Below the pieces are notes generated by a model. The model searched no databases, was not told the DNA's origin, and saw only the letters and a program-made list of their open reading frames with translations. Positions 1 to 64,000 of a stretch of 64,000 nucleotides of DNA are shown here, piece after piece (positions within the stretch are counted from its first letter, which is position 1; every line of letters starts with the position of its first letter). The position numbers and the translations under genes were made by a program. The stretch comes from Verrucomicrobiota bacterium (lineage in GTDB: Bacteria > Verrucomicrobiota > Verrucomicrobiia > Chthoniobacterales > Chthoniobacteraceae): assembly GCA_009885995.1 (NCBI GenBank), contig VFJQ01000001.1, positions 35,646-99,645 on the forward strand, given 5' to 3'.

Positions 1-962
1 ACGACGAGCAGAGGGAAGCCGAAGAGCAGCGCGGCTTGCAGCGCGAGTTGGCCGCGGTCGCGGAAGAAGAGTTTCCACCGCCGCGCGAGCAGCACGGCGA
101 ACTGCGCGGCGAGCGACGGCATGGGCGCGAGCGGCGCTGCGATCACCGTGGGCGCGCTGTCGCTCGTGTCTCCGTCCAGCCCGCACTCGCCGTAGTAAGC
201 AGTGCGATGTTTCTGCCACGAGGAGTGCCAATCCTCGGGACTGCGCGTGGCGAGGCGGGAGAAGAGGTATTCGTGACTCTCGACACCGAAGTAGTGGAAG
301 AGCGTCTTCGGCGAGCCGTGATAGGCGACGCGGCCCTCGGCGAGGACGAGCACGCTGTCGTGTTGATCGAGGTGGCGAAGGCTGTGCGTCACGTTCACCA
401 CGAGTCGCTCGCTACGTCGCGAGAGGTTGCGGAGCAGCGCCACGATCTCGTCCTCCGACTTCGCATCGAGACCGCTCGTCACTTCATCCGCGAGGAGAAG
501 ATGGGGCGCGCTGACAAGCTCGAGCGCGAGCGCGAGGCGGCGACGCTGGCCGCCGGAGAGCAGGCGCACGGGGCGGTCGGTGATGTCATCGAGGCCGACG
601 TCTTTGAGCACGCCTTCGATCACGGCGCGGCGCTCGTCGCTCGCGAGACCGCTGACGCGCAGGCGCGAGGCGGCCTCGACGTTTTCCCACACGGTCAGTC
701 GCTCGTAGGCGATTCCAAATTGCGGAACGTAGCCGATCTCGTGCGGGTCGAGATCGCCCTCGTGCGCGAGGTCGCGGCCCTCCCAGCGCACGTGCCCGGT
801 CGAGTGCTCGCGCACGCCGGCGATGACTTTGAGCAGCGTGCTTTTCCCGCAGCCAGATGGGCCGAGCACGGCGACAAGATGCCGGCGCGGCAGACGCGCG
901 GTGATTTCGGCGAGGAGCGTATGTTCATCGACCTGGAGGGAGAGGTCCTGGAGTTCGAGCAC
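1..962 (-). CDS. ABC transporter, ATP-binding plus start of ABC-2 membrane domain (ABCG-like), partial
   Basis: This minus-strand reading frame runs off the left edge, so it is missing from the ORF track; the track's plus-strand ORFs here are its shadows. The translation has Walker A (GPSGCGKSTLL), the ABC signature (LLSGGQRRRLA) and Walker B ending in LLADEVTSGLDA. A linker follows, then the start of a membrane domain (WKLFFRDRGQLALQAALLFGF). That order, nucleotide-binding domain before the membrane half, is typical of ABCG-type half transporters. The substrate is unknown. I chose a GTG start at 962 because the text before it is a dispersed repeat. The gene resembles the FHA-ABC gene at 5761 in architecture but lacks visible FHA domains in the part present. 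Confidence 0.85.
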   Translation of the reverse strand, partial: MLELQDLSLQVDEHTLLAEITARLPRRHLVAVLGPSGCGKSTLLKVIAGVREHSTGHVRWEGRDLAHEGDLDPHEIGYVPQFGIAYERLTVWENVEAASRLRVSGLASDERRAVIEGVLKDVGLDDITDRPVRLLSGGQRRRLALALELVSAPHLLLADEVTSGLDAKSEDEIVALLRNLSRRSERLVVNVTHSLRHLDQHDSVLVLAEGRVAYHGSPKTLFHYFGVESHEYLFSRLATRSPEDWHSSWQKHRTAYYGECGLDGDTSDSAPTVIAAPLAPMPSLAAQFAVLLARRWKLFFRDRGQLALQAALLFGFPLLV

Positions 963-974
963 GGGGCGATTTGA

Positions 975-1044
975 ACCAACAAGACACAAAGACACAAAGG
1001 TTTGCTGCGGGAAATCTTGGTGCCTCGGTGCCTTGGTGGTGAAC
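975..1044. repeat. Intergenic inverted repeat of ~9-bp CACCAAGG/ACACAAAG units
   Basis: The left part carries ACACAAAG twice in tandem and the right part carries the periodic text CTTGGTGCCTCGGTGCCTTGG. Read on the other strand, the right part is CCAAGGCACCGAGGCACC, so the two halves are diverged copies of one periodic arm in opposite orientation. It fills the space between two divergent genes. I recognise this style of sequence as a dispersed intergenic repeat of environmental bacteria, from memory only. No gene is visible in it. Confidence 0.6.
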
Positions 1045-1084
1045 AAGCCGTTGACGCTGCGATCGGAGCCGGAAGTGTGCGCGC

Positions 1085-2470
1085 GTGCCCGCACCGTCCG
1101 CTCCCACTTCCCGCCGCCCGAGGATCGTATTCGCGTGGCTCGGTGGCGCGGTGGTGGTGTTGCTCGCGGCGTGGTTCGGCGTGAAGGCGTGGCTGCTGGC
1201 GTATCTGCACGGGCCGGAGTTTCAGCGGTTCGTGGATGCGCGGCTGAGCGAGACGCTGAGCGCGGAGGTGGAGTGCGCGCCGCTGCGCTTCGATGGGTTC
1301 GATGTGTTCTGCGACGGCGTGCGGGCGCGTGGCTACGAAGGCTCGCCCTTTGCGGAGGTGCGCGTCGAGCAGGTGCGCGCGCGGTTAAGCCTGCGGAAGT
1401 TTTTCGCGGGAGCGTGGGAGATCGAGCACATCGACGCGGAACGCCTCGCGGTGAAGCTCGATGGGACACGCCTCGCCTCACCGCTGACGCGGAAGCTCGA
1501 ACCCCGAAGCTCGAAATCCGAAACAGGCTGGCTGCCGAACCGGCTCGAAGTAGGCGTGGCGAAGGTGCGCGAGTTGGAGATCGCGTGGGGCGATCTGCCG
1601 TCGAGCGCGGGGGCGCTGCGGCGGGTCGCGTTGCAGGCGACGCCGGCGGATGGCGGATGGAATATCGACGGACAAGGCGGGGAACTCGTCGCCGCGGGTT
1701 TGCCGCCGCTCGATGTCGCGATGCTGCGACTTCGCCAGCGCGGGACGATGTTGCTTGTGAACGAGGCGAAGTTTTCCGGTCGCACCGGCGGCGCGGCGGT
1801 GGCGAGCGGCGAGGTGGATTTCGGCAAGTCGCTCGACTTGCAGGCGCAGCTCGACGGCATCGACCTCGCGCCCTTCCTCGATGGCGACTGGCGCGCGCGG
1901 CTTCACGGGCGCATGGCCGGGCTCGTGCGGGTGCAGAGTCCACTGCCCAGCGCGGGACCGCCGACGGTGAGCGGCTCGCTGCATCTCACCGACGCGCGCA
2001 TCGAGGCGCTGCCGGTGCTCGATCAGATCGCGGTGTTCACGCGCACCCAGCAGTTCCGCCAGCTCACGCTCACGCGGGTGACGGGCGATTTTCGCCGCGA
2101 CTCCACGCGGCTCGATGTGACGAAGTTGGTCGCCGAGAGCGAAGGCCGGCTGCGAGTGGAGGGCGGCTTCGCGATCGCGCAGGGGCAGATCGATGGGGCA
2201 TTCCAAGTGGGCGTGCCGCCCGCGCTGCTGCAATGGCTGCCGGGGGCGCAGGAGCGCGTCTTCACGAACGCGCGCGATGGCTACGTGTGGGCGCCGATGG
2301 GGCTGACGGGCCCGGTGGAAGCGCCGAGCGAGGACTTGTCCGCGCGGCTCGCCGCAGCGGCGGGCGAAGCAGTGCTGGAGAAAGTCGAGGGCGCGACGCG
2401 CGATGCAATCCAGACCGGGAAGGACGCGGCGAAGAGCGCGCTCGATTTGCTGATCCCGCTTTTCAAATAG
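1085..2470 (+). CDS. AsmA-like membrane-anchored protein of unknown function
   Basis: The 461-residue product starts with a short basic stretch and one hydrophobic segment (about residues 14-36, VFAWLGGAVVVLLAAWFG), so it is probably anchored in the inner membrane with most of the chain in the periplasm. The body has repeating beta-rich text (GEVDFGKSLDLQAQLDGIDL, RLDVTKLVAESEGRLRVEGGF), which resembles AsmA/DUF3971-type proteins involved in envelope lipid transport or outer-membrane assembly. That assignment is inference. The GTG start at 1085 directly precedes the membrane segment. Residues near 136-150 are encoded by a dispersed repeat (see 1491). Confidence 0.6.
   Translation: MPAPSAPTSRRPRIVFAWLGGAVVVLLAAWFGVKAWLLAYLHGPEFQRFVDARLSETLSAEVECAPLRFDGFDVFCDGVRARGYEGSPFAEVRVEQVRARLSLRKFFAGAWEIEHIDAERLAVKLDGTRLASPLTRKLEPRSSKSETGWLPNRLEVGVAKVRELEIAWGDLPSSAGALRRVALQATPADGGWNIDGQGGELVAAGLPPLDVAMLRLRQRGTMLLVNEAKFSGRTGGAAVASGEVDFGKSLDLQAQLDGIDLAPFLDGDWRARLHGRMAGLVRVQSPLPSAGPPTVSGSLHLTDARIEALPVLDQIAVFTRTQQFRQLTLTRVTGDFRRDSTRLDVTKLVAESEGRLRVEGGFAIAQGQIDGAFQVGVPPALLQWLPGAQERVFTNARDGYVWAPMGLTGPVEAPSEDLSARLAAAAGEAVLEKVEGATRDAIQTGKDAAKSALDLLIPLFK
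1491..1525 (+). repeat. In-frame AAGCTCGAA/AATCCGAA tandem-like insert
   Basis: AAGCTCGAA occurs twice 15 bases apart, followed by ATCCGAAAC. The short-period text encodes KLEPRSSKSETG inside the AsmA-like gene and does not resemble the surrounding coding sequence. It keeps the reading frame open. Confidence 0.5.
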
Positions 2471-2474
2471 CGGC

Positions 2475-3977
2475 TCACGCCGCCGAGCGCGCGCGCTTGA
2501 GTTCGGCGCTGGTCTTCTCCGTCTCACGCAGGAGCGCGGGCACGGTCGGCAGCGCGCGGGCGCGGACGTAGATCTGGTAGCTGAAGAGACCGCGCACGAG
2601 GGCGATGCCGATGTCATTGAACGCGACGAGGAGGCGGCCGAGGAAGTTGTCGCCGACGGCCTTCGGGAAGGGCGCCGGGATGCCGCGCATCTCCTCGATC
2701 TTAAAGCCGGTCTGCTCGAACAGCTCGCGCAGCGAATTGAACGTGAAGAGCCGCGTGTGCGTGCGGTCGAGGATGCCTTTGCGTCCGTAGTTGAACTGGC
2801 CGAGCAGCAGCATGAAGCGCGTGATGAAGAAGCCGACGTTTGCGGTCGTGAGGACGATCTCCGGGCACTTGTAGGCGGCGGCGACGCGCAGGCGCTCCAT
2901 GAACGCCTCCGGGTCGTGAAGGTGCTCGATCACGTCGAGCATGAAGATCTGATCGAAGTCGGAGACTTCGACGGGGAACTCGCCGGCATCGAGGTCGAAG
3001 CGGCGGAACTCGACCTTCGCGCTGCCGGACTCGCGCACGTATTGATCGATGCCGACGATGCGCGACGCTTTCTTCGCCAGCTCGTCGGCGACGTAGCCCT
3101 GGCCGCAGCCGATATCGAGCACGGTCGCGCCTTCACGCACCGAGTCGATGGCCATCGTGTGCGAGGAGGTGAAGCCGAGCTTGAGATCGTAGGTGAGCTC
3201 GACCTGGCCGACGTCGAACTTGCGATCGTAGAGCAGGTTCATCTCGTGGAACTTCGCGCGCAGCACGGAGCGGCAGCAGTCCCACGCATATTTGATCCCG
3301 TTCACGTGGCAGATTTCGTCACCGTAATACGTGGGGATCGGGATCTCGACGATCTTCAGCCCGGCGAAGACGAGCTGGATGATGATGTCGGTGTCGAAGT
3401 GGAAGTCGTTCGAGTTGCGATCGAACGGGATGCGCGCGAGCGCCTTCGTGGAGTAGAGGCGGTAGCCGCTGTGAAACTCGCTGAGCTGGGTCTTGAGCAC
3501 GCGGTTTTCGATCGCGGTGAGCACCTGGTTGCCGACCCATTTATACATCGGCATCCCGCCTTTGAGCGCGTCCTGCTTGTTGATCATGCGCGAGCCGAAG
3601 ACAGCGTCGGCTTCACCCTTGAGCAGCGGATCGAGCAGCAGAGGCAGCTTCTCCGGCGCATACTGGCCGTCGCCGTGGACGAGCGCGACGACGTCGAAGC
3701 CGTGGTCGATCGCGTAGCGGTAGCCGAGCTTTTGATTGCCGCCGTAGCCTTGGTTTGTGGGCGTGCGGAGGACGGTGATCTTCAAGTCGCTGGCCGGGTC
3801 CTCGTGCTTGAGGCCGGCGCCGAAGGTGTCGTCCTTCGAGGAGTCGTCGATGATGAGGACTTCGACGTTCTTTGTGCGCAACTCGGCAGGGATGCGCGAG
3901 AGGACGCTGGAGATGGTTTTCTCCGCGTTGTAGGCGACGATGAAAATGAGGACGCGCTGATCGGCGAGGTCGGTCAC
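2475..3977 (-). CDS. Family 2 glycosyltransferase fused to a class I SAM methyltransferase
   Basis: Residues ~8-230 are a GT-A glycosyltransferase of the dolichol-phosphate mannosyltransferase type (FIVAYNAEKTI, EVLIIDDSSKDDT, VHGDGQYAP with the metal-binding DGQ variant of DxD). Residues ~290-400 are a Rossmann methyltransferase (ATVLDIGCGQGYVADEL, FDQIFMLDVIEHLHDPEAF). The product probably builds or modifies a glycan or lipid-linked sugar at the cytoplasmic membrane. The ORF track starts at 4073, which would overlap the divergent gene at 4056. The GTG at 3977 avoids that overlap and begins just before the first beta strand, so I use it. The acceptor cannot be told from sequence. Confidence 0.88.
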   Translation of the reverse strand: MTDLADQRVLIFIVAYNAEKTISSVLSRIPAELRTKNVEVLIIDDSSKDDTFGAGLKHEDPASDLKITVLRTPTNQGYGGNQKLGYRYAIDHGFDVVALVHGDGQYAPEKLPLLLDPLLKGEADAVFGSRMINKQDALKGGMPMYKWVGNQVLTAIENRVLKTQLSEFHSGYRLYSTKALARIPFDRNSNDFHFDTDIIIQLVFAGLKIVEIPIPTYYGDEICHVNGIKYAWDCCRSVLRAKFHEMNLLYDRKFDVGQVELTYDLKLGFTSSHTMAIDSVREGATVLDIGCGQGYVADELAKKASRIVGIDQYVRESGSAKVEFRRFDLDAGEFPVEVSDFDQIFMLDVIEHLHDPEAFMERLRVAAAYKCPEIVLTTANVGFFITRFMLLLGQFNYGRKGILDRTHTRLFTFNSLRELFEQTGFKIEEMRGIPAPFPKAVGDNFLGRLLVAFNDIGIALVRGLFSYQIYVRARALPTVPALLRETEKTSAELKRARSAA

Positions 3978-4055
3978 GGCGCGGAGGATAGCTAGGCTGC
4001 GGAGCCGCGCCAGTTTCAAACCGGAGCGTCTTGTGAGAGGCTGCGCGCCCGCCGC

Positions 4056-4811
4056 TTGAACCGACGCCATCACCCCTCAACTCCAAAGCTCATCGCCGAG
4101 ACCGACGAGTTTCTCGTCGTGGACAAGCCGCCCTTTCTCGAAGCGCACCCGACCAAGCCCGGCGGCGCTCGCACGCTGTGGGACGGGATGCGCGAACTGC
4201 TCGCTTACGAGATCGCGAACGGCGGGCAGGTCTCGATCATCAACCGCCTCGACCGCGAGACGAGCGGGCTCACGATCATCGCGAAGACGCGCGACGCCGC
4301 GCGAATGCTCAGCCGTGAGATGGCCGCACGCGCGATCGGAAAGGAATACCTCGCGGTCGTGTGGGGCTGGCCGGAGCGCGACGCGTGGGAAGTCGATGCG
4401 CCGCTGCTGCGGCTCGGTTCGGTGGAGCCATTTCGGATTTGGCTAAAGCAAGGCATTCATCCGGACGGCGTGCCGGCACGGACACGCTTTCGGGTCGAGC
4501 GGCGCTTTCGGCGCGAGACGACGAATGGGCGCGAGTTCGCGATCGTGCGCGCCTTTCCCGAGACGGGCCGCACGCACCAGATCCGCGTGCATCTTGCGCA
4601 CAGCGGCCACGCGATCGTCGGCGACAAAATCTACGGACCTGACGAAGGCTGTTACCTCGAGTTCATCGAAACGAGCTGGACGCTGGCGCTCGCCGAGCGG
4701 CTGCTCCTACCGCGCCACGCGCTGCATTCTGCCGCGCTGCGGATCGAGTCGCGCGCGATTGGCTGGGAATCGCCGCTCCCGGAAGACCTTGTTGCCTTCG
4801 TCGCAGAATAA
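4056..4811 (+). CDS. RluA-family pseudouridine synthase
   Basis: The 251-residue product converts uridine to pseudouridine in an RNA, most likely rRNA or tRNA. It carries the catalytic-Asp motif as INRLDRETSGL and the C-terminal RTHQIRVHLAHSGHAIVGDKIYG block typical of RluA enzymes. The first residue of the usual HRLD motif is Asn here, which occurs in a known sub-group. No S4 domain is present, so it is a short form. The TTG start at 4056 fits the beginning of the conserved 'LIAETDEFLVVDKP' region. It heads a likely plus-strand operon with the next two genes. Confidence 0.9.
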   Translation: MNRRHHPSTPKLIAETDEFLVVDKPPFLEAHPTKPGGARTLWDGMRELLAYEIANGGQVSIINRLDRETSGLTIIAKTRDAARMLSREMAARAIGKEYLAVVWGWPERDAWEVDAPLLRLGSVEPFRIWLKQGIHPDGVPARTRFRVERRFRRETTNGREFAIVRAFPETGRTHQIRVHLAHSGHAIVGDKIYGPDEGCYLEFIETSWTLALAERLLLPRHALHSAALRIESRAIGWESPLPEDLVAFVAE

Positions 4812-4866
4812 CGCGGCGCAAAAAAACTGCTCGCCGCCACGCGAGGAGCGCGATACGCGTCCCGGC

Positions 4867-5742
4867 ATGAAGGTTTCCGCCAAATGCATGAACCACTCCG
4901 GGTGCCTCAAGGCCTACCGGGGGGAAATTATCGAACTCGACCCCGGTGCGCCACTCGTCTGCCCCGAGTGCGGCAAGCCGCTGAGCAAGGCCGGCGGTGG
5001 TGCGGGAGGTGCGATCAAGATCGCGGCGATCGGCGTCGCTGTGCTCGTGGTCGCCGTCGGCGCTATCGTCGGGATGAAAGTCATGGGGAAGAAAGGCAGC
5101 GGCACCGCGGTAGCCGAGCCGACACCCATGCAGGAAGTCACGACGCCACCTTCGACGCCCGTCCCGCCTTCCACCGAGCCCGCCACGAAGCCGATGGCAA
5201 CCATCACGCCACCGGCGGCCATACCGATGCCCGATACGCCGCCGCCCGCCGATGAGCCGCCGCCCGCCGCACCGATCGCGACGAACGAAGCGGTGACCGA
5301 CCAGATCCGGCAGGAAGTGCTCACCCGCATCGACAAGATCCCGAACCTCAGCCCGGAGAAAAAGGACCGGCTTTACGTGAGCGTGCAGCGCGCTCGCGAC
5401 ATGCGGAAGATCGTCGAGATCTCATTTGCTTCCGGCCAGGCGCAGATGCCGAGCACTTCCGCCCCGCAGGTGAAGAAGCTGCTCGAAGATCCCGCCGTCG
5501 TGAAATTCCGCGACGACCTCACCGCCGTCTTCGTAGTGCTCGGCTTCGCCGACGCAAAGGGCGACGAGAAGACCAACTACGCGATCTCCGAGAAGCGCGC
5601 GAAGTCCGTCGTTGATTTCATGGAAAAGCAGGCTGCTGTGAAAAACGTGACCCACTCCGTCGCCATGGGCGGCACGAACCTCGTGGACAAGACGAACACC
5701 GCCAAGAATCGCGTCGCCGAGATCTGGGCGGTGCTGCCGTAA
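4867..5742 (+). CDS. Zinc-ribbon, single-TM, OmpA-like C-terminal domain protein
   Basis: The ORF track joins this to an upstream open frame. The real start is ATG 4867 (MKVSAKCMNHSGC). The N-terminus has CxxxxxC and CPECG, a small zinc ribbon. A membrane segment follows (about residues 48-70, IKIAAIGVAVLVVAVGAIVG), then a long Pro/Thr-rich linker (TPPSTPVPPST). The C-terminal ~110 residues look like an OmpA-type peptidoglycan-associating domain (VVLGFADAKGDEKTNYAISEKRAKSVVDFM). The layout suggests a cytoplasmic zinc ribbon connected across the inner membrane to a periplasmic cell-wall-binding domain. It lies 18 bases before the FHA-ABC gene. Confidence 0.75.
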   Translation: MKVSAKCMNHSGCLKAYRGEIIELDPGAPLVCPECGKPLSKAGGGAGGAIKIAAIGVAVLVVAVGAIVGMKVMGKKGSGTAVAEPTPMQEVTTPPSTPVPPSTEPATKPMATITPPAAIPMPDTPPPADEPPPAAPIATNEAVTDQIRQEVLTRIDKIPNLSPEKKDRLYVSVQRARDMRKIVEISFASGQAQMPSTSAPQVKKLLEDPAVVKFRDDLTAVFVVLGFADAKGDEKTNYAISEKRAKSVVDFMEKQAAVKNVTHSVAMGGTNLVDKTNTAKNRVAEIWAVLP

Positions 5743-5760
5743 GATGGCGCAGGCGCCGCG

Positions 5761-8097
5761 ATGAGCGCGCCGCGGCTCATCATCATCCGCGGACTCGATG
5801 CGGCCAGCTTCCCACTCCAAGTCGGGCAGGGTGTCGTCGGTCGCGCGCCCGGCAGCGCGATCGAGTTGCGCCACCCGGAGATTTCGCGCCAGCACTGCCG
5901 CATCGCGTGGGACGGGACGACGTGCATGGTCGAAAACCTCAGTTCGACGCGCGGAACGACCGTCAACGGTCTCGCCATCGCCACACCCGTCGCGCTCAAG
6001 CCGGGTGAGGAACTCGGCGTCGGTCCCGTCTATATGCGCCTAGAACTCGATGGCCCCACCGTCGCCCCGCCCGAGCCGCCACCTTTGCCGCCGACCACCG
6101 CAAACGTGATCCTTGTCCGCGGCATGCCGACCGACCGCATCGACCTGCGCGGCGGCCCGCTCATCATCGGGCGCGAAGCATCGTGCGACGTGGTGCTCAA
6201 CGACAAGTCCGTCTCCCGCAAGCACGCCAGCCTCCACCCACTGCCCGGCGGCGGCTGCCGCGTGCGCGATGAGCACAGCCAGGGCGGCTCCTTCGTGAAC
6301 GGCCGCCGCTTCGACGAGCACGAGTTCACCGTCGGCGACCGGCTCGAGATCGGGCCGTTCTGTTTTCAGTTCGACGGCATCGCGCTCGTCAGCGTCACGA
6401 ATACTTCCGGCGGCAGCATCCGCGCACAGGCGATCACCATGCGCATCTCGGAGCGCTCACTGCTCGACGTGGTGATGAGCAGGCCGCGTCGCGACAACGT
6501 CATCCTCGACGACGTGTCGGTCAGCGTGCCTCCGTCGCGCTTCTTCGGCCTCATCGGCCCGAGCGGCGCGGGCAAATCTTCTCTGCTCCACACGCTCGCC
6601 GGCTTGCGCAAGCCCGAGAGCGGCGCGGTGCTCATCGACGGCGAAGACATCTACGCCCACGACCAACCGCCCTCGTTCGGCTTCGTGCCGCAGGACGACA
6701 TCGTCCACGGCGAACTCACTGTGCGGCAGGCGCTGCAATTCAGCGCCCGCCTTCGCCTCTCGCGCGAAACGCCACGGCACGAACTCAACCGCCTCATCAC
6801 GCAGACGCTCGATCAGCTCATGCTCACCCCGCGCGCCGAGTTGCCGATCTGGCGGCTCTCCGGCGGCCAGCGCAAGCGCGTGAGCGTCGCCGTCGAGCTC
6901 CTCGCGCGCCCATCGATCCTCTACCTCGACGAACCCACCTCCGGCCTCGATCCCGCGACTGAGTTCCAGCTCATGACGCTGCTGCGCGATCTCGCCGACA
7001 CCGGCTGCACGATCGTCTGCACCACGCACGTGATGGAGAACGCCTTCCTCATCGACCAACTCGTGATCCTCGTCGGCGGCTGCCTCGCGTATCAGGGCTC
7101 GCCCGCCGAAGTGAAAGATTACTTCGGCGTGAAAAAGCTCACCGACCTCTACGAGCGGCTCGACGAACGTCCGCCGAAGCAGTGGAAGGAAGCCTTTCTC
7201 CCGATCGCTGCGGCACGCCCCGGCGAAGCGCTCGCCGGCGCCGGAGCCGCGCGCCCGCCGCAGAAAGTCCGCCGCGCCTTCCCTCTCCCGATCCTGCTCG
7301 CGCGCCAGTGGACCATCCTGCGCAGCGACTGGCGGAACTTCCTCATCCTCATCGGCCAGCCGCCGATCATTGCCGCGCTCGTCTGCTGGGTCGTCACCAA
7401 GGACACCGACTACCCGCGCGACCTGATCATGTTCTTCGCCTACCTCTCGACGCTGTGGTTTGGCACGAGCAACGCGGCCCAGGAGATCGTGAAAGAGATC
7501 GCCATCTATCGCCGGGAGCGGCTCGTCGGCGTGAGCGGACACTCCTACCTGCTGAGCAAGTTTCTCTTTCTCGGCGCGCTGACTTGTGGGCAGTCGATGC
7601 TGCTGCTTTTCCTGATGGTCCTTTTCGAGGGCGGGCGCGACGGCTCGGTCCTCATCCAAGGAGTAGGCCTTTGCACGACCGCGCTCGCCGCCGTCGGCAT
7701 CGGCTGCGCCATCTCCGCCCTCGCACGCAGCGTCATGCAGGCGGTGATGATCGTGCCGCTGGTGCTCATCCCCATGATCATCTTCTCCGGCTTCGTGGTC
7801 CGCCCCTCGCAGATGACCAAGGCCGTGCTCACCGCCAGCCGCAACACGCCGGGCTACGCCGCGCAGGTCTTCATGGACACCAGCTTCATCTACGACCGCG
7901 ACTGGACGGAGGTGCGTGAGAACTCCCACCGACTCTCCGGCGGCTACCTGCAAAAGCTCGTGGCTGACGCGAAGGTGGTCGATGACCGCTGGCTCGATTT
8001 GCGCCCTGCGGGCCAGGCCGGCGCCGTCCACGCGTGCTGGTTGCTTGTCACCTATTGGCTCGCTTGGTTCACCCTGCGCCGCCGCGAGCGCGGGTAA
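5761..8097 (+). CDS. ABC transporter with two N-terminal FHA domains and ABC-2 membrane domain
   Basis: The 778-residue product has two forkhead-associated domains: residues ~18-80 (GRAPGSAIELRHPEISRQHC) and ~125-190 (IIGREASCDVVLNDKSVSRKHASL). Both bind phosphothreonine in known proteins. They are followed by an ATPase domain at ~240-450 (GPSGAGKSSLLHTLAG, LSGGQRKRVSVAVELL, ILYLDEPTSGLDP). The C-terminal half has about six membrane segments of ABC2_membrane type (LILIGQPPIIAALVCWVV onward). This is the ABCG-type order. The FHA domains imply regulation by Ser/Thr phosphorylation, which is inference; no kinase is in the window. The substrate is unknown. Confidence 0.9.
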   Translation: MSAPRLIIIRGLDAASFPLQVGQGVVGRAPGSAIELRHPEISRQHCRIAWDGTTCMVENLSSTRGTTVNGLAIATPVALKPGEELGVGPVYMRLELDGPTVAPPEPPPLPPTTANVILVRGMPTDRIDLRGGPLIIGREASCDVVLNDKSVSRKHASLHPLPGGGCRVRDEHSQGGSFVNGRRFDEHEFTVGDRLEIGPFCFQFDGIALVSVTNTSGGSIRAQAITMRISERSLLDVVMSRPRRDNVILDDVSVSVPPSRFFGLIGPSGAGKSSLLHTLAGLRKPESGAVLIDGEDIYAHDQPPSFGFVPQDDIVHGELTVRQALQFSARLRLSRETPRHELNRLITQTLDQLMLTPRAELPIWRLSGGQRKRVSVAVELLARPSILYLDEPTSGLDPATEFQLMTLLRDLADTGCTIVCTTHVMENAFLIDQLVILVGGCLAYQGSPAEVKDYFGVKKLTDLYERLDERPPKQWKEAFLPIAAARPGEALAGAGAARPPQKVRRAFPLPILLARQWTILRSDWRNFLILIGQPPIIAALVCWVVTKDTDYPRDLIMFFAYLSTLWFGTSNAAQEIVKEIAIYRRERLVGVSGHSYLLSKFLFLGALTCGQSMLLLFLMVLFEGGRDGSVLIQGVGLCTTALAAVGIGCAISALARSVMQAVMIVPLVLIPMIIFSGFVVRPSQMTKAVLTASRNTPGYAAQVFMDTSFIYDRDWTEVRENSHRLSGGYLQKLVADAKVVDDRWLDLRPAGQAGAVHACWLLVTYWLAWFTLRRRERG

Positions 8098-8099
8098 AG

Positions 8100-8178
8100 G
8101 TAGGGACGGCTGTCCCCAGCCGTCCGCGAGGGAGAGGTGATTCGCAGGGCGCGGCGCGGTGAGGACACCGCGCCCTAC
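8100..8178. repeat. GTAGGG...CCCTAC double-hairpin repeat (REPIN-like), copy 1
   Basis: The element opens with GTAGGG and closes with CCCTAC. Inside are two hairpins facing each other: GGACGGCT-GTCCCC-AGCCGTCC and GGCGCGGT-GAGGAC-ACCGCGCC, each with an 8-bp perfect stem and 6-base loop. It lies between the FHA-ABC gene and the EVE gene. The first hairpin is identical to the one in the copy at 17481. Confidence 0.8.
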
Positions 8179-8224
8179 CAATCACTCTCGACCTTTCACG
8201 ACCGATTCCTTACCACCCCCGCTG

Positions 8225-8650
8225 ATGTCCAAGACCAAGCAGCACTGGCTGGTGAAGCAGGAGCCCACGGCCTATTCGTGGGAGCAGTTCGTAAAGGACG
8301 GCGGCACCGCGTGGACCGGCGTCCGGAATTTCCAAGCCCGGATCAACCTCCGCGCGATGCGCCGTGGCGACGAGGTGCTCTTCTATCACAGCGTCGTCGG
8401 GAAGGCCGTGGTCGGCATCGCGAAAGTCGCGCGCGAAGCCTATCCCGACCCCACCGCCGACGAGGACGGCTGGGTCTGCGTCGATCTCGCCCCCGTGCGC
8501 CCGCTCAAGTCGCCGGTGTCGCTGGAGCAGATCAAAGCGACGCCCACGCTCAAGGACATCGCGCTTCTGCGCCAGTCGCGGCTGTCTGTGATGCCGCTGA
8601 GCGCCGGGGATTTCGCGGCGATCGTCGCGCTGTCCAAACTCGCACCTTGA
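8225..8650 (+). CDS. EVE domain protein (PUA-like fold)
   Basis: The 141-residue product matches the EVE family along its whole length (HWLVKQEPTAYSWEQFVKDGGTAWTGVRNFQARINLRAMRRGDEVLFYHS). EVE domains are related to YTH/PUA folds and are thought to recognise modified bases in DNA or RNA; the ligand cannot be told here. ATG 8225 is chosen over the upstream start in the ORF track because the conserved domain starts right after it and the upstream text is the repeat at 8100. It stands alone, without the endonuclease partners seen in EVE-containing restriction systems. Confidence 0.88.
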   Translation: MSKTKQHWLVKQEPTAYSWEQFVKDGGTAWTGVRNFQARINLRAMRRGDEVLFYHSVVGKAVVGIAKVAREAYPDPTADEDGWVCVDLAPVRPLKSPVSLEQIKATPTLKDIALLRQSRLSVMPLSAGDFAAIVALSKLAP

Positions 8651-8701
8651 AGCACGCCGCCCGCTGAACTACTAGGCCGCCACTTCGAGGCTCCCTGAAC
8701 G

Positions 8702-9238
8702 ATGAAAACACTGATCGCATTCCTGATTCTGGCCGGGCTCGCAGCCTACTACGGGAACGAGCTGCGGAAGGAAAACGCGCAACTGAAAGCGCAGGTCAGC
8801 GAACTCGCGGAGAAGATACCGGAGGAAGAAAAGGCTCAACTGTTTGCCGCGAAGCCCTTGTGGGAGACGAAGGTTCCCCAATCGACGGCAAAACCGATGA
8901 CCAAGCACAACCGCATCCTTTGCCCCCAGTGCAAAGGCGAAGGCGCGGTAATGGTGCGGCGAGGGACCAACGACGTGAAAATGATGTGCGGCCTGTGCAT
9001 GGGGGCCGGCAAACGGGAATTCGACATGCCGTCACGCGACGAGGTCTGCCCCGACTGCGGCGGCATGGGGAAACGAATCGTCCTCCACACGGTCGCCCCT
9101 CGCAGCGGCGGCAGTCTCAGCCAGCAGAGTCTCGATGGGAGCAGCCCGAGCGGGGGCTTCGCCAAGCAAGCTCCGACATCGACCTCATGCCCGCGCTGTC
9201 TCGGCAAGGGCCACATCAATAGACCCGGCACACAGTAG
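8702..9238 (+). CDS. Membrane-anchored protein with four DnaJ-type CxxCxGxG motifs, no J domain
   Basis: The 178-residue product starts with a hydrophobic segment (residues ~3-16) and a short coiled coil (NELRKENAQLKAQVSELAEKI). Four zinc motifs follow: CPQCKGEG, CGLCMGAG, CPDCGGMG and CPRCLGKG. That is the exact number and pattern of the DnaJ zinc-finger domain, where motif 1 pairs with 4 and motif 2 with 3 to bind two zinc ions. The J domain and the C-terminal substrate domain are absent. It may act as a membrane-tethered redox or protein-binding module. No partner gene is obvious. Confidence 0.75.
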   Translation: MKTLIAFLILAGLAAYYGNELRKENAQLKAQVSELAEKIPEEEKAQLFAAKPLWETKVPQSTAKPMTKHNRILCPQCKGEGAVMVRRGTNDVKMMCGLCMGAGKREFDMPSRDEVCPDCGGMGKRIVLHTVAPRSGGSLSQQSLDGSSPSGGFAKQAPTSTSCPRCLGKGHINRPGTQ

Positions 9239-9284
9239 CCCGTGCGACTCGTGACCACGGACCGCGCACTGATGAGCGCTCCGC

Positions 9285-10832
9285 ATGGCCAGCGCGGCGC
9301 TTGAGATGAGCGATTCGCAACCCTCCGAAACCGCCCCGGCGCTGGGATTCCAAGTCGGACGAAAGATCTTCGTCAGGGCATTGGGAATCGTTTTCGCCAT
9401 CGCGTTCTTCTCCCTGGCAGTCCAAGCGTCCGGCCTCATCGGCGAGCACGGCATCGCTCCAGCCGCAGACTTCCTCAAGATGGTGCGCGACTCGGCTGGC
9501 ATGAGCGCGTGGCAGGTGCCGACGCTCTTCTGGCTGAGTTCCAGCGACGCTGCGCTGCTCACCGTCTGCTGGCTCGGCGTCGCCGCGAGCCTCGTGCTCG
9601 CCAGCGGCTTCGCACCCGCGCCGGCGGCGCTCACGTGCTGGGCGCTCTACCTCTCGCTGTGCTCGGTCGGCAGCCCCTTCCTCAATTTCCAATGGGACGC
9701 GCTGCTGCTCGAAACCGCACTGCTCGCCGCCATCGCCCTGCCGTGGCGGCTGCGGCCCGACTGGTCGCGGGAGACGCCGCTGCAATGCGTCGGTCGCTGG
9801 TTGCTGTGGTGGCTGATCTTCCGGCTCAACTTCGAGAGCGGCATCGTGAAGCTCACGTGGGGCGACAAGACGTGGCTGGAGATGCGCGCGCTCGACGTGC
9901 ACTTCGAGACGCAGTGCATCCCGCACGCCATCGCGTGGTTCGCGCACCAGATGCCCGCGTGGTTCTCGCGCGTGAACTGCGCGATCATGTTCGCCATCGA
10001 GTTGATCGTCCCATTCCTCATCGTCTTCCCCGGCCGCGTCCGCCACGCCGCCGCGCTCGCGATGATCGCGCTGCAACTCGGCATCATCGCCACGGGAAAC
10101 TTCGCCTTCTTCAACTGGCTCACAATCGCCCTCTGCCTCCCGCTCTTCGCCGACGACTTCTTCCCCGCCCGCTGGAAGGTAGGGACCGCACTGCCGCAGG
10201 CAGGTCGAGGGGGAAACATGGCGACAATCCCCAATGGTCCGCGGACGGCTGAGGACAGCCATCCCTACCAGCAGCCCGAGTGGAAATGGATCGCCGCAGG
10301 GTGCGTCGCGCTGTTCGGATTCGTTGCCACGCTGCCCGGCCTGCTCGGCGCCTTCCGGCTCGACGTGGGCGACGGGCTCCAGCGCGCGCTCATGCCGCTG
10401 CGCAGCTTCAATGGCTACGGCCTCTTCCGCGTGATGACCACCGAGCGGCCCGAGATCATCGTGGAGGGCAGCCGCGACGGCGTGAACTGGGACGCCTACG
10501 AATTCCGCTACAAGCCCGGCAATCCCTACCGCCGCCCTCCCTTCGTCGCGCCGCATCAGCCGCGGCTCGACTGGCAGATGTGGTTCGCCGCGCTCGGCGA
10601 CGTGCGCAGCAATCCGTGGTTCGTGAACTTCCTCGTCCGCCTGCTCCAGGGCTCGCCCGACGTGCTCGCGCTGATCGAGAAGAACCCCTTCCCCGCCGAG
10701 CCGCCGCGCTACGTCCGCGCGGTGCTCTACGAATACCGCTTCACGCGCGGGTCCGATCACACCGCCGCGTGGTGGAAGCGCGAACGCAAAGGCCTCTACT
10801 GCCCGGCGATCTCGCTGAACAAGGAACCGTGA
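9285..10832 (+). CDS. Lipase maturation factor family (LMF/HTTM-like) membrane protein
   Basis: The 515-residue product has many membrane segments and the family's hallmark text: NFQWDALLLETALLA, FRLNFESGIVKLTWGD, and the soluble C-terminal block RPEIIVEGSRDGVNWDAYEFRYKPG ... PPRYVRAVLYEYRFT. Animal LMF1 helps fold secreted lipases in the ER. Bacterial members have no established role. The C-terminal DUF1222-type region is intact. The start is ATG 9285 or ATG 9306 in the same frame. A GTAGGG repeat is inserted in frame at 10179-10268, adding 30 codons in the loop after the membrane region. Confidence 0.85.
   Translation: MASAALEMSDSQPSETAPALGFQVGRKIFVRALGIVFAIAFFSLAVQASGLIGEHGIAPAADFLKMVRDSAGMSAWQVPTLFWLSSSDAALLTVCWLGVAASLVLASGFAPAPAALTCWALYLSLCSVGSPFLNFQWDALLLETALLAAIALPWRLRPDWSRETPLQCVGRWLLWWLIFRLNFESGIVKLTWGDKTWLEMRALDVHFETQCIPHAIAWFAHQMPAWFSRVNCAIMFAIELIVPFLIVFPGRVRHAAALAMIALQLGIIATGNFAFFNWLTIALCLPLFADDFFPARWKVGTALPQAGRGGNMATIPNGPRTAEDSHPYQQPEWKWIAAGCVALFGFVATLPGLLGAFRLDVGDGLQRALMPLRSFNGYGLFRVMTTERPEIIVEGSRDGVNWDAYEFRYKPGNPYRRPPFVAPHQPRLDWQMWFAALGDVRSNPWFVNFLVRLLQGSPDVLALIEKNPFPAEPPRYVRAVLYEYRFTRGSDHTAAWWKRERKGLYCPAISLNKEP
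10179..10268. repeat. GTAGGG...CCCTAC repeat inserted in frame inside a gene, copy 2
   Basis: GTAGGG at 10179 and CCCTAC ending at 10268 bound exactly 90 bases, or 30 codons. The right half keeps the GGACGGCT-GAGGAC-AGCC hairpin of the family; the left half is more diverged. The reading frame of the LMF gene passes through it without a stop (KVGTALPQAGRGGNMATIP...). Confidence 0.75.
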
Positions 10833-10840
10833 TTTGCGCC

Positions 10841-10892
10841 CTGTAGGGCAGGCGCCCCGCCTGCCGCGGCAAGCGAAGCGCTTGCCCTACAG
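10841..10892. repeat. GTAGGG...CCCTAC double-hairpin repeat, copy 3
   Basis: CTGTAGGG and CCCTACAG bound two short hairpins, GGCAGGCG-CCC-CGCCTGCC and GGCAAGCG-AAG-CGCTTGCC. It fills most of the gap between the LMF and dienelactone hydrolase genes. Confidence 0.78.
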
Positions 10893-10918
10893 CACCCCGG
10901 TGGTTAAGCCCCTCGCGC

Positions 10919-11728
10919 ATGACCATCATCGATCACGAGTCTGTCGATCTCCCCACGCCCAGCGGCCCGATGCGCACGTTCATCTCCCGGCCCGCGGCCG
11001 AGGGAAAATATCCCGGCATCGTGCTCTTCTCGGAAATCTTCCAAGTCACCGGTCCGATCCGCCGCACTGCCGCGCTGCTCGCGGGAAATGGGTTCATCGT
11101 CGCCGCGCCGGAAATCTTCCACGAGTTCGAGCCCGCCGGCGCCGCGCTCGCCTACGACAGCGCGGGAGCGGACCGCGGCAACTGGTGCAAGACGGCAAAG
11201 CCGCTCGCCGCCTACGACGCCGACGCGCGCGCGGTGATCGACTTCCTCAAGTCGCACCCGCTTTGCACCGGCAAGCTCGGCAGCATGGGCATCTGCATCG
11301 GCGGGCACCTGAATTTCCGCTGCTGCATGAACCCGGAAATCCTCGCCGGCGTGAGCTTCTACGCGACCGACATCCACAAGCTCGATGCCCACCCACGCGT
11401 GCTCGGCAACGGCACGACCGACGACTCGCTAGAACGCGCCCGCCGCGGCGACATCAAGGGCGAACTGCTCATGATCTACGGCCGCCAAGACCCGCACGTT
11501 CCGTTTGAAGGGCGCAACCAGGTCCGCGAAGCGCTCGAGACCAGCGGCTCGAACTACCAGTGGCTCGAATTCAACGGTGCCCACGCCTTCATGCGCGACG
11601 AAGGCCCGCGCTACAATCCCGCGCTCGCCCAGCACTGCTACGCGCTCGCGCTCGAGCTCTACAAACGCAAGCTCGGCGAAGGCGACCTGCCCGCAAAGCC
11701 AGTCGCTTCCGGCGAAACGCGGCATTGA
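10919..11728 (+). CDS. Dienelactone hydrolase family protein (alpha/beta hydrolase)
   Basis: The 269-residue product is full length for the family. The nucleophile elbow is GICIGGH, with Cys as in dienelactone hydrolase rather than Ser. Acid and histidine follow as YGRQDPHVPFEG and FNGAHAFMRDEGPRYNPALA. It probably hydrolyses an ester or lactone in the cytosol; no signal peptide is seen. It overlaps the next gene (TGA inside the TTGA junction at 11725), so the two are translationally coupled. Confidence 0.88.
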   Translation: MTIIDHESVDLPTPSGPMRTFISRPAAEGKYPGIVLFSEIFQVTGPIRRTAALLAGNGFIVAAPEIFHEFEPAGAALAYDSAGADRGNWCKTAKPLAAYDADARAVIDFLKSHPLCTGKLGSMGICIGGHLNFRCCMNPEILAGVSFYATDIHKLDAHPRVLGNGTTDDSLERARRGDIKGELLMIYGRQDPHVPFEGRNQVREALETSGSNYQWLEFNGAHAFMRDEGPRYNPALAQHCYALALELYKRKLGEGDLPAKPVASGETRH

Positions 11729-12588
11729 GCAAGCCTGCGAGCATCCATGTCGGCACGTGCGCGTGGAGCTTCGACGACTGGCGCGGCGTCTTTTATCCCG
11801 AGCATCTTCCCGCGAGTGAACGGCTCGCCTTCTTCGGGCGGCACTTTTCATCCGTCGAGATCGACTCGACGTTTTACCATCCGCCCACGGCTCACGTAGC
11901 CGAGCACTGGTCTGAAGTCACACCGCACGACTTCGTCTTCGCCGCGAAGCTGCCGCGTGAGATCACGCACGAGCGCGAGCTGCGCGACTGCGCGGCGCAG
12001 CTCGAGGCCTTCCTCCAAAGCCTGAGCCACCTGCACCGGAAGCTCTCCTGCGTGCTCGTGCAGCTCCCGCCTCATTTCTCACCACGGCACGATGAACACA
12101 CGCTGCGCGATTTCGTGCGGCACCTGCCGGCCGATTTCCGGTTCGCGATCGAGTTCCGCCATCCCGACTGGCACCATCCGCGCATCACGCACCTGCTCGA
12201 GGAACACCACGTGTGCTGGGTCTGGAAAGACAGCTCAACGGTCCCGCATGCCGACGAAGCCCCATTCGCATTCTGGCCCCACACCACGGACCTGATCTAC
12301 CTGCGCCTGCTCGGCGATCCCGCCACGCAATACCGGCCCGACGGGGAATCGATCCACCACTACCGGCAACCGCTGTGGTCGCGCGAGGAGGCGCTCGACA
12401 GTTGGGCGGAGAAAGTGCGCGCGCTGCTACCGCAGGTGAAGCGCGTGCTGATCTACGCGAACAATCACTACGAAGGCTTCGCGCCACACACCGCCGCGCG
12501 CATCGCGGAAAAGCTCGGCCTGCCAGTCGTATTACCTGCCGCGGATGAACTCGCCGAGCGTGACTCGCGGCAGCTCCCGCTGCTTTAG
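11725..12588 (+). CDS. DUF72 family protein (TIM-barrel-like)
   Basis: The 287-residue product shows the DUF72 hallmarks: HVGTCAWSFDDWRGVFYPEHLP at the start, SVEIDSTFYHPP, FAIEFRHPDWH, IYLRLLGDP and YANNHYEGFAPHTA. The family has no established biochemical role, though a barrel fold is known. The TTG start at 11725 overlaps the stop of the hydrolase gene and begins just before the conserved domain; the ORF-track start at 11560 is too far upstream. It converges with the next gene, sharing 4 bases at the stops. Confidence 0.87.
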   Translation: MSKPASIHVGTCAWSFDDWRGVFYPEHLPASERLAFFGRHFSSVEIDSTFYHPPTAHVAEHWSEVTPHDFVFAAKLPREITHERELRDCAAQLEAFLQSLSHLHRKLSCVLVQLPPHFSPRHDEHTLRDFVRHLPADFRFAIEFRHPDWHHPRITHLLEEHHVCWVWKDSSTVPHADEAPFAFWPHTTDLIYLRLLGDPATQYRPDGESIHHYRQPLWSREEALDSWAEKVRALLPQVKRVLIYANNHYEGFAPHTAARIAEKLGLPVVLPAADELAERDSRQLPLL

Positions 12589-13145
12589 CGCAGACCCTGG
12601 AGGTTGTGCTGGAACTGCTCGATCAGCGGCGCGAGGTCCATCTTCGTCGCGATGCTCGCTTCGCTGTAAAAGCTCTTCAGCCCTTGCTCGACGATGCGTT
12701 GCGCGTGCTCGCTCTGGTCGAGCCGACCAGGTGCTTCGCCGTCCTCGTCCTGGAGATCTTTGAGCGCGCGGTTCACGAACTGTTTGCGCTTCATCGGGTC
12801 CATCTTGTTCAGCGCCTCCATCATCTGCTTGAAGCCCTCAGGCAGCGTGAGATCGAGGAAGCGCGCCTGCTCCTCGGGCGCGAGCTGGCGGAAGAATTTG
12901 TCGAGCTTGCGGTTCATCCGCACCTCGCGGCGCTGTGCGTAAGTGAGCGTGTTGAGTTGCTTCGCGATCTTCTCCATCTCCTTCGCGCGCGTCGCGGCGG
13001 GCTGGGTCGCAACGTCCAGTTTCTCCACGTAGGCGGCGAGCGATTCGGGCGTGGGCTTGTGCGCCTTCGCCCACCACATCGCCCCGCCGGCGACGAGCCA
13101 GACGGCGAGGAGAAGGAGGGCGGCTTTGAGGATGAGCGGACGCAT
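12585..13145 (-). CDS. Conserved membrane-anchored protein of unknown function
   Basis: I do not recognise a named family. The 186-residue product has an N-terminal membrane anchor (LILKAALLLLAVWLVAGGAMWW) and a charged, helical remainder (MNRKLDKFFRQLAPEEQARFLDLTLPEGFKQMMEALNKMDPMKRKQFV). It resembles small periplasmic helical proteins. It lies 13 bases downstream of murJ on the same strand and is probably the last gene of the purE-purK-sua5-murJ operon, which may hint at an envelope role. Confidence 0.65.
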   Translation of the reverse strand: MRPLILKAALLLLAVWLVAGGAMWWAKAHKPTPESLAAYVEKLDVATQPAATRAKEMEKIAKQLNTLTYAQRREVRMNRKLDKFFRQLAPEEQARFLDLTLPEGFKQMMEALNKMDPMKRKQFVNRALKDLQDEDGEAPGRLDQSEHAQRIVEQGLKSFYSEASIATKMDLAPLIEQFQHNLQGLR

Positions 13146-13158
13146 GGCGGTGGAGACG

Positions 13159-14766
13159 TTAGCGGCGAAGTTTCCGTTTCACCACGCCGGTCAGCTCGGC
13201 GATTTCCTCCACACGGCAGAGCATCGCAGTGACGAAAAACACGCCGCCTGCGCAAGCGATCGTCGCTATCAAGCGGAGCGCTTGCTGCCACAGCGGCAGG
13301 CCGGCCCAGCCGGCGAGCACGGTGCCGCTGGCATACCAGCAGATGCCGCCGAGCAGCGCGGTGGGCAGCGCGAGCTTCGCGAACGTGACGAAAAGTTTCC
13401 CCGTCTCGAGCTGCCCGGTCGCGCGGCGCATGAGGGCGTAGAGCAGCAGGAAGTTGAAAGTCGCCACGCAGCCAGTCGCGACGCCGAGGCCCCAGATGCC
13501 CAGCTTCAGCACGAAGGCGAAATACCAGTTCAGCGCGAAGTTCAGCGCGATGGAGACGAAACTGACGAGCATCGGCGTGCGGCGGCGGTCGATCGCGTAG
13601 AAGGCGGGCGAGAGGATCTTCAGCGCCGAGTAAGCGCACAGGCCGAGCGCGTAGCCTTGCAAGCCGAGCGCCGCCTGGTCGGTCGCGTGCGCGCTGAATT
13701 TCCCGTGCTCGTAGATCAGGCTGATGATCGGACGCGCGAGTAGCATGAGCCCGGCGGTCGCGGGGATCGTGAGGAGGAAAGCCAGCCGCATCCCGCGCGC
13801 GAGCACGGCGCGGAAGTCGGTCATGTTTCCCTGCGCCGCCATGCGCGAGATGAGCGGCAGCGTGACGGTGCCGAGCGCGACGCCGAAGAGCCCGAGCGGG
13901 AGTTGCATGAGCCGGAAGGCCACGCCGAGCCGGTAAGCGGTGCCGTCTTCGAGCCAGCTCGCGAACCAGCCATTCACCATCACGTTCACCTGCACCGAAC
14001 TGGCCGCGATGATCGCCGGGCCCATCTGCCGCAGCACGTCGCGCACGCCTTCGTCGCGCCAGTCGAAGTCGAAATGGAAGCGGTAGCCGATGCGCCGCAG
14101 TGAGGGGAGCTGCACGACGAGTTGGAGCGCGCCGCCGACGAGCGTGCCGAGTGCGAGGCCGATGAGCGCCTTTGGCCCGAACGTCGGATCGATCCACCAC
14201 GCGAGCGCCACGCCGCCGATGATCGAGCCGATGTTGAAAAACGACGACGCCATCGCCGGCACACCGAAGACGTTCTTTGCATTCAGCACGCCCATGACCT
14301 GCGCGCCGATCGAGACGAGCAGGATGAAGGGGAACATGATCTGCGCGAGCTGCACGGTGAGCGCGAACTTCTCCGGATCCTGCCGGAAGCCCGTGACGGT
14401 GATCGAGAGCAGCGCGGGTGCGAGCAGCACGCCGAGGATCACGACGAGCGTCATCGTCACCACGAGCAGCGAGCCGACTTTGTTCGCGAGCCGCCACGCC
14501 GCGGGCTCGCCTTCCTTTTCGATCTTCTTGGAAAACGTGGTGATGAACGCCGTCGAGAGTGCGCCCTCGGCGAAGAGATCGCGCAGCAGGTTCGGCGTCT
14601 TGAACGCCATCGTGAAGGCGTCCATCGACTTCCCCGCGCCGAAGAGCATGCCAAACAACACCTCGCGCACGAGCCCGAGCACGCGCGAGCACATCACCGC
14701 GAGGCCGACGATGCCGGCGGCTTTGGTGTTCAGCTTGTTCGCGTCGGGCACTTTCGGATCACTCAC
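13159..14766 (-). CDS. murJ: Lipid II flippase MurJ
   Basis: The 535-residue product is an MVF/MOP-superfamily membrane protein with about 14 predicted segments. Family signatures include SRVLGLVREVLFGMLFGAGKSMDAFTMAFKTPN with the conserved Arg residues, and NLLRDLFAEGALSTAFI. It flips lipid II across the inner membrane for peptidoglycan synthesis. The ORF track starts at 15015, but that extension is a shadow of the preceding gene. The GTG at 14766 overlaps the stop of sua5 by 8 bases and gives a normal-length protein. Confidence 0.93.
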   Translation of the reverse strand: MSDPKVPDANKLNTKAAGIVGLAVMCSRVLGLVREVLFGMLFGAGKSMDAFTMAFKTPNLLRDLFAEGALSTAFITTFSKKIEKEGEPAAWRLANKVGSLLVVTMTLVVILGVLLAPALLSITVTGFRQDPEKFALTVQLAQIMFPFILLVSIGAQVMGVLNAKNVFGVPAMASSFFNIGSIIGGVALAWWIDPTFGPKALIGLALGTLVGGALQLVVQLPSLRRIGYRFHFDFDWRDEGVRDVLRQMGPAIIAASSVQVNVMVNGWFASWLEDGTAYRLGVAFRLMQLPLGLFGVALGTVTLPLISRMAAQGNMTDFRAVLARGMRLAFLLTIPATAGLMLLARPIISLIYEHGKFSAHATDQAALGLQGYALGLCAYSALKILSPAFYAIDRRRTPMLVSFVSIALNFALNWYFAFVLKLGIWGLGVATGCVATFNFLLLYALMRRATGQLETGKLFVTFAKLALPTALLGGICWYASGTVLAGWAGLPLWQQALRLIATIACAGGVFFVTAMLCRVEEIAELTGVVKRKLRR

Positions 14767-15775
14767 GAGCGGCGGCTTTGCGGAGGCGATCCATGATGGC
14801 GACGCCGAGGCCCGTCTCGGGCACGGGCTCGGCGATGATGAGGTCGAGGCCGGCTTCGTCGAGGCGGCGGAGTTTGGCGAAGAGCGTGGCGGCGGCTTCG
14901 CGGAGGTCGCCGGTGGGAGAGAGGATTTCGATGGCGGCGAAGGGACTTGCGTCCTTCGGAGCCGCGCGGAACGCCAGAACGCCGGTCGAAGGCGCCAGCG
15001 TCTTTCCCGCGGCAAGCGCCAGCGCCGCCGCGGTGCGGGGCGTTGCGAGGATCAGGGGCGTCCGCGGCGCGTAGTGGCTCTTGAGCTGGCCGGGAGCTTG
15101 AGGCGAGGACAATGGCGAGGAAGAGTCGGATACCGAAAGCGCGAACGTCTCCAGGTCCTCCCTGGTGACCGGCCCCGCGCGGAGGATCGTGAGCAGCAAC
15201 GGCTCGACGCGCACGATGGTCGATTCGACGCCGTGCTCGGTTGGGCCGCCATCGACGACGAGCGGGATGCGCCCGCCGAGTTCCTTCACCACGTCCGCTG
15301 CGCACGTCGGGCTGATGCGGCCGAAACGGTTAGCGCTCGGGGCGGCGAGCGGTTTGCCGAAGGCGCGGCAGACTTCGCGAAAGACCGGGTGCGCGCTCAT
15401 GCGGACGGCGACGGTTTCCAAACCGCTCGTGACGATGTCCGGCACGAGCGACCAGCGCGGCAGCACGAGCGTGAGCGGGCCGGGCCAGAAGGCCGCGGTG
15501 AGTTCCTCCACGAGCACCATCACGTCGTCGTGCCGCGCGATGCGGCCGAGCCACGATTGGTCGGGCAGGTGGACGATGAGCGGATCGAAAAGCGGGCGCT
15601 CCTTCGCCTCGAAGATTTTCACCACGGCCTCGGGGCGCGTCGCGTCGGCGGCGAGGCCATAGACGGTCTCGGTCGGCAGCGCGACGACTTCGCCCGCACG
15701 CAGCAGTTCGACGGCGCGATCGACAGCGAGCGCCAGTTCGGCAGGTGTGCTCGTGGCGGCGACGCGGGTTTCCAT
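14759..15775 (-). CDS. sua5: L-threonylcarbamoyladenylate synthase (Sua5/TsaC type)
   Basis: The 338-residue product makes threonylcarbamoyl-AMP for the t6A37 modification of ANN-decoding tRNAs. The YrdC domain is clear (LPTETVYGLAADATRPEAVVKIFEAKERP, PLTLVLPR, VAVRMSAHPVFR, PLAAPSANRFGRISPT). The extra C-terminal part after PGQLKSHYAPRTPL marks the longer Sua5 form. ATG 15775 overlaps the purK stop (TGATG), so it is translated from the purine operon transcript. The ORF-track start at 16489 runs into a shadow of purK. Confidence 0.93.
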   Translation of the reverse strand: METRVAATSTPAELALAVDRAVELLRAGEVVALPTETVYGLAADATRPEAVVKIFEAKERPLFDPLIVHLPDQSWLGRIARHDDVMVLVEELTAAFWPGPLTLVLPRWSLVPDIVTSGLETVAVRMSAHPVFREVCRAFGKPLAAPSANRFGRISPTCAADVVKELGGRIPLVVDGGPTEHGVESTIVRVEPLLLTILRAGPVTREDLETFALSVSDSSSPLSSPQAPGQLKSHYAPRTPLILATPRTAAALALAAGKTLAPSTGVLAFRAAPKDASPFAAIEILSPTGDLREAAATLFAKLRRLDEAGLDLIIAEPVPETGLGVAIMDRLRKAAARE

Positions 15776-16919
15776 CAGCGGCCGGCGACGAGCGCGTGGC
15801 GCGCGGCGACGACGCGGCTGGCGGCTTCGGCGGGATCGGCGCCGAAGGCAACGAGGTGACCCATCTTGCGGCCGGGGCGCGCGCCCGCTTTGCCGTAGAG
15901 GTGAATCTTCACCTCGGGGAAGGCGGCGGCGGCGGCCCAGTCGGGTTCGCCGTTCGCCCAGAGGTCGCCGAGGAGGTTCGCCATCGCGCATGGGCGCAGC
16001 AGTTCGCCGCTGCCGAGCGGGAGGCCGCACACGGCGCGAAGCTGCTGCTCGAACTGGCTGGTGATCGAGGCGTCGAAGCTGAAGTGCCCGCTGTTGTGCG
16101 GGCGCGGGGCGAGTTCGTTGATGAGGATTTCGCCGTCCGGCAGCTCGAACATCTCGACGGCGAGAATGCCGATGAGGCCGAGTGCTTCGGCCACGCGCCC
16201 GGCGAGTTGGCGCGCGCGGGCGGCGACGTCGTGAGCGATCCGCGCGGGCACGAGCGTGAGGTCGAGGATATGGTGCGCGTGTTGGTTTTCGCAGACGGGG
16301 TAGCTGACCGTTTGCCCCGCCGCGCTGCGGGCGACGATGACGCTGATCTCGCGCGCGAAGGGCACCCACGCTTCGAGCACGGCGGGCGTGCCTTCGTAGC
16401 GCGCCCACGTCGCGGCGAGGTCGGTGTCGCCGTCGATCTTCGTCTGGCCTTTGCCGTCGTAGCCGAAGGCGGCGGTCTTGAGCACGCACGGTGTGCCGAG
16501 CTTGGCGACGGCGTGGGTGAGATCGGCCTCGCTCTCGATCTGCTCGAAACGCGGCAGCGGCAGCCCGGCGCCGACGAGGAAGAGTTTTTCGCGAAGCCGG
16601 TGCTGGCAGGTGTGGAGCACGCGGCCCGAGGGGCGGACCTCACATTCCTCCGAGGCCCACGCGACGGTCTGGCTCGGGATGTTTTCAAACTCGAACGTCA
16701 GCACGTCGATGCCGCGCGCGAAGTCGCGGACGGCGGCTTCGTCATCGTAGGCGGCGGCGACTTCGCGATCGGCAAGCTGGCCGGTCGGCGTGTCCTCATC
16801 GGGCGAGAAAGTGTGGACGCGGTAGCCCATGCGGCGCGCGGCGATGGCGAACATGCGCCCGAGCTGGCCACCGCCCATCACGCCGACGGTGGAGCCGGGA
16901 AGGAAGACTCGCGGCTCGC

Positions 16920-16923
<4 letters not shown>
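15775..16923 (-). CDS. purK: 5-(carboxyamino)imidazole ribonucleotide synthase PurK
   Basis: The 382-residue ATP-grasp enzyme carboxylates AIR to N5-CAIR in purine synthesis. Signatures are [44 protein letters not shown] and [15 protein letters not shown]. It overlaps purE by 4 bases (ATGA). PurE and PurK act in sequence. Confidence 0.96.
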
Positions 16924-17411
<488 letters not shown>

Positions 17412-17421
17412 GCGGGCGGCG

Positions 17422-17449
17422 ATTCAAGCCGGACACGGGGGCTTGGCAA
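17422..17449 (-). promoter_or_regulatory. Sigma-70-like promoter of purE operon
   Basis: On the minus strand TTGCCA (17444-17449) and TTGAAT (17422-17427) are separated by 16 bases. The -10 box ends 10 bases before the purE ATG. Confidence 0.55.
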
Positions 17450-17480
17450 ACGCGAAGTCGTAATTCCGAGATGCAGCAAG

Positions 17481-17559
17481 GTAGGGACGGCTGTCCCCAG
17501 CCGTCCGCCGCATACCGGCGACACTCTCACCCCGGACCGCTGGGGACAGCGGTCCCTAC
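17481..17559. repeat. GTAGGG...CCCTAC double-hairpin repeat that supplies a stop codon, copy 4
   Basis: The element contains the hairpins GGACGGCT-GTCCCC-AGCCGTCC and GGACCGCT-GGGGAC-AGCGGTCC between GTAGGG and CCCTAC. The stop codon of the minus-strand gene at 17556 is the TAG of the terminal GTAGGG, so the repeat abuts the last sense codon of that gene. Confidence 0.82.
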
Positions 17560-18443
17560 CTTCGCAGCGGGGCGTCGGAGAATGCGGCGAGCACGGCGCG
17601 GCAGAGGATCGTGCGGACTTCGGCGCGGGGGACTTTCACGCGGAGCGGCGTTTCGAGCGGGTTGGTCGCGGCGAGGAGGGCGAGCGTGCGACGGGCGAGC
17701 TCCCACGGCAGGTAACAACCGGCGCGGACGCGGGCAGGGCGCAGGGAGCGGATGTATTCGCGGCCGGACGCGAGCAGTGCGACGGCGCGCGCGTGCCAGC
17801 GGGTGAAGTCGGGCGCTTCCACTGGGAGGTAGCGGCGCCCAGAGCGCAGGTCGGCGGGGAGATCGCGGAGGATGTTCACGAGTTGCAGCGCCTTGCCGAA
17901 ATCCGACGCGAGCGAAAGGAGCCGCTCCGGCGCGAGGCGGCTGTAGCGCGGGAGGTGATGTAGGCAGATGCGCGTCCAGAACTCCCCGACGCAACCGGCG
18001 ACGAGGTAGCAGTATTCCTCCAGCTCTTCCGCCGTGTTCAGCGCGGGACGCTGCACATCGAGCGTCTGGCCGCGGATGATCTTGCCGAGCACGTCACGGA
18101 TCTCGGCGCGGTCGAAGTCGGGCAGCGCTTCGAGCCAGGCGAGGCAGCGTTCGAGCTGCGCGATGAGTTCGTTTTCGCCGGCGTGCGGGGAGCGGACTCG
18201 ATCGCGGATTTCCGCGAGCCCGTCGCGAGTGCCGCTGCGGATCATCGCGAGGAAGGCGGCGAGGTGCCGCTCGCGCTCCGGCGCGGGGAGATCGGCGCTG
18301 TCGGCGATCGTGTCGCTCGCCCGCGCGAGCAGGTAGGCGAGGGCCACGGGGGCGCGCACGCCTTTCGGCAGCAGCCGAACGGAGAGGTAAAACGAACGCG
18401 AGACGCTGCGCAGCAGCGGGCCATCGAGGTCGCTGGTGGTCAC
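17556..18443 (-). CDS. Squalene/phytoene synthase family protein (squalene synthase-like)
   Basis: The 295-residue product has both Asp-rich motifs of head-to-head prenyl synthases: DTIAD near residue 44 and DFGKALQLVNILRD near residue 185. It also has the SRSFYLSVRLLP and YCYLVAGCVGEFW blocks. It would condense two farnesyl diphosphates to squalene or a relative, as for hopanoids or carotenoids. No other pathway gene is adjacent, though ispH at 23751 supplies precursors. The stop codon is provided by the repeat at 17481. It overlaps the DUF362 gene by 4 bases. Confidence 0.87.
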   Translation of the reverse strand: MTTSDLDGPLLRSVSRSFYLSVRLLPKGVRAPVALAYLLARASDTIADSADLPAPERERHLAAFLAMIRSGTRDGLAEIRDRVRSPHAGENELIAQLERCLAWLEALPDFDRAEIRDVLGKIIRGQTLDVQRPALNTAEELEEYCYLVAGCVGEFWTRICLHHLPRYSRLAPERLLSLASDFGKALQLVNILRDLPADLRSGRRYLPVEAPDFTRWHARAVALLASGREYIRSLRPARVRAGCYLPWELARRTLALLAATNPLETPLRVKVPRAEVRTILCRAVLAAFSDAPLRR

Positions 18444-19510
18444 GGCGTGACGGAGACGAGTTTTAGGCGCTCCTCGGCCGCTTCACCGAGGCCCATCTGC
18501 TCGGCGATGCGCAGCCACTCCGCGAGGGGCGCGACCGGCGGAAGCTTCACGAGCTTGCGCCATTCGTCGATCTTGCGGACCGCGAACGAGTCGAGCGCCA
18601 CCGGGTCGCGCGAGGCGTAGAGCGTGGCGTGATCGTAGGTGTAGTTCAGGTTCGCTTCGGGAGCGCCGGCGTATTGCGCGAGCAGGCCGTCGAGGAAGTG
18701 AAGCACGACCTTCGGCGCGATGTGCTCACTCGCGTAGAGTTCCGGGATCGCTTCGGCGGCGGACTGATCGACGGCGACGAAGCGGCGCCAGTTGTCCACG
18801 TTCTTGACGCAGAGGTTGTAGAAAACGCCGCCGACCCCGCAGCCGGCGTCATCGGCGAAGGTGGCGACGTTGATGATCTTGGTGACGTCCTTCGTGACGA
18901 TCGTCGCGAAGTGGCTGGTCGAAGAGAGTTGGTCGGAGTCGGTGGTCGTCCGTCCGAGGCCCTTGGTGTTTTTTTCGACGAAGAGCGCGTCGCCCCAGAT
19001 CAAGCGCCCGAGCGCGGGCGCCGCGAATGGCACGGTGCGATCCCAGCCCTTTGGCGGGTCGATGCCGCGCACTTTGCAGCCGAGACGCCGCGGATCGAAG
19101 CCGGCGGCGCGCAGTTCGTCGCTCTCGCGATCCCACACGAACACGTTCGATGACTTCACACCGGCTTGCTCGAGTCCCTCGATGATCGCTCGCACGACTC
19201 CGACGCGTGTGGAAAAGCGGGCGCCGGCGCCGGCGTTGACCTTGATGCCGATGCGATCCTTCGGCTCGACGAACTTTCGCCAGGCCCGCGCGAGATCGGT
19301 CTCCCCGGCAGCGGCGAGCACGAGCGCATTCACCATGCGACGGGTGACCGCGGGGACTTCCGTGAATCGGTCCATCGCCGAGTCGTCGTGCGCCGCCCAG
19401 ACGGTCGCACGAGCCGCGTGTGCACGCGCGACCGGAATGGGTGTCACCTCATCCGCAGCGGGAGAGATGGCTCCGAGCAGCAGAAGAATCGTTGCGAGGC
19501 GGTCGAGCAC
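18440..19510 (-). CDS. DUF362 domain protein, probably exported
   Basis: The 356-residue product begins with a hydrophobic signal-like segment (LATILLLLGAISPAADE). The body fits DUF362 (KDRIGIKVNAGAGARFSTRVGVVRAIIEGLEQAGV, VFVWDRESDELRAAGF, INVATFADDAGCGVGGVFYNLCVKN). The family's function is not established; some members carry ferredoxin domains, but no Fe-S motif is seen here. The GTG start at 19510 lies 7 bases after a -10-like box. Confidence 0.8.
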   Translation of the reverse strand: MLDRLATILLLLGAISPAADEVTPIPVARAHAARATVWAAHDDSAMDRFTEVPAVTRRMVNALVLAAAGETDLARAWRKFVEPKDRIGIKVNAGAGARFSTRVGVVRAIIEGLEQAGVKSSNVFVWDRESDELRAAGFDPRRLGCKVRGIDPPKGWDRTVPFAAPALGRLIWGDALFVEKNTKGLGRTTTDSDQLSSTSHFATIVTKDVTKIINVATFADDAGCGVGGVFYNLCVKNVDNWRRFVAVDQSAAEAIPELYASEHIAPKVVLHFLDGLLAQYAGAPEANLNYTYDHATLYASRDPVALDSFAVRKIDEWRKLVKLPPVAPLAEWLRIAEQMGLGEAAEERLKLVSVTP

Positions 19511-19517
19511 GGCGGCG

Positions 19518-19545
19518 ACTATGCCCCGCGCTCCTTGGCTGCAAA
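19518..19545 (-). promoter_or_regulatory. Candidate promoter of the DUF362-squalene synthase pair
   Basis: On the minus strand TTTGCA (19540-19545), a 16-base spacer and CATAGT (19518-19523) precede the GTG by 7 bases. Confidence 0.4.
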
Positions 19546-19600
19546 GTGAAAGTCACGCCGGTCTTGGCCGAGCGGTGGACGGAGCGAGCAGGACCGAGTT

Positions 19601-20113
19601 TTACCCGATCCGAAGCGAGCGGAGCAGAGCAGTGTCGATGCGACCGGTGGCCGGGAGTCCGCGAGAGCGCTGGTAGGCGCGGATCGCGGCGCGGCTGCCG
19701 GAGCCGATGTCTCCATCGATCGGCCCACGGTAGTAGCCCCGGCTTCTCAGCGCGCTCTGCACCTCGGCGGCGAGGCTGTCGCGGGTGTCATACGAGCGAT
19801 AGACGCGTGAGGTGGAGTAATACGTCGGGCGCGAGAAAAAGGAGAGGCCGAAGGTCGTGCGCGGGTAGCCGTAGTAGCTGCGCGGATAACTGTAGTAGGA
19901 CGAGCGATACCCGTAGTCGCCGTAGCCCCCGTAGTAGGGCCGGTGTCCGTAGGAGGAGCCCCTATGCTGAGTCTCGTAGGTCTTCTTGTTGTAGTGACCG
20001 TCGCCATCGAGGTCGCGAACCACTTTGACTTTGTGGTCCGCGAAGACGCTCGCCGGCGTGGTGACCAGCGCGAGAGCTGCGGCACATGGGATGATAAGTG
20101 ATTTGAGTGTCAT
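19601..20113 (-). CDS. Secreted Tyr/Gly/Ser-rich protein with peptidoglycan-binding domain
   Basis: The 170-residue product has a signal peptide (LIIPCAAALALVTTPASVFA). A low-complexity middle rich in Tyr, Gly, Ser and Arg follows (GGYGDYGYRSSYYSYPRSYYGY). The C-terminal ~60 residues form a PG_binding_1 domain (EVQSALRSRGYYRGPIDGDIGSGSRAAIRAYQRSRGLPATGRID). It probably binds the cell wall in the periplasm. The leader upstream is ordinary in length. There is no clear operon partner. Confidence 0.82.
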   Translation of the reverse strand: MTLKSLIIPCAAALALVTTPASVFADHKVKVVRDLDGDGHYNKKTYETQHRGSSYGHRPYYGGYGDYGYRSSYYSYPRSYYGYPRTTFGLSFFSRPTYYSTSRVYRSYDTRDSLAAEVQSALRSRGYYRGPIDGDIGSGSRAAIRAYQRSRGLPATGRIDTALLRSLRIG

Positions 20114-20212
20114 GGTGAGATTGGTGTTGTTCAGAAGATGCGACTCAGCTCGACGGGAATCTGTTCAACAGAATCTCGCAGCAGCCACGCGTCGGGACAC
20201 TACCCGCCGTGC

Positions 20213-21385
20213 CTACGCCACGCGCACCGCGCGTGTCTTATCGAGCTTGAGCACGGCGCCAGCGGCGAGCGCGGGCGAGGCTTTCGGATCGGTGATCTTT
20301 TCGTCGCCGAACGTAACGCTCCCCTGCTCCACGAGCCGCCGCGCATCGCCACGGCTGCGCGTCTGCTGGAAACCAGCGGCGTAGGCGTGGACGACGAGCG
20401 AGACGAGATCGGGATTCACCCCCTCGAAACTGACGATGGGAAGCTCCGCGTGCGCGAGATCGCGCTTGCTGAAGCGCGTGTTGAAATCCTCGAGCGCCTC
20501 GTGTCCCGCGGCCTCGCCGTGGTAACGCTCGACGATGCGCCGGGCGAGCGCCTTCTTCGCATCCATCGGGTGGCCGGCGGGCACGTCTTCGCCGAGCAGC
20601 AGCGTGTAGTAAGTGGCCATCGTGTCATCGGTGATGCTCATCACCTTCCCAAACTGCGTCTTCGGATCCTCACTGACCCCGACGTAATTGCCGTAGCTCT
20701 TCGACATCTTCTGCACGCCATCGAGACCAACGAGCAGCGGGTTGAGGAAGACGACCTGCTCGGGCTGCCCCTCGGCGCGCTGGAGTTCGCGGCCGACGAG
20801 GATGTTGAAAAGCTGATCCGTGCCGCCGAGTTCGACGTCCGCCTTGATCATCACGGAGTCCCAGCCCTGCATGATCGGGTATTGGATCTCGTGAAGGTGG
20901 ACGGGCTCGCCCGTGTCGTAGCGCTTCCGGAAATCCTCGCGCTGGAGCATCTGCTGGAGCGTCACGCGCGCGTTCAACCGCATGACTTGCTCGAAGGTCA
21001 TGATCTCGAACCACTCGCCATTGAAGACGACGCGCGTGCGCTCAGGATCGAGGATCTTGAACGCCTGGCACTTGAACGACGACGCGTTCTCCATCACCTG
21101 GTCGTGCGTGAGCGGCGGGCGCGTTTTCGAGCGACCGCTCGGATCGCCGATCATCGCCGTGAAGTCGCCGATGATGAGGATGGCCTGGTGCCCGAGATCC
21201 TGGAACTGCCGCAATTTCGTGAGCGCCACGGTGAAGCCGAGGTGGATGTCCGGCGCGGTCGGATCGACGCCAAGCTTGATATTGAGAGGGCGGCCGAGGC
21301 GCAGCTTGGCGAGGAGTTCTTCCTCGGAAATGATCTGCGCCGCACCGCGTCGGAGTTGTTCGAGCTGCGTCTCGGGTGAAAGCAT
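20213..21385 (-). CDS. tyrS: Tyrosyl-tRNA synthetase
   Basis: The 390-residue product has class I signatures: LGVDPTAPDIHLGF (HIGH-like HLGF), tyrosine-site text EIQYPIMQGWDSVMIKADVELGGTDQLFN, KMSKSYGNYV, and a C-terminal S4 RNA-binding domain (RSRGDARRLVEQGSVTFGDEKI). The length fits the TyrZ-like subgroup. It is transcribed alone; a 99-base gap separates it from the next gene. Confidence 0.95.
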   Translation of the reverse strand: MLSPETQLEQLRRGAAQIISEEELLAKLRLGRPLNIKLGVDPTAPDIHLGFTVALTKLRQFQDLGHQAILIIGDFTAMIGDPSGRSKTRPPLTHDQVMENASSFKCQAFKILDPERTRVVFNGEWFEIMTFEQVMRLNARVTLQQMLQREDFRKRYDTGEPVHLHEIQYPIMQGWDSVMIKADVELGGTDQLFNILVGRELQRAEGQPEQVVFLNPLLVGLDGVQKMSKSYGNYVGVSEDPKTQFGKVMSITDDTMATYYTLLLGEDVPAGHPMDAKKALARRIVERYHGEAAGHEALEDFNTRFSKRDLAHAELPIVSFEGVNPDLVSLVVHAYAAGFQQTRSRGDARRLVEQGSVTFGDEKITDPKASPALAAGAVLKLDKTRAVRVA

Positions 21386-21446
21386 CGGCCTTTCCCTACC
21401 CCTCGATCGCGCGCTCTGGCAAGCGGCAGTAATCGCCGGATGCCTA

Positions 21447-22004
21447 CTAGTTCTTGTTCAGCAGCGCCTTCACGTCCTCGACCGTCTTCAACTCACGCAT
21501 CTCGTTCGTGATCTTCGGGAGGTTGTCCGGGTCGAGCGGCGTCTTCATTTTCTGCGCTTCCTTGCCGAGGTAAGGCCGGCTGCCATCCGGGAGGTCGCGC
21601 GTCGCCATCGTCTTGCCGGACTCGCGCGCGTCCTTCACCGGCGCGGACTTCGTGCCGGTGGTTTTGCCGGCGTTGGGAATTTCGTATTTGCCCTTGGTCG
21701 CGGCGGTATTGGTCGAGAACTTGAAGTTACCCGCCCACCAACCCTTGGTCTCGAAGGCGCGGGCGTCGTAGGTCTTCGGCGAATACTTCTGCTGAAAGTA
21801 GAAGGTGTCCGAGCGCGCGGTCTTGCTGTCGAACGTCGATTTCGAGCGGCTGAACGGGGTGAGTTGATCGAGGTGAAACGCGCGGTCCGTGTCGGGATTG
21901 CCGAGCACCTGCGCGCTGCGCGAGATGGGCGCGGGAGCGGGATCTTTGGCCGCGGCGACGGCGGCGAGGGAGAAGGCGATGAGCAGGGCGGAGCGCAAGG
22001 TCAC
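21447..22004 (-). CDS. Small secreted protein of unknown function
   Basis: The real gene is the 3' part of a long open frame whose upstream part is a shadow of the acyltransferase. GTG 22004 gives a 185-residue product with a signal peptide (TLRSALLIAFSLAAVAAAKD). The mature part is polar and rich in Lys, Thr and aromatic residues (SDTFYFQQKYSPKTYDARAFETKGWWAGNFKF). No family is recognised. It is divergent from the acyltransferase gene, with 72 bases between the starts. Confidence 0.65.
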   Translation of the reverse strand: MTLRSALLIAFSLAAVAAAKDPAPAPISRSAQVLGNPDTDRAFHLDQLTPFSRSKSTFDSKTARSDTFYFQQKYSPKTYDARAFETKGWWAGNFKFSTNTAATKGKYEIPNAGKTTGTKSAPVKDARESGKTMATRDLPDGSRPYLGKEAQKMKTPLDPDNLPKITNEMRELKTVEDVKALLNKN

Positions 22005-22076
22005 AACGCTAGCCACGGCTTTCGCCTGCGGGCAAGGGTGGAATCCGGGCGCGGCACCCGCTATGGCTGCCGCCAC

Positions 22077-23042
22077 ATGTCGCCTTGGAAACGCTTCCGC
22101 TACCGCCTCGAAGAGCTCGGCTGCCGCCTGCTCGCGTGGGCCATCCCGCGCCTCTCGCGGCATGGACTCGTCGCGTTCGCGGATGCCGTTGGCGCGCTCG
22201 CCTTCCGGCTCGATGGCCGCGGAAGGACGGTGGCGCTCGCGAATCTCGAATGCGTTTTCGGCGGGCGCTTCAACGCTGCCCAGCGCGCGGAGATCGCCCG
22301 GTGCGCCTACCAGAATTTCGCGCGCACCATGCTCGATCTTTTCTGGGCGGAGCGGCTGACGCGGGAAAATTTCCGCGATTGGCTGAAGGTCGAAGGCTTC
22401 GACGAACTGCGCGAGCGGCTCGCGCGGGAGAAGCGCGGGGCGGTGCTCATGTGCGTGCATCAAGGGGACTGGGAATGGGGTAGCCTCGCCTTCGGGTTCC
22501 TCGGCCTGCCGACGACCATCGTCGCGGAGAACTTCAAGAACCCGCGACTGACTGCGATCTTCACCGAGCGGCGGCAGCACTCGGGACACACGATCATCGC
22601 GCAGGAAAGCTCGCTGCTGCGGATGCTCAAGATCGTGAAGCGCGGCGGCGCGACCGGGATGCTCATCGACCTCAACCTGCGCCCCGACCAGTCCGCGACG
22701 GTGATCGATGCGCACGGCGGCTTGAAGATGTGCGTGCCCCTACTCCACGCCGTGCTCGCCAGCCGCATCGGCGCCTTGCTCGTGCCGGTCGAGACGCAAC
22801 CGCAGCCCGACGGCACTTGCCGCGTGATCGCGCACCCACCGCTCGAGGTGCCGGAAGGCGCGAGCGTCCGCGAGATCGCGCAGCGCTGCTGGGATGCGTT
22901 CGAGCCGATCGTCCACGCGCGCCCGGCGGAATACCTCTGGGCTTACAAACACTTTCGCTACCGCCCGCGCGACCCGAAGCGGAGCTACCCGGCTTACTCG
23001 AATGAGTCCGGCAAATTCGAGAAGCTGCTGCGCACCGGTTGA
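22077..23042 (+). CDS. Lipid A biosynthesis acyltransferase (LpxL/HtrB family)
   Basis: The 321-residue product has the family's catalytic H-x4-D/E motif as CVHQGDWEWGS and the second block IDLNLRPDQSATVI. The C-terminal RYRPRDPKR matches the usual end. Members add a secondary acyl chain to lipid A at the cytoplasmic membrane, which supports an LPS-bearing outer membrane. ATG 22077 is used; the ORF-track start at 20982 lies in shadow of tyrS and the 21447 gene. The L,D-transpeptidase gene follows after 35 bases. Confidence 0.88.
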   Translation: MSPWKRFRYRLEELGCRLLAWAIPRLSRHGLVAFADAVGALAFRLDGRGRTVALANLECVFGGRFNAAQRAEIARCAYQNFARTMLDLFWAERLTRENFRDWLKVEGFDELRERLAREKRGAVLMCVHQGDWEWGSLAFGFLGLPTTIVAENFKNPRLTAIFTERRQHSGHTIIAQESSLLRMLKIVKRGGATGMLIDLNLRPDQSATVIDAHGGLKMCVPLLHAVLASRIGALLVPVETQPQPDGTCRVIAHPPLEVPEGASVREIAQRCWDAFEPIVHARPAEYLWAYKHFRYRPRDPKRSYPAYSNESGKFEKLLRTG

Positions 23043-23077
23043 CTTCCGCCCCACGCTGCGCTCCCCCTTCCACCCGC

Positions 23078-23746
23078 ATGATCAAACGTCTTCTCACCCT
23101 TCTCGCCCTCGGCGCCAGCGCCGCGTGCCTCACCAGTTGCGCCGGCGGCCCGCGCCTCATCGGCACGTATGATGCCCCCGCCTACAAGCCGAAGAACCCG
23201 GACAACGTCCGCATCAAGGTCTCGCTCCAAAACCGCGCGGTCTATGTGATGGAAGGCGACCGCCCGCTGCTCGTGACCGCGACGGCGATCGGCCTTCCGA
23301 CCAACCCGACGCCGACCGGTAACTTCCGCATCTTTAACAAGATCGCGCAGAAGCGCTCGGGCTCCTACGGCTTCTCCGTCAGCGGCGACAACATCCGCCC
23401 GTGCAAGTCGAGCCAGGCGACCGGCCGCTATGTCGGCTTCCCGATGGCGTGGTGGTGCGAATTTCATCCCGCCTACGGCTTCCACGAGGGCTCCGTGTGG
23501 CCGATGCCGCGCACGCACGGCTGCCTGCGGCTGCACAAGAACGTCGCGCCGAAATTCTACGCGCTCGCCCGCGCGGGCACGCCGGTGAACATCGCGCATT
23601 CGCAGCCCGAGGACGCGACCCTCGGCCGCAACCTTCGCCGCCCGACCGACTACAACGCCCCCGATCCGGCGAACAGCGTGCTCATCTCCGAGCGCGTCTT
23701 CTCCGCGCCGCCCAGCCCGCTGCTGCTCGATCAGCCCGGCGTTTAA
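23078..23746 (+). CDS. L,D-transpeptidase lipoprotein (YkuD domain)
   Basis: The 222-residue product starts with a lipoprotein signal (LLALGASAACLTSC, lipobox LTSC with Cys21). The YkuD catalytic motif is MPRTHGCLRLHKN, with the active Cys in HGC. It crosslinks or modifies peptidoglycan in the periplasm. ATG 23078 begins the signal peptide directly. IspH follows after 4 bases, so the two are probably co-transcribed. Confidence 0.9.
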   Translation: MIKRLLTLLALGASAACLTSCAGGPRLIGTYDAPAYKPKNPDNVRIKVSLQNRAVYVMEGDRPLLVTATAIGLPTNPTPTGNFRIFNKIAQKRSGSYGFSVSGDNIRPCKSSQATGRYVGFPMAWWCEFHPAYGFHEGSVWPMPRTHGCLRLHKNVAPKFYALARAGTPVNIAHSQPEDATLGRNLRRPTDYNAPDPANSVLISERVFSAPPSPLLLDQPGV

Positions 23747-23750
23747 GCTC

Positions 23751-24968
23751 GTGCCGACCCCCGCGCCCAGCGCCGCCCCCAAGCCGCGTGTGAATCTCCG
23801 CACGCCGGACGTGATGACGGCGGTGCAGGCGCAAGTCGAGACGCACTACCGCAGCGAAATCGTCGAGCGCCTGCGCGCCAGCGGCGGCGTGATCTCGGTC
23901 GGCGGCGTGACGGTGCGGCTCGCGAAGCAGTTCGGCTTTTGCTACGGCGTCGAGCGCGCCATCGACCTCGCCTACGCGGCTGCGAAGGTCTTCAAGGACC
24001 GCCGCGTCTTCATCCTCGGCGAGATCATCCACAATCCCGAGGTGAACCGGCAGATCGCCGAACTCGGGATCACGAACATCATCCCGCCCGGCGGCGAAGC
24101 GCAGCTCGATGGGCTCACGGCTGAGGATGTCGTCATCGTCCCCGCCTTCGGCAGCGAGGTGAAGACGGTCGCGCGCATCAAGGAGATCGGCGCGCAGATC
24201 GTGGACACGACCTGCGGCGACGTGATGAGCGTGTGGAAGCGCGTGCGGCAAAACGCGCAGGACGACATGACCTCGATCATCCACGGCAAGGCTTCGCACG
24301 AGGAGACCAAGGCCACCGCCAGCCACGCCGTCCACGCGGGCCGCGGCCACTACCTCATCGTGCTCACGCTCGAAGATACCGACTACGTCTGCGACTACAT
24401 CCGCCGCGGCGGCGACCGCGCGGCCTTCCTCGCGCGCTTCGCCGGAGCGATGAGCGAGGGCTTCGACCCCGACCTGCACCTGCGCCGCGTCGGCGTGGCG
24501 AACCAGACCACCATGATGCGCGGCGAGACCGAGGAAGTGCAGCGCCGCGTGATGGCCGCCGTGCGCGACCGCGACGGCGAGGCGAGCGCGAACTACCGCT
24601 TCTTCGACACCATCTGCGGCGCCACGCAGGAGCGCCAGGACGCGCTGCGCGACATGCTCGCCACGCCGATGAGCCTGCTGCTCGTCATCGGCGGTTACAA
24701 CAGCTCGAACACCTCCCACCTCGCCGAGATGGGCGAAGGCAAGCTGCCCACTTTCTTCATCCGCAACGCCGCGAAGATCGAGAGCCGCGACCGCATCGTC
24801 CACTACGACCAGCACGCGAAGACCGAGCAGACCACCGAGCACTGGATGCCCGGCGCGCCGCTCGTCGTCGGCATCACCGCCGGCGCGAGTTGCCCGAACA
24901 ACTTGATCGAAGACGTGATCGTGCGCGTCTTCGAGTTGCATGGCATCGGCCGCGAGCGGCTGGTCTAG
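23751..24968 (+). CDS. ispH: 4-hydroxy-3-methylbut-2-enyl diphosphate reductase IspH
   Basis: The 405-residue product is the last enzyme of the MEP isoprenoid pathway and carries a [4Fe-4S] cluster on three conserved Cys: FGFCYGVERA (C64), DTTCGDV (C155) and ITAGASCPNNLIE (C381). It is longer than the E. coli enzyme because of an N-terminal extension and an insert, as in the plant/cyanobacterial-type subgroup. GTG 23751 is used as start. The hybrid kinase gene begins 2 bases after its stop. Confidence 0.95.
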   Translation: MPTPAPSAAPKPRVNLRTPDVMTAVQAQVETHYRSEIVERLRASGGVISVGGVTVRLAKQFGFCYGVERAIDLAYAAAKVFKDRRVFILGEIIHNPEVNRQIAELGITNIIPPGGEAQLDGLTAEDVVIVPAFGSEVKTVARIKEIGAQIVDTTCGDVMSVWKRVRQNAQDDMTSIIHGKASHEETKATASHAVHAGRGHYLIVLTLEDTDYVCDYIRRGGDRAAFLARFAGAMSEGFDPDLHLRRVGVANQTTMMRGETEEVQRRVMAAVRDRDGEASANYRFFDTICGATQERQDALRDMLATPMSLLLVIGGYNSSNTSHLAEMGEGKLPTFFIRNAAKIESRDRIVHYDQHAKTEQTTEHWMPGAPLVVGITAGASCPNNLIEDVIVRVFELHGIGRERLV

Positions 24969-24970
24969 CC

Positions 24971-27550
24971 GTGCCGCCCGCGCCGCCGACCCCAGACACC
25001 CCAAAAGCCGCGCCGCTGAAGATCCTGCTCGTCGATGATGAATCGGCGAACCTCTTCGTGCTCCAGAGCCTGCTGCAGGAGGTCGGGCATCCCGTCCGCA
25101 CCGCGCTCTCCGGCCCGGAGGCGCTCAAGATTCTCGCCCGCGAGGAGTTCGCGCTCGCGATCCTCGACATCATGATGCCGGAAATGAGCGGCCTGGAACT
25201 CGCCGCGAAAATCCGCGAGCAGACCGGCACGCGCTGCCCCGCAATCGTCTTCCTCACCGCGCGCTCCCCGGACAAGGAATTTACCAAGCAAGCCTACGCA
25301 ACGGGCGCGGTCGATTACCTCAGCAAGCCGATCGACTCGACCCTCCTGCGCGCAAAGGTGAAGTCCATCCTCGACCTCGCCGAAGCGCAGCGAAATCTCG
25401 CCACCGAAACCGCGCGGCGCGAGCGCATGGAGGCGCAACTTCACGAGAGCGAGCGCCAGGTGCAGCAAAAGGAATGGCTGCTCATGCTCGACCGCCGGCG
25501 GCCCGAGGACACCGCCGATCGTGAGGCGGCTCTGCGCCTGATGACCGAGGTCGGCGCCGCGGCGTTCGACGTCGAGCGATCAAGCATCTGGCTCTTCGAC
25601 TCCGGGCGCACCGCGCTCGTGCTCGCCGATCTTTACGAGCGCTCACGCGAGCATCACTCCTCCGGCATGACGCTGCCCGCGGATCAATACCCCATCTACA
25701 TCGCCTCGCTCGCCGAGGGCCGCGCGCTCGCCGCGCACGAGGCGATGGCCGATCCGCGCCTGCGCGAATTTCGGCTGAGCTACCTGCGCCCATTTCGCAT
25801 CCAGGCCATGCTCGATGCGCCGGTCCGCTGGCGCGGGGAAATCGTCGGCGTCGTCGGTATCGAACACGTCGAGGGGCCGCGACGCTGGTGGCCCGACGAG
25901 GAAGCCGCCGTCGCCTCGCTCGCCGACCGCGTCGCGCTCGTGCTCGAGGCCGAAGCGCACCGGGCTGCGCAGGCAGCGCTCCGGCGCGCCCATGCTGAAC
26001 TCGAAGCGCGCGTCGTCGAGCGCACCGCTGCATTGAATGTCGCGCTGCAAACCGCCGAGCAGGCGAACTCCTCAAAGTCCCGCTTCCTCGCCAACGTCAG
26101 CCACGAGCTGCGCAGCCCGCTCAATGGAATCCTCGGCCTCAACGAGATGCTGATCGAGAGCGGCCTGCCACCGGCGCAGCGCCGGCTTGCCGAGTTGCTC
26201 CAGCAGAGCGCCGACGGGATGCTCGCCATCGTGAACGACCTGCTCGATCTCTCGAAAACCGAGGCCGGGCACTTCGAGATCGAGGCGCGGCCGTTCGAGC
26301 TGCCCGCGCTCGTGAACGCCACCGTCCAGCTTCACCTCCCACGCGCCAGCGCGAAGGATCTCGTCCTTACCGCCACGCTCGCTCCCGGCCTCCCGGCGTG
26401 GGTCAAAGGCGACCCGCTCCGGCTACGCCAAGTGCTCACGAACCTCATCGGCAACGCCGTGAAATTCTCCACACACGGCCGCATCCGCGTGAACGTCGAG
26501 CCGTGCGCCGCGACTGATGGACTCGCTGGGGTGCGCTTCGCCGTCAGTGATGAAGGACCCGGCATCGCGCCCGAAGATCAACGACGGATCTTCGAGCCTT
26601 TCGTCCAAGGCGACGCCTCGAATACCCGCGCGCACGGCGGCACGGGACTCGGCTTGTCCATCTGCCGCGAGATCGTCACACGCATCGGCGGCGAAATCGG
26701 CGTCGAGAGCGAGCCCGGTCGCGGCTCGACGTTTTGGTTCACGCTCGCCTTCGAGCCCGCGGAACCAGAGGCCACCACGCCGGAGACATCGCCGCTCGCC
26801 GCCGGCAGTCTCACCGGCCTGCGCGTGCTCATCGCCGAGGACAGCGACACGAACGCCATCGTCACCCGCGACCGCGTGGAAAAGCTCGGCTGCACCGCCG
26901 TGATCGCGAGCCATGGAGCCGAGGCCATCGCCGCATGTGAGCGCGAGGATTTCGACGTCGTGCTCATGGATTGCCACATGCCCACGATGGATGGCTACGA
27001 GGCCACCGCCCACCAGCGCGCGCGCGAAGCCGCCGGCGCGCGGCGCGTGTGGATCGTGGCGCTCACCGCCAACGCCATGCCCGGCGAACGTGAGCAGTGC
27101 CTCCGCTCCGGGATGGACGGCTACCTCAGCAAGCCCTTCCGCCCCGCGGAACTCCGAGCCGCGCTCGAAGCCGCGGTGCGCGCTCGTATTTCCAAGCCGG
27201 ACCCCGCCCTCGACGCGGCGACGATCGCGATGCTGTGCGAGGGCGACAGCCCGGACGGCGCCAATCTCCGCATCATCATCGAGAGCTTCGCCCGCGAAGC
27301 CGACGCCGCCCTGCTCGCTCTCGCCGCCGCGCGCGCCGCCGATGACGCCGACGCGCTGCGCCACGCCGCACACAAGCTTGGCGGCACCAGCGGCACGCTC
27401 GGTGCGAATCACCTCCGCAGGCTATGCTCCGAGGTGGAAATCGACGCCCGCGCCGGCCGGTTCGTCCAGGCTGCCGCGCCGCTGCCCGAGCTCACCGCCG
27501 AAGTCACCCGCGTGAGAGCCGCGCTCGACGAACTCCTCGCCCCGCGCTAA
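24971..27550 (+). CDS. Hybrid histidine kinase: REC-GAF-HisKA-HATPase-REC-HPt
   Basis: The ORF track starts at 24233 in shadow of ispH. GTG 24971 gives 859 residues. Domains in order: receiver (~18-135, phospho-Asp D66 in LAILDIMMPE), linker coiled coil, GAF (~175-325), HisKA (H378 in NVSHELRSPLNG), HATPase (NLIGNAVKFS, DEGPGIAP, GGTGLGLSICREIV), second receiver (D667 in VLMDCHMPTMDGYEA) and HPt (H801 in HAAHKLGGTSG). No membrane segment is seen, so it is cytosolic. The complete phosphorelay in one chain may pass phosphate to the receiver protein encoded next. The signal is unknown. Confidence 0.93.
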   Translation: MPPAPPTPDTPKAAPLKILLVDDESANLFVLQSLLQEVGHPVRTALSGPEALKILAREEFALAILDIMMPEMSGLELAAKIREQTGTRCPAIVFLTARSPDKEFTKQAYATGAVDYLSKPIDSTLLRAKVKSILDLAEAQRNLATETARRERMEAQLHESERQVQQKEWLLMLDRRRPEDTADREAALRLMTEVGAAAFDVERSSIWLFDSGRTALVLADLYERSREHHSSGMTLPADQYPIYIASLAEGRALAAHEAMADPRLREFRLSYLRPFRIQAMLDAPVRWRGEIVGVVGIEHVEGPRRWWPDEEAAVASLADRVALVLEAEAHRAAQAALRRAHAELEARVVERTAALNVALQTAEQANSSKSRFLANVSHELRSPLNGILGLNEMLIESGLPPAQRRLAELLQQSADGMLAIVNDLLDLSKTEAGHFEIEARPFELPALVNATVQLHLPRASAKDLVLTATLAPGLPAWVKGDPLRLRQVLTNLIGNAVKFSTHGRIRVNVEPCAATDGLAGVRFAVSDEGPGIAPEDQRRIFEPFVQGDASNTRAHGGTGLGLSICREIVTRIGGEIGVESEPGRGSTFWFTLAFEPAEPEATTPETSPLAAGSLTGLRVLIAEDSDTNAIVTRDRVEKLGCTAVIASHGAEAIAACEREDFDVVLMDCHMPTMDGYEATAHQRAREAAGARRVWIVALTANAMPGEREQCLRSGMDGYLSKPFRPAELRAALEAAVRARISKPDPALDAATIAMLCEGDSPDGANLRIIIESFAREADAALLALAAARAADDADALRHAAHKLGGTSGTLGANHLRRLCSEVEIDARAGRFVQAAAPLPELTAEVTRVRAALDELLAPR

Positions 27551-27571
27551 AAGCGCGCCGCGCCAGCCGCC

Positions 27572-28285
27572 ATGTCCGACTCCCAGCCTTACATCCTCAT
27601 CCTCGAAGATAGCGAAGTGCTGACCCACGTGCTCTTGCAATGGTTCGCGCGGAAGTTTCCCGAGCGACTCGTCACGCAAGCCGCGACCGTGGCGCAGGCG
27701 TGCGAGGTGGCCGCTTCGGTCGAGGTTGATTTCGTGCTCGCCGATTTCAACCTGCCCGACGGCAACGGCCTCGACTTCGTCTGCGACTATTGCGCCACGC
27801 ACCCGCTCGCGCAGTTCGTCATCATGACCGGCGTGCCGAACGCCGAGAAGGTGCGCGGCGAGATCGCCGGACTCGGCATGGTCGGCTTCCTCGAGAAGCC
27901 GCTGAACATGGCCGTGCTCGAGCGCGTGCTGCGCCAGCACCTCGGCCCGCCACCAAACGGCTTCCACGCCGAGCTCCGGTCCACACAGCCTTCCGAGATC
28001 CTCCAGCTCAAGTGCATGTCCGGCGCCACGACCGTGCTTGAGTTTCTCAACTCCGACGGCGCGATCGGCCGCGCGCATCTCGAAAAGGGCAACATCATCC
28101 ACGCCGAGACGCCCGGCGCCACCGGCCTCAACGCACTGGCCGAAATGGTAAGCTGGATCCGCGGCGGCGCGCGTGAACTCTCCGGCGTCGAGCCCCCCGC
28201 GGAGAAGACGATCGACGTGGCGTGGAGCATGGCCCTCATCGAATCCGCGCGCCTCTCCGACGAGGCCAAGGCCGAAGCGGTGTGA
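27572..28285 (+). CDS. Response regulator: receiver plus DUF4388 (PATAN-like) domain
   Basis: The 237-residue product has a receiver domain (LILEDSEVL, phospho-Asp D58 in VLADFNLPDGNG, FLEKP). A C-terminal domain of DUF4388 type follows (PSEILQLKCMSGATTVLEFLNSDGAIGRAHLEKGNIIHAETPGATGLNALAEMVSW). There is no DNA-binding domain, so output is probably by protein contact. It lies 21 bases after the hybrid kinase, its likely phosphodonor, and overlaps the next gene (GTGA). Confidence 0.87.
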   Translation: MSDSQPYILILEDSEVLTHVLLQWFARKFPERLVTQAATVAQACEVAASVEVDFVLADFNLPDGNGLDFVCDYCATHPLAQFVIMTGVPNAEKVRGEIAGLGMVGFLEKPLNMAVLERVLRQHLGPPPNGFHAELRSTQPSEILQLKCMSGATTVLEFLNSDGAIGRAHLEKGNIIHAETPGATGLNALAEMVSWIRGGARELSGVEPPAEKTIDVAWSMALIESARLSDEAKAEAV

Positions 28286-29688
28286 GGCTGCGCTGGTCCG
28301 ACCTGTGGCGGTGGGAGGGCGCGATCGACCGCGGGCCGTATCTGCTGCTCGGGTGCGTGCTCTTCGCGGTGAAATACAACCTCGACCGCGCGATCACGCT
28401 CGCGATCACCGGACGCGCGTGGCCCTTCGTCGATCTCGCCGGTTTCGCCGACTACCTGCTGCGCCGCGCGGACTACGCGGCGAACCCAAAGCTCGCCACG
28501 GCGCTGCTGCTCACCGCGCTGCCATTCATGTGGACCGGGCTGATGCTCACGATCCGCCGCCTCCGCTCCGCGGATCTGCCGCGCTGGCTCGCGGCGCTCT
28601 ACTTCGTGCCGTTCGTGAAGCTCGTGCTCTTCGCCATGCTCGCGATCGTGCCCGCGGCGGCGGCGCGCGCGGAGGAGCAGCGGCGCGTGATGTCGTCGTT
28701 CGAGCGCTTCGTCGGCCTGTGGCTGCCGCACAATGCGCTCGGCAGCGCCTTCGTCGCCGCGCTGAACGTCGCGGCGACCGGCGGAGTGCTCGCCTACTTC
28801 GGCACCACGTGGCTCGGGAGCTACCAGTGGGCGGTGTTTGTCGGCGTGCCATTCGGCATGGGCTATGTCGCCGCCGCGCTGCACTGCCACCGCGCGCGGC
28901 GCTCGCTGATCGGGTGCCTCGGCGCTGCGGCGCTGAGCGTGGCGCTGCTCGGTGCGGGGTTCCTCGTCTTCGCAGTGGAAGGGATCATCTGCCTCGCGAT
29001 GGCTGCGCCCCTCGCGCTCGTGCTCGCGAGCCTCGGCGCCGCGCTCGCCTACGGTTTCCAGCGCGCACTCTGGCCGGATGGGTCGGGCGATCGCCTGCTC
29101 TGCGTCGCGCTGCTTTCCGCGCCGATGCTCGCGCTCGTCGAGCATCACGCTCCGCCGGTCGTGCCGCTACTGCGCGTCACCACGAGCATCGAAATCGCCG
29201 CGCCGCCGGAAGTGGTCTGGCGCCACGTCGTGTCCTTTTCCGAGCTGCCGCCGCCGACCGAGTTCCTCTTCCGCCACGGCATCGCCTACCCGATGCGCGC
29301 GCGGATCGATGGGCGCGGCGTCGGCGCGATCCGACGCTGCGAATTCAGCACCGGCGCCTTCATCGAGCCGATCGAGGTGTGGGACGAGCCGCGGCTGCTC
29401 AAGTTTTCCGTGAGCGAGAATCCGGCGCCGATGGAGGAGTGGACGCCGTATCCGCGCATCGAGCCGCCCCATCTGCACGGCTACTTCTGCTCGCAGTGCG
29501 GGGAGTTTCGCCTGCACGCCCGCACGGATGGCGGCACGACGCTCGAAGGCACGACGTGGTATCACCACCACATGTGGCCCGCCGCCTACTGGCAGGCGTG
29601 GAGCGACGCGGTGCTGCACCGCATCCACAGCCGCGTGCTGCGACATGTGAAGTCGCTCGCGGAGGCCGACACGGCGGCGGGCTCCTAG
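28282..29688 (+). CDS. DUF805-like membrane domain fused to an SRPBCC (polyketide cyclase/START-like) domain
   Basis: GTG 28282 overlaps the stop of the response regulator and gives 468 residues. The N-terminal half has about eight membrane segments, beginning with a DUF805-like pattern (GAIDRGPYLLLGCVLF, TIRRLRSADLPRWLAALYFVPFVKLVLF). The last ~150 residues read as an SRPBCC ligand-binding fold (SIEIAAPPEVVWRHVVSFSELPP, RCEFSTGAFIEPIEVWDEPRLLKFSV, TTLEGTTWYHHHMWP). The role is unknown. It converges with the next gene, sharing 4 bases. Confidence 0.7.
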   Translation: MRLRWSDLWRWEGAIDRGPYLLLGCVLFAVKYNLDRAITLAITGRAWPFVDLAGFADYLLRRADYAANPKLATALLLTALPFMWTGLMLTIRRLRSADLPRWLAALYFVPFVKLVLFAMLAIVPAAAARAEEQRRVMSSFERFVGLWLPHNALGSAFVAALNVAATGGVLAYFGTTWLGSYQWAVFVGVPFGMGYVAAALHCHRARRSLIGCLGAAALSVALLGAGFLVFAVEGIICLAMAAPLALVLASLGAALAYGFQRALWPDGSGDRLLCVALLSAPMLALVEHHAPPVVPLLRVTTSIEIAAPPEVVWRHVVSFSELPPPTEFLFRHGIAYPMRARIDGRGVGAIRRCEFSTGAFIEPIEVWDEPRLLKFSVSENPAPMEEWTPYPRIEPPHLHGYFCSQCGEFRLHARTDGGTTLEGTTWYHHHMWPAAYWQAWSDAVLHRIHSRVLRHVKSLAEADTAAGS

Positions 29689-30626
29689 TTTTGCCCGGTG
29701 CCAGCCGGCTCGAAGACGAAATCCGCCGTGAGCAGTTTGTGGTCGGATCGCAACGTCCCAGCGTTTCGAGAGCGGATGGCGTTCAGCCCTTTCCCAAACC
29801 AAATATGATCGAGGGATAACACCGGGAGTGGCCAGGGCCAGGTGTCCCCCGGACCGAAGCCCGCGACTTCCCACGACTCGCTCAGCTCGCGACGCAGCGG
29901 GGCGAAGTGAACCGAGTGGCGCGGGGTGTTCAGATCGCCGATCATGAGCAGCGGGCGGTCGCGCAGGGTGGCGGCGAGTTCGGCGACGCGGGCGAGCGGC
30001 TTGCGCCGCGACATGGTCGGGATGCCCTGCACGTCGCCCTGTAGGACACGCAGGTCGCGGCCTTTGATCCGCACGTCGTAGATCGCATAATACGAGCCGT
30101 AATCGAGGCTGCCCTCGCTCCGGGAGAGGATCTCGCCGCGGACGAAGAGCATCATATTCCCAGCAGCGAATGCGGATGCGTAGCCGGGCAACTCGGCATC
30201 CCAACGCGCGGGCCGCTCGCCCACGCGGGGCTCGGGTTCGGCGAGGGAGATGAGGTCCGCGTCGGTCTCGCGCAGGCGCTGCGCGACGCCGGCGAAGCGC
30301 GCCACGGGACGGGCGACATTCCAATGCACGACGCGGAAGTCCGCCGGAGCGCGCGACGGCTGGCCGCTGCGCCAGTCCTCCATGATCCACATCGCGAGCA
30401 TCACATGCGTGAGCACGATCGCGCCGAAGACCATCTGCGGCTGGCGCCGCACGCGCCACACGAGCGGCAGCACGAGCGCCGCGAGCACCGGCCACGGCGT
30501 GGCGTAGTAGAGCGGCGCGAACCGATCGACCGAGTCGCGCACCGTAAGGCGGAGCACGAGCCCATTCGCCCAGACGATGAGCAGGAGAGGGAAAAGCTGG
30601 CGGCCCAGCCAGCGCAGCGCCTTCAC
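29685..30626 (-). CDS. Endonuclease/exonuclease/phosphatase-fold protein with membrane anchor
   Basis: GTG 30626 gives 313 residues. Three membrane segments at the N-terminus (LFPLLLIVWANGLVLRL, WPVLAALVLPLVW, MVFGAIVLTHVMLAMWIM) precede an EEP domain: VVHWNV, SLAEPEP (in place of the usual 'QE'), MIGDLNTPRHSVHFAPL, LDHIWF and RSDHKLL. Relatives hydrolyse phosphodiesters of nucleic acids or lipids. The membrane-plus-EEP layout suggests an external substrate, which is inference. It overlaps the previous minus-strand gene by 4 bases (GTGA). Confidence 0.85.
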   Translation of the reverse strand: MKALRWLGRQLFPLLLIVWANGLVLRLTVRDSVDRFAPLYYATPWPVLAALVLPLVWRVRRQPQMVFGAIVLTHVMLAMWIMEDWRSGQPSRAPADFRVVHWNVARPVARFAGVAQRLRETDADLISLAEPEPRVGERPARWDAELPGYASAFAAGNMMLFVRGEILSRSEGSLDYGSYYAIYDVRIKGRDLRVLQGDVQGIPTMSRRKPLARVAELAATLRDRPLLMIGDLNTPRHSVHFAPLRRELSESWEVAGFGPGDTWPWPLPVLSLDHIWFGKGLNAIRSRNAGTLRSDHKLLTADFVFEPAGTGQN

Positions 30627-31639
30627 CTCAGCAGCGGGGCGAAGAATTGTTCGAGGGCTTCCGCGCCCTTTGCGAAGCTGAGCGTCGCGCGTGCGTTCTC
30701 GACCGCGCGCACGACGTAGTCCGTGCAGTCGTGCGGGTGCTCGAAGAGCCGCGCGGCCATGTCGAAGAGCTGTTCGTGCGTGCGGCCAAAGCCGCACAAT
30801 TCGGGGAAGACGAGCCGCTCCGTGGTGCCGTGGCCGCCGAGGCACGGGACGCGTGCGAGCAGCGCATCGCCGGCGACTTGGCCGGGCACGGTGCTCGCGT
30901 CGAGTTGGAAGACGAAGCGGTGCTTCGCGACGGCGCGCAGGTATTTCGGATACGGCAGGCGCTCCTCGACGACGCGCAACGCGCCTTCGCCGTAGTCGAG
31001 TTGGCGGAGCATCTTGCGTCCGCGCCAGCCGTCGAGGTTGAAGACCGTCACCTGCTCGCCGAGGCCCTCCGCGATGCGGCGGATGATTTGCAGAGCGGCG
31101 AAGTGGTTGCGCGTCGGCGTGGAAAACTCGCGCGTGCCGATCAACACGCCGCTCTTCTCCTCCTCGGGCCGCGTGAAGTCCCAACGCTCGTCTTCCACCG
31201 GATACGGCGTCGGGATGAAGTCCGCGCGATGCGCGCCGGTCCACAAAAAGAGCGGCAGCAAATCCGGCGTGTTCGCGATCGCGCCGTCGCTCATCTCGCA
31301 GACCTGGCGGAAGAGTTCGATGTTGCGCCCGCGGGCGAGTTGTTCGGCGACTTGATGTCCGCCCGCTTCCTTCCACGCGATGGCGACGCACTTCTTCTCG
31401 CGCCGCAGCCGAGTCAGCGCCTTCGCGGCTCGGGAGAGGTCTTTGGTCAGCAGGAGGATGACGGCGCGAATGTCCTTCGGGATCGCATCGTAGTCGCTCG
31501 CGAAGACGCCACCCGTGCAGGCCGCGAAGGCGTGGTAGTTCACCGGCGCATGGCGCTTCTCATCGGGCGCGCCGGCGAAGTCGGGGAAACTTTGGTCGGG
31601 ATCGCGCCCGCCGGGATTGAGGACGGCGACTTTCAACAT
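30623..31639 (-). CDS. Putative GT-B glycosyltransferase-like protein
   Basis: I do not recognise the exact family. The 338-residue product opens with a Rossmann-like beta strand and a glycine (LKVAVLNPGGRDPDQSF). Its C-terminal half resembles glycosyltransferase 1-type donor domains (VLIGTREFSTPTRNHFAALQIIRRIAEGLGEQVTVFNLDG, YLRAVAKHRFVFQLDASTVPGQVAGDALLARVPCLGG). No signal peptide is visible. A strong promoter-like sequence lies just before the ATG (31649-31676). Confidence 0.6.
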   Translation of the reverse strand: MLKVAVLNPGGRDPDQSFPDFAGAPDEKRHAPVNYHAFAACTGGVFASDYDAIPKDIRAVILLLTKDLSRAAKALTRLRREKKCVAIAWKEAGGHQVAEQLARGRNIELFRQVCEMSDGAIANTPDLLPLFLWTGAHRADFIPTPYPVEDERWDFTRPEEEKSGVLIGTREFSTPTRNHFAALQIIRRIAEGLGEQVTVFNLDGWRGRKMLRQLDYGEGALRVVEERLPYPKYLRAVAKHRFVFQLDASTVPGQVAGDALLARVPCLGGHGTTERLVFPELCGFGRTHEQLFDMAARLFEHPHDCTDYVVRAVENARATLSFAKGAEALEQFFAPLLR

Positions 31640-31648
31640 GGGCCGCGG

Positions 31649-31676
31649 ATAAGACGCGAAGACCGCCCGTGGTCAA
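31649..31676 (-). promoter_or_regulatory. Sigma-70-like promoter, -10 box 9 bases before ATG
   Basis: On the minus strand TTGACC (31671-31676), a 16-base spacer and TCTTAT (31649-31654) are followed by CCGCGGCCC and the ATG at 31639. Confidence 0.5.
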
Positions 31677-32035
31677 AGGCCGAACTCGTCGATCTCGCGC
31701 CGGTCCCGCTTGGTCGGGCGGCCGGTCCCCTTTGCGCGGAAGCCAAGCGGGAGCAAGTTGGCTTCGCAGCGGCGGGCGTATTCCTCCGGCGGGGTGAGGT
31801 CTTCGGAGAACTGCACGACGAGCTTCGCAGCCACGCGGGAAGGCGGGGCACCGAGCACGCGGACGGTGCGGGTCATTTGCGAGACGCGGGCGGCGACCAC
31901 CTCACCGGGACGGACTTCGTGTGCCGGCTTGGTCGGCTCACCGGCGATCTTCACGTGCCCTCCGCGGATGGCGTCGGCGGCGAGCGAGCGAGTCTTGTAA
32001 ATGCGGATGGCCCAGAGCCATTGATCGAGTCGCAT
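31673..32035 (-). CDS. S4-domain RNA-binding protein (Hsp15-like)
   Basis: The 120-residue product is an S4 domain (MRLDQWLWAIRIYKTRSLAADAIRGGHVKIAGEPTKPAHEVRPGEVV) with a basic tail (GRPTKRDRREIDEF). It matches the heat-shock protein 15 family in size and layout; E. coli Hsp15 binds stalled 50S-nascent chain-tRNA complexes. It is divergent from the BMC regulator, and the two starts are 85 bases apart with operator O1 between them. Confidence 0.88.
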   Translation of the reverse strand: MRLDQWLWAIRIYKTRSLAADAIRGGHVKIAGEPTKPAHEVRPGEVVAARVSQMTRTVRVLGAPPSRVAAKLVVQFSEDLTPPEEYARRCEANLLPLGFRAKGTGRPTKRDRREIDEFGL

Positions 32036-32082
32036 GGTGCGATGGATGGCACTCGCGGGCCTGCGGAGCTAGCAGGAAGTTT

Positions 32083-32102
32083 TATGATTGCTTGCGATCA
32101 TA
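32083..32102. promoter_or_regulatory. Operator O1: TATGAT-N8-ATCATA palindrome upstream of BMC regulator
   Basis: Perfect 6-bp arms are separated by 8 bases. It lies 6 bases before the regulator's -10 box and between the divergent S4 gene and the regulator. It matches O2 perfectly in both arms. Confidence 0.75.
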
Positions 32103-32108
32103 ACGTGC

Positions 32109-32114
32109 TATCAT
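32109..32114 (+). promoter_or_regulatory. -10 box TATCAT of the BMC regulator
   Basis: TATCAT is followed by CGCGCC and GTG 32121. TTGCTT at 32088-32093, inside O1, is a possible -35 box with a 15-base spacer. The spacing predicts a leaderless mRNA. Confidence 0.4.
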
Positions 32115-32120
32115 CGCGCC

Positions 32121-33005
32121 GTGAAAGTGCCCATGCACGTGATCCAAGCCCGCCGGGAGAAGCTGGCGGCATTGATCGAGCAGCACCGCTTCCTCCCGGT
32201 GAAGGAGCTGTGCGCCCGGCTCGGAGTGTCGGAGGCGACTATGCGGCGGGACTTGGCCGCCTTGCACGGGGAGAAGCGGATCACTCGGACTTTCGGTGGA
32301 GCGCTCCGGGAGTTTAATGATCGGTTCCCTTCGTTTAGGGAGCGGCAAGGCCGGGCATCGCGCTCGAAGATGCGAGTGGCCAAGCTCGCCTTGAGCCTGC
32401 TCGAGCCGGGGAAGACCTATTTCTTCGATTCCGGCACCACGGTCTTCGCGATTGCCGAGGCGTTCCGCGAGGCACCGGTGACCCCGATCACGATCGTCAC
32501 TTCAAATCTGCCGGTCGGGGAGATGCTCGCGGCGATCCCGGGCGTGGAGGTCTTTCAACTCGCGGGGCAGCTCCTCCACCTCCAGTCCACGCTGCTAGGC
32601 GAGACGGCCAAGCGGAGCCTGGAGTTCTGGCGGTTCGACTGGGCGTTTCTCTCGACGGAAGGGATGATGCCGACCGGGCTGTGGAATTCGCAGATCGCCA
32701 TCGTCGAGCAGCAGAAGGCGGTGCTCCGCCGGAGCGCACGTCATGTCTTCTGTGTCGATGGATCGAAACTGAACCGGCAGGCTCCGCACTTCCTGATCGG
32801 GTGGAACCAACTCGACACGTTGCTCACGGATGTGCCGATGGAGAAGCTGCACGCGGCCGGCATTATGGTCGATCCCGCGCACTACCTTGGGCCGGAATCG
32901 GTCGTTTCAGATGAAGCAGAGGTCGCGCCCTCACCTGCCACAGAGCCGGCCCCGCCGGAGGGCAAAGCTACAGGCACGGGGGATCTGCCGGTTCATTTTT
33001 TATGA
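32121..33005 (+). CDS. DeoR/GlpR-family transcriptional regulator of the BMC locus
   Basis: The product (294 residues from GTG 32121; ATG 32133 is the alternative) has an N-terminal winged helix (RREKLAALIEQHRFLPVKELCARLGVSEATMRRDLAALHGEKRITRTFGGAL). A DeoRC ligand domain follows with the sugar-phosphate-binding pattern (TYFFDSGTTVFAIAEAF, IVTSNLPV, LLGETAKRSLEFWRFDWAFLSTEGM). Relatives repress sugar operons and are released by a phosphorylated sugar. It stands directly upstream of the BMC operon, with matching palindromes on both sides, and its stop codon lies inside O2. It is very likely the local repressor and autoregulated. A Pro/Ala-rich tail of ~30 residues is unusual. Confidence 0.92.
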   Translation: MKVPMHVIQARREKLAALIEQHRFLPVKELCARLGVSEATMRRDLAALHGEKRITRTFGGALREFNDRFPSFRERQGRASRSKMRVAKLALSLLEPGKTYFFDSGTTVFAIAEAFREAPVTPITIVTSNLPVGEMLAAIPGVEVFQLAGQLLHLQSTLLGETAKRSLEFWRFDWAFLSTEGMMPTGLWNSQIAIVEQQKAVLRRSARHVFCVDGSKLNRQAPHFLIGWNQLDTLLTDVPMEKLHAAGIMVDPAHYLGPESVVSDEAEVAPSPATEPAPPEGKATGTGDLPVHFL

Positions 33006-33020
33006 TCGGAAATAATCATA
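33001..33020. promoter_or_regulatory. Operator O2: TATGAT-N8-ATCATA palindrome at the end of the regulator gene
   Basis: Perfect arms with an 8-base spacer. It contains the TGA stop of the regulator and ends 9 bases before the -35 box of the BMC promoter. Confidence 0.78.
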
Positions 33021-33028
33021 TAAAGTCT

Positions 33029-33056
33029 TTGACGCGTAACGCGGAAGTTATATGAC
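33029..33056 (+). promoter_or_regulatory. BMC operon promoter (TTGACG-N16-TATGAC)
   Basis: The -35 TTGACG (33029-33034) and -10 TATGAC (33051-33056) are 16 bases apart. The -10 box is also the left arm of operator O3, so repressor bound there would block RNA polymerase. The first gene starts at 33089. Confidence 0.6.
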
Positions 33057-33070
33057 TGCGATCCGTCATT
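33051..33070. promoter_or_regulatory. Operator O3: TATGAC-N8-GTCATT palindrome over the -10 box
   Basis: It has the same 6-8-6 geometry as O1 and O2, with five of six arm positions complementary (TATGAC against GTCATT). It starts 50 bases after O2. Confidence 0.68.
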
Positions 33071-33088
33071 AAGTTTTCCCCACCTGAA

Positions 33089-33763
33089 ATGAGCGCCACT
33101 CTCACTCCCAGCCGAACGTCCGTCGAAGCTCTCGTCCGGTCGGCGCTGTTCAAGCAACTCGGAAAGCAAGCGCCAGCAGAGGCGGCTCCGACACTTGTGG
33201 TGAACAGCTCCGCACGGCACATGCACATCTCGCCGGAGAATCTGGAGACGCTTTTCGGGCCGGGTGCGAAGCTCACCGTCCACAAGTGGCTCTACCAGGA
33301 AGGGCAATTCGCATCGGAGCAGACGGTCACGCTCATCGGGCCGCGGCGTCGCGTCATTCCTAGCCTCCGGATCCTTGGCCCGTGCCGAAACCTCACGCAG
33401 ATCGAGCTGGCGCTCACCGATGCGGTGCAACTCGGGATGGACATCCCGGTGAAGATGTCGGGCGACATCAAGGGCACACCGGGCGGATACGTCATGGGGC
33501 CGAAAGGGATGCTGGAGATGAAGGACGGCATCATCCGCGCGGCGCGGCACGTCCACATGTCACCGGCTGACGCGAAATTTTACGGTGTGAAGCACCTCGA
33601 CCGCATCACGCTCAAGGTCACCTCGCCATTCTGCAACACCCGCTTCGACGAACTGATCGTGCGCGTCGATCCCAGCTTCAAACTCGAGGTCCACATGGAC
33701 ACCGACGAAGCGAACGCCTGCGACCTCGAACGCGCGACGAAGGTCGAACTGATTAAATCTTAA
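33089..33763 (+). CDS. pduL: Phosphate acyltransferase PduL (BMC-associated)
   Basis: The 224-residue product has two PduL repeats, each with its zinc-binding His motif: SARHMHIS (41-48) and AARHVHMSP (151-159). It transfers the acyl group from CoA to phosphate, here probably lactyl- or propionyl-CoA to the acyl phosphate used by AckA, and so recycles CoA inside the shell. Residues ~10-26 (TSVEALVRSALFKQLGK) form an amphipathic helix before a flexible linker, as in known encapsulation peptides. It is first in the BMC operon. Confidence 0.94.
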   Translation: MSATLTPSRTSVEALVRSALFKQLGKQAPAEAAPTLVVNSSARHMHISPENLETLFGPGAKLTVHKWLYQEGQFASEQTVTLIGPRRRVIPSLRILGPCRNLTQIELALTDAVQLGMDIPVKMSGDIKGTPGGYVMGPKGMLEMKDGIIRAARHVHMSPADAKFYGVKHLDRITLKVTSPFCNTRFDELIVRVDPSFKLEVHMDTDEANACDLERATKVELIKS

Positions 33764-33786
33764 CCCTAACCCAAACAAACCAACAT
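33764..33786 (+). promoter_or_regulatory. G-free A/C-rich translation leader of BMC-H1
   Basis: All 23 bases between the pduL stop and the BMC-H start are A, C or T. There is no Shine-Dalgarno sequence. Confidence 0.55.
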
Positions 33787-34056
33787 ATGAGCGAAGCAAT
33801 CGGACTAATCGAAACTCGCGGCTACGTGGGCCTGGTGGAAGCCAGTGACGCCATGGTCAAGGCCGCGAACGTGCAACTGGTCAAGTCAGTCCCAATCGGC
33901 GGCGGACTGATCACGACCATCGTCAAAGGCGATGTCGGCAGCGTCAAAGCCGCCGTCGAAGCGGGCAAGGAAGCCTCCAAGCGGATCGGCAACCTCGTCG
34001 CGTCGCACGTCATCGCGCGCCCGGGGCCTGACCTCCTCAAGTTCTTCACCTCCTAA
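33787..34056 (+). CDS. BMC-H shell protein 1
   Basis: The 89-residue product is a single BMC (Pf00936) domain: [31 protein letters not shown] at the start and [17 protein letters not shown] at the end. Six copies form a hexagonal tile of the microcompartment facet. It is the shortest of the three BMC-H proteins here. The residues expected near the pore read PIGGGL in place of the usual charged variants. Confidence 0.95.
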
Positions 34057-34075
34057 CCTCTACCAACCTACTACC
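34057..34075 (+). promoter_or_regulatory. G-free A/C-rich translation leader of BMC-H2
   Basis: All 19 bases between the BMC-H1 stop and the BMC-H2 start lack G (CCTCTACCAACC...). No Shine-Dalgarno sequence is present. Confidence 0.55.
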
Positions 34076-34381
34076 ATGCCTGGACAAGCACTCGGAATGA
34101 TCGAAACCAAAGGCCTCGTCGCCCAGTTCGAAGCAACTGACGCGATGATCAAAGCCGCCAACGTGGAACTCATCGGCTGGGAAAAAGTCGGCTCCGGATA
34201 CGTCAGCGTCTTCGTGCGCGGCGACGTCGCAGCGGTGAAAGCCGCGGTGGAAGCCGGCGCCACCGCCGCGAGCGCCATCGGCGAAGTGGTCGCCGTTCAT
34301 GTGATCCCGCGCCCGCACGACGACATCTACGGGCTCGGAAAATTCCTCGGCGGCAAACCGTCGAACGGCCCCACGAAGTAG
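34076..34381 (+). CDS. BMC-H shell protein 2
   Basis: ATG 34076 gives 101 residues with one BMC domain ([57 protein letters not shown]) and a short C-terminal tail ([15 protein letters not shown]). It forms hexamers in the shell facet. The KVGSGY pore loop differs from BMC-H1 and BMC-H3, so the three hexamers probably differ in what they let through. Confidence 0.95.
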
Positions 34382-34397
34382 TCGCGCAGTCTCCGCG

Positions 34398-35582
34398 ATG
34401 ACCGCCAATAAGATCCTCGTCGCCAATATCGGCAGCACGTCGTTCAAGTTCCGCTTGATCGAGATGCCAGGCGAGCGCGTGCTCGCAAATGGCGGCGTGG
34501 AGCGGATCGGTGGCGCGGAATCGACTTACAAATACCAAGTCGGCAACGACGTGGAGCAGAAGGGCGTGGCGGCATTGCCCGACCACGGCGCGGCGATCTC
34601 GCTGGTCGAGAAAGCACTCGGCGGTTTCGGCGAACTCGCCGCAGTCGGCTTCAAACCGGTGATGGCGCGCGGCATCTCGGGCACGCAGGTGCTCGACGAG
34701 CCCGTGCTGCGCGCGATGGAGGAGATCAACACGCTCCTTCCCGCGCACAACCCGCCTTACGTCGCCGCGGTCCGCAGCTTCCACCGCTCGCACCCACAAC
34801 TGCCGTGCATCGGCACGTTCGAGACCGCGTTCTACGACGACGTGCCGGTAGAAAACGTGCGCTACCCGGTGCCGCGCGAGTGGGAGACGAAATACGGCAT
34901 CCGCCGCTACGGCTTCCACGGCGCGAGCCATCGGTTCGTCACGCAGCGTTGCGCCGAACTGCGCGGCACGGACCAGCTCCGCATCATCTCCTGCCACCTC
35001 GGCGGGAGCAGTTCGATCGCGTGCGTGCGCAATGGCAAGGCCATCGATTCGAGTTGGGGCATGACCCCGCAGAGCGGCCTGCCGCAGAACAATCGCGTGG
35101 GCGACTTCGATGTCTTCGCTCTCATCTACCTCGCTCGCGATCTTGGCCTCGGCATCGACGCCGTCGAAAAAGCGCTCACCTCGCAGTCCGGCCTCAAAGG
35201 CCTCTCCGGCCTCGCAACCGGCGACGTGCGCGACTTGCTCGAAGCATCCGCGAAAGGCAACACCGATGCGTCCATCGCACTCGATGTCTTCGTCGCCGCG
35301 ATCCGCAAATACATCGGCCAATTCCTCGTCGAGCTGAACGGCGCTGACGTGCTCATCTTCACCGCCGGCATTGCGGAGAACAACCCGATGCTCCGCGAGA
35401 AAATCTGCGCGAACCTCGACTTCTGCGGCCTCGAACTCGACCGCGACGCGAACAACCACACGCGCGCCAACGAAGCCATCATCTCCACGCCGCGCTCGAA
35501 AATCGAAGTGCGCGTCATCCCCACCAACGAAGAACTCATCATCGCCCGCAACGCGTGGGCCAAGCTTTCAACCCTCAACTAA
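34398..35582 (+). CDS. ackA: Acetate kinase-like acyl kinase of the BMC (divergent AckA)
   Basis: The 394-residue product is full length for acetate kinase (KILVANIGSTSFKFRLI, AHNPPYVAAVR, IRRYGFHGASHRF, FTAGIAENNPMLRE, NEELIIAR). It would make ATP from the acyl phosphate produced by PduL. Compared with the Methanosarcina enzyme by eye, the catalytic Asp148 block FDTAFH reads FETAFY (Asp to Glu), the Arg91 block HRVVHGGE reads FKPVMARG, and HLGNG reads HLGGS. Asn7, His123, His180, Arg241 and Glu384 equivalents are kept. The changes may reflect a bulkier acyl phosphate such as lactyl phosphate. That is inference. Confidence 0.88.
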   Translation: MTANKILVANIGSTSFKFRLIEMPGERVLANGGVERIGGAESTYKYQVGNDVEQKGVAALPDHGAAISLVEKALGGFGELAAVGFKPVMARGISGTQVLDEPVLRAMEEINTLLPAHNPPYVAAVRSFHRSHPQLPCIGTFETAFYDDVPVENVRYPVPREWETKYGIRRYGFHGASHRFVTQRCAELRGTDQLRIISCHLGGSSSIACVRNGKAIDSSWGMTPQSGLPQNNRVGDFDVFALIYLARDLGLGIDAVEKALTSQSGLKGLSGLATGDVRDLLEASAKGNTDASIALDVFVAAIRKYIGQFLVELNGADVLIFTAGIAENNPMLREKICANLDFCGLELDRDANNHTRANEAIISTPRSKIEVRVIPTNEELIIARNAWAKLSTLN

Positions 35583-35599
35583 CCCAACAACCAAAACCT
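35583..35599 (+). promoter_or_regulatory. G-free A/C-rich translation leader of BMC-H3
   Basis: All 17 bases (CCCAACAACCAAAACCT) between the ackA stop and the start of BMC-H3 lack G. It resembles the leaders at 33764 and 34057. Confidence 0.55.
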
Positions 35600-35881
35600 A
35601 TGGCACAACAAGCAATCGGAATGATCGAAACACGCGGCCTCGTCGCACTCGTCGAGGCAACTGACGCGATGCTCAAATCGGCCAACGTCGAACTCGTCGG
35701 CCCCATCACCCAGGTCGGCAACGCGATGGTGACCGTCTGCGTCACCGGCGACGTCGCTGCCGTCAAAGCCGCGACCGAAGCCGGCCGCAATGCCGCGCAG
35801 TCACTTGGCGAAATCGTCAGCGTCAGCGTCATCGCGCGCCCGCACAACGACCTCGGCGCAGTCCTGCCGAAGGCGAAGTAA
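35600..35881 (+). CDS. BMC-H shell protein 3
   Basis: ATG 35600 gives 93 residues with one BMC domain ([72 protein letters not shown]). It forms hexamers. It is close in sequence to BMC-H2, so the two probably arose by duplication. The ackA gene lies between them. Confidence 0.95.
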   Translation: MAQQAIGMIETRGLVALVEATDAMLKSANVELVGPITQVGNAMVTVCVTGDVAAVKAATEAGRNAAQSLGEIVSVSVIARPHNDLGAVLPKAK

Positions 35882-35888
35882 TCGCAAC

Positions 35889-36197
35889 ATGATCCTCGCC
35901 CGGGTCGAAGGCAGCGTCGTTGCGACGAAGAAGAACACGAAGATGACGGGGAATAAATTCCTCCTCGTCCGTCCGCTCGTGATCGACTCCGCGGACGCGA
36001 AAACGTGGAAGCCCGGCGTGACCACGCTCGTGGCCGTGGACAGCCTCGGCGCGGGTGAAGGTGAGATCGTCCTCGTCGTCCAGGGCAGCTCCGCGCGCCT
36101 CGCTGCCGACGACAAGGACTCGCCCGTCGATGCCGTCGTGATCGGCCTCGTGGACACGGTCGATATCGGAAAACACATCCTCTACAAGGCGCACTAA
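35889..36197 (+). CDS. BMC-P (EutN/CcmL) vertex protein 1
   Basis: ATG 35889 gives 102 residues of the EutN/CcmL family (ILARVEGSVVATKKNTKMTGNKFLLVRPL, AVDSLGAGEGEIVLVVQGSSAR, DAVVIGLVDTVDI). Such proteins form pentamers that cap the vertices of the icosahedral shell. It is one of three paralogues in this operon, as is typical of PVM-type loci. Confidence 0.95.
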   Translation: MILARVEGSVVATKKNTKMTGNKFLLVRPLVIDSADAKTWKPGVTTLVAVDSLGAGEGEIVLVVQGSSARLAADDKDSPVDAVVIGLVDTVDIGKHILYKAH

Positions 36198-36209
36198 CCG
36201 CATACTTAA

Positions 36210-37640
36210 ATGGCAACGTTGGACGAAAGAATCGTATCGAGAGTCGTGAGCGAAGTGCTCGCGCGTTTGCAGTCGCAGACCAAGGTCGCGTCGTCGCGGC
36301 AGAGCAGCTTCGGCGTTTACGACAAGATGGAAGACGCGTGCGAAGCCGCGCACAGCTCGTTTGAAAAGCTGCGCAACCTCGGCGTGAACGCCCGCAAGCA
36401 GGCGATCAACGTCATCCGCCGCATGTGCGTCGCGAAGGCGAAGGAGTGGGGCGAGATCGAATTCGCGGAGACAAAGATCGGCCGACTCGACCACAAGATC
36501 GAGAAGCTCAAGATTTGTGGAGACCTCGTGCCGGGCGTCGAATTCATGGAGCGCCACGCATTCAGCGGCGACTTCGGCCTGACCGTGATCGACTTCGCGC
36601 CGTGGGGCGTCATCGGCGCGGTGACGCCTTCGACGCACAGCGTCCCGACGCTCACCGGCAACGCGATCAACATGATCGCATCGGGCAACGCCGCTGTCTT
36701 CAACACGCACCCGGCCGCCGCGGGTTGCGCCGCGCTCGCGATCCGCAGCTACAACGAAGGCATCTTCCAGGAGATCGGCATCAGCGACCTGCTCACCACG
36801 GTGGCGAAGCCGACGCTCGAAACCTTCGACACGATGTGCAAGCACGCGAAGGTGAAGCTGCTCTGCGTCACCGGCGGCCCCGCGGTCGTCGCCGCGGCGA
36901 TGAAAACCGGCAAGCGCGCCGTCTGCGCGGGACCAGGGAATCCGCCGGTCGTCGTCGATGAAACCGCCGACCTCGCCAACGCCGCGAAGTGCATCATCCA
37001 GGGCGCGAGCTACGACAACAACCTGCTCTGCATCGGCGAGAAGGAAGTGTTCGTCGTCGAGAGCGTGGCTGACAAACTTTTGGCCGAGCTGAAGAAAGCC
37101 GGCGCCGTGCAACTCGACGCGAAGCAGATCGAGGCGCTCGCGGAGAAAGCGTTCGTGTTCCCGCAGGGCAAAGGCGCGGGCTGCCCGCATCCGGTCGTGA
37201 ATCGCGACCTCGTCGGACGCGACGCCGCAGTGCTCGCGAGAGCGATCGGCCTCAGCGTGCCGCCCGCGACGCAGCTCCTCTTCGGCGAGACGAAGGAAGA
37301 TCACATCTTCGTCGATGAAGAGCAGATGATGCCCTTCATCCCGATCGTGCGCGTCGCGAATGTGGACGAGGGCATCGCCGCCGCGATCCGCGCCGAGCAC
37401 AATTACAAACACACGGCGATCATGCACTCCACGAACATCAAGGCGCTCACGAAAATGGCGCAGGTCGTGGACACCACGCTCTTCATCAAGAACGGCCCGT
37501 GCATGACCGGCCTCGGCCTCGGCGGCGAAGGTTTCCTCAGCTTCTCCGTCGCCACGCCGACCGGCGAAGGCGTGACCACCCCGATGACGTTCACCCGCTC
37601 ACGCCGCTGCGTGATGGTCGAGGAACTCAACCTGTTCTAA
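36210..37640 (+). CDS. CoA-acylating aldehyde dehydrogenase (PduP-like), BMC signature enzyme
   Basis: The 476-residue product oxidises an aldehyde to acyl-CoA with NAD+; in PVM-type compartments the substrate is L-lactaldehyde. The active Cys is C274 in DNNLLCIGEKEV. The NAD-binding text includes PSTHSVPTLTGNAINMIASGNAAVFN and VTGGPAVVAAAM. Residues ~3-20 (LDERIVSRVVSEVLARLQ) form an amphipathic helix followed by a variable linker, the classical N-terminal encapsulation peptide. It joins PduL and AckA in a linear route to ATP. Confidence 0.95.
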   Translation: MATLDERIVSRVVSEVLARLQSQTKVASSRQSSFGVYDKMEDACEAAHSSFEKLRNLGVNARKQAINVIRRMCVAKAKEWGEIEFAETKIGRLDHKIEKLKICGDLVPGVEFMERHAFSGDFGLTVIDFAPWGVIGAVTPSTHSVPTLTGNAINMIASGNAAVFNTHPAAAGCAALAIRSYNEGIFQEIGISDLLTTVAKPTLETFDTMCKHAKVKLLCVTGGPAVVAAAMKTGKRAVCAGPGNPPVVVDETADLANAAKCIIQGASYDNNLLCIGEKEVFVVESVADKLLAELKKAGAVQLDAKQIEALAEKAFVFPQGKGAGCPHPVVNRDLVGRDAAVLARAIGLSVPPATQLLFGETKEDHIFVDEEQMMPFIPIVRVANVDEGIAAAIRAEHNYKHTAIMHSTNIKALTKMAQVVDTTLFIKNGPCMTGLGLGGEGFLSFSVATPTGEGVTTPMTFTRSRRCVMVEELNLF

Positions 37641-37904
37641 ATGCGCCTCGCCACGATCCACGGCTACGCCACTTCGACGGTCAAGCACCGCAGCCTGGAA
37701 GGCTGGCGCTTGCTGATCGCGATACCGGAGAGCCCGGATCTCGCGCCACAAATCGTGCTCGATTCGCTCGGTGCCGGCATCGGTCAGCGCGTGCTGATCT
37801 CCAGCGATGGCAGCGAAGCGCGAAAGATGGTGAAAGACGAACGCAGCCCCGCGCGCTGGACCGTGATGGGCATCATCGATCCGGAAAGGGATCTCGCGAT
37901 ATGA
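37641..37904 (+). CDS. BMC-P (EutN/CcmL) vertex protein 2
   Basis: The 87-residue product begins immediately after the dehydrogenase stop (RLATIHGYATSTVKHRSLEGWRLLIAIP, VLDSLGAGIGQRVLISSDGSEARKMV). It is the shortest of the three pentamer proteins and overlaps the third by 4 bases (ATGA). Confidence 0.93.
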   Translation: MRLATIHGYATSTVKHRSLEGWRLLIAIPESPDLAPQIVLDSLGAGIGQRVLISSDGSEARKMVKDERSPARWTVMGIIDPERDLAI

Positions 37905-38179
37905 GGATGGGCACCGTCATCGGTCGCGTGACTCTTTCCGTGCGCCACAAGCGCTACTCCGGCGAGCGCCTGCTGCTCACGTTGCCGTGGAGGACCGACA
38001 CCTTCAAAGGCGTGGAGAAGCACGACCCGGCCATCGTCGTTTACGACCAACTCGGCGCGGGCGTCGGCCAGCACATCGCCATCAGCGAAGGCCGCGAAGC
38101 CGCCTGCCCTTTCCCGACCCCGACACCCGTGGACGCCTACTGCGCCGCGCTCGTCGATGAACACTTTTACAAAGAATAA
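37901..38179 (+). CDS. BMC-P (EutN/CcmL) vertex protein 3
   Basis: ATG 37901 gives 92 residues (MGTVIGRVTLSVRHKRYSGERLLLTLPW, VYDQLGAGVGQHIAISEGREAACPF). It has a C-terminal tail after a Pro-rich turn (FPTPTPVDAYCAALVDEHFYKE). The ORF-track start at 37499 is a shadow of the dehydrogenase. Three different vertex proteins suggest mixed or alternative pentamers. Confidence 0.93.
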   Translation: MRMGTVIGRVTLSVRHKRYSGERLLLTLPWRTDTFKGVEKHDPAIVVYDQLGAGVGQHIAISEGREAACPFPTPTPVDAYCAALVDEHFYKE

Positions 38180-38182
38180 TCT

Positions 38183-39256
38183 ATGACCCTGATCGCACAA
38201 AAAGAAGCCGCAGAGATCGTGAAGACCGGCGCAAAAGAGTTCCGCCAAAACAGCGAAACGCGCCTCACACCCGGCGCGAAAGACATCCTCAACGACGCTG
38301 GCGTGAAGATCGTCTTCGACGCGAGCGCCGCCCCCGCTGCTGCGGCCGCCGCATCGTCGCAAGGCTACGCACCCGTGGCCGCGCCGGCGCCTTACAGCCC
38401 GGATGACGTCCGCCTCTTCAACTCGAAGGAAGCGAACGAAATCAAAGAACAGATCTGCGACATCGGTCGCCGCATCTGGGCGCGCGAATACTGCGACGGC
38501 AACGGCGGCAACATCTCCGCTCGCCTCGCGCCGGATCGCTTCATCTGCACGCCGACCGGCGTGAGCAAAGGGTTCATGAAGCCCGACATGATGTGCATGG
38601 TCGATGGCAAGGGCACGCAACTCGGCGGCACGTGGAAGCGCTCCAGCGAGATCACCACGCACATGGCCATCTTCCACTCGACGCCGGAAGCGATGAGCGT
38701 CTGCCACGCGCATCCGTGCCACGCCGGCGCGTTCGCGATCAAGGGCATGCAACCGCCGCCACGCCTCATCCCCGAGCTGGAAGTGTTCGTCGGCACCGTC
38801 GCCTACACGCCTTACAAGACGCCGGGCTCGCCGGAAATCGCCGCGGAGATTTTCCCGCTCGCGCCGAAGCACCAGTCCATCCTCATGGGCAACCACGGCG
38901 TCATCTGCTGGGGCAAGTCGGTCGAGGACGCGTATTTCAAAATGGAGATCACCGACGCGTATTGCCGCACGGTCATTCTCGCGCAGGCCATCCCCGGCAG
39001 CGCGTCGATCCCATGCGACAAGCTGCCCGAACTGCTCAACATCAAGAGAACGCTCGGCCTGCCCGACGACCGCTACGACCTCAAGCCCGCGGGCCTGTGC
39101 GAAGTCGATCCGTGGCAGCAGATGTGCGGTTCGCACGGCTGCTCGTCGCCGGTCACGCCCTTCAATCCGATGACCAACGACAACACGAGCGACGCCGACA
39201 TCGAAGCGCTCGTGCAGAAGCTGACCGACGAAATCGTCGCAAAGCTCGGGAAATGA
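38183..39256 (+). CDS. Class II aldolase (fuculose-/rhamnulose-1-phosphate aldolase type) with targeting helices
   Basis: The 357-residue product has a class II aldolase/adducin domain from ~80 on. Zinc ligands are H175 and H177 (CHAHPCHAGAF) and H238 (GNHGVICWG). SSEITTH holds the likely catalytic Glu156. It would split L-fuculose- or L-rhamnulose-1-phosphate into DHAP and lactaldehyde, the substrate of the BMC dehydrogenase. Residues 1-45 (QKEAAEIVKTGAKEFRQN, LTPGAKDILNDAGVKIVF) and the last ~20 (IEALVQKLTDEIVAKLG) are helical extensions that look like cargo-targeting segments, joined by an Ala/Pro-rich linker. The sugar cannot be told from sequence. Confidence 0.9.
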   Translation: MTLIAQKEAAEIVKTGAKEFRQNSETRLTPGAKDILNDAGVKIVFDASAAPAAAAAASSQGYAPVAAPAPYSPDDVRLFNSKEANEIKEQICDIGRRIWAREYCDGNGGNISARLAPDRFICTPTGVSKGFMKPDMMCMVDGKGTQLGGTWKRSSEITTHMAIFHSTPEAMSVCHAHPCHAGAFAIKGMQPPPRLIPELEVFVGTVAYTPYKTPGSPEIAAEIFPLAPKHQSILMGNHGVICWGKSVEDAYFKMEITDAYCRTVILAQAIPGSASIPCDKLPELLNIKRTLGLPDDRYDLKPAGLCEVDPWQQMCGSHGCSSPVTPFNPMTNDNTSDADIEALVQKLTDEIVAKLGK

Positions 39257-39273
39257 GCACGCTGAGTTGCGTT

Positions 39274-39472
39274 TTGCCCCGGAGGGGCAGCCAGAGATTA
39301 GCCCCGGGTGAAACCCGGGGTATCCCAGGCAAGACGGATGCACCCCGGACGGGGTGCGAGGAATCACTGACACAGGCGACGTTTCCTTCCACCCCGTCCG
39401 GGGTGGATACGTTGGTGGGCGTGAACCGGGGGTGTTACCCCCGGCTAATTTCTGGCTGCCCCTCCGGGGCAA
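39274..39472. repeat. 199-bp imperfect inverted repeat inside the BMC operon
   Basis: The left arm (from TTGCCCCGGAGGGGCAGCC) and the reverse complement of the right arm align over ~95 bases, including CCAGAGATTAGCC/CCAGAAATTAGCC and CACCCCGGACGGGGTG. About 10 bases separate the arms. It lies between the aldolase and PduS-like genes and has no coding role. The text looks like a dispersed repeat family rather than a single-copy regulator. Confidence 0.8.
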
Positions 39473-39509
39473 TTCGCTCGCGCCTTTCGTGGGCCAACCC
39501 AAACTCACC

Positions 39510-40826
39510 ATGTCTTTAGTCGACCAAGTCAGACTCGCAGGCGTCGTCGGCGCGGGCGGCGGCGGATTTCCCGCGCACGTGAAGCTCGGCTCGAAAGCCG
39601 AGATCATCATCGCCAACGGCGCCGAGTGCGAACCGCTGCTGCACAAGGACGCAGCGGTGATGGAACACTACGCGGCGGATGTCGTGCGTGGCGTCGAACT
39701 CTGCATGGCTACGACCGGCGCGAGCGACGGCGTTATCGGCATCAAGGCGAAGAAAAAGAAAGCGGTCGAAGCGATCGAGGACGCCTGCCGCGGGACGCGT
39801 GTGCGCGTGCAACTCCTCGGCGACTTCTATCCCGCGGGCGACGAATACGACCTCGTCTATACCGTCACCGGGAAACTCATCCCGCCCGCCGGCCTGCCTA
39901 TCCACGTCGGCGCAATCGTCAGCAACGTCGAGACCCTCGTGAACATCGCGCAGGCCGTCGATGGCAAGCCGGTCACGCACAAGACCATCACCATCGCCGG
40001 CGCCGTCGCCGAGCCGGTGACGCTCACCGTGCCCATTGGCATTAGCTTCCGCGAATGCATCGCGGCAGCAGGTGGCGCGACTTGCGACGATCCCGTGATG
40101 GCCATCGGCGGGCTGATGATGGGTGAGACGACCGACAATCTCGACGCGCCCGTCATCAAGACGAGCACTGGGGCGATCATCCTCGCGCGCACGCATCACG
40201 TGATGGAGAAGAAGTTCAAACCCGCCAAGGTGCAGGCTTCGATCGGCAAGTCCGCGTGCGACCAGTGCCGCTACTGCACCGAGTTCTGCCCGCGCTTTCT
40301 TCTCGGCTATCAAGTGGAGCCGCACCAGGTCATGCGCACGCTCGCCTTCACCGGCACAGGCGCGGAGCGGTTCAACGAATGGGCCGCGCTCTGCTGCTCG
40401 TGCGGCCTCTGCACGCTCTACGCCTGCCCGGAAGAGCTGTATCCGAAGGAAGCCTGCGACGACTCGAAAGCCATCCTGCGGAAGCAGAACTTCAAGTGGA
40501 CCGGAAAGACCGACATCAAAGTCCATCCGATGCGCGATGGCCGACACGTGCCGATCAAGACGCTGATGAAGAAGATGCACGTCGAGCAATACGACAACCC
40601 CGCGCCACTTCGCGCCGGCATCGTCGAGACGCGGCAGCTCGTCCTCCCGCTCAAGCAAAGCGCCGGCGGCCCGACCATCCCGCTCGTGAAGGTCGGCGAC
40701 ACCGTGAAAGCCGGCCAGCCCATCTCCGAGCCCGCGCCGAACGCCCTTGGCGCCATCATCCACGCGCCCTTCGCCGCCAAGGTCACCGCCCTCGCGGACG
40801 ACCGCATCACCTTGACCAAGTCATGA
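39510..40826 (+). CDS. PduS-like/RnfC-related Fe-S flavoprotein of the BMC
   Basis: ATG 39510 gives 438 residues. The N-terminal half is RnfC/Nqo1-like (RLAGVVGAGGGGFPAHVKL, IANGAECEPLLHKD), which binds flavin and NADH. Two [4Fe-4S] sites follow: CDQCRYCTEFCP from C250 and CCSCGLCTLYACP. PduS reduces cobalamin in propanediol compartments; here no B12-dependent enzyme is present, so it may move electrons across the shell to regenerate NAD+, with the BMC-T Fe-S pore as partner. That is inference. A G-free leader (CCAACCCAAACTCACC) precedes the ATG. Confidence 0.9.
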   Translation: MSLVDQVRLAGVVGAGGGGFPAHVKLGSKAEIIIANGAECEPLLHKDAAVMEHYAADVVRGVELCMATTGASDGVIGIKAKKKKAVEAIEDACRGTRVRVQLLGDFYPAGDEYDLVYTVTGKLIPPAGLPIHVGAIVSNVETLVNIAQAVDGKPVTHKTITIAGAVAEPVTLTVPIGISFRECIAAAGGATCDDPVMAIGGLMMGETTDNLDAPVIKTSTGAIILARTHHVMEKKFKPAKVQASIGKSACDQCRYCTEFCPRFLLGYQVEPHQVMRTLAFTGTGAERFNEWAALCCSCGLCTLYACPEELYPKEACDDSKAILRKQNFKWTGKTDIKVHPMRDGRHVPIKTLMKKMHVEQYDNPAPLRAGIVETRQLVLPLKQSAGGPTIPLVKVGDTVKAGQPISEPAPNALGAIIHAPFAAKVTALADDRITLTKS

Positions 40827-41374
40827 AAGAAAAGTCCGTAGGCCTCATCGAACTCTCCAGCATCGCCGCCGGTTTCTCCGTCGCCGATTCCGCGCTGAAG
40901 GCGGGCAACGTGAAGCTGATGCTCTCGCGCTCCATCTGCTCGGGCAAATACATGATCCTCATCGCCGGCGACACCGCGAGCGTCGAGGCCGCCATCGCCA
41001 CCGGCAATGAAACCGCCGGCGGTTGCCTCATCGACCACATCGTCATCGCGAACCTGCACCCCGACGTGCTCAGCGCGATCGGCCGCACCTCGCCCGTCGA
41101 GCCCACCGGCGCGCTCGGCATCTTCGAGAGCTTCAATGTCGCCACGCTCATCAAAGCCGCCGACGCCGCCGCGAAGGCCGCCGACGTGCAACTCCTCGAA
41201 GTCCGCCTCGCCATGGCCCTCGGCGGAAAAGCCTTCTGCACCCTCACCGGCGACGTGAGCTCAGTCCAGGCCGCCGTCGCCGCCGGCCGCGCCGTCATCG
41301 CCGAAGCCGGCGTCCTCGTGAACGCCGTCGTGATCCCGCGTCCGCACCCGGACGTGTATCGCGAGGTGATCTGA
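40823..41374 (+). CDS. BMC-T shell protein, PduT-like with conserved pore cysteine
   Basis: ATG 40823 overlaps the previous stop (ATGA) and gives 183 residues with two fused BMC domains (KSVGLIELSSIAAGFSVADSALKAGNVKLML; ALGIFESFNVATLIKAADAAAKAADVQLLEV). Trimers form pseudohexamers. C39 in SRSICSGKYM sits where PduT has the Cys that holds a [4Fe-4S] cluster at the trimer pore. The direct coupling to the PduS-like gene supports an electron conduit through the shell. It is the last gene of the BMC operon. Confidence 0.94.
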   Translation: MKEKSVGLIELSSIAAGFSVADSALKAGNVKLMLSRSICSGKYMILIAGDTASVEAAIATGNETAGGCLIDHIVIANLHPDVLSAIGRTSPVEPTGALGIFESFNVATLIKAADAAAKAADVQLLEVRLAMALGGKAFCTLTGDVSSVQAAVAAGRAVIAEAGVLVNAVVIPRPHPDVYREVI

Positions 41375-41468
41375 GTTTCGGAGCCGGAACGGTGCGCACG
41401 TCGCGAATTGCTTCCGTTGACGAAGCCTCGGCACCTTTTTCAGGGCCAAGTGAATGGTTGCACGAGGT

Positions 41469-41498
41469 GCTTTTGAGGAAAGGGAAGCGTGTTAGAAT
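41469..41498 (+). promoter_or_regulatory. Candidate promoter of AAA ATPase gene, -10 box 9 bases before ATG
   Basis: GCTTTT (41469-41474), 18 bases and TAGAAT (41493-41498) precede CCGCGCCAC-ATG. The same arrangement occurs at 51762-51801. Confidence 0.42.
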
Positions 41499-41507
41499 CC
41501 GCGCCAC

Positions 41508-42974
41508 ATGATTACCCGGATCCAAATCGACGGATTCAAGAACCTGCGAAACGTTGATATTCGCCTTGATGCGTTCACGTGTGTCGCGGGCGGGAATGGT
41601 GTCGGGAAATCAAACCTGTTCGACGCCATCCGTTTTCTGAGTGCGCTGGCGGACGAGAAGAAGCTCGACGAAGCAGCCCGCACGGTTCGCGACGAGAATG
41701 ACAGAAGCGCAGACGCGAAAGCGATTTTCTTCCAGACGCCGAGCGGCAAGCTCTGCAAGGCGAGTTTCACAGTGGACATGGTGATTCCGGTCGAAGCGAG
41801 CGACGACCTCGGCCAAGCGGCGAAGGGCAAGACCACATTCGTCCGCTACGAATTGGAAGTCAGACACCGCGAGACTCTCGATGAGCGCCAGCAATACGGA
41901 GAGATTCAAATCCTGCGTGAGTCACTGATGCCGCTGCCCATTAGCAAGGCGTTCTCGGCGCTCGGATTCGTCCACTCCCCAGCATGGCGTCAGTCGGTCA
42001 TCACAGGTCGCCGCACCGTCCCGTTCATCTCGACTGCGGCAAAGGGCGATGAAATCATCATCAAAGTTCATCAAGACGGCGAAGGCAGGCGTGGATTGGG
42101 GCGGGCCTACGAACGTCCGGCGCGCAAGTTGCCACGAACGGTGCTTTCGTCGGCTGCAGCGGACAACCCCACGATGATGTGCGTGAAAGCCGAGATGCGT
42201 TCGTGGGAACTTCTCCAACTCGAACCTTCGGCAATGCGGCGGGCCGATTCGCGGAGCCAAGAACCCATCATGGACTCAAACGGAGCGCACTTGCCGGCCA
42301 CGCTGAACCGTCTCGCGGGGCGCGGGACAAAGGACAAACTCGCAGCAAACTTGTATCAGGAAATCGGCAACCGGCTTGCCGAGTTGCTGGGCGATGTGCG
42401 CCAAATCGAAGTCGAGGACAACGAACGAACGGACACGCTCACCATTTTCGCGGTCGGGAAGGACGGAACCCGGATTCCCGCGCGCTCGCTGTCCGACGGC
42501 ACGTTGCGCTTCCTCGCGCTGCTGGTGAAGGAACTCGACACGCAAAGCCGTGGAGTCATCTGCCTCGAAGAGCCGGAGAACGGCATCCATCCACAGCGAA
42601 TCCCGGCAATGCTCAAGCTGCTCCGCGATATCGCCGCCGACACCACTTCGCCAAGCGATGACGACAACCCGCTCCGACAGGTCATCTTCAACACTCACTC
42701 GCCATCCATCGTCCAACAGCTCGAATCGGACTCTCTTCTCATCGCCGAAAGCGCGCCGTTTCTCTGCGAAGGCAAGCAAGTGGCCACGGTTCGTTTTGGA
42801 TGCCTGCGGAACTCATGGAGATCAAAGTTGCCCGAGCGCCCACACGTCGCGTCACTTTCCAAGCTGCTCGCCTACCTCCGCCCGTCGTCTGCCGCTGTGA
42901 ACGGCGATACCCCGCGTAAACCACGGCTCATTGACAGCGAAGAAACCAAACAGTTCTTGCTCAAACTCGCGTAG
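41508..42974 (+). CDS. AAA/ABC-type ATPase (AAA_15/AAA_21, OLD-like) of a putative defence pair
   Basis: The 488-residue product has Walker A GGNGVGKSNLF (28-38), an ABC-type signature LSDGTLRFLALL near 327, Walker B GVICLEEPENGIHP near 347-357 and an H-loop FNTHSPSIVQQL. This is the RecF/OLD-type ATPase layout. It lacks a fused TOPRIM domain, and the gene 6 bases downstream could supply one. Two-gene ATPase plus TOPRIM-type systems (for example PARIS and other OLD-like systems) act in phage defence. The base composition is less extreme in GC3 than that of its neighbours, which suggests transfer. Confidence 0.82.
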   Translation: MITRIQIDGFKNLRNVDIRLDAFTCVAGGNGVGKSNLFDAIRFLSALADEKKLDEAARTVRDENDRSADAKAIFFQTPSGKLCKASFTVDMVIPVEASDDLGQAAKGKTTFVRYELEVRHRETLDERQQYGEIQILRESLMPLPISKAFSALGFVHSPAWRQSVITGRRTVPFISTAAKGDEIIIKVHQDGEGRRGLGRAYERPARKLPRTVLSSAAADNPTMMCVKAEMRSWELLQLEPSAMRRADSRSQEPIMDSNGAHLPATLNRLAGRGTKDKLAANLYQEIGNRLAELLGDVRQIEVEDNERTDTLTIFAVGKDGTRIPARSLSDGTLRFLALLVKELDTQSRGVICLEEPENGIHPQRIPAMLKLLRDIAADTTSPSDDDNPLRQVIFNTHSPSIVQQLESDSLLIAESAPFLCEGKQVATVRFGCLRNSWRSKLPERPHVASLSKLLAYLRPSSAAVNGDTPRKPRLIDSEETKQFLLKLA

Positions 42975-42980
42975 CAGCAA

Positions 42981-43604
42981 ATGCGGCACATCCAGTTCAC
43001 GCTTTTCGCCGACGGCCCCACTGACTGCGCTCTTCTTCCGATTCTCGACTGGCTCATACGCGAAACACACGGGCCGGAAACAGTCGCACACGAGTTCTTG
43101 TCTAAACCCGAGTTGCGTTCCGACTTGAGTTTTCCCGACAGACTTCAAACCGCGCTGGAGCTTGCGCCGTGCGATGTGCTTTTCGTTCACCGCGACGCAG
43201 AGAAGCAGGACCCTCAGCTTCGCTACGAAGAAATCACCGCCGCCGTCACCGCGCTCCAATTGCCGGGAACGAAAATCCCCCACGTGTGCATCGTCCCGAT
43301 TCGGATGACGGAGGCTTGGCTTCTCACCGACGAGGGAGCCATCCGGAAAGCGGCAGGTCGGCCGAATAGCACTGATCCTCTCGTTCTGCCAAAGCTGACT
43401 CGGCTTGAAAGTTTACCCGACCCAAAGGCGACGCTGCATCAGCTCCTGCGCGAAGCGTCAGGGAAGAAAGGGAGACGTCTGGCGTCATTCGATGTGCGCG
43501 ATGCGGCAGCATTGGTTTCCGACTGCACTCCTTCGTTTGCCCCCTTGCGTCAGTTGGGCGCGTTTGCGCGGCTGGAGGCCGACTTGCGGAAGCTGTCGCT
43601 ATAA
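42981..43604 (+). CDS. DUF4276/TOPRIM-like partner of the AAA ATPase
   Basis: The 207-residue product begins with a TOPRIM-like strand and loop (QFTLFADGPTDCALLPILDWL), in which Asp stands where TOPRIM proteins usually have catalytic Glu. A second acidic block follows (CDVLFVHRDAEKQD), as in the DxD part of TOPRIM, then PIRMTEAWLLTDEGAIRKAAGRP, which resembles DUF4276 proteins. It probably acts as a metal-dependent nuclease effector controlled by the upstream ATPase. The family call is by pattern only. Confidence 0.62.
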   Translation: MRHIQFTLFADGPTDCALLPILDWLIRETHGPETVAHEFLSKPELRSDLSFPDRLQTALELAPCDVLFVHRDAEKQDPQLRYEEITAAVTALQLPGTKIPHVCIVPIRMTEAWLLTDEGAIRKAAGRPNSTDPLVLPKLTRLESLPDPKATLHQLLREASGKKGRRLASFDVRDAAALVSDCTPSFAPLRQLGAFARLEADLRKLSL

Positions 43605-43656
43605 GGCAAGCCCGCAACTGCTCGCGTCATGGGAACCGCTGAACTATGCAGACGGG

Positions 43657-46056
43657 ATGAGCCCGCAGACTGACCTCGCCGCCCAACTCGCCACCGCTCG
43701 CGCGGAGTGTGCGAGCCTGGCGGAGGAGAATCGGCGGTTGCGGCAGCGGCATGGCGAAGGGGAAGCGCCAGCGCAGGCCGTGCAGCACGACGCGAAGCTT
43801 GCCGTCACTCACCACTCGGCGCCAGCGGAGAAGGTCGCGCTTTTCCGCGCGCTGTTCCGAGGGCGGGAGGATGTGTTTGCGGTGCGGTGGGAGAATCACG
43901 GCAAGGTGGGATACTCGCCGGCGTGCATCCGCGACTGGAACGTGCGCGATGCGGACGGGAAGCCGAAGCGCACGCTCATCCCACTCACGGACGATGCGAT
44001 CTTCGACCACCTCGCCGGGCGGCATGTCGCCGGCGTGTATCCGCTGCAGCACGATGAGACGTGCTGGTTCCTCGCTGCGGATTTCGACAAGGCCGCGTGG
44101 CAGGACGACGCGGCGGCGTTCCTCGCGGCGTGCGACGAGTGGAGCGTGCCGGCGGCGCTGGAGCGGTCGCGCTCCGGCAAGGGCGCGCACGTTTGGATGT
44201 TCTTTGCCGAGCCGGTCGCAGCGTCGATCGCGCGCAAACTCGGCTCCGCGCTGCTCACGCGCGCGATGGAGCGCCGGCACCAACTCGGCCTCGATTCCTA
44301 CGACCGCCTTTTCCCGAATCAGGACACGATGCCGAAGGGCGGCTTCGGCAACCTCATCGCGCTTCCGCTCCAGCACGCCGCGCGTGAACAAGGCAACAGC
44401 GTCTTCGTGGACGCCGCGTTCGCGCCGCACGCGGACCAGTGGGCGTTTCTTTCGTCGGTGAAAAGAACGCCGCCTGCACAGCTCGAATCGCTCGTGCGCG
44501 AAGCCGAACGCACGGGCCGTGTCATCGGTCTGCGCCTGCCGCTCGACGACGACGACGCCGCCGAGCCGTGGAAGCTCGCGCCTTCGCGCACGCGGAAGGA
44601 GCCACCGATCACCGAGCCGCTGCCCGCGAGCGTCGGCGTCGTCCGCGCGAATCTCGTCTTCATCGAAAAGACGGGGTTGCCCTCCGCGATGCTGAACCGC
44701 CTTCTGCGGCTCGCTGCGTTTCAGAATCCCGAGTTCTACCGCGCTCAGGCCATGCGGCTCTCCACGTTTGGAAAGCCGCGCGTCATTCGCTGCGGCGAGG
44801 AATTTCCGCTCCACATCGCTCTCCCGCGCGGCTGCCTCGATGACGTGCTCTCGCTGCTGAAGGCGCACAGGATCACGGCGAAAGTGCGCGACGAGCGTTT
44901 CGCGGGCACGCCGATCAGCGCAGCGTTTCGTGGCGAACTCCGCCCGGAACAACTCCGCGCCGCCGACGCGCTGCTCGCGCACGACGACGGCGTGCTCTCC
45001 GCCACGACCGCCTTCGGCAAAACGGTGGTCGCCGCGCACATCATCGCTGGTCGCGGGGTGAACACGCTCGTGCTCGTCCATCGCCGGCAGCTCATGGACC
45101 AGTGGCGCGAACGGCTCGCCACTTTCCTCGACCTCCCGCCCACGGACATCGGCCAAATCGGCGGCGGCAAAACGAAACGCACCGGCATCGTGGATGTCGC
45201 CGTCATCCAGAGCCTCGTGCGCAAAGGCGCGGTGAAGGACTTCGTTGCCGAATACGGCCATGTCGTCGTGGACGAATGTCATCACCTGTCCGCGTTCAGC
45301 TTCGAGCAAGTCATGCGTGCGGCGAAGGCGCGCCACATTCTCGGCCTCACCGCAACGCCGTTTCGCAAAGACGGCCATCACCCGATCATCTTCATGCAGT
45401 GCGGTCCCGTGCGGCACGTCGTGGACGCCCGCGTGCAGGCGGCAGCGAGGCCTTTCCGCCACATCGTCCTCCCGCGCGCGACCACCTTTCATGCACCGCC
45501 GGACGCGGTGGAGATTCACCAATTCTATGCCGCGCTCGCCGCTGATCCGCGCCGCAACGATTTCATCATCGCCGACGTGCTCGCCGCCGTCCGCGAAGGC
45601 CGCAGTCCGCTCGTCCTCACCGAACGCACCGCGCATCTCGACGAGCTCGCTGCCCGGCTTCACTGCGAAGTGCCGCACATTATTACTCTGCGCGGAGGCA
45701 TGGGCGAAAAGCAGCGTCGCGCGCTCGCCGACACACTCGCCGCGATCCCCGCCGACGCCTCGCGCGTGCTGCTCGCCACGGGGCGCTACATCGGCGAGGG
45801 CTTCGACGACGCGCGCCTCGACACGCTCTTTCTCGCCATGCCCGTCTCATGGCGCGGCACGCTCGCGCAATACGCCGGTCGCCTCCACCGCCTGCGCGAC
45901 AGCAAACGCGAAGTTCGCATCCTCGACTACGTGGACGGCGCCGTCCCGCTTTTCAACGCGATGTTCGACAAGCGCCGCAAAGGCTACGCGGCCATCGGCT
46001 ACGACGTGGTGATCGATGAAGCGCAGACTTGCCCCACCGCGGCGGCGCGCGGTTGA
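43657..46056 (+). CDS. TOTE-family archaeo-eukaryotic primase fused to a superfamily 2 helicase
   Basis: ATG 43657 gives 799 residues. A short coiled coil (CASLAEENRRLRQRHGE) precedes the AEP-type primase domain: KVALFRALFRGREDVFAVRWE, metal-binding FLAADFDKAAW near 138-148, and ERSRSGKGAHVWMFF near 168. The text YDRLFPNQDTMPKGGFGNLIALPLQ is diagnostic of the TOTE conflict-system primase. The helicase half has SATTAFGKTVVAA near 448, VVDECHHLSAF near 538, LTATPFRKDG and a C-terminal helicase motif (IGEGFDDARLDTLFLAMP, QYAGRLHR). TOTE systems are predicted to respond to invading or transposing DNA. The ORF appears intact. Confidence 0.9.
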   Translation: MSPQTDLAAQLATARAECASLAEENRRLRQRHGEGEAPAQAVQHDAKLAVTHHSAPAEKVALFRALFRGREDVFAVRWENHGKVGYSPACIRDWNVRDADGKPKRTLIPLTDDAIFDHLAGRHVAGVYPLQHDETCWFLAADFDKAAWQDDAAAFLAACDEWSVPAALERSRSGKGAHVWMFFAEPVAASIARKLGSALLTRAMERRHQLGLDSYDRLFPNQDTMPKGGFGNLIALPLQHAAREQGNSVFVDAAFAPHADQWAFLSSVKRTPPAQLESLVREAERTGRVIGLRLPLDDDDAAEPWKLAPSRTRKEPPITEPLPASVGVVRANLVFIEKTGLPSAMLNRLLRLAAFQNPEFYRAQAMRLSTFGKPRVIRCGEEFPLHIALPRGCLDDVLSLLKAHRITAKVRDERFAGTPISAAFRGELRPEQLRAADALLAHDDGVLSATTAFGKTVVAAHIIAGRGVNTLVLVHRRQLMDQWRERLATFLDLPPTDIGQIGGGKTKRTGIVDVAVIQSLVRKGAVKDFVAEYGHVVVDECHHLSAFSFEQVMRAAKARHILGLTATPFRKDGHHPIIFMQCGPVRHVVDARVQAAARPFRHIVLPRATTFHAPPDAVEIHQFYAALAADPRRNDFIIADVLAAVREGRSPLVLTERTAHLDELAARLHCEVPHIITLRGGMGEKQRRALADTLAAIPADASRVLLATGRYIGEGFDDARLDTLFLAMPVSWRGTLAQYAGRLHRLRDSKREVRILDYVDGAVPLFNAMFDKRRKGYAAIGYDVVIDEAQTCPTAAARG

Positions 46057-46064
46057 GTCAGTGC

Positions 46065-48746
46065 ATGGCTGTCAAAAAATCCTCGCAACTCACGCTCCAC
46101 GACCGGCTCTCGCGGCTTACGATTCAGCAGGCGGCGAAATGGCTCGGGCCGAATGGCGCGAAGCTGCTCGCGGATGCGGGCAAGGACCAGAGCGAGATCG
46201 AGCCGACGGATGTTTCATGGCCGGATGATGTGACCTTTCAAATGCTGCTGCGTCCGGCGAGGCGCGAGCCCGTGGTGGTGACGCTCACGCGTGCGGCGGC
46301 GGGGCGCGATGGGGTGCGCTGGGCTTGCAGCGAGCGGAACGATGCGCCGGCGTGGGTTGCGATCGTGCTGGCGTTTTTGCTGGAGGAAAAGACGGCGCTT
46401 GGGCTCGCAGCGCCGCCGCCGGATGAGCAGAAGCTACCGCTGGAACTCCTCGACGAAGCAGCGCTCAAACGCCGCGCGCTTGCCGAGCGCGAGCAGCGGG
46501 CGCACGAGGAGAAGATGGACGTGTCGCGCATCGCGGGTGGTGAGGGACCGTGGCGTGACTACATCGTGAAAAGTGCGCTCTCGGGGAAGTCGTATCGCGT
46601 CGCGCTGCGTGGACTGGCGCGCGGGGAGTCGTTTTGCGCGTGTCCGGATTTTCGCAAGAACACGCTCGGCACTTGCAAGCATCTGCTCCGCGTCATCGCG
46701 TGGGCGAGGAAGAAGCACACGCCCGCTGAGATGGCGCGCGCGTGGGTGCCGGATCGGCTCGCGATTCACATGCGCTACGATGGCGAGCCGCGGCTCGCGC
46801 TCGAAATCCCGCCGAAAACATGGCCGGGCACGATGAAGCTGCTCAAGCGTTGGCGCGGCCGCTGCGCGACGACGGATGACGAGCGGCGGAGCTTTTCTCG
46901 CTCGTGCAAAAGCTCGATTCGGCTGGCGAGAGCGTGCTCGTTTTCCCCGATGCCGAGGAGCGCATCGGCCACGCGCTGCACCGGCGGCGGCTCGCGGGCG
47001 TCGTCGCGGAGATCCGCAACAATCCCGCGTCGCATCCGCTGCGGACGACGCTTTTGAAATGCGAACTGCTGCCCTACCAGCTCGACGGCATCGCCTTCGC
47101 CGCGGGGGCGGGGCGCGCGGTGCTCGCGGATGAAATGGGTCTCGGCAAAACGATTCAGGGCGTCGGCGTCGCGGAGTTCCTCGCGCACAACGCTGGCATC
47201 GCGCGCGTGCTCATCGTCTGCCCCGCGTCGCTGAAATCGCAGTGGAAGGCGGAGATTGAAAAGTTCAGCGGGCGCAGCGTGCAGCTCGTCGCGGGGCGGC
47301 TCGCCGAGCGCGAGGCGCAGTATGCCAGCCCGGCGTTTTTCACCGTGTGCAACTACGAGCAGGTGCTCCGCGACTTCCTGCCCATCGAGCGCGCGGCGTG
47401 GGATCTCATCATCCTCGACGAAGGCCAGCGCATCAAAAACTGGGAGGCGCAGACCGCGCGCATCATCAAGTCGCTCCGTTCGCGCTTCGCCCTCGTGCTC
47501 ACCGGCACGCCGATCGAAAACCGGCTCGATGACCTTTTTAGCATTGTCGAGTTCATCGACGACCAGCGGCTCGGGCCAGCGTTCCGTTTCCTCCACCGCC
47601 ACCGCACGGCGAGCGAGACAGGGAAAGTGCTCGGCTACAAAAATCTCGCCGCGCTCCGCCGTGCCATCGCGCCCGTGCTCCTGCGCCGCACGCGTGTGAG
47701 CGTCGCGCTCGACCTGCCGCCGCGCACGAAGGAAATCGTCCGCATCGCGCCGACCGACGAGCAGCTCAAGATGCACAATGCGCACTTGCAGGTCGTCGCG
47801 AGCATCACGTCGAAAAAGTTCATCACCGAGATGGACCTCATGCGCCTGCGCCGCGCGCATGGCGGCGGACAGCACCTTCCTCGTGGATAAACAGCCGCCC
47901 GGCTTTTCCTCGAAGCTCGAGCGCCTCGCCGAGTTGCTCGCCGCGCTCATCGCCGAGCCGGAGCGGAAAATCATCATCTTCAGCGAATGGACCACGATGC
48001 TGAACCTCATCGAGCCGGTGCTGAAAAACTTGCGCGCCGGCTTCGTGCGGCTCGACGGCTCCGTGCCGCAGGCGAAGCGCAAGCAGATCGTCGCCGAGTT
48101 CCAGCGCGAGGCGAAGTGCCGCGTCTTCCTAACCACGAACGCCGGCAGCACCGGCCTCAACCTGCAAGCCGCAGACACCGTCATCAACGTGGACCTCCCG
48201 TGGAACCCCGCGATGCTGGACCAGCGCATCGCCCGCGCGCACCGCATGGGGCAGCGGCGCAAAGTCCACGTCTATCTCCTCATCACCGAGCGCACCATCG
48301 AGGAGGGCCTGCTCGCCACGCTGGGCGCGAAGCACGAACTCGCCAACGCCGTCCTCGACCCCGACAGCGACCTCACGGAAGTCGAACTCCAAAGCGGCAC
48401 CGAAGCCCTCAAGCGCCGCCTTGAAATCCTGCTCGGCGCGCACGAAGCGGCGCCCGCCGACATCAGCGTGGAGCTGCGCGCGCGCGCCGACGCCGCCGCG
48501 CTCGCCGAGCGCAAAACGCGCGTCGCCGAAGCCGGTGGCCAGCTCCTCGGCGCAGCGTTCACTTTCCTCGGCCAGCTCATCCCCACCGCCGGCGAGCCAA
48601 ATCCCGCCGCTGCCGCCGCGATCCGCGAGCGCCTCAGCGAGTGTGTCGAGACCGGCGAAGACGGACGCCCGCGCCTGAACGTCACCTTGCCGAACGCCGA
48701 CGCGTTGAGCGCGCTCGCCGACGCGCTCGCGCGGCTGATGAAGTAG
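46065..48746 (+). pseudogene. SWIM-SNF2 family helicase, disrupted by two frameshifts
   Basis: Three open frames together encode one SNF2 protein. Frame A (46065 to ~46885) has the SWIM zinc finger FCACPDFRKNTLGTCKHLLR. Frame B (~46885 to ~47858) has LADEMGLGKTIQ, ILDEGQRIKNWE and LTGTPIENRLDDL. Frame C (~47858 to 48746) has FSEWTTMLNLIEPVLKN and TTNAGSTGLNLQAADTVINVDLPWNPAMLDQRIARAHRMGQ. The first break is consistent with one missing base in GAGCGGCGGAG, the second with two missing bases near GCGCGCATGGCG. The gene starts 8 bases after the TOTE gene. It may be a true pseudogene or carry assembly errors. Confidence 0.85.
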
Positions 48747-48801
48747 TCGGCAGATTGAAGCGCTGACTGACGGTCAAGCCCCGGCTTGTCCTCCACACAT
48801 C

Positions 48802-49881
48802 GTGCCGCTACGAGAGCCGGTCGTGAACACTCCGCCGCCCGACTCCACGCCGAACCCCAATCCCATCGAACCCGCGCCGCGCGATGGCTGGTCGCGCCGC
48901 ACGGCGCTCAAGTCCGCGCTCGCCGCCGTCGGCGCCGCCACGCTCGCGCCGGTGGCGGGCAGCGCTGCCGAGAGCGCCGCAAAGCCCGACGCTCGACGCG
49001 CCTCGCCGAAGCGCTACGACATGAAAAAGTCGATCAACCTGTGGGCGTTTCCCTACCCCGACCGGATGAACCTGCGCGAGTGCCTCCAACTCGCGAAGGA
49101 CGCGGGCTTCGACGGGATCGAGTTGAACTACGACCTCGACAACGACCTCTCGCCCAAGGCCGGCGCGAAAGAGTTCGCCGCGATCCGGCAGATGGCGGAC
49201 AAAATCGGCATCCAGATCAGCGGCCTGTGCTCGTTCCTATTCTGGCCGTATCCGTTGACGAGCAACGACCCCGCGAAGCGCGCGCGCGGTCTCGAGCTCG
49301 CCGGCAAGATCGCGCAGGCAGCGAGCGATCTCGGCGTGGAAAACGTGCTCGTCGTGCCCGGTGCCGTTCACATCCCGTGGCGCACCGACCACGAGCCCGT
49401 GCCCAATGATGTGTGCGACCAGCGCGCCCGCGAAGCCGTGGGCCAGCTCGTGAAATCCGCCGAGAAGCTCAAGGTCTTCCTCAACATCGAGAACATCTTT
49501 TTCAACGGCTACCTGATGACCCCGATGGAAATGAACGCTTTCGTCGATCACTTCGGCAGCGAGCGCGTCCGCATCCATTTCGACACGGGCAACATCTCCA
49601 TGTTCCAGCACGCCGAGCACTGGGTGCCGATCATGGGCAAGCGGACGAAGAACATTCACTTCAAGGAGTTCACGAAGAAGGGCACCGACTACTCGCTGGA
49701 GACTTTCCGTCCGCTGCTCGACGGCACGACCAACTGGCCCGCCGTCATGGAGTCGCTCGATGCGACCGGCTACCGCGGCTACGTGACCTTCGAATATTTT
49801 CACCCCTATCTGCACTATCCCGAGGCACTCATCCACCAGACCAGCGACTCGTTGGATCGGATGCTGGGGCGGAAGGCGTGA
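48802..49881 (+). CDS. Tat-exported sugar phosphate isomerase/epimerase-like TIM barrel
   Basis: The 359-residue product (GTG 48802; GTG 48823 is also possible) has a twin-arginine signal ([26 protein letters not shown]). An AP endonuclease 2/xylose isomerase-type barrel follows ([78 protein letters not shown]). Conserved Glu, Asp and His residues at the strand ends suggest a metal site. It probably acts on a sugar in the periplasm. It lies between two broken helicase genes but has no obvious link to them. Confidence 0.85.
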
Positions 49882-49897
49882 ACGACCGACGCCCACG

Positions 49898-51741
49898 ATG
49901 GACTTGCTGAACGCTCTCCGCACGCACTTCGGCCACGAGTCGTTTCGGGACGGGCAGGAAGCGGTGATTCGCGCGCTGCTCGATGGAGAATCGGCACTCG
50001 CGCTTTTTCCGACGGGCGCGGGGAAGTCGCTTTGCTACCAGCTTCCGGCGGTGTTGCTGGAAGGGACGGCGCTGGTCGTGTCGCCGCTCATCGCGTTGAT
50101 GAAAGACCAGGTCGGAAGTTGAAGCTGCTCTACGTCGCGCCGGAGCGGCTGTCGGGGGAGGCGTTTCTCGACCGGCTGCGGCGGGTGAAAATTTCGCTGC
50201 TCGCGATTGATGAGGCGCATTGCATTTCGGAGTGGGGACACAATTTTCGGCCGGAGTATCTGCGGCTCGCGCGCGTGGCGGAGGAACTGTCGTTGCGGCC
50301 GGTGCTGGCGCTCACGGCGACGGCGACGCCGGATGTGGCGCGTGATATTTGCAAGGCGTTCGGCATCGCGAGTGAGCGTCATGTGCAGACTTCGTTCCGC
50401 CGGAAGAATCTGCACCTGCGCGTGACTCCGTGTGCGGCGCGCGAGCGGTTGGCGGTGCTCGCAAAGCGGCTCGCGAGCGCGAAGGTGCGGCCTGCGGTGG
50501 TGTATGTGTCTTTTCAAAAAACCGCCGAGGACGTGGCGGCGCATCTCGCGGGCGCGGGGCTGGCGGCGCGGGCGTATCACGCGGGGATGGACGCGGAGGA
50601 GCGCGACGCGACGCAGGAGGCGTTCATGCGCAGCGAGTGCGAGGTCATCGTGGCGACGATCGCGTTTGGGATGGGCATCGATAAGGCGGACATCCGCAGC
50701 GTGATTCATTTCAACCTGCCGAAGACGCTCGAAAATTATCAGCAGGAGATCGGGCGCGCGGGGCGTGACGGGCAGCCGTCGCTGTGCGAGTTGCTCGCGT
50801 GCGCGGACGACTCGGTGCCGCTGCAAAATTTCACGCTCGGCGACACGCCGGAGCCGGTGGCGGTCGAGGCGCTCGTGCGGCGGATGCTTGGCTCGGGCGA
50901 GGAGTTCGACGTGAGTCGCTACGATCTCAGCCAGGAGACGGACATCCGCCCGCTCGTCGTCGAGACGGTCATCACGTATCTCGAACTCGACGGCCTGCTG
51001 CGCCCGACGCGCGCGTTTTACGAAAGCACGCAGGTGCAGTTTTTGAAGAGCGAGGACGCCATTCTCAGCGCGCTCAACGACGACCGTCGCCGCTTTCTCT
51101 CCGCGCTGTTCGGAGCCGGACGTCGCGGCCCGAAATACCACACGCTCGAAATCGAGAACGCCGCGCGCCAGCTCGGCGAACCGCACGAGCGCATCGTGAA
51201 GGCGCTGACGTGGCTGGAGGAAACCGGCGCGATCACGCAAAAGCCCGCCGGCCTGCGCCACGGCTTCCGCCTCTGCGGCGACGCCGCTCATCACGACCCC
51301 GCGACCGTCGCTGCGCACCAGGCCGAACTTTTCGCGCAGCGCGAAGCCCGCGACTCGCAGCGCCTCGCGCAGATCCTCGACTTCGCCAGCGCCTCCGGCT
51401 GCATCACGCGCCGCCTGCTCGGCTACTTCGGAGAACCGCTCGCCGACGAGAACTGCGGCCACTGCCACTTCTGCCGCACCGGCGAACCCGCCACGCCCGT
51501 CGCGCTGCCCGCCACGCCGATCGCGCCGTTCACCGACGCCGACGCCGAATCCATCCGCACGCTCATCTTCGAGGAACACCCTCCGCTCTCCACGCCGCGC
51601 CAGCTCACGCGCTTCCTCTGCGGCCTCACGAGCCCCGCGACTTCAAGTGCAAAGCTCACGAAGCGCGCAGAGTTCGGACGCTACGCCACCACGCCCTTCC
51701 GCGCGGTGCTCGCGCAGGTCGAGGCGTGCTGGGATGAGTGA
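49898..51741 (+). pseudogene. recQ: recQ helicase gene with internal deletion and frameshift
   Basis: The first frame (49898-50122) encodes RecQ through motif Ia: [20 protein letters not shown] and LIALMKDQV, then GS-stop. The next frame resumes at about 50113 with KLLYVAPERL. Normal RecQ has ~35 residues between MKDQV and the LLYxAPE motif; here almost none remain, so roughly 100 bases are missing and the frame is shifted. The rest is well kept: IDEAHCISEWGHNFRPEY, IAFGMGIDKADIRSVIHFNLPKTLENYQQEIGRAGRDG, and the RQC zinc site CITRRLLGYFGEP...NCGHCHFC. This is a decayed gene unless the deletion is an assembly error. Confidence 0.87.
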
Positions 51742-51749
51742 AGGCAGAG

Positions 51750-51769
51750 GTGAAAAGTTTCGCTTTCAC
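51750..51769. promoter_or_regulatory. GTGAAA-N8-TTTCAC operator-like palindrome
   Basis: Perfect 6-bp arms flank an 8-base spacer, the same geometry as the BMC operators but with different arm sequence. It overlaps the candidate -35 region of the sugar operon at 51801. Confidence 0.5.
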
Positions 51770-51791
51770 GTGCGCCGCGGGCTTTTAGCAT
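51762..51791 (+). promoter_or_regulatory. Candidate promoter of the uxaE-fucU operon, -10 box 9 bases before ATG
   Basis: GCTTTC (51762-51767), 18 bases and TAGCAT (51786-51791) precede CCGCGCCCC-ATG. It matches the AAA ATPase promoter at 41469 in spacing and in the bases between -10 and ATG. Confidence 0.42.
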
Positions 51792-51800
51792 CCGCGCCCC

Positions 51801-53045
51801 ATGCTCACTCTCGAAAAATTCACCATCGGCGTCGGCGACCGGTTCGCACACCAGGCGAAGGCGCAACTCCGCGCGTTTCAGCTCGCAGCGAAGGACGGCG
51901 TGGAGGTCGTGCCGGTCTGGAACAAGTCGAACCGCGAGCACACCTTTGTCGGGTCGGAACCGCAGAGCGTTTACGACGCGGCGGCCGAGGCGGTGAAAGC
52001 GCTCGGGTGGACGCACGGGTGGCACGTGGATGCGGATCACATCCGGATCGAGACCATCGATCGCTTCCTCTCGTGTTCGGACTTTTTCACCATCGATGTC
52101 GCGGACTCGATCGGAAAACCGGCCGCGCCCGAGGCAGTGAAGGCGTTCGTCGATCGGCACGCGGATCTCGTCGGCAAGATCGACATCGTCGGCATCGATC
52201 ACCCCTTCACCATCACACGCGCTGAAGTGGAACGCGTCGCGGCGAAGTATCTGCTCGCGGTGGAGGACGCGGGGAAAACCTTCCGGCACATCGCGGCAGA
52301 GAAGGGGCATCGGGATTTCATCGCGGAGGTGTCGATGGACGAGACGGACGCGCCGCAGACGCCGCCGGAACTGCTGATCATCCTCGCGGCGCTGGCGGAT
52401 GAAGGCGTGGAGGCGCAGACGATCGCGCCGAAGTTCACGGGTCGGTTCAACAAGGGCGTGGATTACGTGGGCAACCTCGCGCAGTTCGAGCGGGAGTTTC
52501 ACGACGATCTCGCGGTGATCGCGCACGCGGTGCGGCACTATGAACTGCCGCGCAACTTGAAGCTCTCGGTCCACAGCGGCTCGGACAAGTTTTCGCTTTA
52601 TCCGATCATCCGCCGCACGCTGCCGAAGTTCGGCGCGGGGCTGCACCTCAAGACGGCGGGGACGACGTGGCTGGAGGAACTCATCGGCCTCGCAGAAGCA
52701 GGCGGCGATGGGCTGGCCTTCTCGAAGGAGATCTATGCGTATGCGCTCGACCACATCGACGAGCTGTGCGCGCCGTATGCGTCGGTGATCGACGTGGATC
52801 GCGCGAAGCTGCCGGCGTCTGTGGCGGATTGGACGAGTGAGCAGTTCGTCCGCGCGCTGCGGCATGTGCCGGGCGATCCGCAGTTCAACTCCAGCCTGCG
52901 CCAACTCCTGCACGTCAGCTTCAAGCTCGCGGCGAAAGCGGGGCGGCGTTACCTGGACTTGCTCGAGAGCAACGCCGACGTCGTCGGACGGAACGTGACC
53001 GAAAACATCTACGCGCGGCATCTGCGGCCGCTCTTCGTGGCGTGA
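51801..53045 (+). CDS. uxaE: Tagaturonate epimerase family protein
   Basis: The 414-residue product matches the UxaE family (KFTIGVGDRFAHQAKAQLRAF, VVPVWNKSNREHTFVGSEP, GWHVDADHIRIETIDRFL, DFFTIDVADSIGK, LKLSVHSGSDKFSLYPII). UxaE interconverts D-tagaturonate and D-fructuronate in hexuronate breakdown; relatives may use other ketoses. It overlaps the next gene by 4 bases (GTGA). No other uronate gene (uxaB, uxuA) is in the window, so the substrate is open. Confidence 0.83.
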   Translation: MLTLEKFTIGVGDRFAHQAKAQLRAFQLAAKDGVEVVPVWNKSNREHTFVGSEPQSVYDAAAEAVKALGWTHGWHVDADHIRIETIDRFLSCSDFFTIDVADSIGKPAAPEAVKAFVDRHADLVGKIDIVGIDHPFTITRAEVERVAAKYLLAVEDAGKTFRHIAAEKGHRDFIAEVSMDETDAPQTPPELLIILAALADEGVEAQTIAPKFTGRFNKGVDYVGNLAQFEREFHDDLAVIAHAVRHYELPRNLKLSVHSGSDKFSLYPIIRRTLPKFGAGLHLKTAGTTWLEELIGLAEAGGDGLAFSKEIYAYALDHIDELCAPYASVIDVDRAKLPASVADWTSEQFVRALRHVPGDPQFNSSLRQLLHVSFKLAAKAGRRYLDLLESNADVVGRNVTENIYARHLRPLFVA

Positions 53046-53854
53046 AGTCAGCGGTCACCGTCTCCCTTACTCCGCAGGCGCGCAGCGGTCCGTTTGTTTT
53101 CCACGACGGACTCGAAGATGCCTGCATCGCGGCATCGAAGCTCGGCTTCGATGCGATCGAGATTTTCCCGCCGGCGGCCAATGCGATCGACATCGCGGAG
53201 TTGCAGGGGCTGCTCGATCATCACGAACTCGCAGTCGCCGCGGTCGGCACGGGTGCGGGGATGGTGATCCACAAGTGGTCACTCACGCACGCCGACGCCG
53301 CGATCCGGCACGAGGCGCGCGAGTTCATCCGCGCGATCATCGACCTTGCGGGCGGCTTCGGCGCGCCGGCGATTCTCGGCTCGATGCAGGGGAAACACGA
53401 AGGCGACGTAACGCGCGAGCAGGCGCTCGCGTGGCTGGCGGAGGCGCTCGAAGACCTGGGCGAACACGCGGCGCAGCATCACCAGCCTTTCCTCTACGAG
53501 TTCCTCAATCGCTATGAGACGAACCTGTTCAACCGTGTCGAGCCGACCGCCACCTTCCTGCGCGGACTCAAGACGAAGAACGTGAAGATCCTCGCCGACC
53601 TCTTCCACATGAACATCGAGGAGGAAGACATGGAGGCGGCGATTATTGCCGGGGGCGACTTGATCGGTCACGTTCACTTCGCAGACTCAAACCGGCAGGC
53701 CGTGGGCCTCGGTCATACGATGATGCACCCGGTGATCGATGCGCTGGAGAAGATCGGCTACACGGGCTATCTCAGCGCCGAAGTCCTCCCGCTCCCCTTC
53801 CCTCTCATCGCGGCGCAGCAGACGATCGAGAGCTTTCACCACTACGTTCACTGA
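53042..53854 (+). CDS. Sugar phosphate isomerase/epimerase (TIM barrel)
   Basis: The 270-residue product is a cytosolic AP-endonuclease-2-type barrel (GLEDACIAASKLGFDAIEIFPPAANAIDI, FGAPAILGSMQGKHEGDV, FLYEFLNRYETNLFNRVEPT, VKILADLFHMNIEEEDME, GHVHFADSNRQAVGLGHT, YLSAEVLPLP). Glu, Asp, His and Glu at the strand ends fit the family's metal site. It would isomerise or epimerise a keto sugar. Coupled translation with the uxaE-like gene and the adjacent mutarotase gene place it in one sugar pathway. Confidence 0.87.
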   Translation: MKSAVTVSLTPQARSGPFVFHDGLEDACIAASKLGFDAIEIFPPAANAIDIAELQGLLDHHELAVAAVGTGAGMVIHKWSLTHADAAIRHEAREFIRAIIDLAGGFGAPAILGSMQGKHEGDVTREQALAWLAEALEDLGEHAAQHHQPFLYEFLNRYETNLFNRVEPTATFLRGLKTKNVKILADLFHMNIEEEDMEAAIIAGGDLIGHVHFADSNRQAVGLGHTMMHPVIDALEKIGYTGYLSAEVLPLPFPLIAAQQTIESFHHYVH

Positions 53855-53856
53855 TC

Positions 53857-54303
53857 ATGCTCAAGACCACGCTTCTTCACCCCGACATCCTCCGCATCAT
53901 CGCGCAGGCCGGCCATCACTCGAAGATCCTGATCGCGGACGGAAACTACCCGGCGTCGAATAAGCGCGGGCCGCGGGCGGAACTGGTGTGTCTCCAACTC
54001 ACGCCGGGCGTGCCGACGGTGGCGCAGGTGCTGAGCGCGGTGCTGAGCGCGGTGCCGGTGGATCAGCTCAATACGATCGGCATCCCGGCGGATGATCCCT
54101 ATGCAAAGTTCGGCGAGCCGGCCGCGTGGGCGGACTTCCGCACGCTGGCGCAGGAGGCAGGTATCACGGCGCCGATCGAGCCGATCTCGAAGTGGGATTT
54201 TTACAAGGCAGTCGAGTCGCCGGATCACGTGCTGACGATCCAAACGGCGGACCAGGCGCTGTGGGCGAATGTGCTGCTGACGGTCGGCTGTCGCACGCCC
54301 TGA
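53857..54303 (+). CDS. RbsD/FucU family sugar mutarotase
   Basis: The 148-residue product is full length for FucU (LLHPDILRIIAQAGHHSKILIADGNYPASNKRG with the family His and Asp, ELVCLQLTPGVPTVAQVLSAVL, WDFYKAVESPDHVLTIQTAD). FucU interconverts the anomers of L-fucose and RbsD those of ribose. It lies 2 bases after the isomerase gene. A fucose role would link this operon to the BMC locus 13 kb upstream, but the sequence alone does not show which sugar is used. Confidence 0.85.
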   Translation: MLKTTLLHPDILRIIAQAGHHSKILIADGNYPASNKRGPRAELVCLQLTPGVPTVAQVLSAVLSAVPVDQLNTIGIPADDPYAKFGEPAAWADFRTLAQEAGITAPIEPISKWDFYKAVESPDHVLTIQTADQALWANVLLTVGCRTP

Positions 54304-54482
54304 GCGCGCCCGGCGAGAGCCGTCTGCCGCTTAATCCGGGAGAACCCTGACACCGCCGCGCGAATCACGCGATCGCGCCCGAGTTACCCCTTGCCAAGGC
54401 TATGTGGTGCGGCAATCGCTACCGCCCGCGGCACCCCCGCAGTTCACGCCGCGACCACCAACCACGCACGTTAGCTAACTCG

Positions 54483-55115
54483 ATGAAAACCCGTGTGGTC
54501 GTGATCGACGACCACCTCTCAATCCGCCAGATGCTGGAGCGGATCTTCGCCTTCGATTCCCTGTATGAGCTCGTGGGCCATAGCGGGAGTGGGCCCGAGG
54601 GCCTGGAACTCTGCCTCGACCTGAAACCACGCGTAGCGATCGTGGACCTGCTGCTCCCGGGGATGAACGGGGTGGAACTGCTGCGGGCCTTGCGCACGGC
54701 GGGCCCCGAGACGCGCGTGCTGATCTACTCCGGCACGTTGAACCAATCGCTCGTGGCCAGTGCGCTCGACGCCAAACCGCACGGCTTCGTGCACAAGGAA
54801 GACTCGCTCTCCACGCTGCTCGAAGCCTTGCGCACCGTGGCCCGTGGCGGCTCGTATCTCACGCCATTTGCCACCGCGCTGGCCGAGCGGGAGGAGCCGA
54901 ACACGTCGCCCGTGATGCAGCTCAGCGCTCGCGAACGCATGGTCTTGCAGTTGGTCGCCGAGGGCTGCAGCAGCAAGGAGATCGCGGGCCGGCTCGGCAT
55001 CTCGGTCAAGACGGTCGAGCACCACCGGACCGGGCTGATGCAGAAGCTCAACGTGCATGACATCGCCAGCCTCACGCGGCTCGCCGTGCGCGAAGGGCTC
55101 GTCAACAACGACTGA
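54483..55115 (+). CDS. NarL/LuxR-family response regulator
   Basis: ATG 54483 gives 210 residues: a receiver domain (VVVIDDHLSIRQML, phospho-Asp D55 in VAIVDLLLPGMNG, GFVHKEDS) and a LuxR-type helix-turn-helix (LSARERMVLQLVAEGCSSKEIAGRLGISVKTVEHHRTGLMQKLNVHD). It regulates transcription when phosphorylated. A perfect palindrome GTTAGCTAAC lies 5 bases before the ATG. The convergent kinase gene ends 9 bases downstream and may be its partner. Confidence 0.92.
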   Translation: MKTRVVVIDDHLSIRQMLERIFAFDSLYELVGHSGSGPEGLELCLDLKPRVAIVDLLLPGMNGVELLRALRTAGPETRVLIYSGTLNQSLVASALDAKPHGFVHKEDSLSTLLEALRTVARGGSYLTPFATALAEREEPNTSPVMQLSARERMVLQLVAEGCSSKEIAGRLGISVKTVEHHRTGLMQKLNVHDIASLTRLAVREGLVNND

Positions 55116-55124
55116 CGCCCGCTC

Positions 55125-56354
55125 TCACGGCTGGACCTTCAGCATCAGCGTGAACGTCGCCCCCTCGCCGGCTTTCGTGCGCATGTGCAGGCCCGCGCCG
55201 GCTTCCTCCACCAGCCGCCGCACGATGCTCAAGCCCAGGCCTGTGCCGCGATCCGCGGGTTTGGTGGTGAAGCGCTCGCGGAACATCCTGGCGACATCCT
55301 CCGGCGCGATGCCGGGGCCATTGTCGCCGACGCTGATCGCGACCATCGGCGCTTCGTTGCGAAATCCCACGCGGTTGATGAAGAGCTGCTCCGGCCCATC
55401 CGCGACCGACTCCAGTGAGATCGGCCGCGTCAGATGGCGCGCACGAATCTCGACATGGTGCGGTTCGTCGGTGGCCTGGAAGGCGTTGATCGTGAGGTTG
55501 AGCAGGATCTGGAGGAAGTCGGTGCCGTTGATCTCCGCGGTCACGTCGGACCGAATGTCCTCGATGTGCAGCCGGTGACCTTTCGCGCTCGGGTGCCGCG
55601 TGAGCAGATCGCGAAGGTCCGCGAGCATCTGGCCGACGCTCGTGTAGGTGCTTTCCACGCGCTTGGTGTTGAGAAAGCTGAGGTAGCGACGGGAGATCTC
55701 GAAACAGCGCGAGACCTCATCGTGGACCCGATGGAGATCGTCGCGCAGCGTGTCCAATTGCTCGCCCTCGACGCGCGCGGCGCTGTGCATCGAGCGATTG
55801 ATCAGCTCGACGAAGCCGCTGATGACCGTAAGCGGGCTGTTCAGGTCGTGCAGCACGCTGGCGTAAATCTCGCCCTTGGTTCGGGCCATCTCCTCGCGCT
55901 CGCGGTGCTCAGTGATTCGCAGCTGGAGCGCCTCGAGTTCCGCCGTCGCGCCGTGAATGACCTGCGCCGCGCGGCGCTTGGCGAGCGCCTTCTGCACGGC
56001 CTCGCGCATGGTCGGAATATCGAACGGTTTGTTCAGGTAGTCGCATGCGCCGAGGCGCAGCGCCTGGCGCGCAGTCTCGATCGTCTCGTAGGCGGTGAGC
56101 ATCACCACCTCGATCGCCGGGTCGCGTCTCTTGAGCTCGCGGAGCACATCCACGCCCGAGATGCCGTGCATGAGGATGTCGAGCACGGCGACATCGATCT
56201 GTTCCGAACTCGCGAGCGCGATCGCTTCGTCGCCGCTGCTCGCGACCAGCACGCGGTATTCGTTTTTGAAAACGATGCGCAACGACTGGCGCGGACCTTC
56301 CTCGTCGTCGCAGATGAGCAGCGTGGGGCGATTGTCGGCGGCGGCTTCGGGCAT
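55125..56354 (-). CDS. Receiver-histidine kinase hybrid
   Basis: ATG 56354 gives 409 residues; the TTG at 56372 in the ORF track would overlap the EthD gene. The receiver comes first (LLICDDEEGPRQSL, phospho-Asp D59, YLNKPFD). A coiled coil follows, then HisKA with H169 in SVLHDLNSPLTVISGFVELI and HATPase with NLTINAFQAT, DNGPGIAPEDV and GTGLGLSIVRRLVEEAG. There is no membrane segment. The input is probably phosphorylation of its own receiver by another kinase. Confidence 0.9.
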   Translation of the reverse strand: MPEAAADNRPTLLICDDEEGPRQSLRIVFKNEYRVLVASSGDEAIALASSEQIDVAVLDILMHGISGVDVLRELKRRDPAIEVVMLTAYETIETARQALRLGACDYLNKPFDIPTMREAVQKALAKRRAAQVIHGATAELEALQLRITEHREREEMARTKGEIYASVLHDLNSPLTVISGFVELINRSMHSAARVEGEQLDTLRDDLHRVHDEVSRCFEISRRYLSFLNTKRVESTYTSVGQMLADLRDLLTRHPSAKGHRLHIEDIRSDVTAEINGTDFLQILLNLTINAFQATDEPHHVEIRARHLTRPISLESVADGPEQLFINRVGFRNEAPMVAISVGDNGPGIAPEDVARMFRERFTTKPADRGTGLGLSIVRRLVEEAGAGLHMRTKAGEGATFTLMLKVQP

Positions 56355-56364
56355 GGCAGTGAGA

Positions 56365-56727
56365 TCAGCCAATGCGCTGGCCTTCGGCGATGAAATCCAC
56401 GCTCTCGGTCACCATGAGCGTGTGGACGTTGCGGTTGGAGCGTCCCATGAAATTCACCTCATCGGCGACGACTGCCGCGAGCTCCGGGCTCTGCTGCACG
56501 CGAGCGAGCGCCTCGGGCGATTCCCACCACGTCTCGACGATGCCGTCGATGGGCGCTTCGTCCTGCGCGTATTCGGGGCGCGGCACACTCACCACGTGGT
56601 GCTGCACATAGCGCACCAGGCCCGGCAGCTTCGCCACGATCGGCCCGTGCGTTTTGCGCCAGTAGTCGTGGAACTCCTCGGGCGTGAGATCGGGGCGGCG
56701 GCGGAGCACGAAGAAGAATTTGATCAC
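56365..56727 (-). CDS. EthD domain protein (dimeric alpha/beta barrel)
   Basis: The 120-residue product is a ferredoxin-like EthD domain (IKFFFVLRRRPDLTPEEFHDYWRKTHGPIVAKLPGLVRYVQHHVV, VETWWESPEALARVQQSPELAAVVADEVNF). Members are small dimeric enzymes or accessory proteins acting on quinones, ethers or lactones. GTG 56727 is the start. It lies 10 bases upstream of the kinase ATG on the same strand. Confidence 0.88.
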   Translation of the reverse strand: MIKFFFVLRRRPDLTPEEFHDYWRKTHGPIVAKLPGLVRYVQHHVVSVPRPEYAQDEAPIDGIVETWWESPEALARVQQSPELAAVVADEVNFMGRSNRNVHTLMVTESVDFIAEGQRIG

Positions 56728-56819
56728 GCGCTAGAATCGGTAGCAGAGGCGATCTTTCATGGTCGGGCGCCTGCTTGTAGCAAATCCCAACCGCGCCGTG
56801 ACAGCGAAATTTCAGCGCG

Positions 56820-58238
56820 TCACACGAGGATATCCTTCACCACGTGCCCATGCACGTCGGTGAGCCGGAAGTCGCGGCCCGCATAGTGATACGTCAGCCG
56901 CTCGTGATCGAAGCCGAGGCAGTGCAGGATCGTCGCCTGCACGTCGTGAACGTGGACGGGATTCTCGACGATGTGGAAACCCATCTCGTCCGTCGCGCCG
57001 CAGGTGAGACCGCCTTTGATCCCGCCACCTGCCATCCACATCGTGAACGCCTGCGGATGATGATCGCGACCCATGCTGCGGCCGAGCGCGGGGTTCGTCT
57101 CGACCATCGGCGTGCGGCCGAATTCGCCGCCCCAAATCACGAGCGTGTCGTCAAGCAAACCGCGCTGCTTGAGATCGAGCACGAGCGCCGCGCTGGCCTG
57201 GTCGGTCTTTTTGCAGTTGGTCGTGTGATTGCCGACGAGCGCCGTGTGCGCGTCCCAGCCTTCGTTGTAGATGTTCACGAAGCGCACGCCGCGCTCGATC
57301 ATCCGCCGCGCCAGCAGGCATGCGCGGGCGAAGCTCGGCTCGTCCGGCTTGCATCCGTAGAGATCGAGCGTCGCCTGCGATTCGCTCTTCAGGTCCATTA
57401 AATCGGGCGCGCTCGTTTGCAGGCGATAGGCCATCTCGTAGTTCGCGAGCCGCGTGGAAATCTCCGGGTCGCCGACGGCGGCCAGTTGCTGGCGGTTGAG
57501 CGTCGAGACGAGATCGAGCGTGTCCCGCTGGAGCTTCGCATCGACGCCCGCGGGGCTGCTCACATTCAGAATCGGGTCGCCCTTTCCGCGGAAAAGTGTG
57601 CCCGTGAAAACCGTCGGCAGGAACCCACTCGACCACAGCGCCGCGCCGCCGCTCAGGCCGTTGCCCGTGCTCATCACCACAAACGCCGGCAGGTCTTGCG
57701 TCTCCGCGCCGAGCCCGTAGAGCGCCCACGAGCCGAGGCTCGGCCGGCCCGGCTGCGAGAAGCCCGTGTTGAAGAAAATCTGCGCGGGCGCGTGGTTGAA
57801 CTGGTCGGTCTTCACCGAACGCACGAAGCAGATGTCATCGACCACCTCCGCGAGATGCGGCAGCACCTCCGCGATCTCCGCGCCGCATTGCCCATGCTTC
57901 GCGAACTTGAACTGCGGCCCCATCACCGCCGCATCGGGACGGATGAATGCGTAGCGCTGCCCGCCGATCACCGACGGCGGAAGCGGCTTGCCTTCGAGCT
58001 TCGCGAGCGCCGGCTTGTAGTCGAAGAGATCGAGATGCGATGGCGCGCCCGCCATGAACATGTGGATGACGCGTTTCGCCTTCGGCGTGAAATGCGGCTG
58101 CTTCACCGCGAACGGATTGCTCGCCGCGAATGCGTCCGTGAGCAGGCCCGCAAAGGCGATCTTTCCGAGACCGATGCCGCAGTCGTGCAGAAAGTGGCGG
58201 CGGGCGATGGGCGTGGGCTGCGGGATGAACGGGCTCAT
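56820..58238 (-). CDS. DUF1501 family protein with Tat-like signal
   Basis: ATG 58238 gives 472 residues. The N-terminus has ARRHFLHDCGIGLGKIAFAGLL, a twin-arginine-type signal. The body is DUF1501 (KAKRVIHMFMAGAPSHLDLFDYKP, LGSWALYGLGAETQDLPAFVVM, WGGEFGRTPMVETN, GRDHHPQAFTMWMAGGGIKGG). The family has a sulfatase/alkaline phosphatase-like fold, abounds in PVC bacteria and is almost always paired with a PSCyt1 gene, as here (ATGA overlap). The biochemical role is not established; export suggests polymer breakdown at the cell surface. Confidence 0.92.
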   Translation of the reverse strand: MSPFIPQPTPIARRHFLHDCGIGLGKIAFAGLLTDAFAASNPFAVKQPHFTPKAKRVIHMFMAGAPSHLDLFDYKPALAKLEGKPLPPSVIGGQRYAFIRPDAAVMGPQFKFAKHGQCGAEIAEVLPHLAEVVDDICFVRSVKTDQFNHAPAQIFFNTGFSQPGRPSLGSWALYGLGAETQDLPAFVVMSTGNGLSGGAALWSSGFLPTVFTGTLFRGKGDPILNVSSPAGVDAKLQRDTLDLVSTLNRQQLAAVGDPEISTRLANYEMAYRLQTSAPDLMDLKSESQATLDLYGCKPDEPSFARACLLARRMIERGVRFVNIYNEGWDAHTALVGNHTTNCKKTDQASAALVLDLKQRGLLDDTLVIWGGEFGRTPMVETNPALGRSMGRDHHPQAFTMWMAGGGIKGGLTCGATDEMGFHIVENPVHVHDVQATILHCLGFDHERLTYHYAGRDFRLTDVHGHVVKDILV

Positions 58239-61200
58239 GACTTGGTGATGGCTTCGTCGAGGTTGAAAAGCGCGCGGGCCAGCGCGGTCCACGCGGCGGT
58301 CTCGGCGTCTCCGCCCGCGAAGACCTTTGGATCGAGCAAAGGTGGAAGCGGCGCCCCGCCGCTCTTGTTTTCTCCAAGCGGCGGGGCGCCGCTTCCACCA
58401 AAGCGAGCACGCTGCGCCTTCACGAACTCGCGCAGTGGCGGCAATTCATCCGCGCGCGCAGCCCGGCCGAGCACGTTGCGGAATGCGGCTTTGAGCTTCG
58501 CATCGTCGTCGCCCGGCGCGGCGGCAAGCGCCTTTCCGAGCGCCTGCGCGGCTTCGACGAAGACGACGTCGTTGAGGAGCGAGAGCGCTTGCAGCGGCGT
58601 GTTCGAGACGTCGCGCCGCGGGATGCAGGACTCGCCGGTCGGTGCGTCGAAGGTGTTGTAGAGCGCGAAGGGCGCGGTGCGTTTCACGAACGTGTAGAGG
58701 CTGCGGCGGTAGCGGTCCTCGCCGCCGCTCGCGTTCCACTTCGGGCTGCCGTAGGCGACTTCGCTCACGCCGTCCGGCTGCGATGGCCGCACGGGCGCTC
58801 CACCCATTTTCAGCGAGAGCAGCCCAGCCGCGCGCAGCGTGCCGTCGCGGATCATCTCCGCCTCGAGCCGCGCGCGCGGGAAGCGCGCGAGCAGCGAGTT
58901 CTCCGCGTCCTTGGCCAGCATTGCGGGCGTCACCTTCGACGCTTGCCGATACGTCGCGCTCGTGACGATGAGGCGGTGCAGCTTCTTCTGCGACCAGCCC
59001 TTTTCCATGAACTCGACCGCGAGCCAGTCGAGCAACTCGGGATGCGTCGGCGACGCGCCCTGGTAGCCGAAGTCCTCGGTCGTGCGCACGATCCCCTTGC
59101 CGAAGAACGCAGCCCACGCGCGGTTCACGATCACGCGCGCGGCGAGCGGATTCTCCTGCGCGACGAGCCAGCGCGCGAAGGCGAGGCGGTTGCGCGGGCC
59201 GTCGGGCAGCGGGTTGAGGATCGAAAGCGCGGCGGGGTCGATGCGGTCGATCGGCTGGAGGTATTCGCCGCGGTTGCGGAGGAACGTCGCACGCGGATTT
59301 TCCGAAGGACGCTCGCGCATCACGAGCGTCGTCTGGACCTTCGACGGCTGCCGCAGTGCGCGGATCTCTTTCGCGGCGGCATCAAGCTCGGGCGCGGTGA
59401 GGAGGAAATGCTCGCGCATTTTCCCGCGCTGCGCGTCGGTGAGCTGGGCTTCGGGCACGGCGAGCAGGGCCTCGATCGCATCGGTCATTTCGCGCGCCTC
59501 GGCGCCGCGCGGATCGGTCGTCACCGAGATGCGGAACCGACCCAGCGGACACGCGTAGTGGCGGCCGAAGATCATCTTCACATCGAGTTGTGCCGCGCTG
59601 ATCGGCTGTTGGGGGATGAAGACCGCCTCGTGCGCTTCGCCCGGACGATCCGCGCACGACCAACCAGTCTGAGGATCGCCGTCGGTCGCGGCCTCCGCGG
59701 AGACGGGTGTGTCCTTCTTCTTGCCGAAATTGTTGTTCGCGTAGCTTTCGGTCGTGCTCGCGAACTTCACCGCTTGCCCGTCGGCGCTGACCTGGAATTC
59801 GCCCATGAAGAAGTCCCCTTTCGGTCCTTCGTAATAACACAAGCCGGGGCCGTGCGCGGGCAGGCTGTCGTCGGGCAGCGCCTCGAGCCGGATGGCGGTG
59901 ATCTTCGCCGGGAGGCTTGCGAACTTCAGCTCGTAGGTGTCGCTCTTCGTGATGTCGCCGCTGCCGAGGATCGAGAGATCCGGCTGGATCGTGAGCAGCG
60001 GGAGATTCGTCTTCATCGCCGCGGGCTTGAGCGCCGTCCACGCGACGGTGCGCGCGCTCTCCTTCTCCATCCAGGCATGGAACGCCTCATCGACGCTCCC
60101 CTTCTCCACCGGCCACTTCGCGGGCAGCTCCGCGATGAGTTTCTGCGCGCGCGCTTCGCGATCCCTCTGCTGCTGCGCGGCATCCGCGGGCGGGAGGTCG
60201 AGGTCGAGTTCGTCCGCGTTGTCGAGGAAAGCCATCATCCCGTAATACTCGCGGTGCGTGATCGGGTCGTATTTGTGCGTGTGGCACTGCGCGCAGCCCG
60301 TCGTGAGGCCGAGCCACGTCGCGCCGGTCGTCGCCACGCGGTCTGTCATCGCGTGGAAGCGGAACTCAAGCGGGTCGATGCCGCCTTCTTCGTTGAGCAT
60401 CGTGTTGCGGTGAAAACCGGTGGCGATCTTCTGATCCAGCGTCGCGTTCGGCAGCATGTCGCCGGCGATCTGCTCGATGGTGAACTGATCGAACGGCATG
60501 TCCGCATTCAGCGCGCGCACGACCCAGTCGCGATACGGCCAGATCGGGCGCTCTCGGTCTTTCTCGTAGCCGTTCGTGTCGGCGTAACGCGCGAGGTCGA
60601 GCCACTTGCGCGCCCAGCGCTCGCCGTATTGCGGCGAAGCGATCAGCCGATCGACGAGCCGCTTGTAGGCGTCCGGGGCGTGGTCGGTTTCAAACGCCAC
60701 GACTTCCTCCGGCGTCGGCGGCAGGCCGATGAGATCGTAGCTCACCCGGCGGATGAGCGTGGCGCGATCCGCTTCCGGCGAGCGCTGCAAACCCGCCTTC
60801 GCCAGTCGCGCGTCGATGAAGGCATCGACTGAATCCAACGCGCCCTTCCTCGGCGCGGCGAAGGCCCAGTGCGGCTGATAGTCCGCGCCCGTGGCGATCC
60901 AGCGTTTGAGGATGTCCTTCTGCTCCGCGGTTAGCTCCTGCTTCGTCTCGGGCGGCGGCATCGCGTCGTCCTTGTCGGTCGAGAAGATGCGCACGCACAG
61001 CTCGCTCTCGTCCGTCTTGCCCGGCACGATGGCGATGGCGCCGGACTTCGCCTCCTTCGTCGCCGACTCGCGCACATCGAGCCGCAGCTTGCCTTTGCGC
61101 GACTTGTCGTCGGGGCCGTGGCACTTGAAGCAGTAGCGAGAGAGGATCGGGCGGACTTCGCGATTGAAGTCGGGCGCGTCGGCAGCAGCGGAGGCGGCCG

Positions 61201-61249
61201 CGATGCTGGCGGCGATGAGCCATGAGAATGCACACGTGCGGTTCGACAT
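58235..61249 (-). CDS. PSCyt1/DUF1549/DUF1553 (Planctomycete-type cytochrome) protein
   Basis: ATG 61249 gives 1004 residues; the ORF-track start at 62035 is in shadow. A signal peptide (FSWLIAASIAAASAAADA) precedes the PSCyt1 haem-like motif (ILSRYCFKCHGPDDKSRKG, CxxCH). DUF1549 follows (DSVDAFIDARLAKAGLQRSPEADRATLIRRVSYDLIGLPPTPEEV, GCAQCHTHKYDPIT with a second CxxCH), then DUF1553 (LNPLPDGPRNRLAFARWLVAQENPLAARVIVNRAWAAFFGKGIV). It is translationally coupled to DUF1501. A palindromic repeat encodes part of the C-terminal region (58341-58399). Confidence 0.93.
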   Translation of the reverse strand: MSNRTCAFSWLIAASIAAASAAADAPDFNREVRPILSRYCFKCHGPDDKSRKGKLRLDVRESATKEAKSGAIAIVPGKTDESELCVRIFSTDKDDAMPPPETKQELTAEQKDILKRWIATGADYQPHWAFAAPRKGALDSVDAFIDARLAKAGLQRSPEADRATLIRRVSYDLIGLPPTPEEVVAFETDHAPDAYKRLVDRLIASPQYGERWARKWLDLARYADTNGYEKDRERPIWPYRDWVVRALNADMPFDQFTIEQIAGDMLPNATLDQKIATGFHRNTMLNEEGGIDPLEFRFHAMTDRVATTGATWLGLTTGCAQCHTHKYDPITHREYYGMMAFLDNADELDLDLPPADAAQQQRDREARAQKLIAELPAKWPVEKGSVDEAFHAWMEKESARTVAWTALKPAAMKTNLPLLTIQPDLSILGSGDITKSDTYELKFASLPAKITAIRLEALPDDSLPAHGPGLCYYEGPKGDFFMGEFQVSADGQAVKFASTTESYANNNFGKKKDTPVSAEAATDGDPQTGWSCADRPGEAHEAVFIPQQPISAAQLDVKMIFGRHYACPLGRFRISVTTDPRGAEAREMTDAIEALLAVPEAQLTDAQRGKMREHFLLTAPELDAAAKEIRALRQPSKVQTTLVMRERPSENPRATFLRNRGEYLQPIDRIDPAALSILNPLPDGPRNRLAFARWLVAQENPLAARVIVNRAWAAFFGKGIVRTTEDFGYQGASPTHPELLDWLAVEFMEKGWSQKKLHRLIVTSATYRQASKVTPAMLAKDAENSLLARFPRARLEAEMIRDGTLRAAGLLSLKMGGAPVRPSQPDGVSEVAYGSPKWNASGGEDRYRRSLYTFVKRTAPFALYNTFDAPTGESCIPRRDVSNTPLQALSLLNDVVFVEAAQALGKALAAAPGDDDAKLKAAFRNVLGRAARADELPPLREFVKAQRARFGGSGAPPLGENKSGGAPLPPLLDPKVFAGGDAETAAWTALARALFNLDEAITKS
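58341..58399. repeat. Perfect 23-bp palindromic repeat inside the PSCyt1 gene
   Basis: Arms of 23 bp (starting GGTGGAAGCGGCGCCCCG, 58341-58363, and its exact complement 58377-58399) flank a 13-base loop. The reading frame passes through as GGSGAPPLGENKSGGAPLPP, a low-complexity stretch unlike the family's usual sequence. Confidence 0.8.
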
Positions 61250-61387
61250 AGACGGTGACGCCAAAACAACCCCCGATCGCCCGAGGATGAAAGCCGAGCT
61301 TTTGCATGATGTGCGCTCGAACCGCACCAGAGCTGAGGTTGACCCTGCGTGGTTCGAGCCGAAGATGCGTCGCAACTCCCGCCGACT

Positions 61388-64000
61388 ATGACGCATCTCC
61401 GTTTCCTCCTCGCCGTGGCATTCGCCGCGACCGCGCTCTTCACCAGCCAGAGCCGCGCCGATTTTCCACGACTCGCGCTGAAGCCGATCAGCCTCGGCGA
61501 GATTCATTCTCCGACTACGATCACGCACGCGCCGGACGGCTCGGGGCGGCTGTTCGTGTGCGATCAGCCGGGCGTGATCTATGTGATCGAAAATGGGTCG
61601 CAGTTGCCGACGCCGTTCCTGAACATCTCCAGCACCAGCAACGTCCCGCCCAACAACGGCCCCGGCCCGGTGGTGACGCTCACGACGGGCTACAGCGAGC
61701 GCGGGCTGCTCGGGATGGCGTTTCATCCGGGCTACGCGGACCCGCTCTCGCCCGGCTACCGGAAGTTCTACCTCAACTACAACAAGAACTACGAAGCGGG
61801 GATCGATCCCGGCCCGCCGGTGGCGGATCACACGCCGAACTGCGTGACGGTGATCGCGGAGTTTCAGGTCTCCGCGGGCGACCCGAACGTGGCCGACCCG
61901 ACGGAGCGGCGGCTGCTCATTTTCACCCAGCCGCAGAGCAACCACAACGGAGGCCAGCTCGAGTTCGGCCCGGATGGGAAGCTCTACATCGGCACCGGCG
62001 ATGGCGGCAGCAGCAACGACAACAACGTGGGGCACACCGGCGGCGGCGCCACGCGCCCGACCGGCGGCCTCGGCAACGGCCAGGACCGCACGAACTACCT
62101 CGGCAAGATCCTGCGCATCGATCCCCTCGATCCCGACGCCGGCGGCCCGCTCACCTACGGCATCCCGATGGACAATCCGTTCTTCAACGACGCGACGCCC
62201 GGCTTGAAAAAGGAGATCTTCGCCTACGGCCTGCGCAATCCGTGGCGCTTCTCCTTCGACACCCGGCCCGGCGGCACGGGCCGGATCTTCTGCGGCGACG
62301 TGGGCCAGGGACGCATCGAGGAGATCAATCTCATCGTCGCCGGTGGAAACTACGGCTGGCGTTATCTCGAGGGCGTTGAGATGCCCACCTTCTCATCCGG
62401 CGCGCCGACCAACCCCATGCCGAATCCGGGCGGCCCCTTCATCCCGCCGATCGCGACGTATGCGCATCCCGGTGTGACCACGGGCAATCCGCCCTTGCCG
62501 CAGCTCGGGCTCTCGGTGACGGGCGGCTACGTCTATCGCGGCGCGGCGATCCCGGCGCTGCAAGGCAAGTATGTCTTCGGCGACTACGGCTCCACCGCCG
62601 GCGCGTCGGACGGACGCATGATGGGTCTGGAGGAGACCGCGCCGGGCAGCGGCGTCTTCACGCTGAACCCGGCAATCCCGCTCCTCGGCACGAACCCGAT
62701 CGTGGGCCAGCGCATTCTCACGCTAGGGGAAGACGAGAGCGGCGAGATCTACGTGGGTCTCAAGAGCACGCCCGGCGTGCTCCTCCTGAACGGCACCGGC
62801 CAAAAGGCGGGCGGCATTTACCAGATCGTCGCCGAGCAGCGCATCTCCACGACAGTCCAGCCGTCGCAGGACAATACGATCTTCTCAGATGATACCGACC
62901 CGGTGCTGGTCGCGACGCGGGGCTTCGCCGATAGCAGCGACGCGCTTGGCTACCTCTACGCGGGCCGCACGGGCCCGAATCGAGGCCCCTACCTCCGCCG
63001 CGCGCTGGTGGCGTTCGACATGCCGGCGCGGGTGCCGAGCGGCTCTGTGATCCAATCTGCCGTGCTCCAACTCAACCTCGTGAAGACGGGGCCCGCCGGC
63101 GCGGGGAAGAATGTCGCCCTGCATCGGCTGACGCAGCAATGGGGCGAGGGCACTTCCAAAAACAACTCAGACGCTGGCTTCGGCGCCGCGGCGACTCCGA
63201 ACGACGCGACTTGGCTTTATCGCACCTTCGATACTGTCAACCCTGTGTTCTGGTCCGGTGCCGGCGGCACCTTCACCGCTGCGGCTTCGGCCACTGCGGT
63301 CGTGGGCAATCCGGGGCCGATGATGTGGACTTCCACCCCCGAGCTCGTGGCCGATGTGCAGAGCTGGGTCAATGCGCCCGCGAACAACGCCGGCTGGATG
63401 CTGCGCGGCGACGAACTCACCAACACGACGGCGAGCCAGTTCGACAGCAGGCAAAGCGGCTCCATCCCGCCGAGGCTGGTCGTCACTTATGATACGGCGA
63501 CCCCGCCCATCGTCTTCGTGACGCCCGCGGACATCGTCGCCGAGGCGCCCGGCGCGACCGGCGCTGTGGTGAACTACACAGCCTCCGCGTCCGACGCCGG
63601 CGGCCTCTCGCTCTCCTTCACGACCAATCACGAGAGCGGCACGACCTTCGCCGTGGGCAGCACCGTGGTGAATCTCACGGTGGACGACGGGTTCGGGAAT
63701 ATCGGCACCACGAGCTTCACCGTGACCGTGCAGGACACGACCAAGCCCGCGCTGACGCTGCCGGGGCCGATCACTGCCGAGGCGACCGGGGCGACTGGCG
63801 CAGTGGTCAATTTCAACGCGACCGCAAGCGACGCAGTCGGCGTGACCAGCCTCGCGATCGTGCCGCCCAGCGGGAGCCTCTTCCCGCTCGGCCAGACGAT
63901 GGTAAACGTGACCGCGATGGATGCAGCGGGGAACACGGAGACGGGCAGTTTCACCGTGACGGTGCAAGACACGACCAAACCCGCGCTGATGCTGCCGGGG
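61388..64000 (+). CDS. Secreted glucose/sorbosone dehydrogenase-like protein with DNRLRE-like and HYR domains, partial
   Basis: This gene is absent from the ORF track because it has no stop before the right edge. ATG 61388 opens a signal peptide (LRFLLAVAFAATALFTSQSRA). A GSDH beta-propeller follows (ITHAPDGSGRLFVCDQPGVIYVI, RGLLGMAFHPGYA, QSNHNGGQLEFGPDGKLYIGTGDGG, KILRIDPL, FAYGLRNPWRFSFDT, GNYGWRYLEG). After ~residue 480 comes a DNRLRE-like domain (RALVAFDMPARVPSGSVIQSAVLQL, LVADVQSWVNAPANNAGWMLRGDE), then at least two HYR repeats ending in FTVTVQDTTKPAL. PQQ-dependent sugar oxidation is the family role. The repeats suggest cell-surface or extracellular use. Confidence 0.9.
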   Translation, partial: MTHLRFLLAVAFAATALFTSQSRADFPRLALKPISLGEIHSPTTITHAPDGSGRLFVCDQPGVIYVIENGSQLPTPFLNISSTSNVPPNNGPGPVVTLTTGYSERGLLGMAFHPGYADPLSPGYRKFYLNYNKNYEAGIDPGPPVADHTPNCVTVIAEFQVSAGDPNVADPTERRLLIFTQPQSNHNGGQLEFGPDGKLYIGTGDGGSSNDNNVGHTGGGATRPTGGLGNGQDRTNYLGKILRIDPLDPDAGGPLTYGIPMDNPFFNDATPGLKKEIFAYGLRNPWRFSFDTRPGGTGRIFCGDVGQGRIEEINLIVAGGNYGWRYLEGVEMPTFSSGAPTNPMPNPGGPFIPPIATYAHPGVTTGNPPLPQLGLSVTGGYVYRGAAIPALQGKYVFGDYGSTAGASDGRMMGLEETAPGSGVFTLNPAIPLLGTNPIVGQRILTLGEDESGEIYVGLKSTPGVLLLNGTGQKAGGIYQIVAEQRISTTVQPSQDNTIFSDDTDPVLVATRGFADSSDALGYLYAGRTGPNRGPYLRRALVAFDMPARVPSGSVIQSAVLQLNLVKTGPAGAGKNVALHRLTQQWGEGTSKNNSDAGFGAAATPNDATWLYRTFDTVNPVFWSGAGGTFTAAASATAVVGNPGPMMWTSTPELVADVQSWVNAPANNAGWMLRGDELTNTTASQFDSRQSGSIPPRLVVTYDTATPPIVFVTPADIVAEAPGATGAVVNYTASASDAGGLSLSFTTNHESGTTFAVGSTVVNLTVDDGFGNIGTTSFTVTVQDTTKPALTLPGPITAEATGATGAVVNFNATASDAVGVTSLAIVPPSGSLFPLGQTMVNVTAMDAAGNTETGSFTVTVQDTTKPALMLPG

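Follow-up and report, generated by a model that had tools for sequence, protein, structure and literature searches.

Three 20-bp palindromes (O1, O2 and O3) in the 64-kb stretch of DNA analysed here (the window) are very probably operators of the adjacent DeoR-family regulator, which would occlude a BMC promoter at O3, repress its own gene at O1, use O2 and a weak intragenic site (Oi) as auxiliary sites and be released by a sugar metabolite. The system is of a known kind. Its operator is new to the literature searched, in which none was found for verrucomicrobial BMC regulation; its symmetry is unlike that of known DeoR-type rhamnose regulators, and the additional intragenic site is likely. 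These sites provide a concrete, testable predicted operator for verrucomicrobial BMC regulation, and the ortholog-wide consensus can be used for annotating BMC and rhamnose regulons across Verrucomicrobiota. The features of the locus are as follows.

32083..32102, unstranded: O1, predicted operator 5' of the regulator gene, TATGATTGCTTGCGATCATA (ortholog-matrix score 22.2)
32121..33005, + strand: DeoR-family regulator gene (HTH_DeoR and DeoRC domains above Pfam cut-offs)
32316..32335, unstranded: Oi, weak operator-like site within the regulator gene, AATGATCGGTTCCCTTCGTT, 233 bp downstream of O1 (score 9.4)
33001..33020, unstranded: O2, predicted operator that covers the stop codon of the regulator, 50 bp upstream of O3 (score 25.2)
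33029..33056, + strand: predicted BMC promoter (-35 TTGACG at 33029-33034, 16-bp spacer, -10 TATGAC at 33051-33056)
33051..33070, unstranded: O3, predicted operator, TATGACTGCGATCCGTCATT, with its left arm serving as the -10 box of the BMC promoter (score 16.1)
33089..33763, + strand: PduL-type phosphate propanoyltransferase, first gene of the BMC operon (PTAC, E 2.4e-66)
33787..41374, + strand: remainder of the BMC operon (BMC-H shell proteins, acetate kinase, EutN-type proteins and others)

Regulator gene and BMC operon

Both regulator domains exceed the Pfam gathering score (PF08220, E 2.1e-15; PF00455, E 5.7e-32), which places the protein in the DeoR family. Its start is probably GTG 32121 rather than ATG 32133, because the MKVP frame upstream of 32133 is conserved in orthologs. 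The operon region 33787..41374 also encodes a CoA-acylating aldehyde dehydrogenase, a class II aldolase, an RnfC/PduS-like protein and BMC-T. The nearest relatives belong to the Chthoniobacteraceae and other Verrucomicrobiota. Directly downstream of the BMC operon, the region 41508-48746 encodes an AAA ATPase resembling the MADS3/AbiEii type (below the NCBIfam cut-off) together with an AEP-TOTE primase and a helicase, and is perhaps a defence or conflict island.

Sequence and uniqueness of the palindromes

An earlier, sequence-only reading of the window had described three 6-8-6 palindromes beginning at 32083, 33001 and 33051, and all three are present: O1 and O2 have the form TATGAT-N8-ATCATA and O3 the form TATGAC-N8-GTCATT. 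It had placed O1 at the regulator promoter, with O2 covering the stop codon of the regulator (33003-33005, TGA), O3 overlapping the -10 box in TTGACG-N16-TATGAC, and 50 bp between O2 and O3; these placements hold, and the positions of all three sites recur in relatives. Its view that the spacers share no sequence was inexact, since position 8 is G in every site and position 13 is C in both O1 and O3. Nor is the spacer free in orthologs, where the arms continue as TATGAYTGA-NN-TCARTCATA. The ortholog site consensus is TTATATGATTGA-NN-TCAATCATATAA; its arms continue inward, and recognition would therefore reach into the "spacer". The window sites are weaker than this consensus at the inner "spacer" positions.

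When up to two mismatches are allowed, the pattern has nine matches in the window against a shuffled mean of 3.8, and the three exact sites stand out. Across the whole draft genome of the Chthoniobacter-like host (181 contigs totalling 5.94 Mb, 66% GC, 91% complete), exact matches to TATGAYN8RTCATW occur at O1, O2 and O3 only. The genome scan that the sequence-only reading had proposed thus shows the motif to be well above background frequency, with five strand hits, all within 1 kb, versus about 0.46 expected from base composition; the reversed control has no match in the same genome. Searched with a profile of 56 ortholog sites, this genome again yields only O1, O2 and O3 at E values up to 10; that search scored 150 of 754 first-look candidates and may have missed weak sites. 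The regulon in the host genome appears local, with three strong sites only.

Conservation and co-occurrence with the regulator

A single-sequence search with the regulator across the genome contigs returned no matches, and an alignment-based search found 365 relatives, 80 of which were kept. Conservation in orthologous loci, on which the sequence-only reading had staked its model, is borne out: TATGA-N10-TCATA lies upstream of 22 of 79 orthologs as an exact match (shuffled mean 0.01), of 44 with at most one mismatch (0.46) and of 58 with at most two (4.95). The O1 counterpart is located some 50-57 bp upstream of the aligned start in most orthologs. A symmetric matrix built from 42 ortholog sites, none of them from the window, recovers O1, O2 and O3 at the scores listed above, the promoter site O3 being the lowest of the three. 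The sole other positive score in the 64 kb is at 32316 (9.4, Oi), and the next best is -3.2.

Sites and regulator also occur together. Among 57 genomes (the host and 56 relatives; ortholog cut-off E below 1e-40), a profile match is present in 21 of 23 genomes with a regulator ortholog versus 1 of 34 without one (Fisher p 2.5e-12, for genomes that are related rather than independent and with a training set that included many of the regulator-linked sites). The single match without a detected ortholog comes from G028, an incomplete genome, and lies in front of a PduL/BMC operon (L135). Five genomes carry regulator and BMC operon on separate contigs and still have a site in the PduL promoter (G001, L123; G008, L122; G011, L137; G044, L121; G045, L133); none of these sites, nor that of L135, was in the training set. 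The sites go with the regulator ortholog before unrelated operons, containing either BMC genes or RhaEW-type rhamnose genes. In Opitutaceae EW11 (L147) the site precedes a gene judged to be of RhaEW type by reading its sequence rather than by domain search.

Geometry of the BMC promoter

The arrangement TTGACn-N16-TATGAY, or a close variant, with the -10 box formed by the left arm of O3, is found in 27 of 31 site-bearing PduL promoters. This constant geometry of -35 box, -10 box and O3 fits promoter occlusion, and overlap of an operator with the core promoter of its target, a feature of autoregulated repressors, is found here for a predicted promoter. A generic promoter scan missed the BMC promoter, since it requires a final T that TATGAC does not have.

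O2 is present in 10 of the 31 PduL promoters, 50 bp (window) or 58-63 bp (the nine others) upstream of O3. Two loci, L135 and L137, have a site 61 bp upstream of O3 and no regulator gene adjacent to the operon. The idea that O2 is a mere product of the C-terminal codons of the regulator was rejected, as these loci keep O2 without an adjacent regulator. The sequence-only reading, which had placed O2 over the regulator stop codon, is corrected in this respect: O2 belongs to the BMC promoter. The O2-O3 spacings of 50 and 61 bp correspond to 4.76 and 5.81 turns at 10.5 bp, about one helical turn apart. The helical phase is thus roughly kept, which is consistent with phased binding and no proof of it. 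The cooperative binding that had been suggested for O2 and O3 would not be a general need, because most orthologous BMC promoters are without a recognisable O2. Two further loci, L066 and L067, have no site before PduL and two sites upstream of the regulator instead, as if the regulator and BMC genes formed one unit.

The intragenic site Oi

Oi, overlooked in the sequence-only reading, is matched in orthologs by stronger sites at the same codons. In many BMC-linked orthologs its counterpart lies about 233-237 bp after O1, within the codons of the peptide FN(D/E)RFPSF. Because this amino-acid sequence by itself already biases the DNA towards a partial palindrome (permuted mean near -4 bits), the test shuffled synonymous codons gene by gene. 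In ten representatives below 75% identity, codon choice exceeds chance with a combined p of about 1e-9; in ten orthologs away from BMC genes p is 0.21. None of 300 column-permuted palindromic matrices reached the true Z of 5.9 (largest 5.4), and the reversed matrix gave -0.9. In L040 and L042, where the regulator is not beside BMC genes, the same peptide is encoded by non-palindromic codons, with O1 kept and Oi gone. The host genome of L040 (G011) has a distant BMC operon (L137) that retains O2 and O3.

These results suggest that Oi is held by synonymous codon choice in BMC-linked orthologs, with the caveat that residual shared codon ancestry may contribute. That Oi is instead a by-product of the conserved peptide, without a regulatory role, is a possible but rather unlikely account: the bias of the peptide itself, the weakness of the window copy (9.4 bits, p 0.03 alone) and the lack of Oi in the BMC-linked orthologs L044, L045, L053 and L054 speak for it, whereas the codon bias specific to BMC-linked genes, the failure of every permuted matrix to reach the true value and the different codons of L040 and L042 speak against it.

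Proposed mechanism and alternatives

From the arrangement of sites and genes, we infer binding, repression, an inducer, cooperativity and looping as follows. At O3 the bound regulator would mask the -10 box and block RNA polymerase at the BMC promoter; at O1 it would repress the gene that encodes it. The auxiliary operators would be O2, some five helical turns upstream of O3, and the weak Oi; they would probably raise the local repressor concentration through side-by-side or looped binding. A metabolite of the sugar pathway, bound by the DeoRC domain, would then release the repressor. The best candidates for this inducer are L-rhamnulose and rhamnulose- or fuculose-1-phosphate, because the regulator is akin to regulators sitting on rhamnose genes; since the Chloroflexus RhaR is released by L-rhamnulose, that sugar may be as good a candidate as the phosphates put forward in the sequence-only reading.

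The DeoR protein, bound at the same sites, could activate the BMC operon, or both activate and repress it, instead of acting as a plain repressor. Some members of the family are named activators, an L-fucose operon activator model matches the protein weakly (below cut-off), and O2 lies upstream of the -35 box, where an activator could sit. This is nevertheless improbable, since O3 is on the -10 box next to a near-perfect -35 hexamer in 27 of the 31 promoters, the usual place of a repressor, and the upstream O2 is missing from most of them. It is more improbable still that some other DNA-binding protein, encoded at an unlinked locus, uses these sites and that the DeoR gene is a mere neighbour. 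The link between site and DeoR protein is predicted, and G028 has a site without a detected ortholog, but the sites track the regulator ortholog across genomes and also occur with it before unrelated operons, while the G028 site fronts a BMC operon in a genome that is incomplete. Least credible is that the palindromes act as RNA hairpins (terminators or attenuators) rather than as DNA operators. O2, an inverted repeat beside the stop codon, could terminate the transcript of the regulator; however, the stems are A+T-rich, the sequence itself and not merely its pairing is conserved, O3 contains the -10 box, O1 precedes the gene and a terminator scan calls none of the three sites. Repression by the adjacent DeoR regulator is thus strongly preferred.

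Comparison with known regulators

Published DeoR-type RhaR regulators (Chloroflexus, Rhizobiales, Bacillales and Thermotogales) have direct-repeat operators with a 10-11 bp period; DeoR-type rhamnose regulators act as repressors, and the Chloroflexus one is released by L-rhamnulose (PMC3870299). The window regulator resembles RhaR in its family and in its apparently local, autoregulated regulon, but its predicted operator is a 20-bp palindrome rather than 10-11 bp direct repeats. A RhaEW-type gene lies near the regulator in about 24 ortholog loci of other Verrucomicrobiota (the query being an aldolase/dehydrogenase assigned from its sequence), which links the orthologs, though not the window, to rhamnose. 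RhaEW is absent from the host draft genome, where the sole match of the query is the aldolase of the window itself, at 35%, and a sugar isomerase and kinase feeding the pathway were not identified there. An isomerase/kinase locus on contig C48 of this genome was rejected, since no operator is present there (best score -6.9 bits) and the genes seem to belong to a different sugar pathway.

The several operators of E. coli DeoR, Lac and Gal include one on the promoter and others hundreds of base pairs away or intragenic. The window system is similar in combining a promoter site with distant and intragenic ones, and differs in operator sequence.

In Planctopirus (Planctomyces) limnophila, the DeoR-family regulator PvmA heads a rhamnose/fucose BMC cluster; the PvmA/pvmB pair is rhamnose-responsive, no operator is given, and a PvmA/pvmB construct gave strong expression in E. 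coli when no inducer was present, a result that the authors interpret as repression (PMC11958385). As with PvmA, the window regulator gene is directly upstream of a PduL/BMC operon, with the promoter in the gap between regulator and operon. However, planctomycete BMC-linked DeoR regulators (P. limnophila PvmA not included) are only 27-33% identical to the window type, and the two groups form separate clades with support of 100/100. The palindrome is absent from planctomycete BMC-linked DeoR loci in 392 genomes titled as that phylum. In 14 such loci the direct-repeat z is 5.3 and the inverted-repeat z -0.3, while in the 79 window-type upstream regions the inverted 20-bp z is 13.4 and the direct 10/11-bp z 1.3. 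Upstream of the regulator start in planctomycete loci L163-L188 (locus positions about 1350-1490), 10/11-bp direct repeats occur without a palindrome, as in TGACAG-N4-TGATTG-N4-TGAAAG (L170).

A half-site likeness, TGAYNG, between the two groups was judged by eye only, without a planctomycete motif model. Operator symmetry may tentatively be viewed as differing by phylum, with TGAYNG head-to-tail every 10/11 bp in Planctomycetota and head-to-head in a 20-bp palindrome in Verrucomicrobiota; as part of the same tentative view, the verrucomicrobial BMC clade would keep the intragenic operator through its use of synonymous codons, and repression would then involve a loop across the regulator gene. 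Short DNA fragments can serve to test both the conserved operator/-10 overlap and the difference in symmetry from Planctomycetota.

Two further sites were noted in relatives. On contig C518 of G023, a near-perfect 26-bp operator palindrome, TTTTATGATTGCCTTCAATCATAAAA (L118, 1501-1526), seems to lie within coding sequence, with no BMC gene in view. On contig C15 of G061, an operator-type site (L142, 1501-1526) precedes an oxidoreductase-like gene with the N-terminus INAEEISRIVRRVIAEQQ, whose N-terminal helix resembles a BMC encapsulation peptide on sequence reading rather than domain search; this gene is a candidate unlinked member of the regulon.
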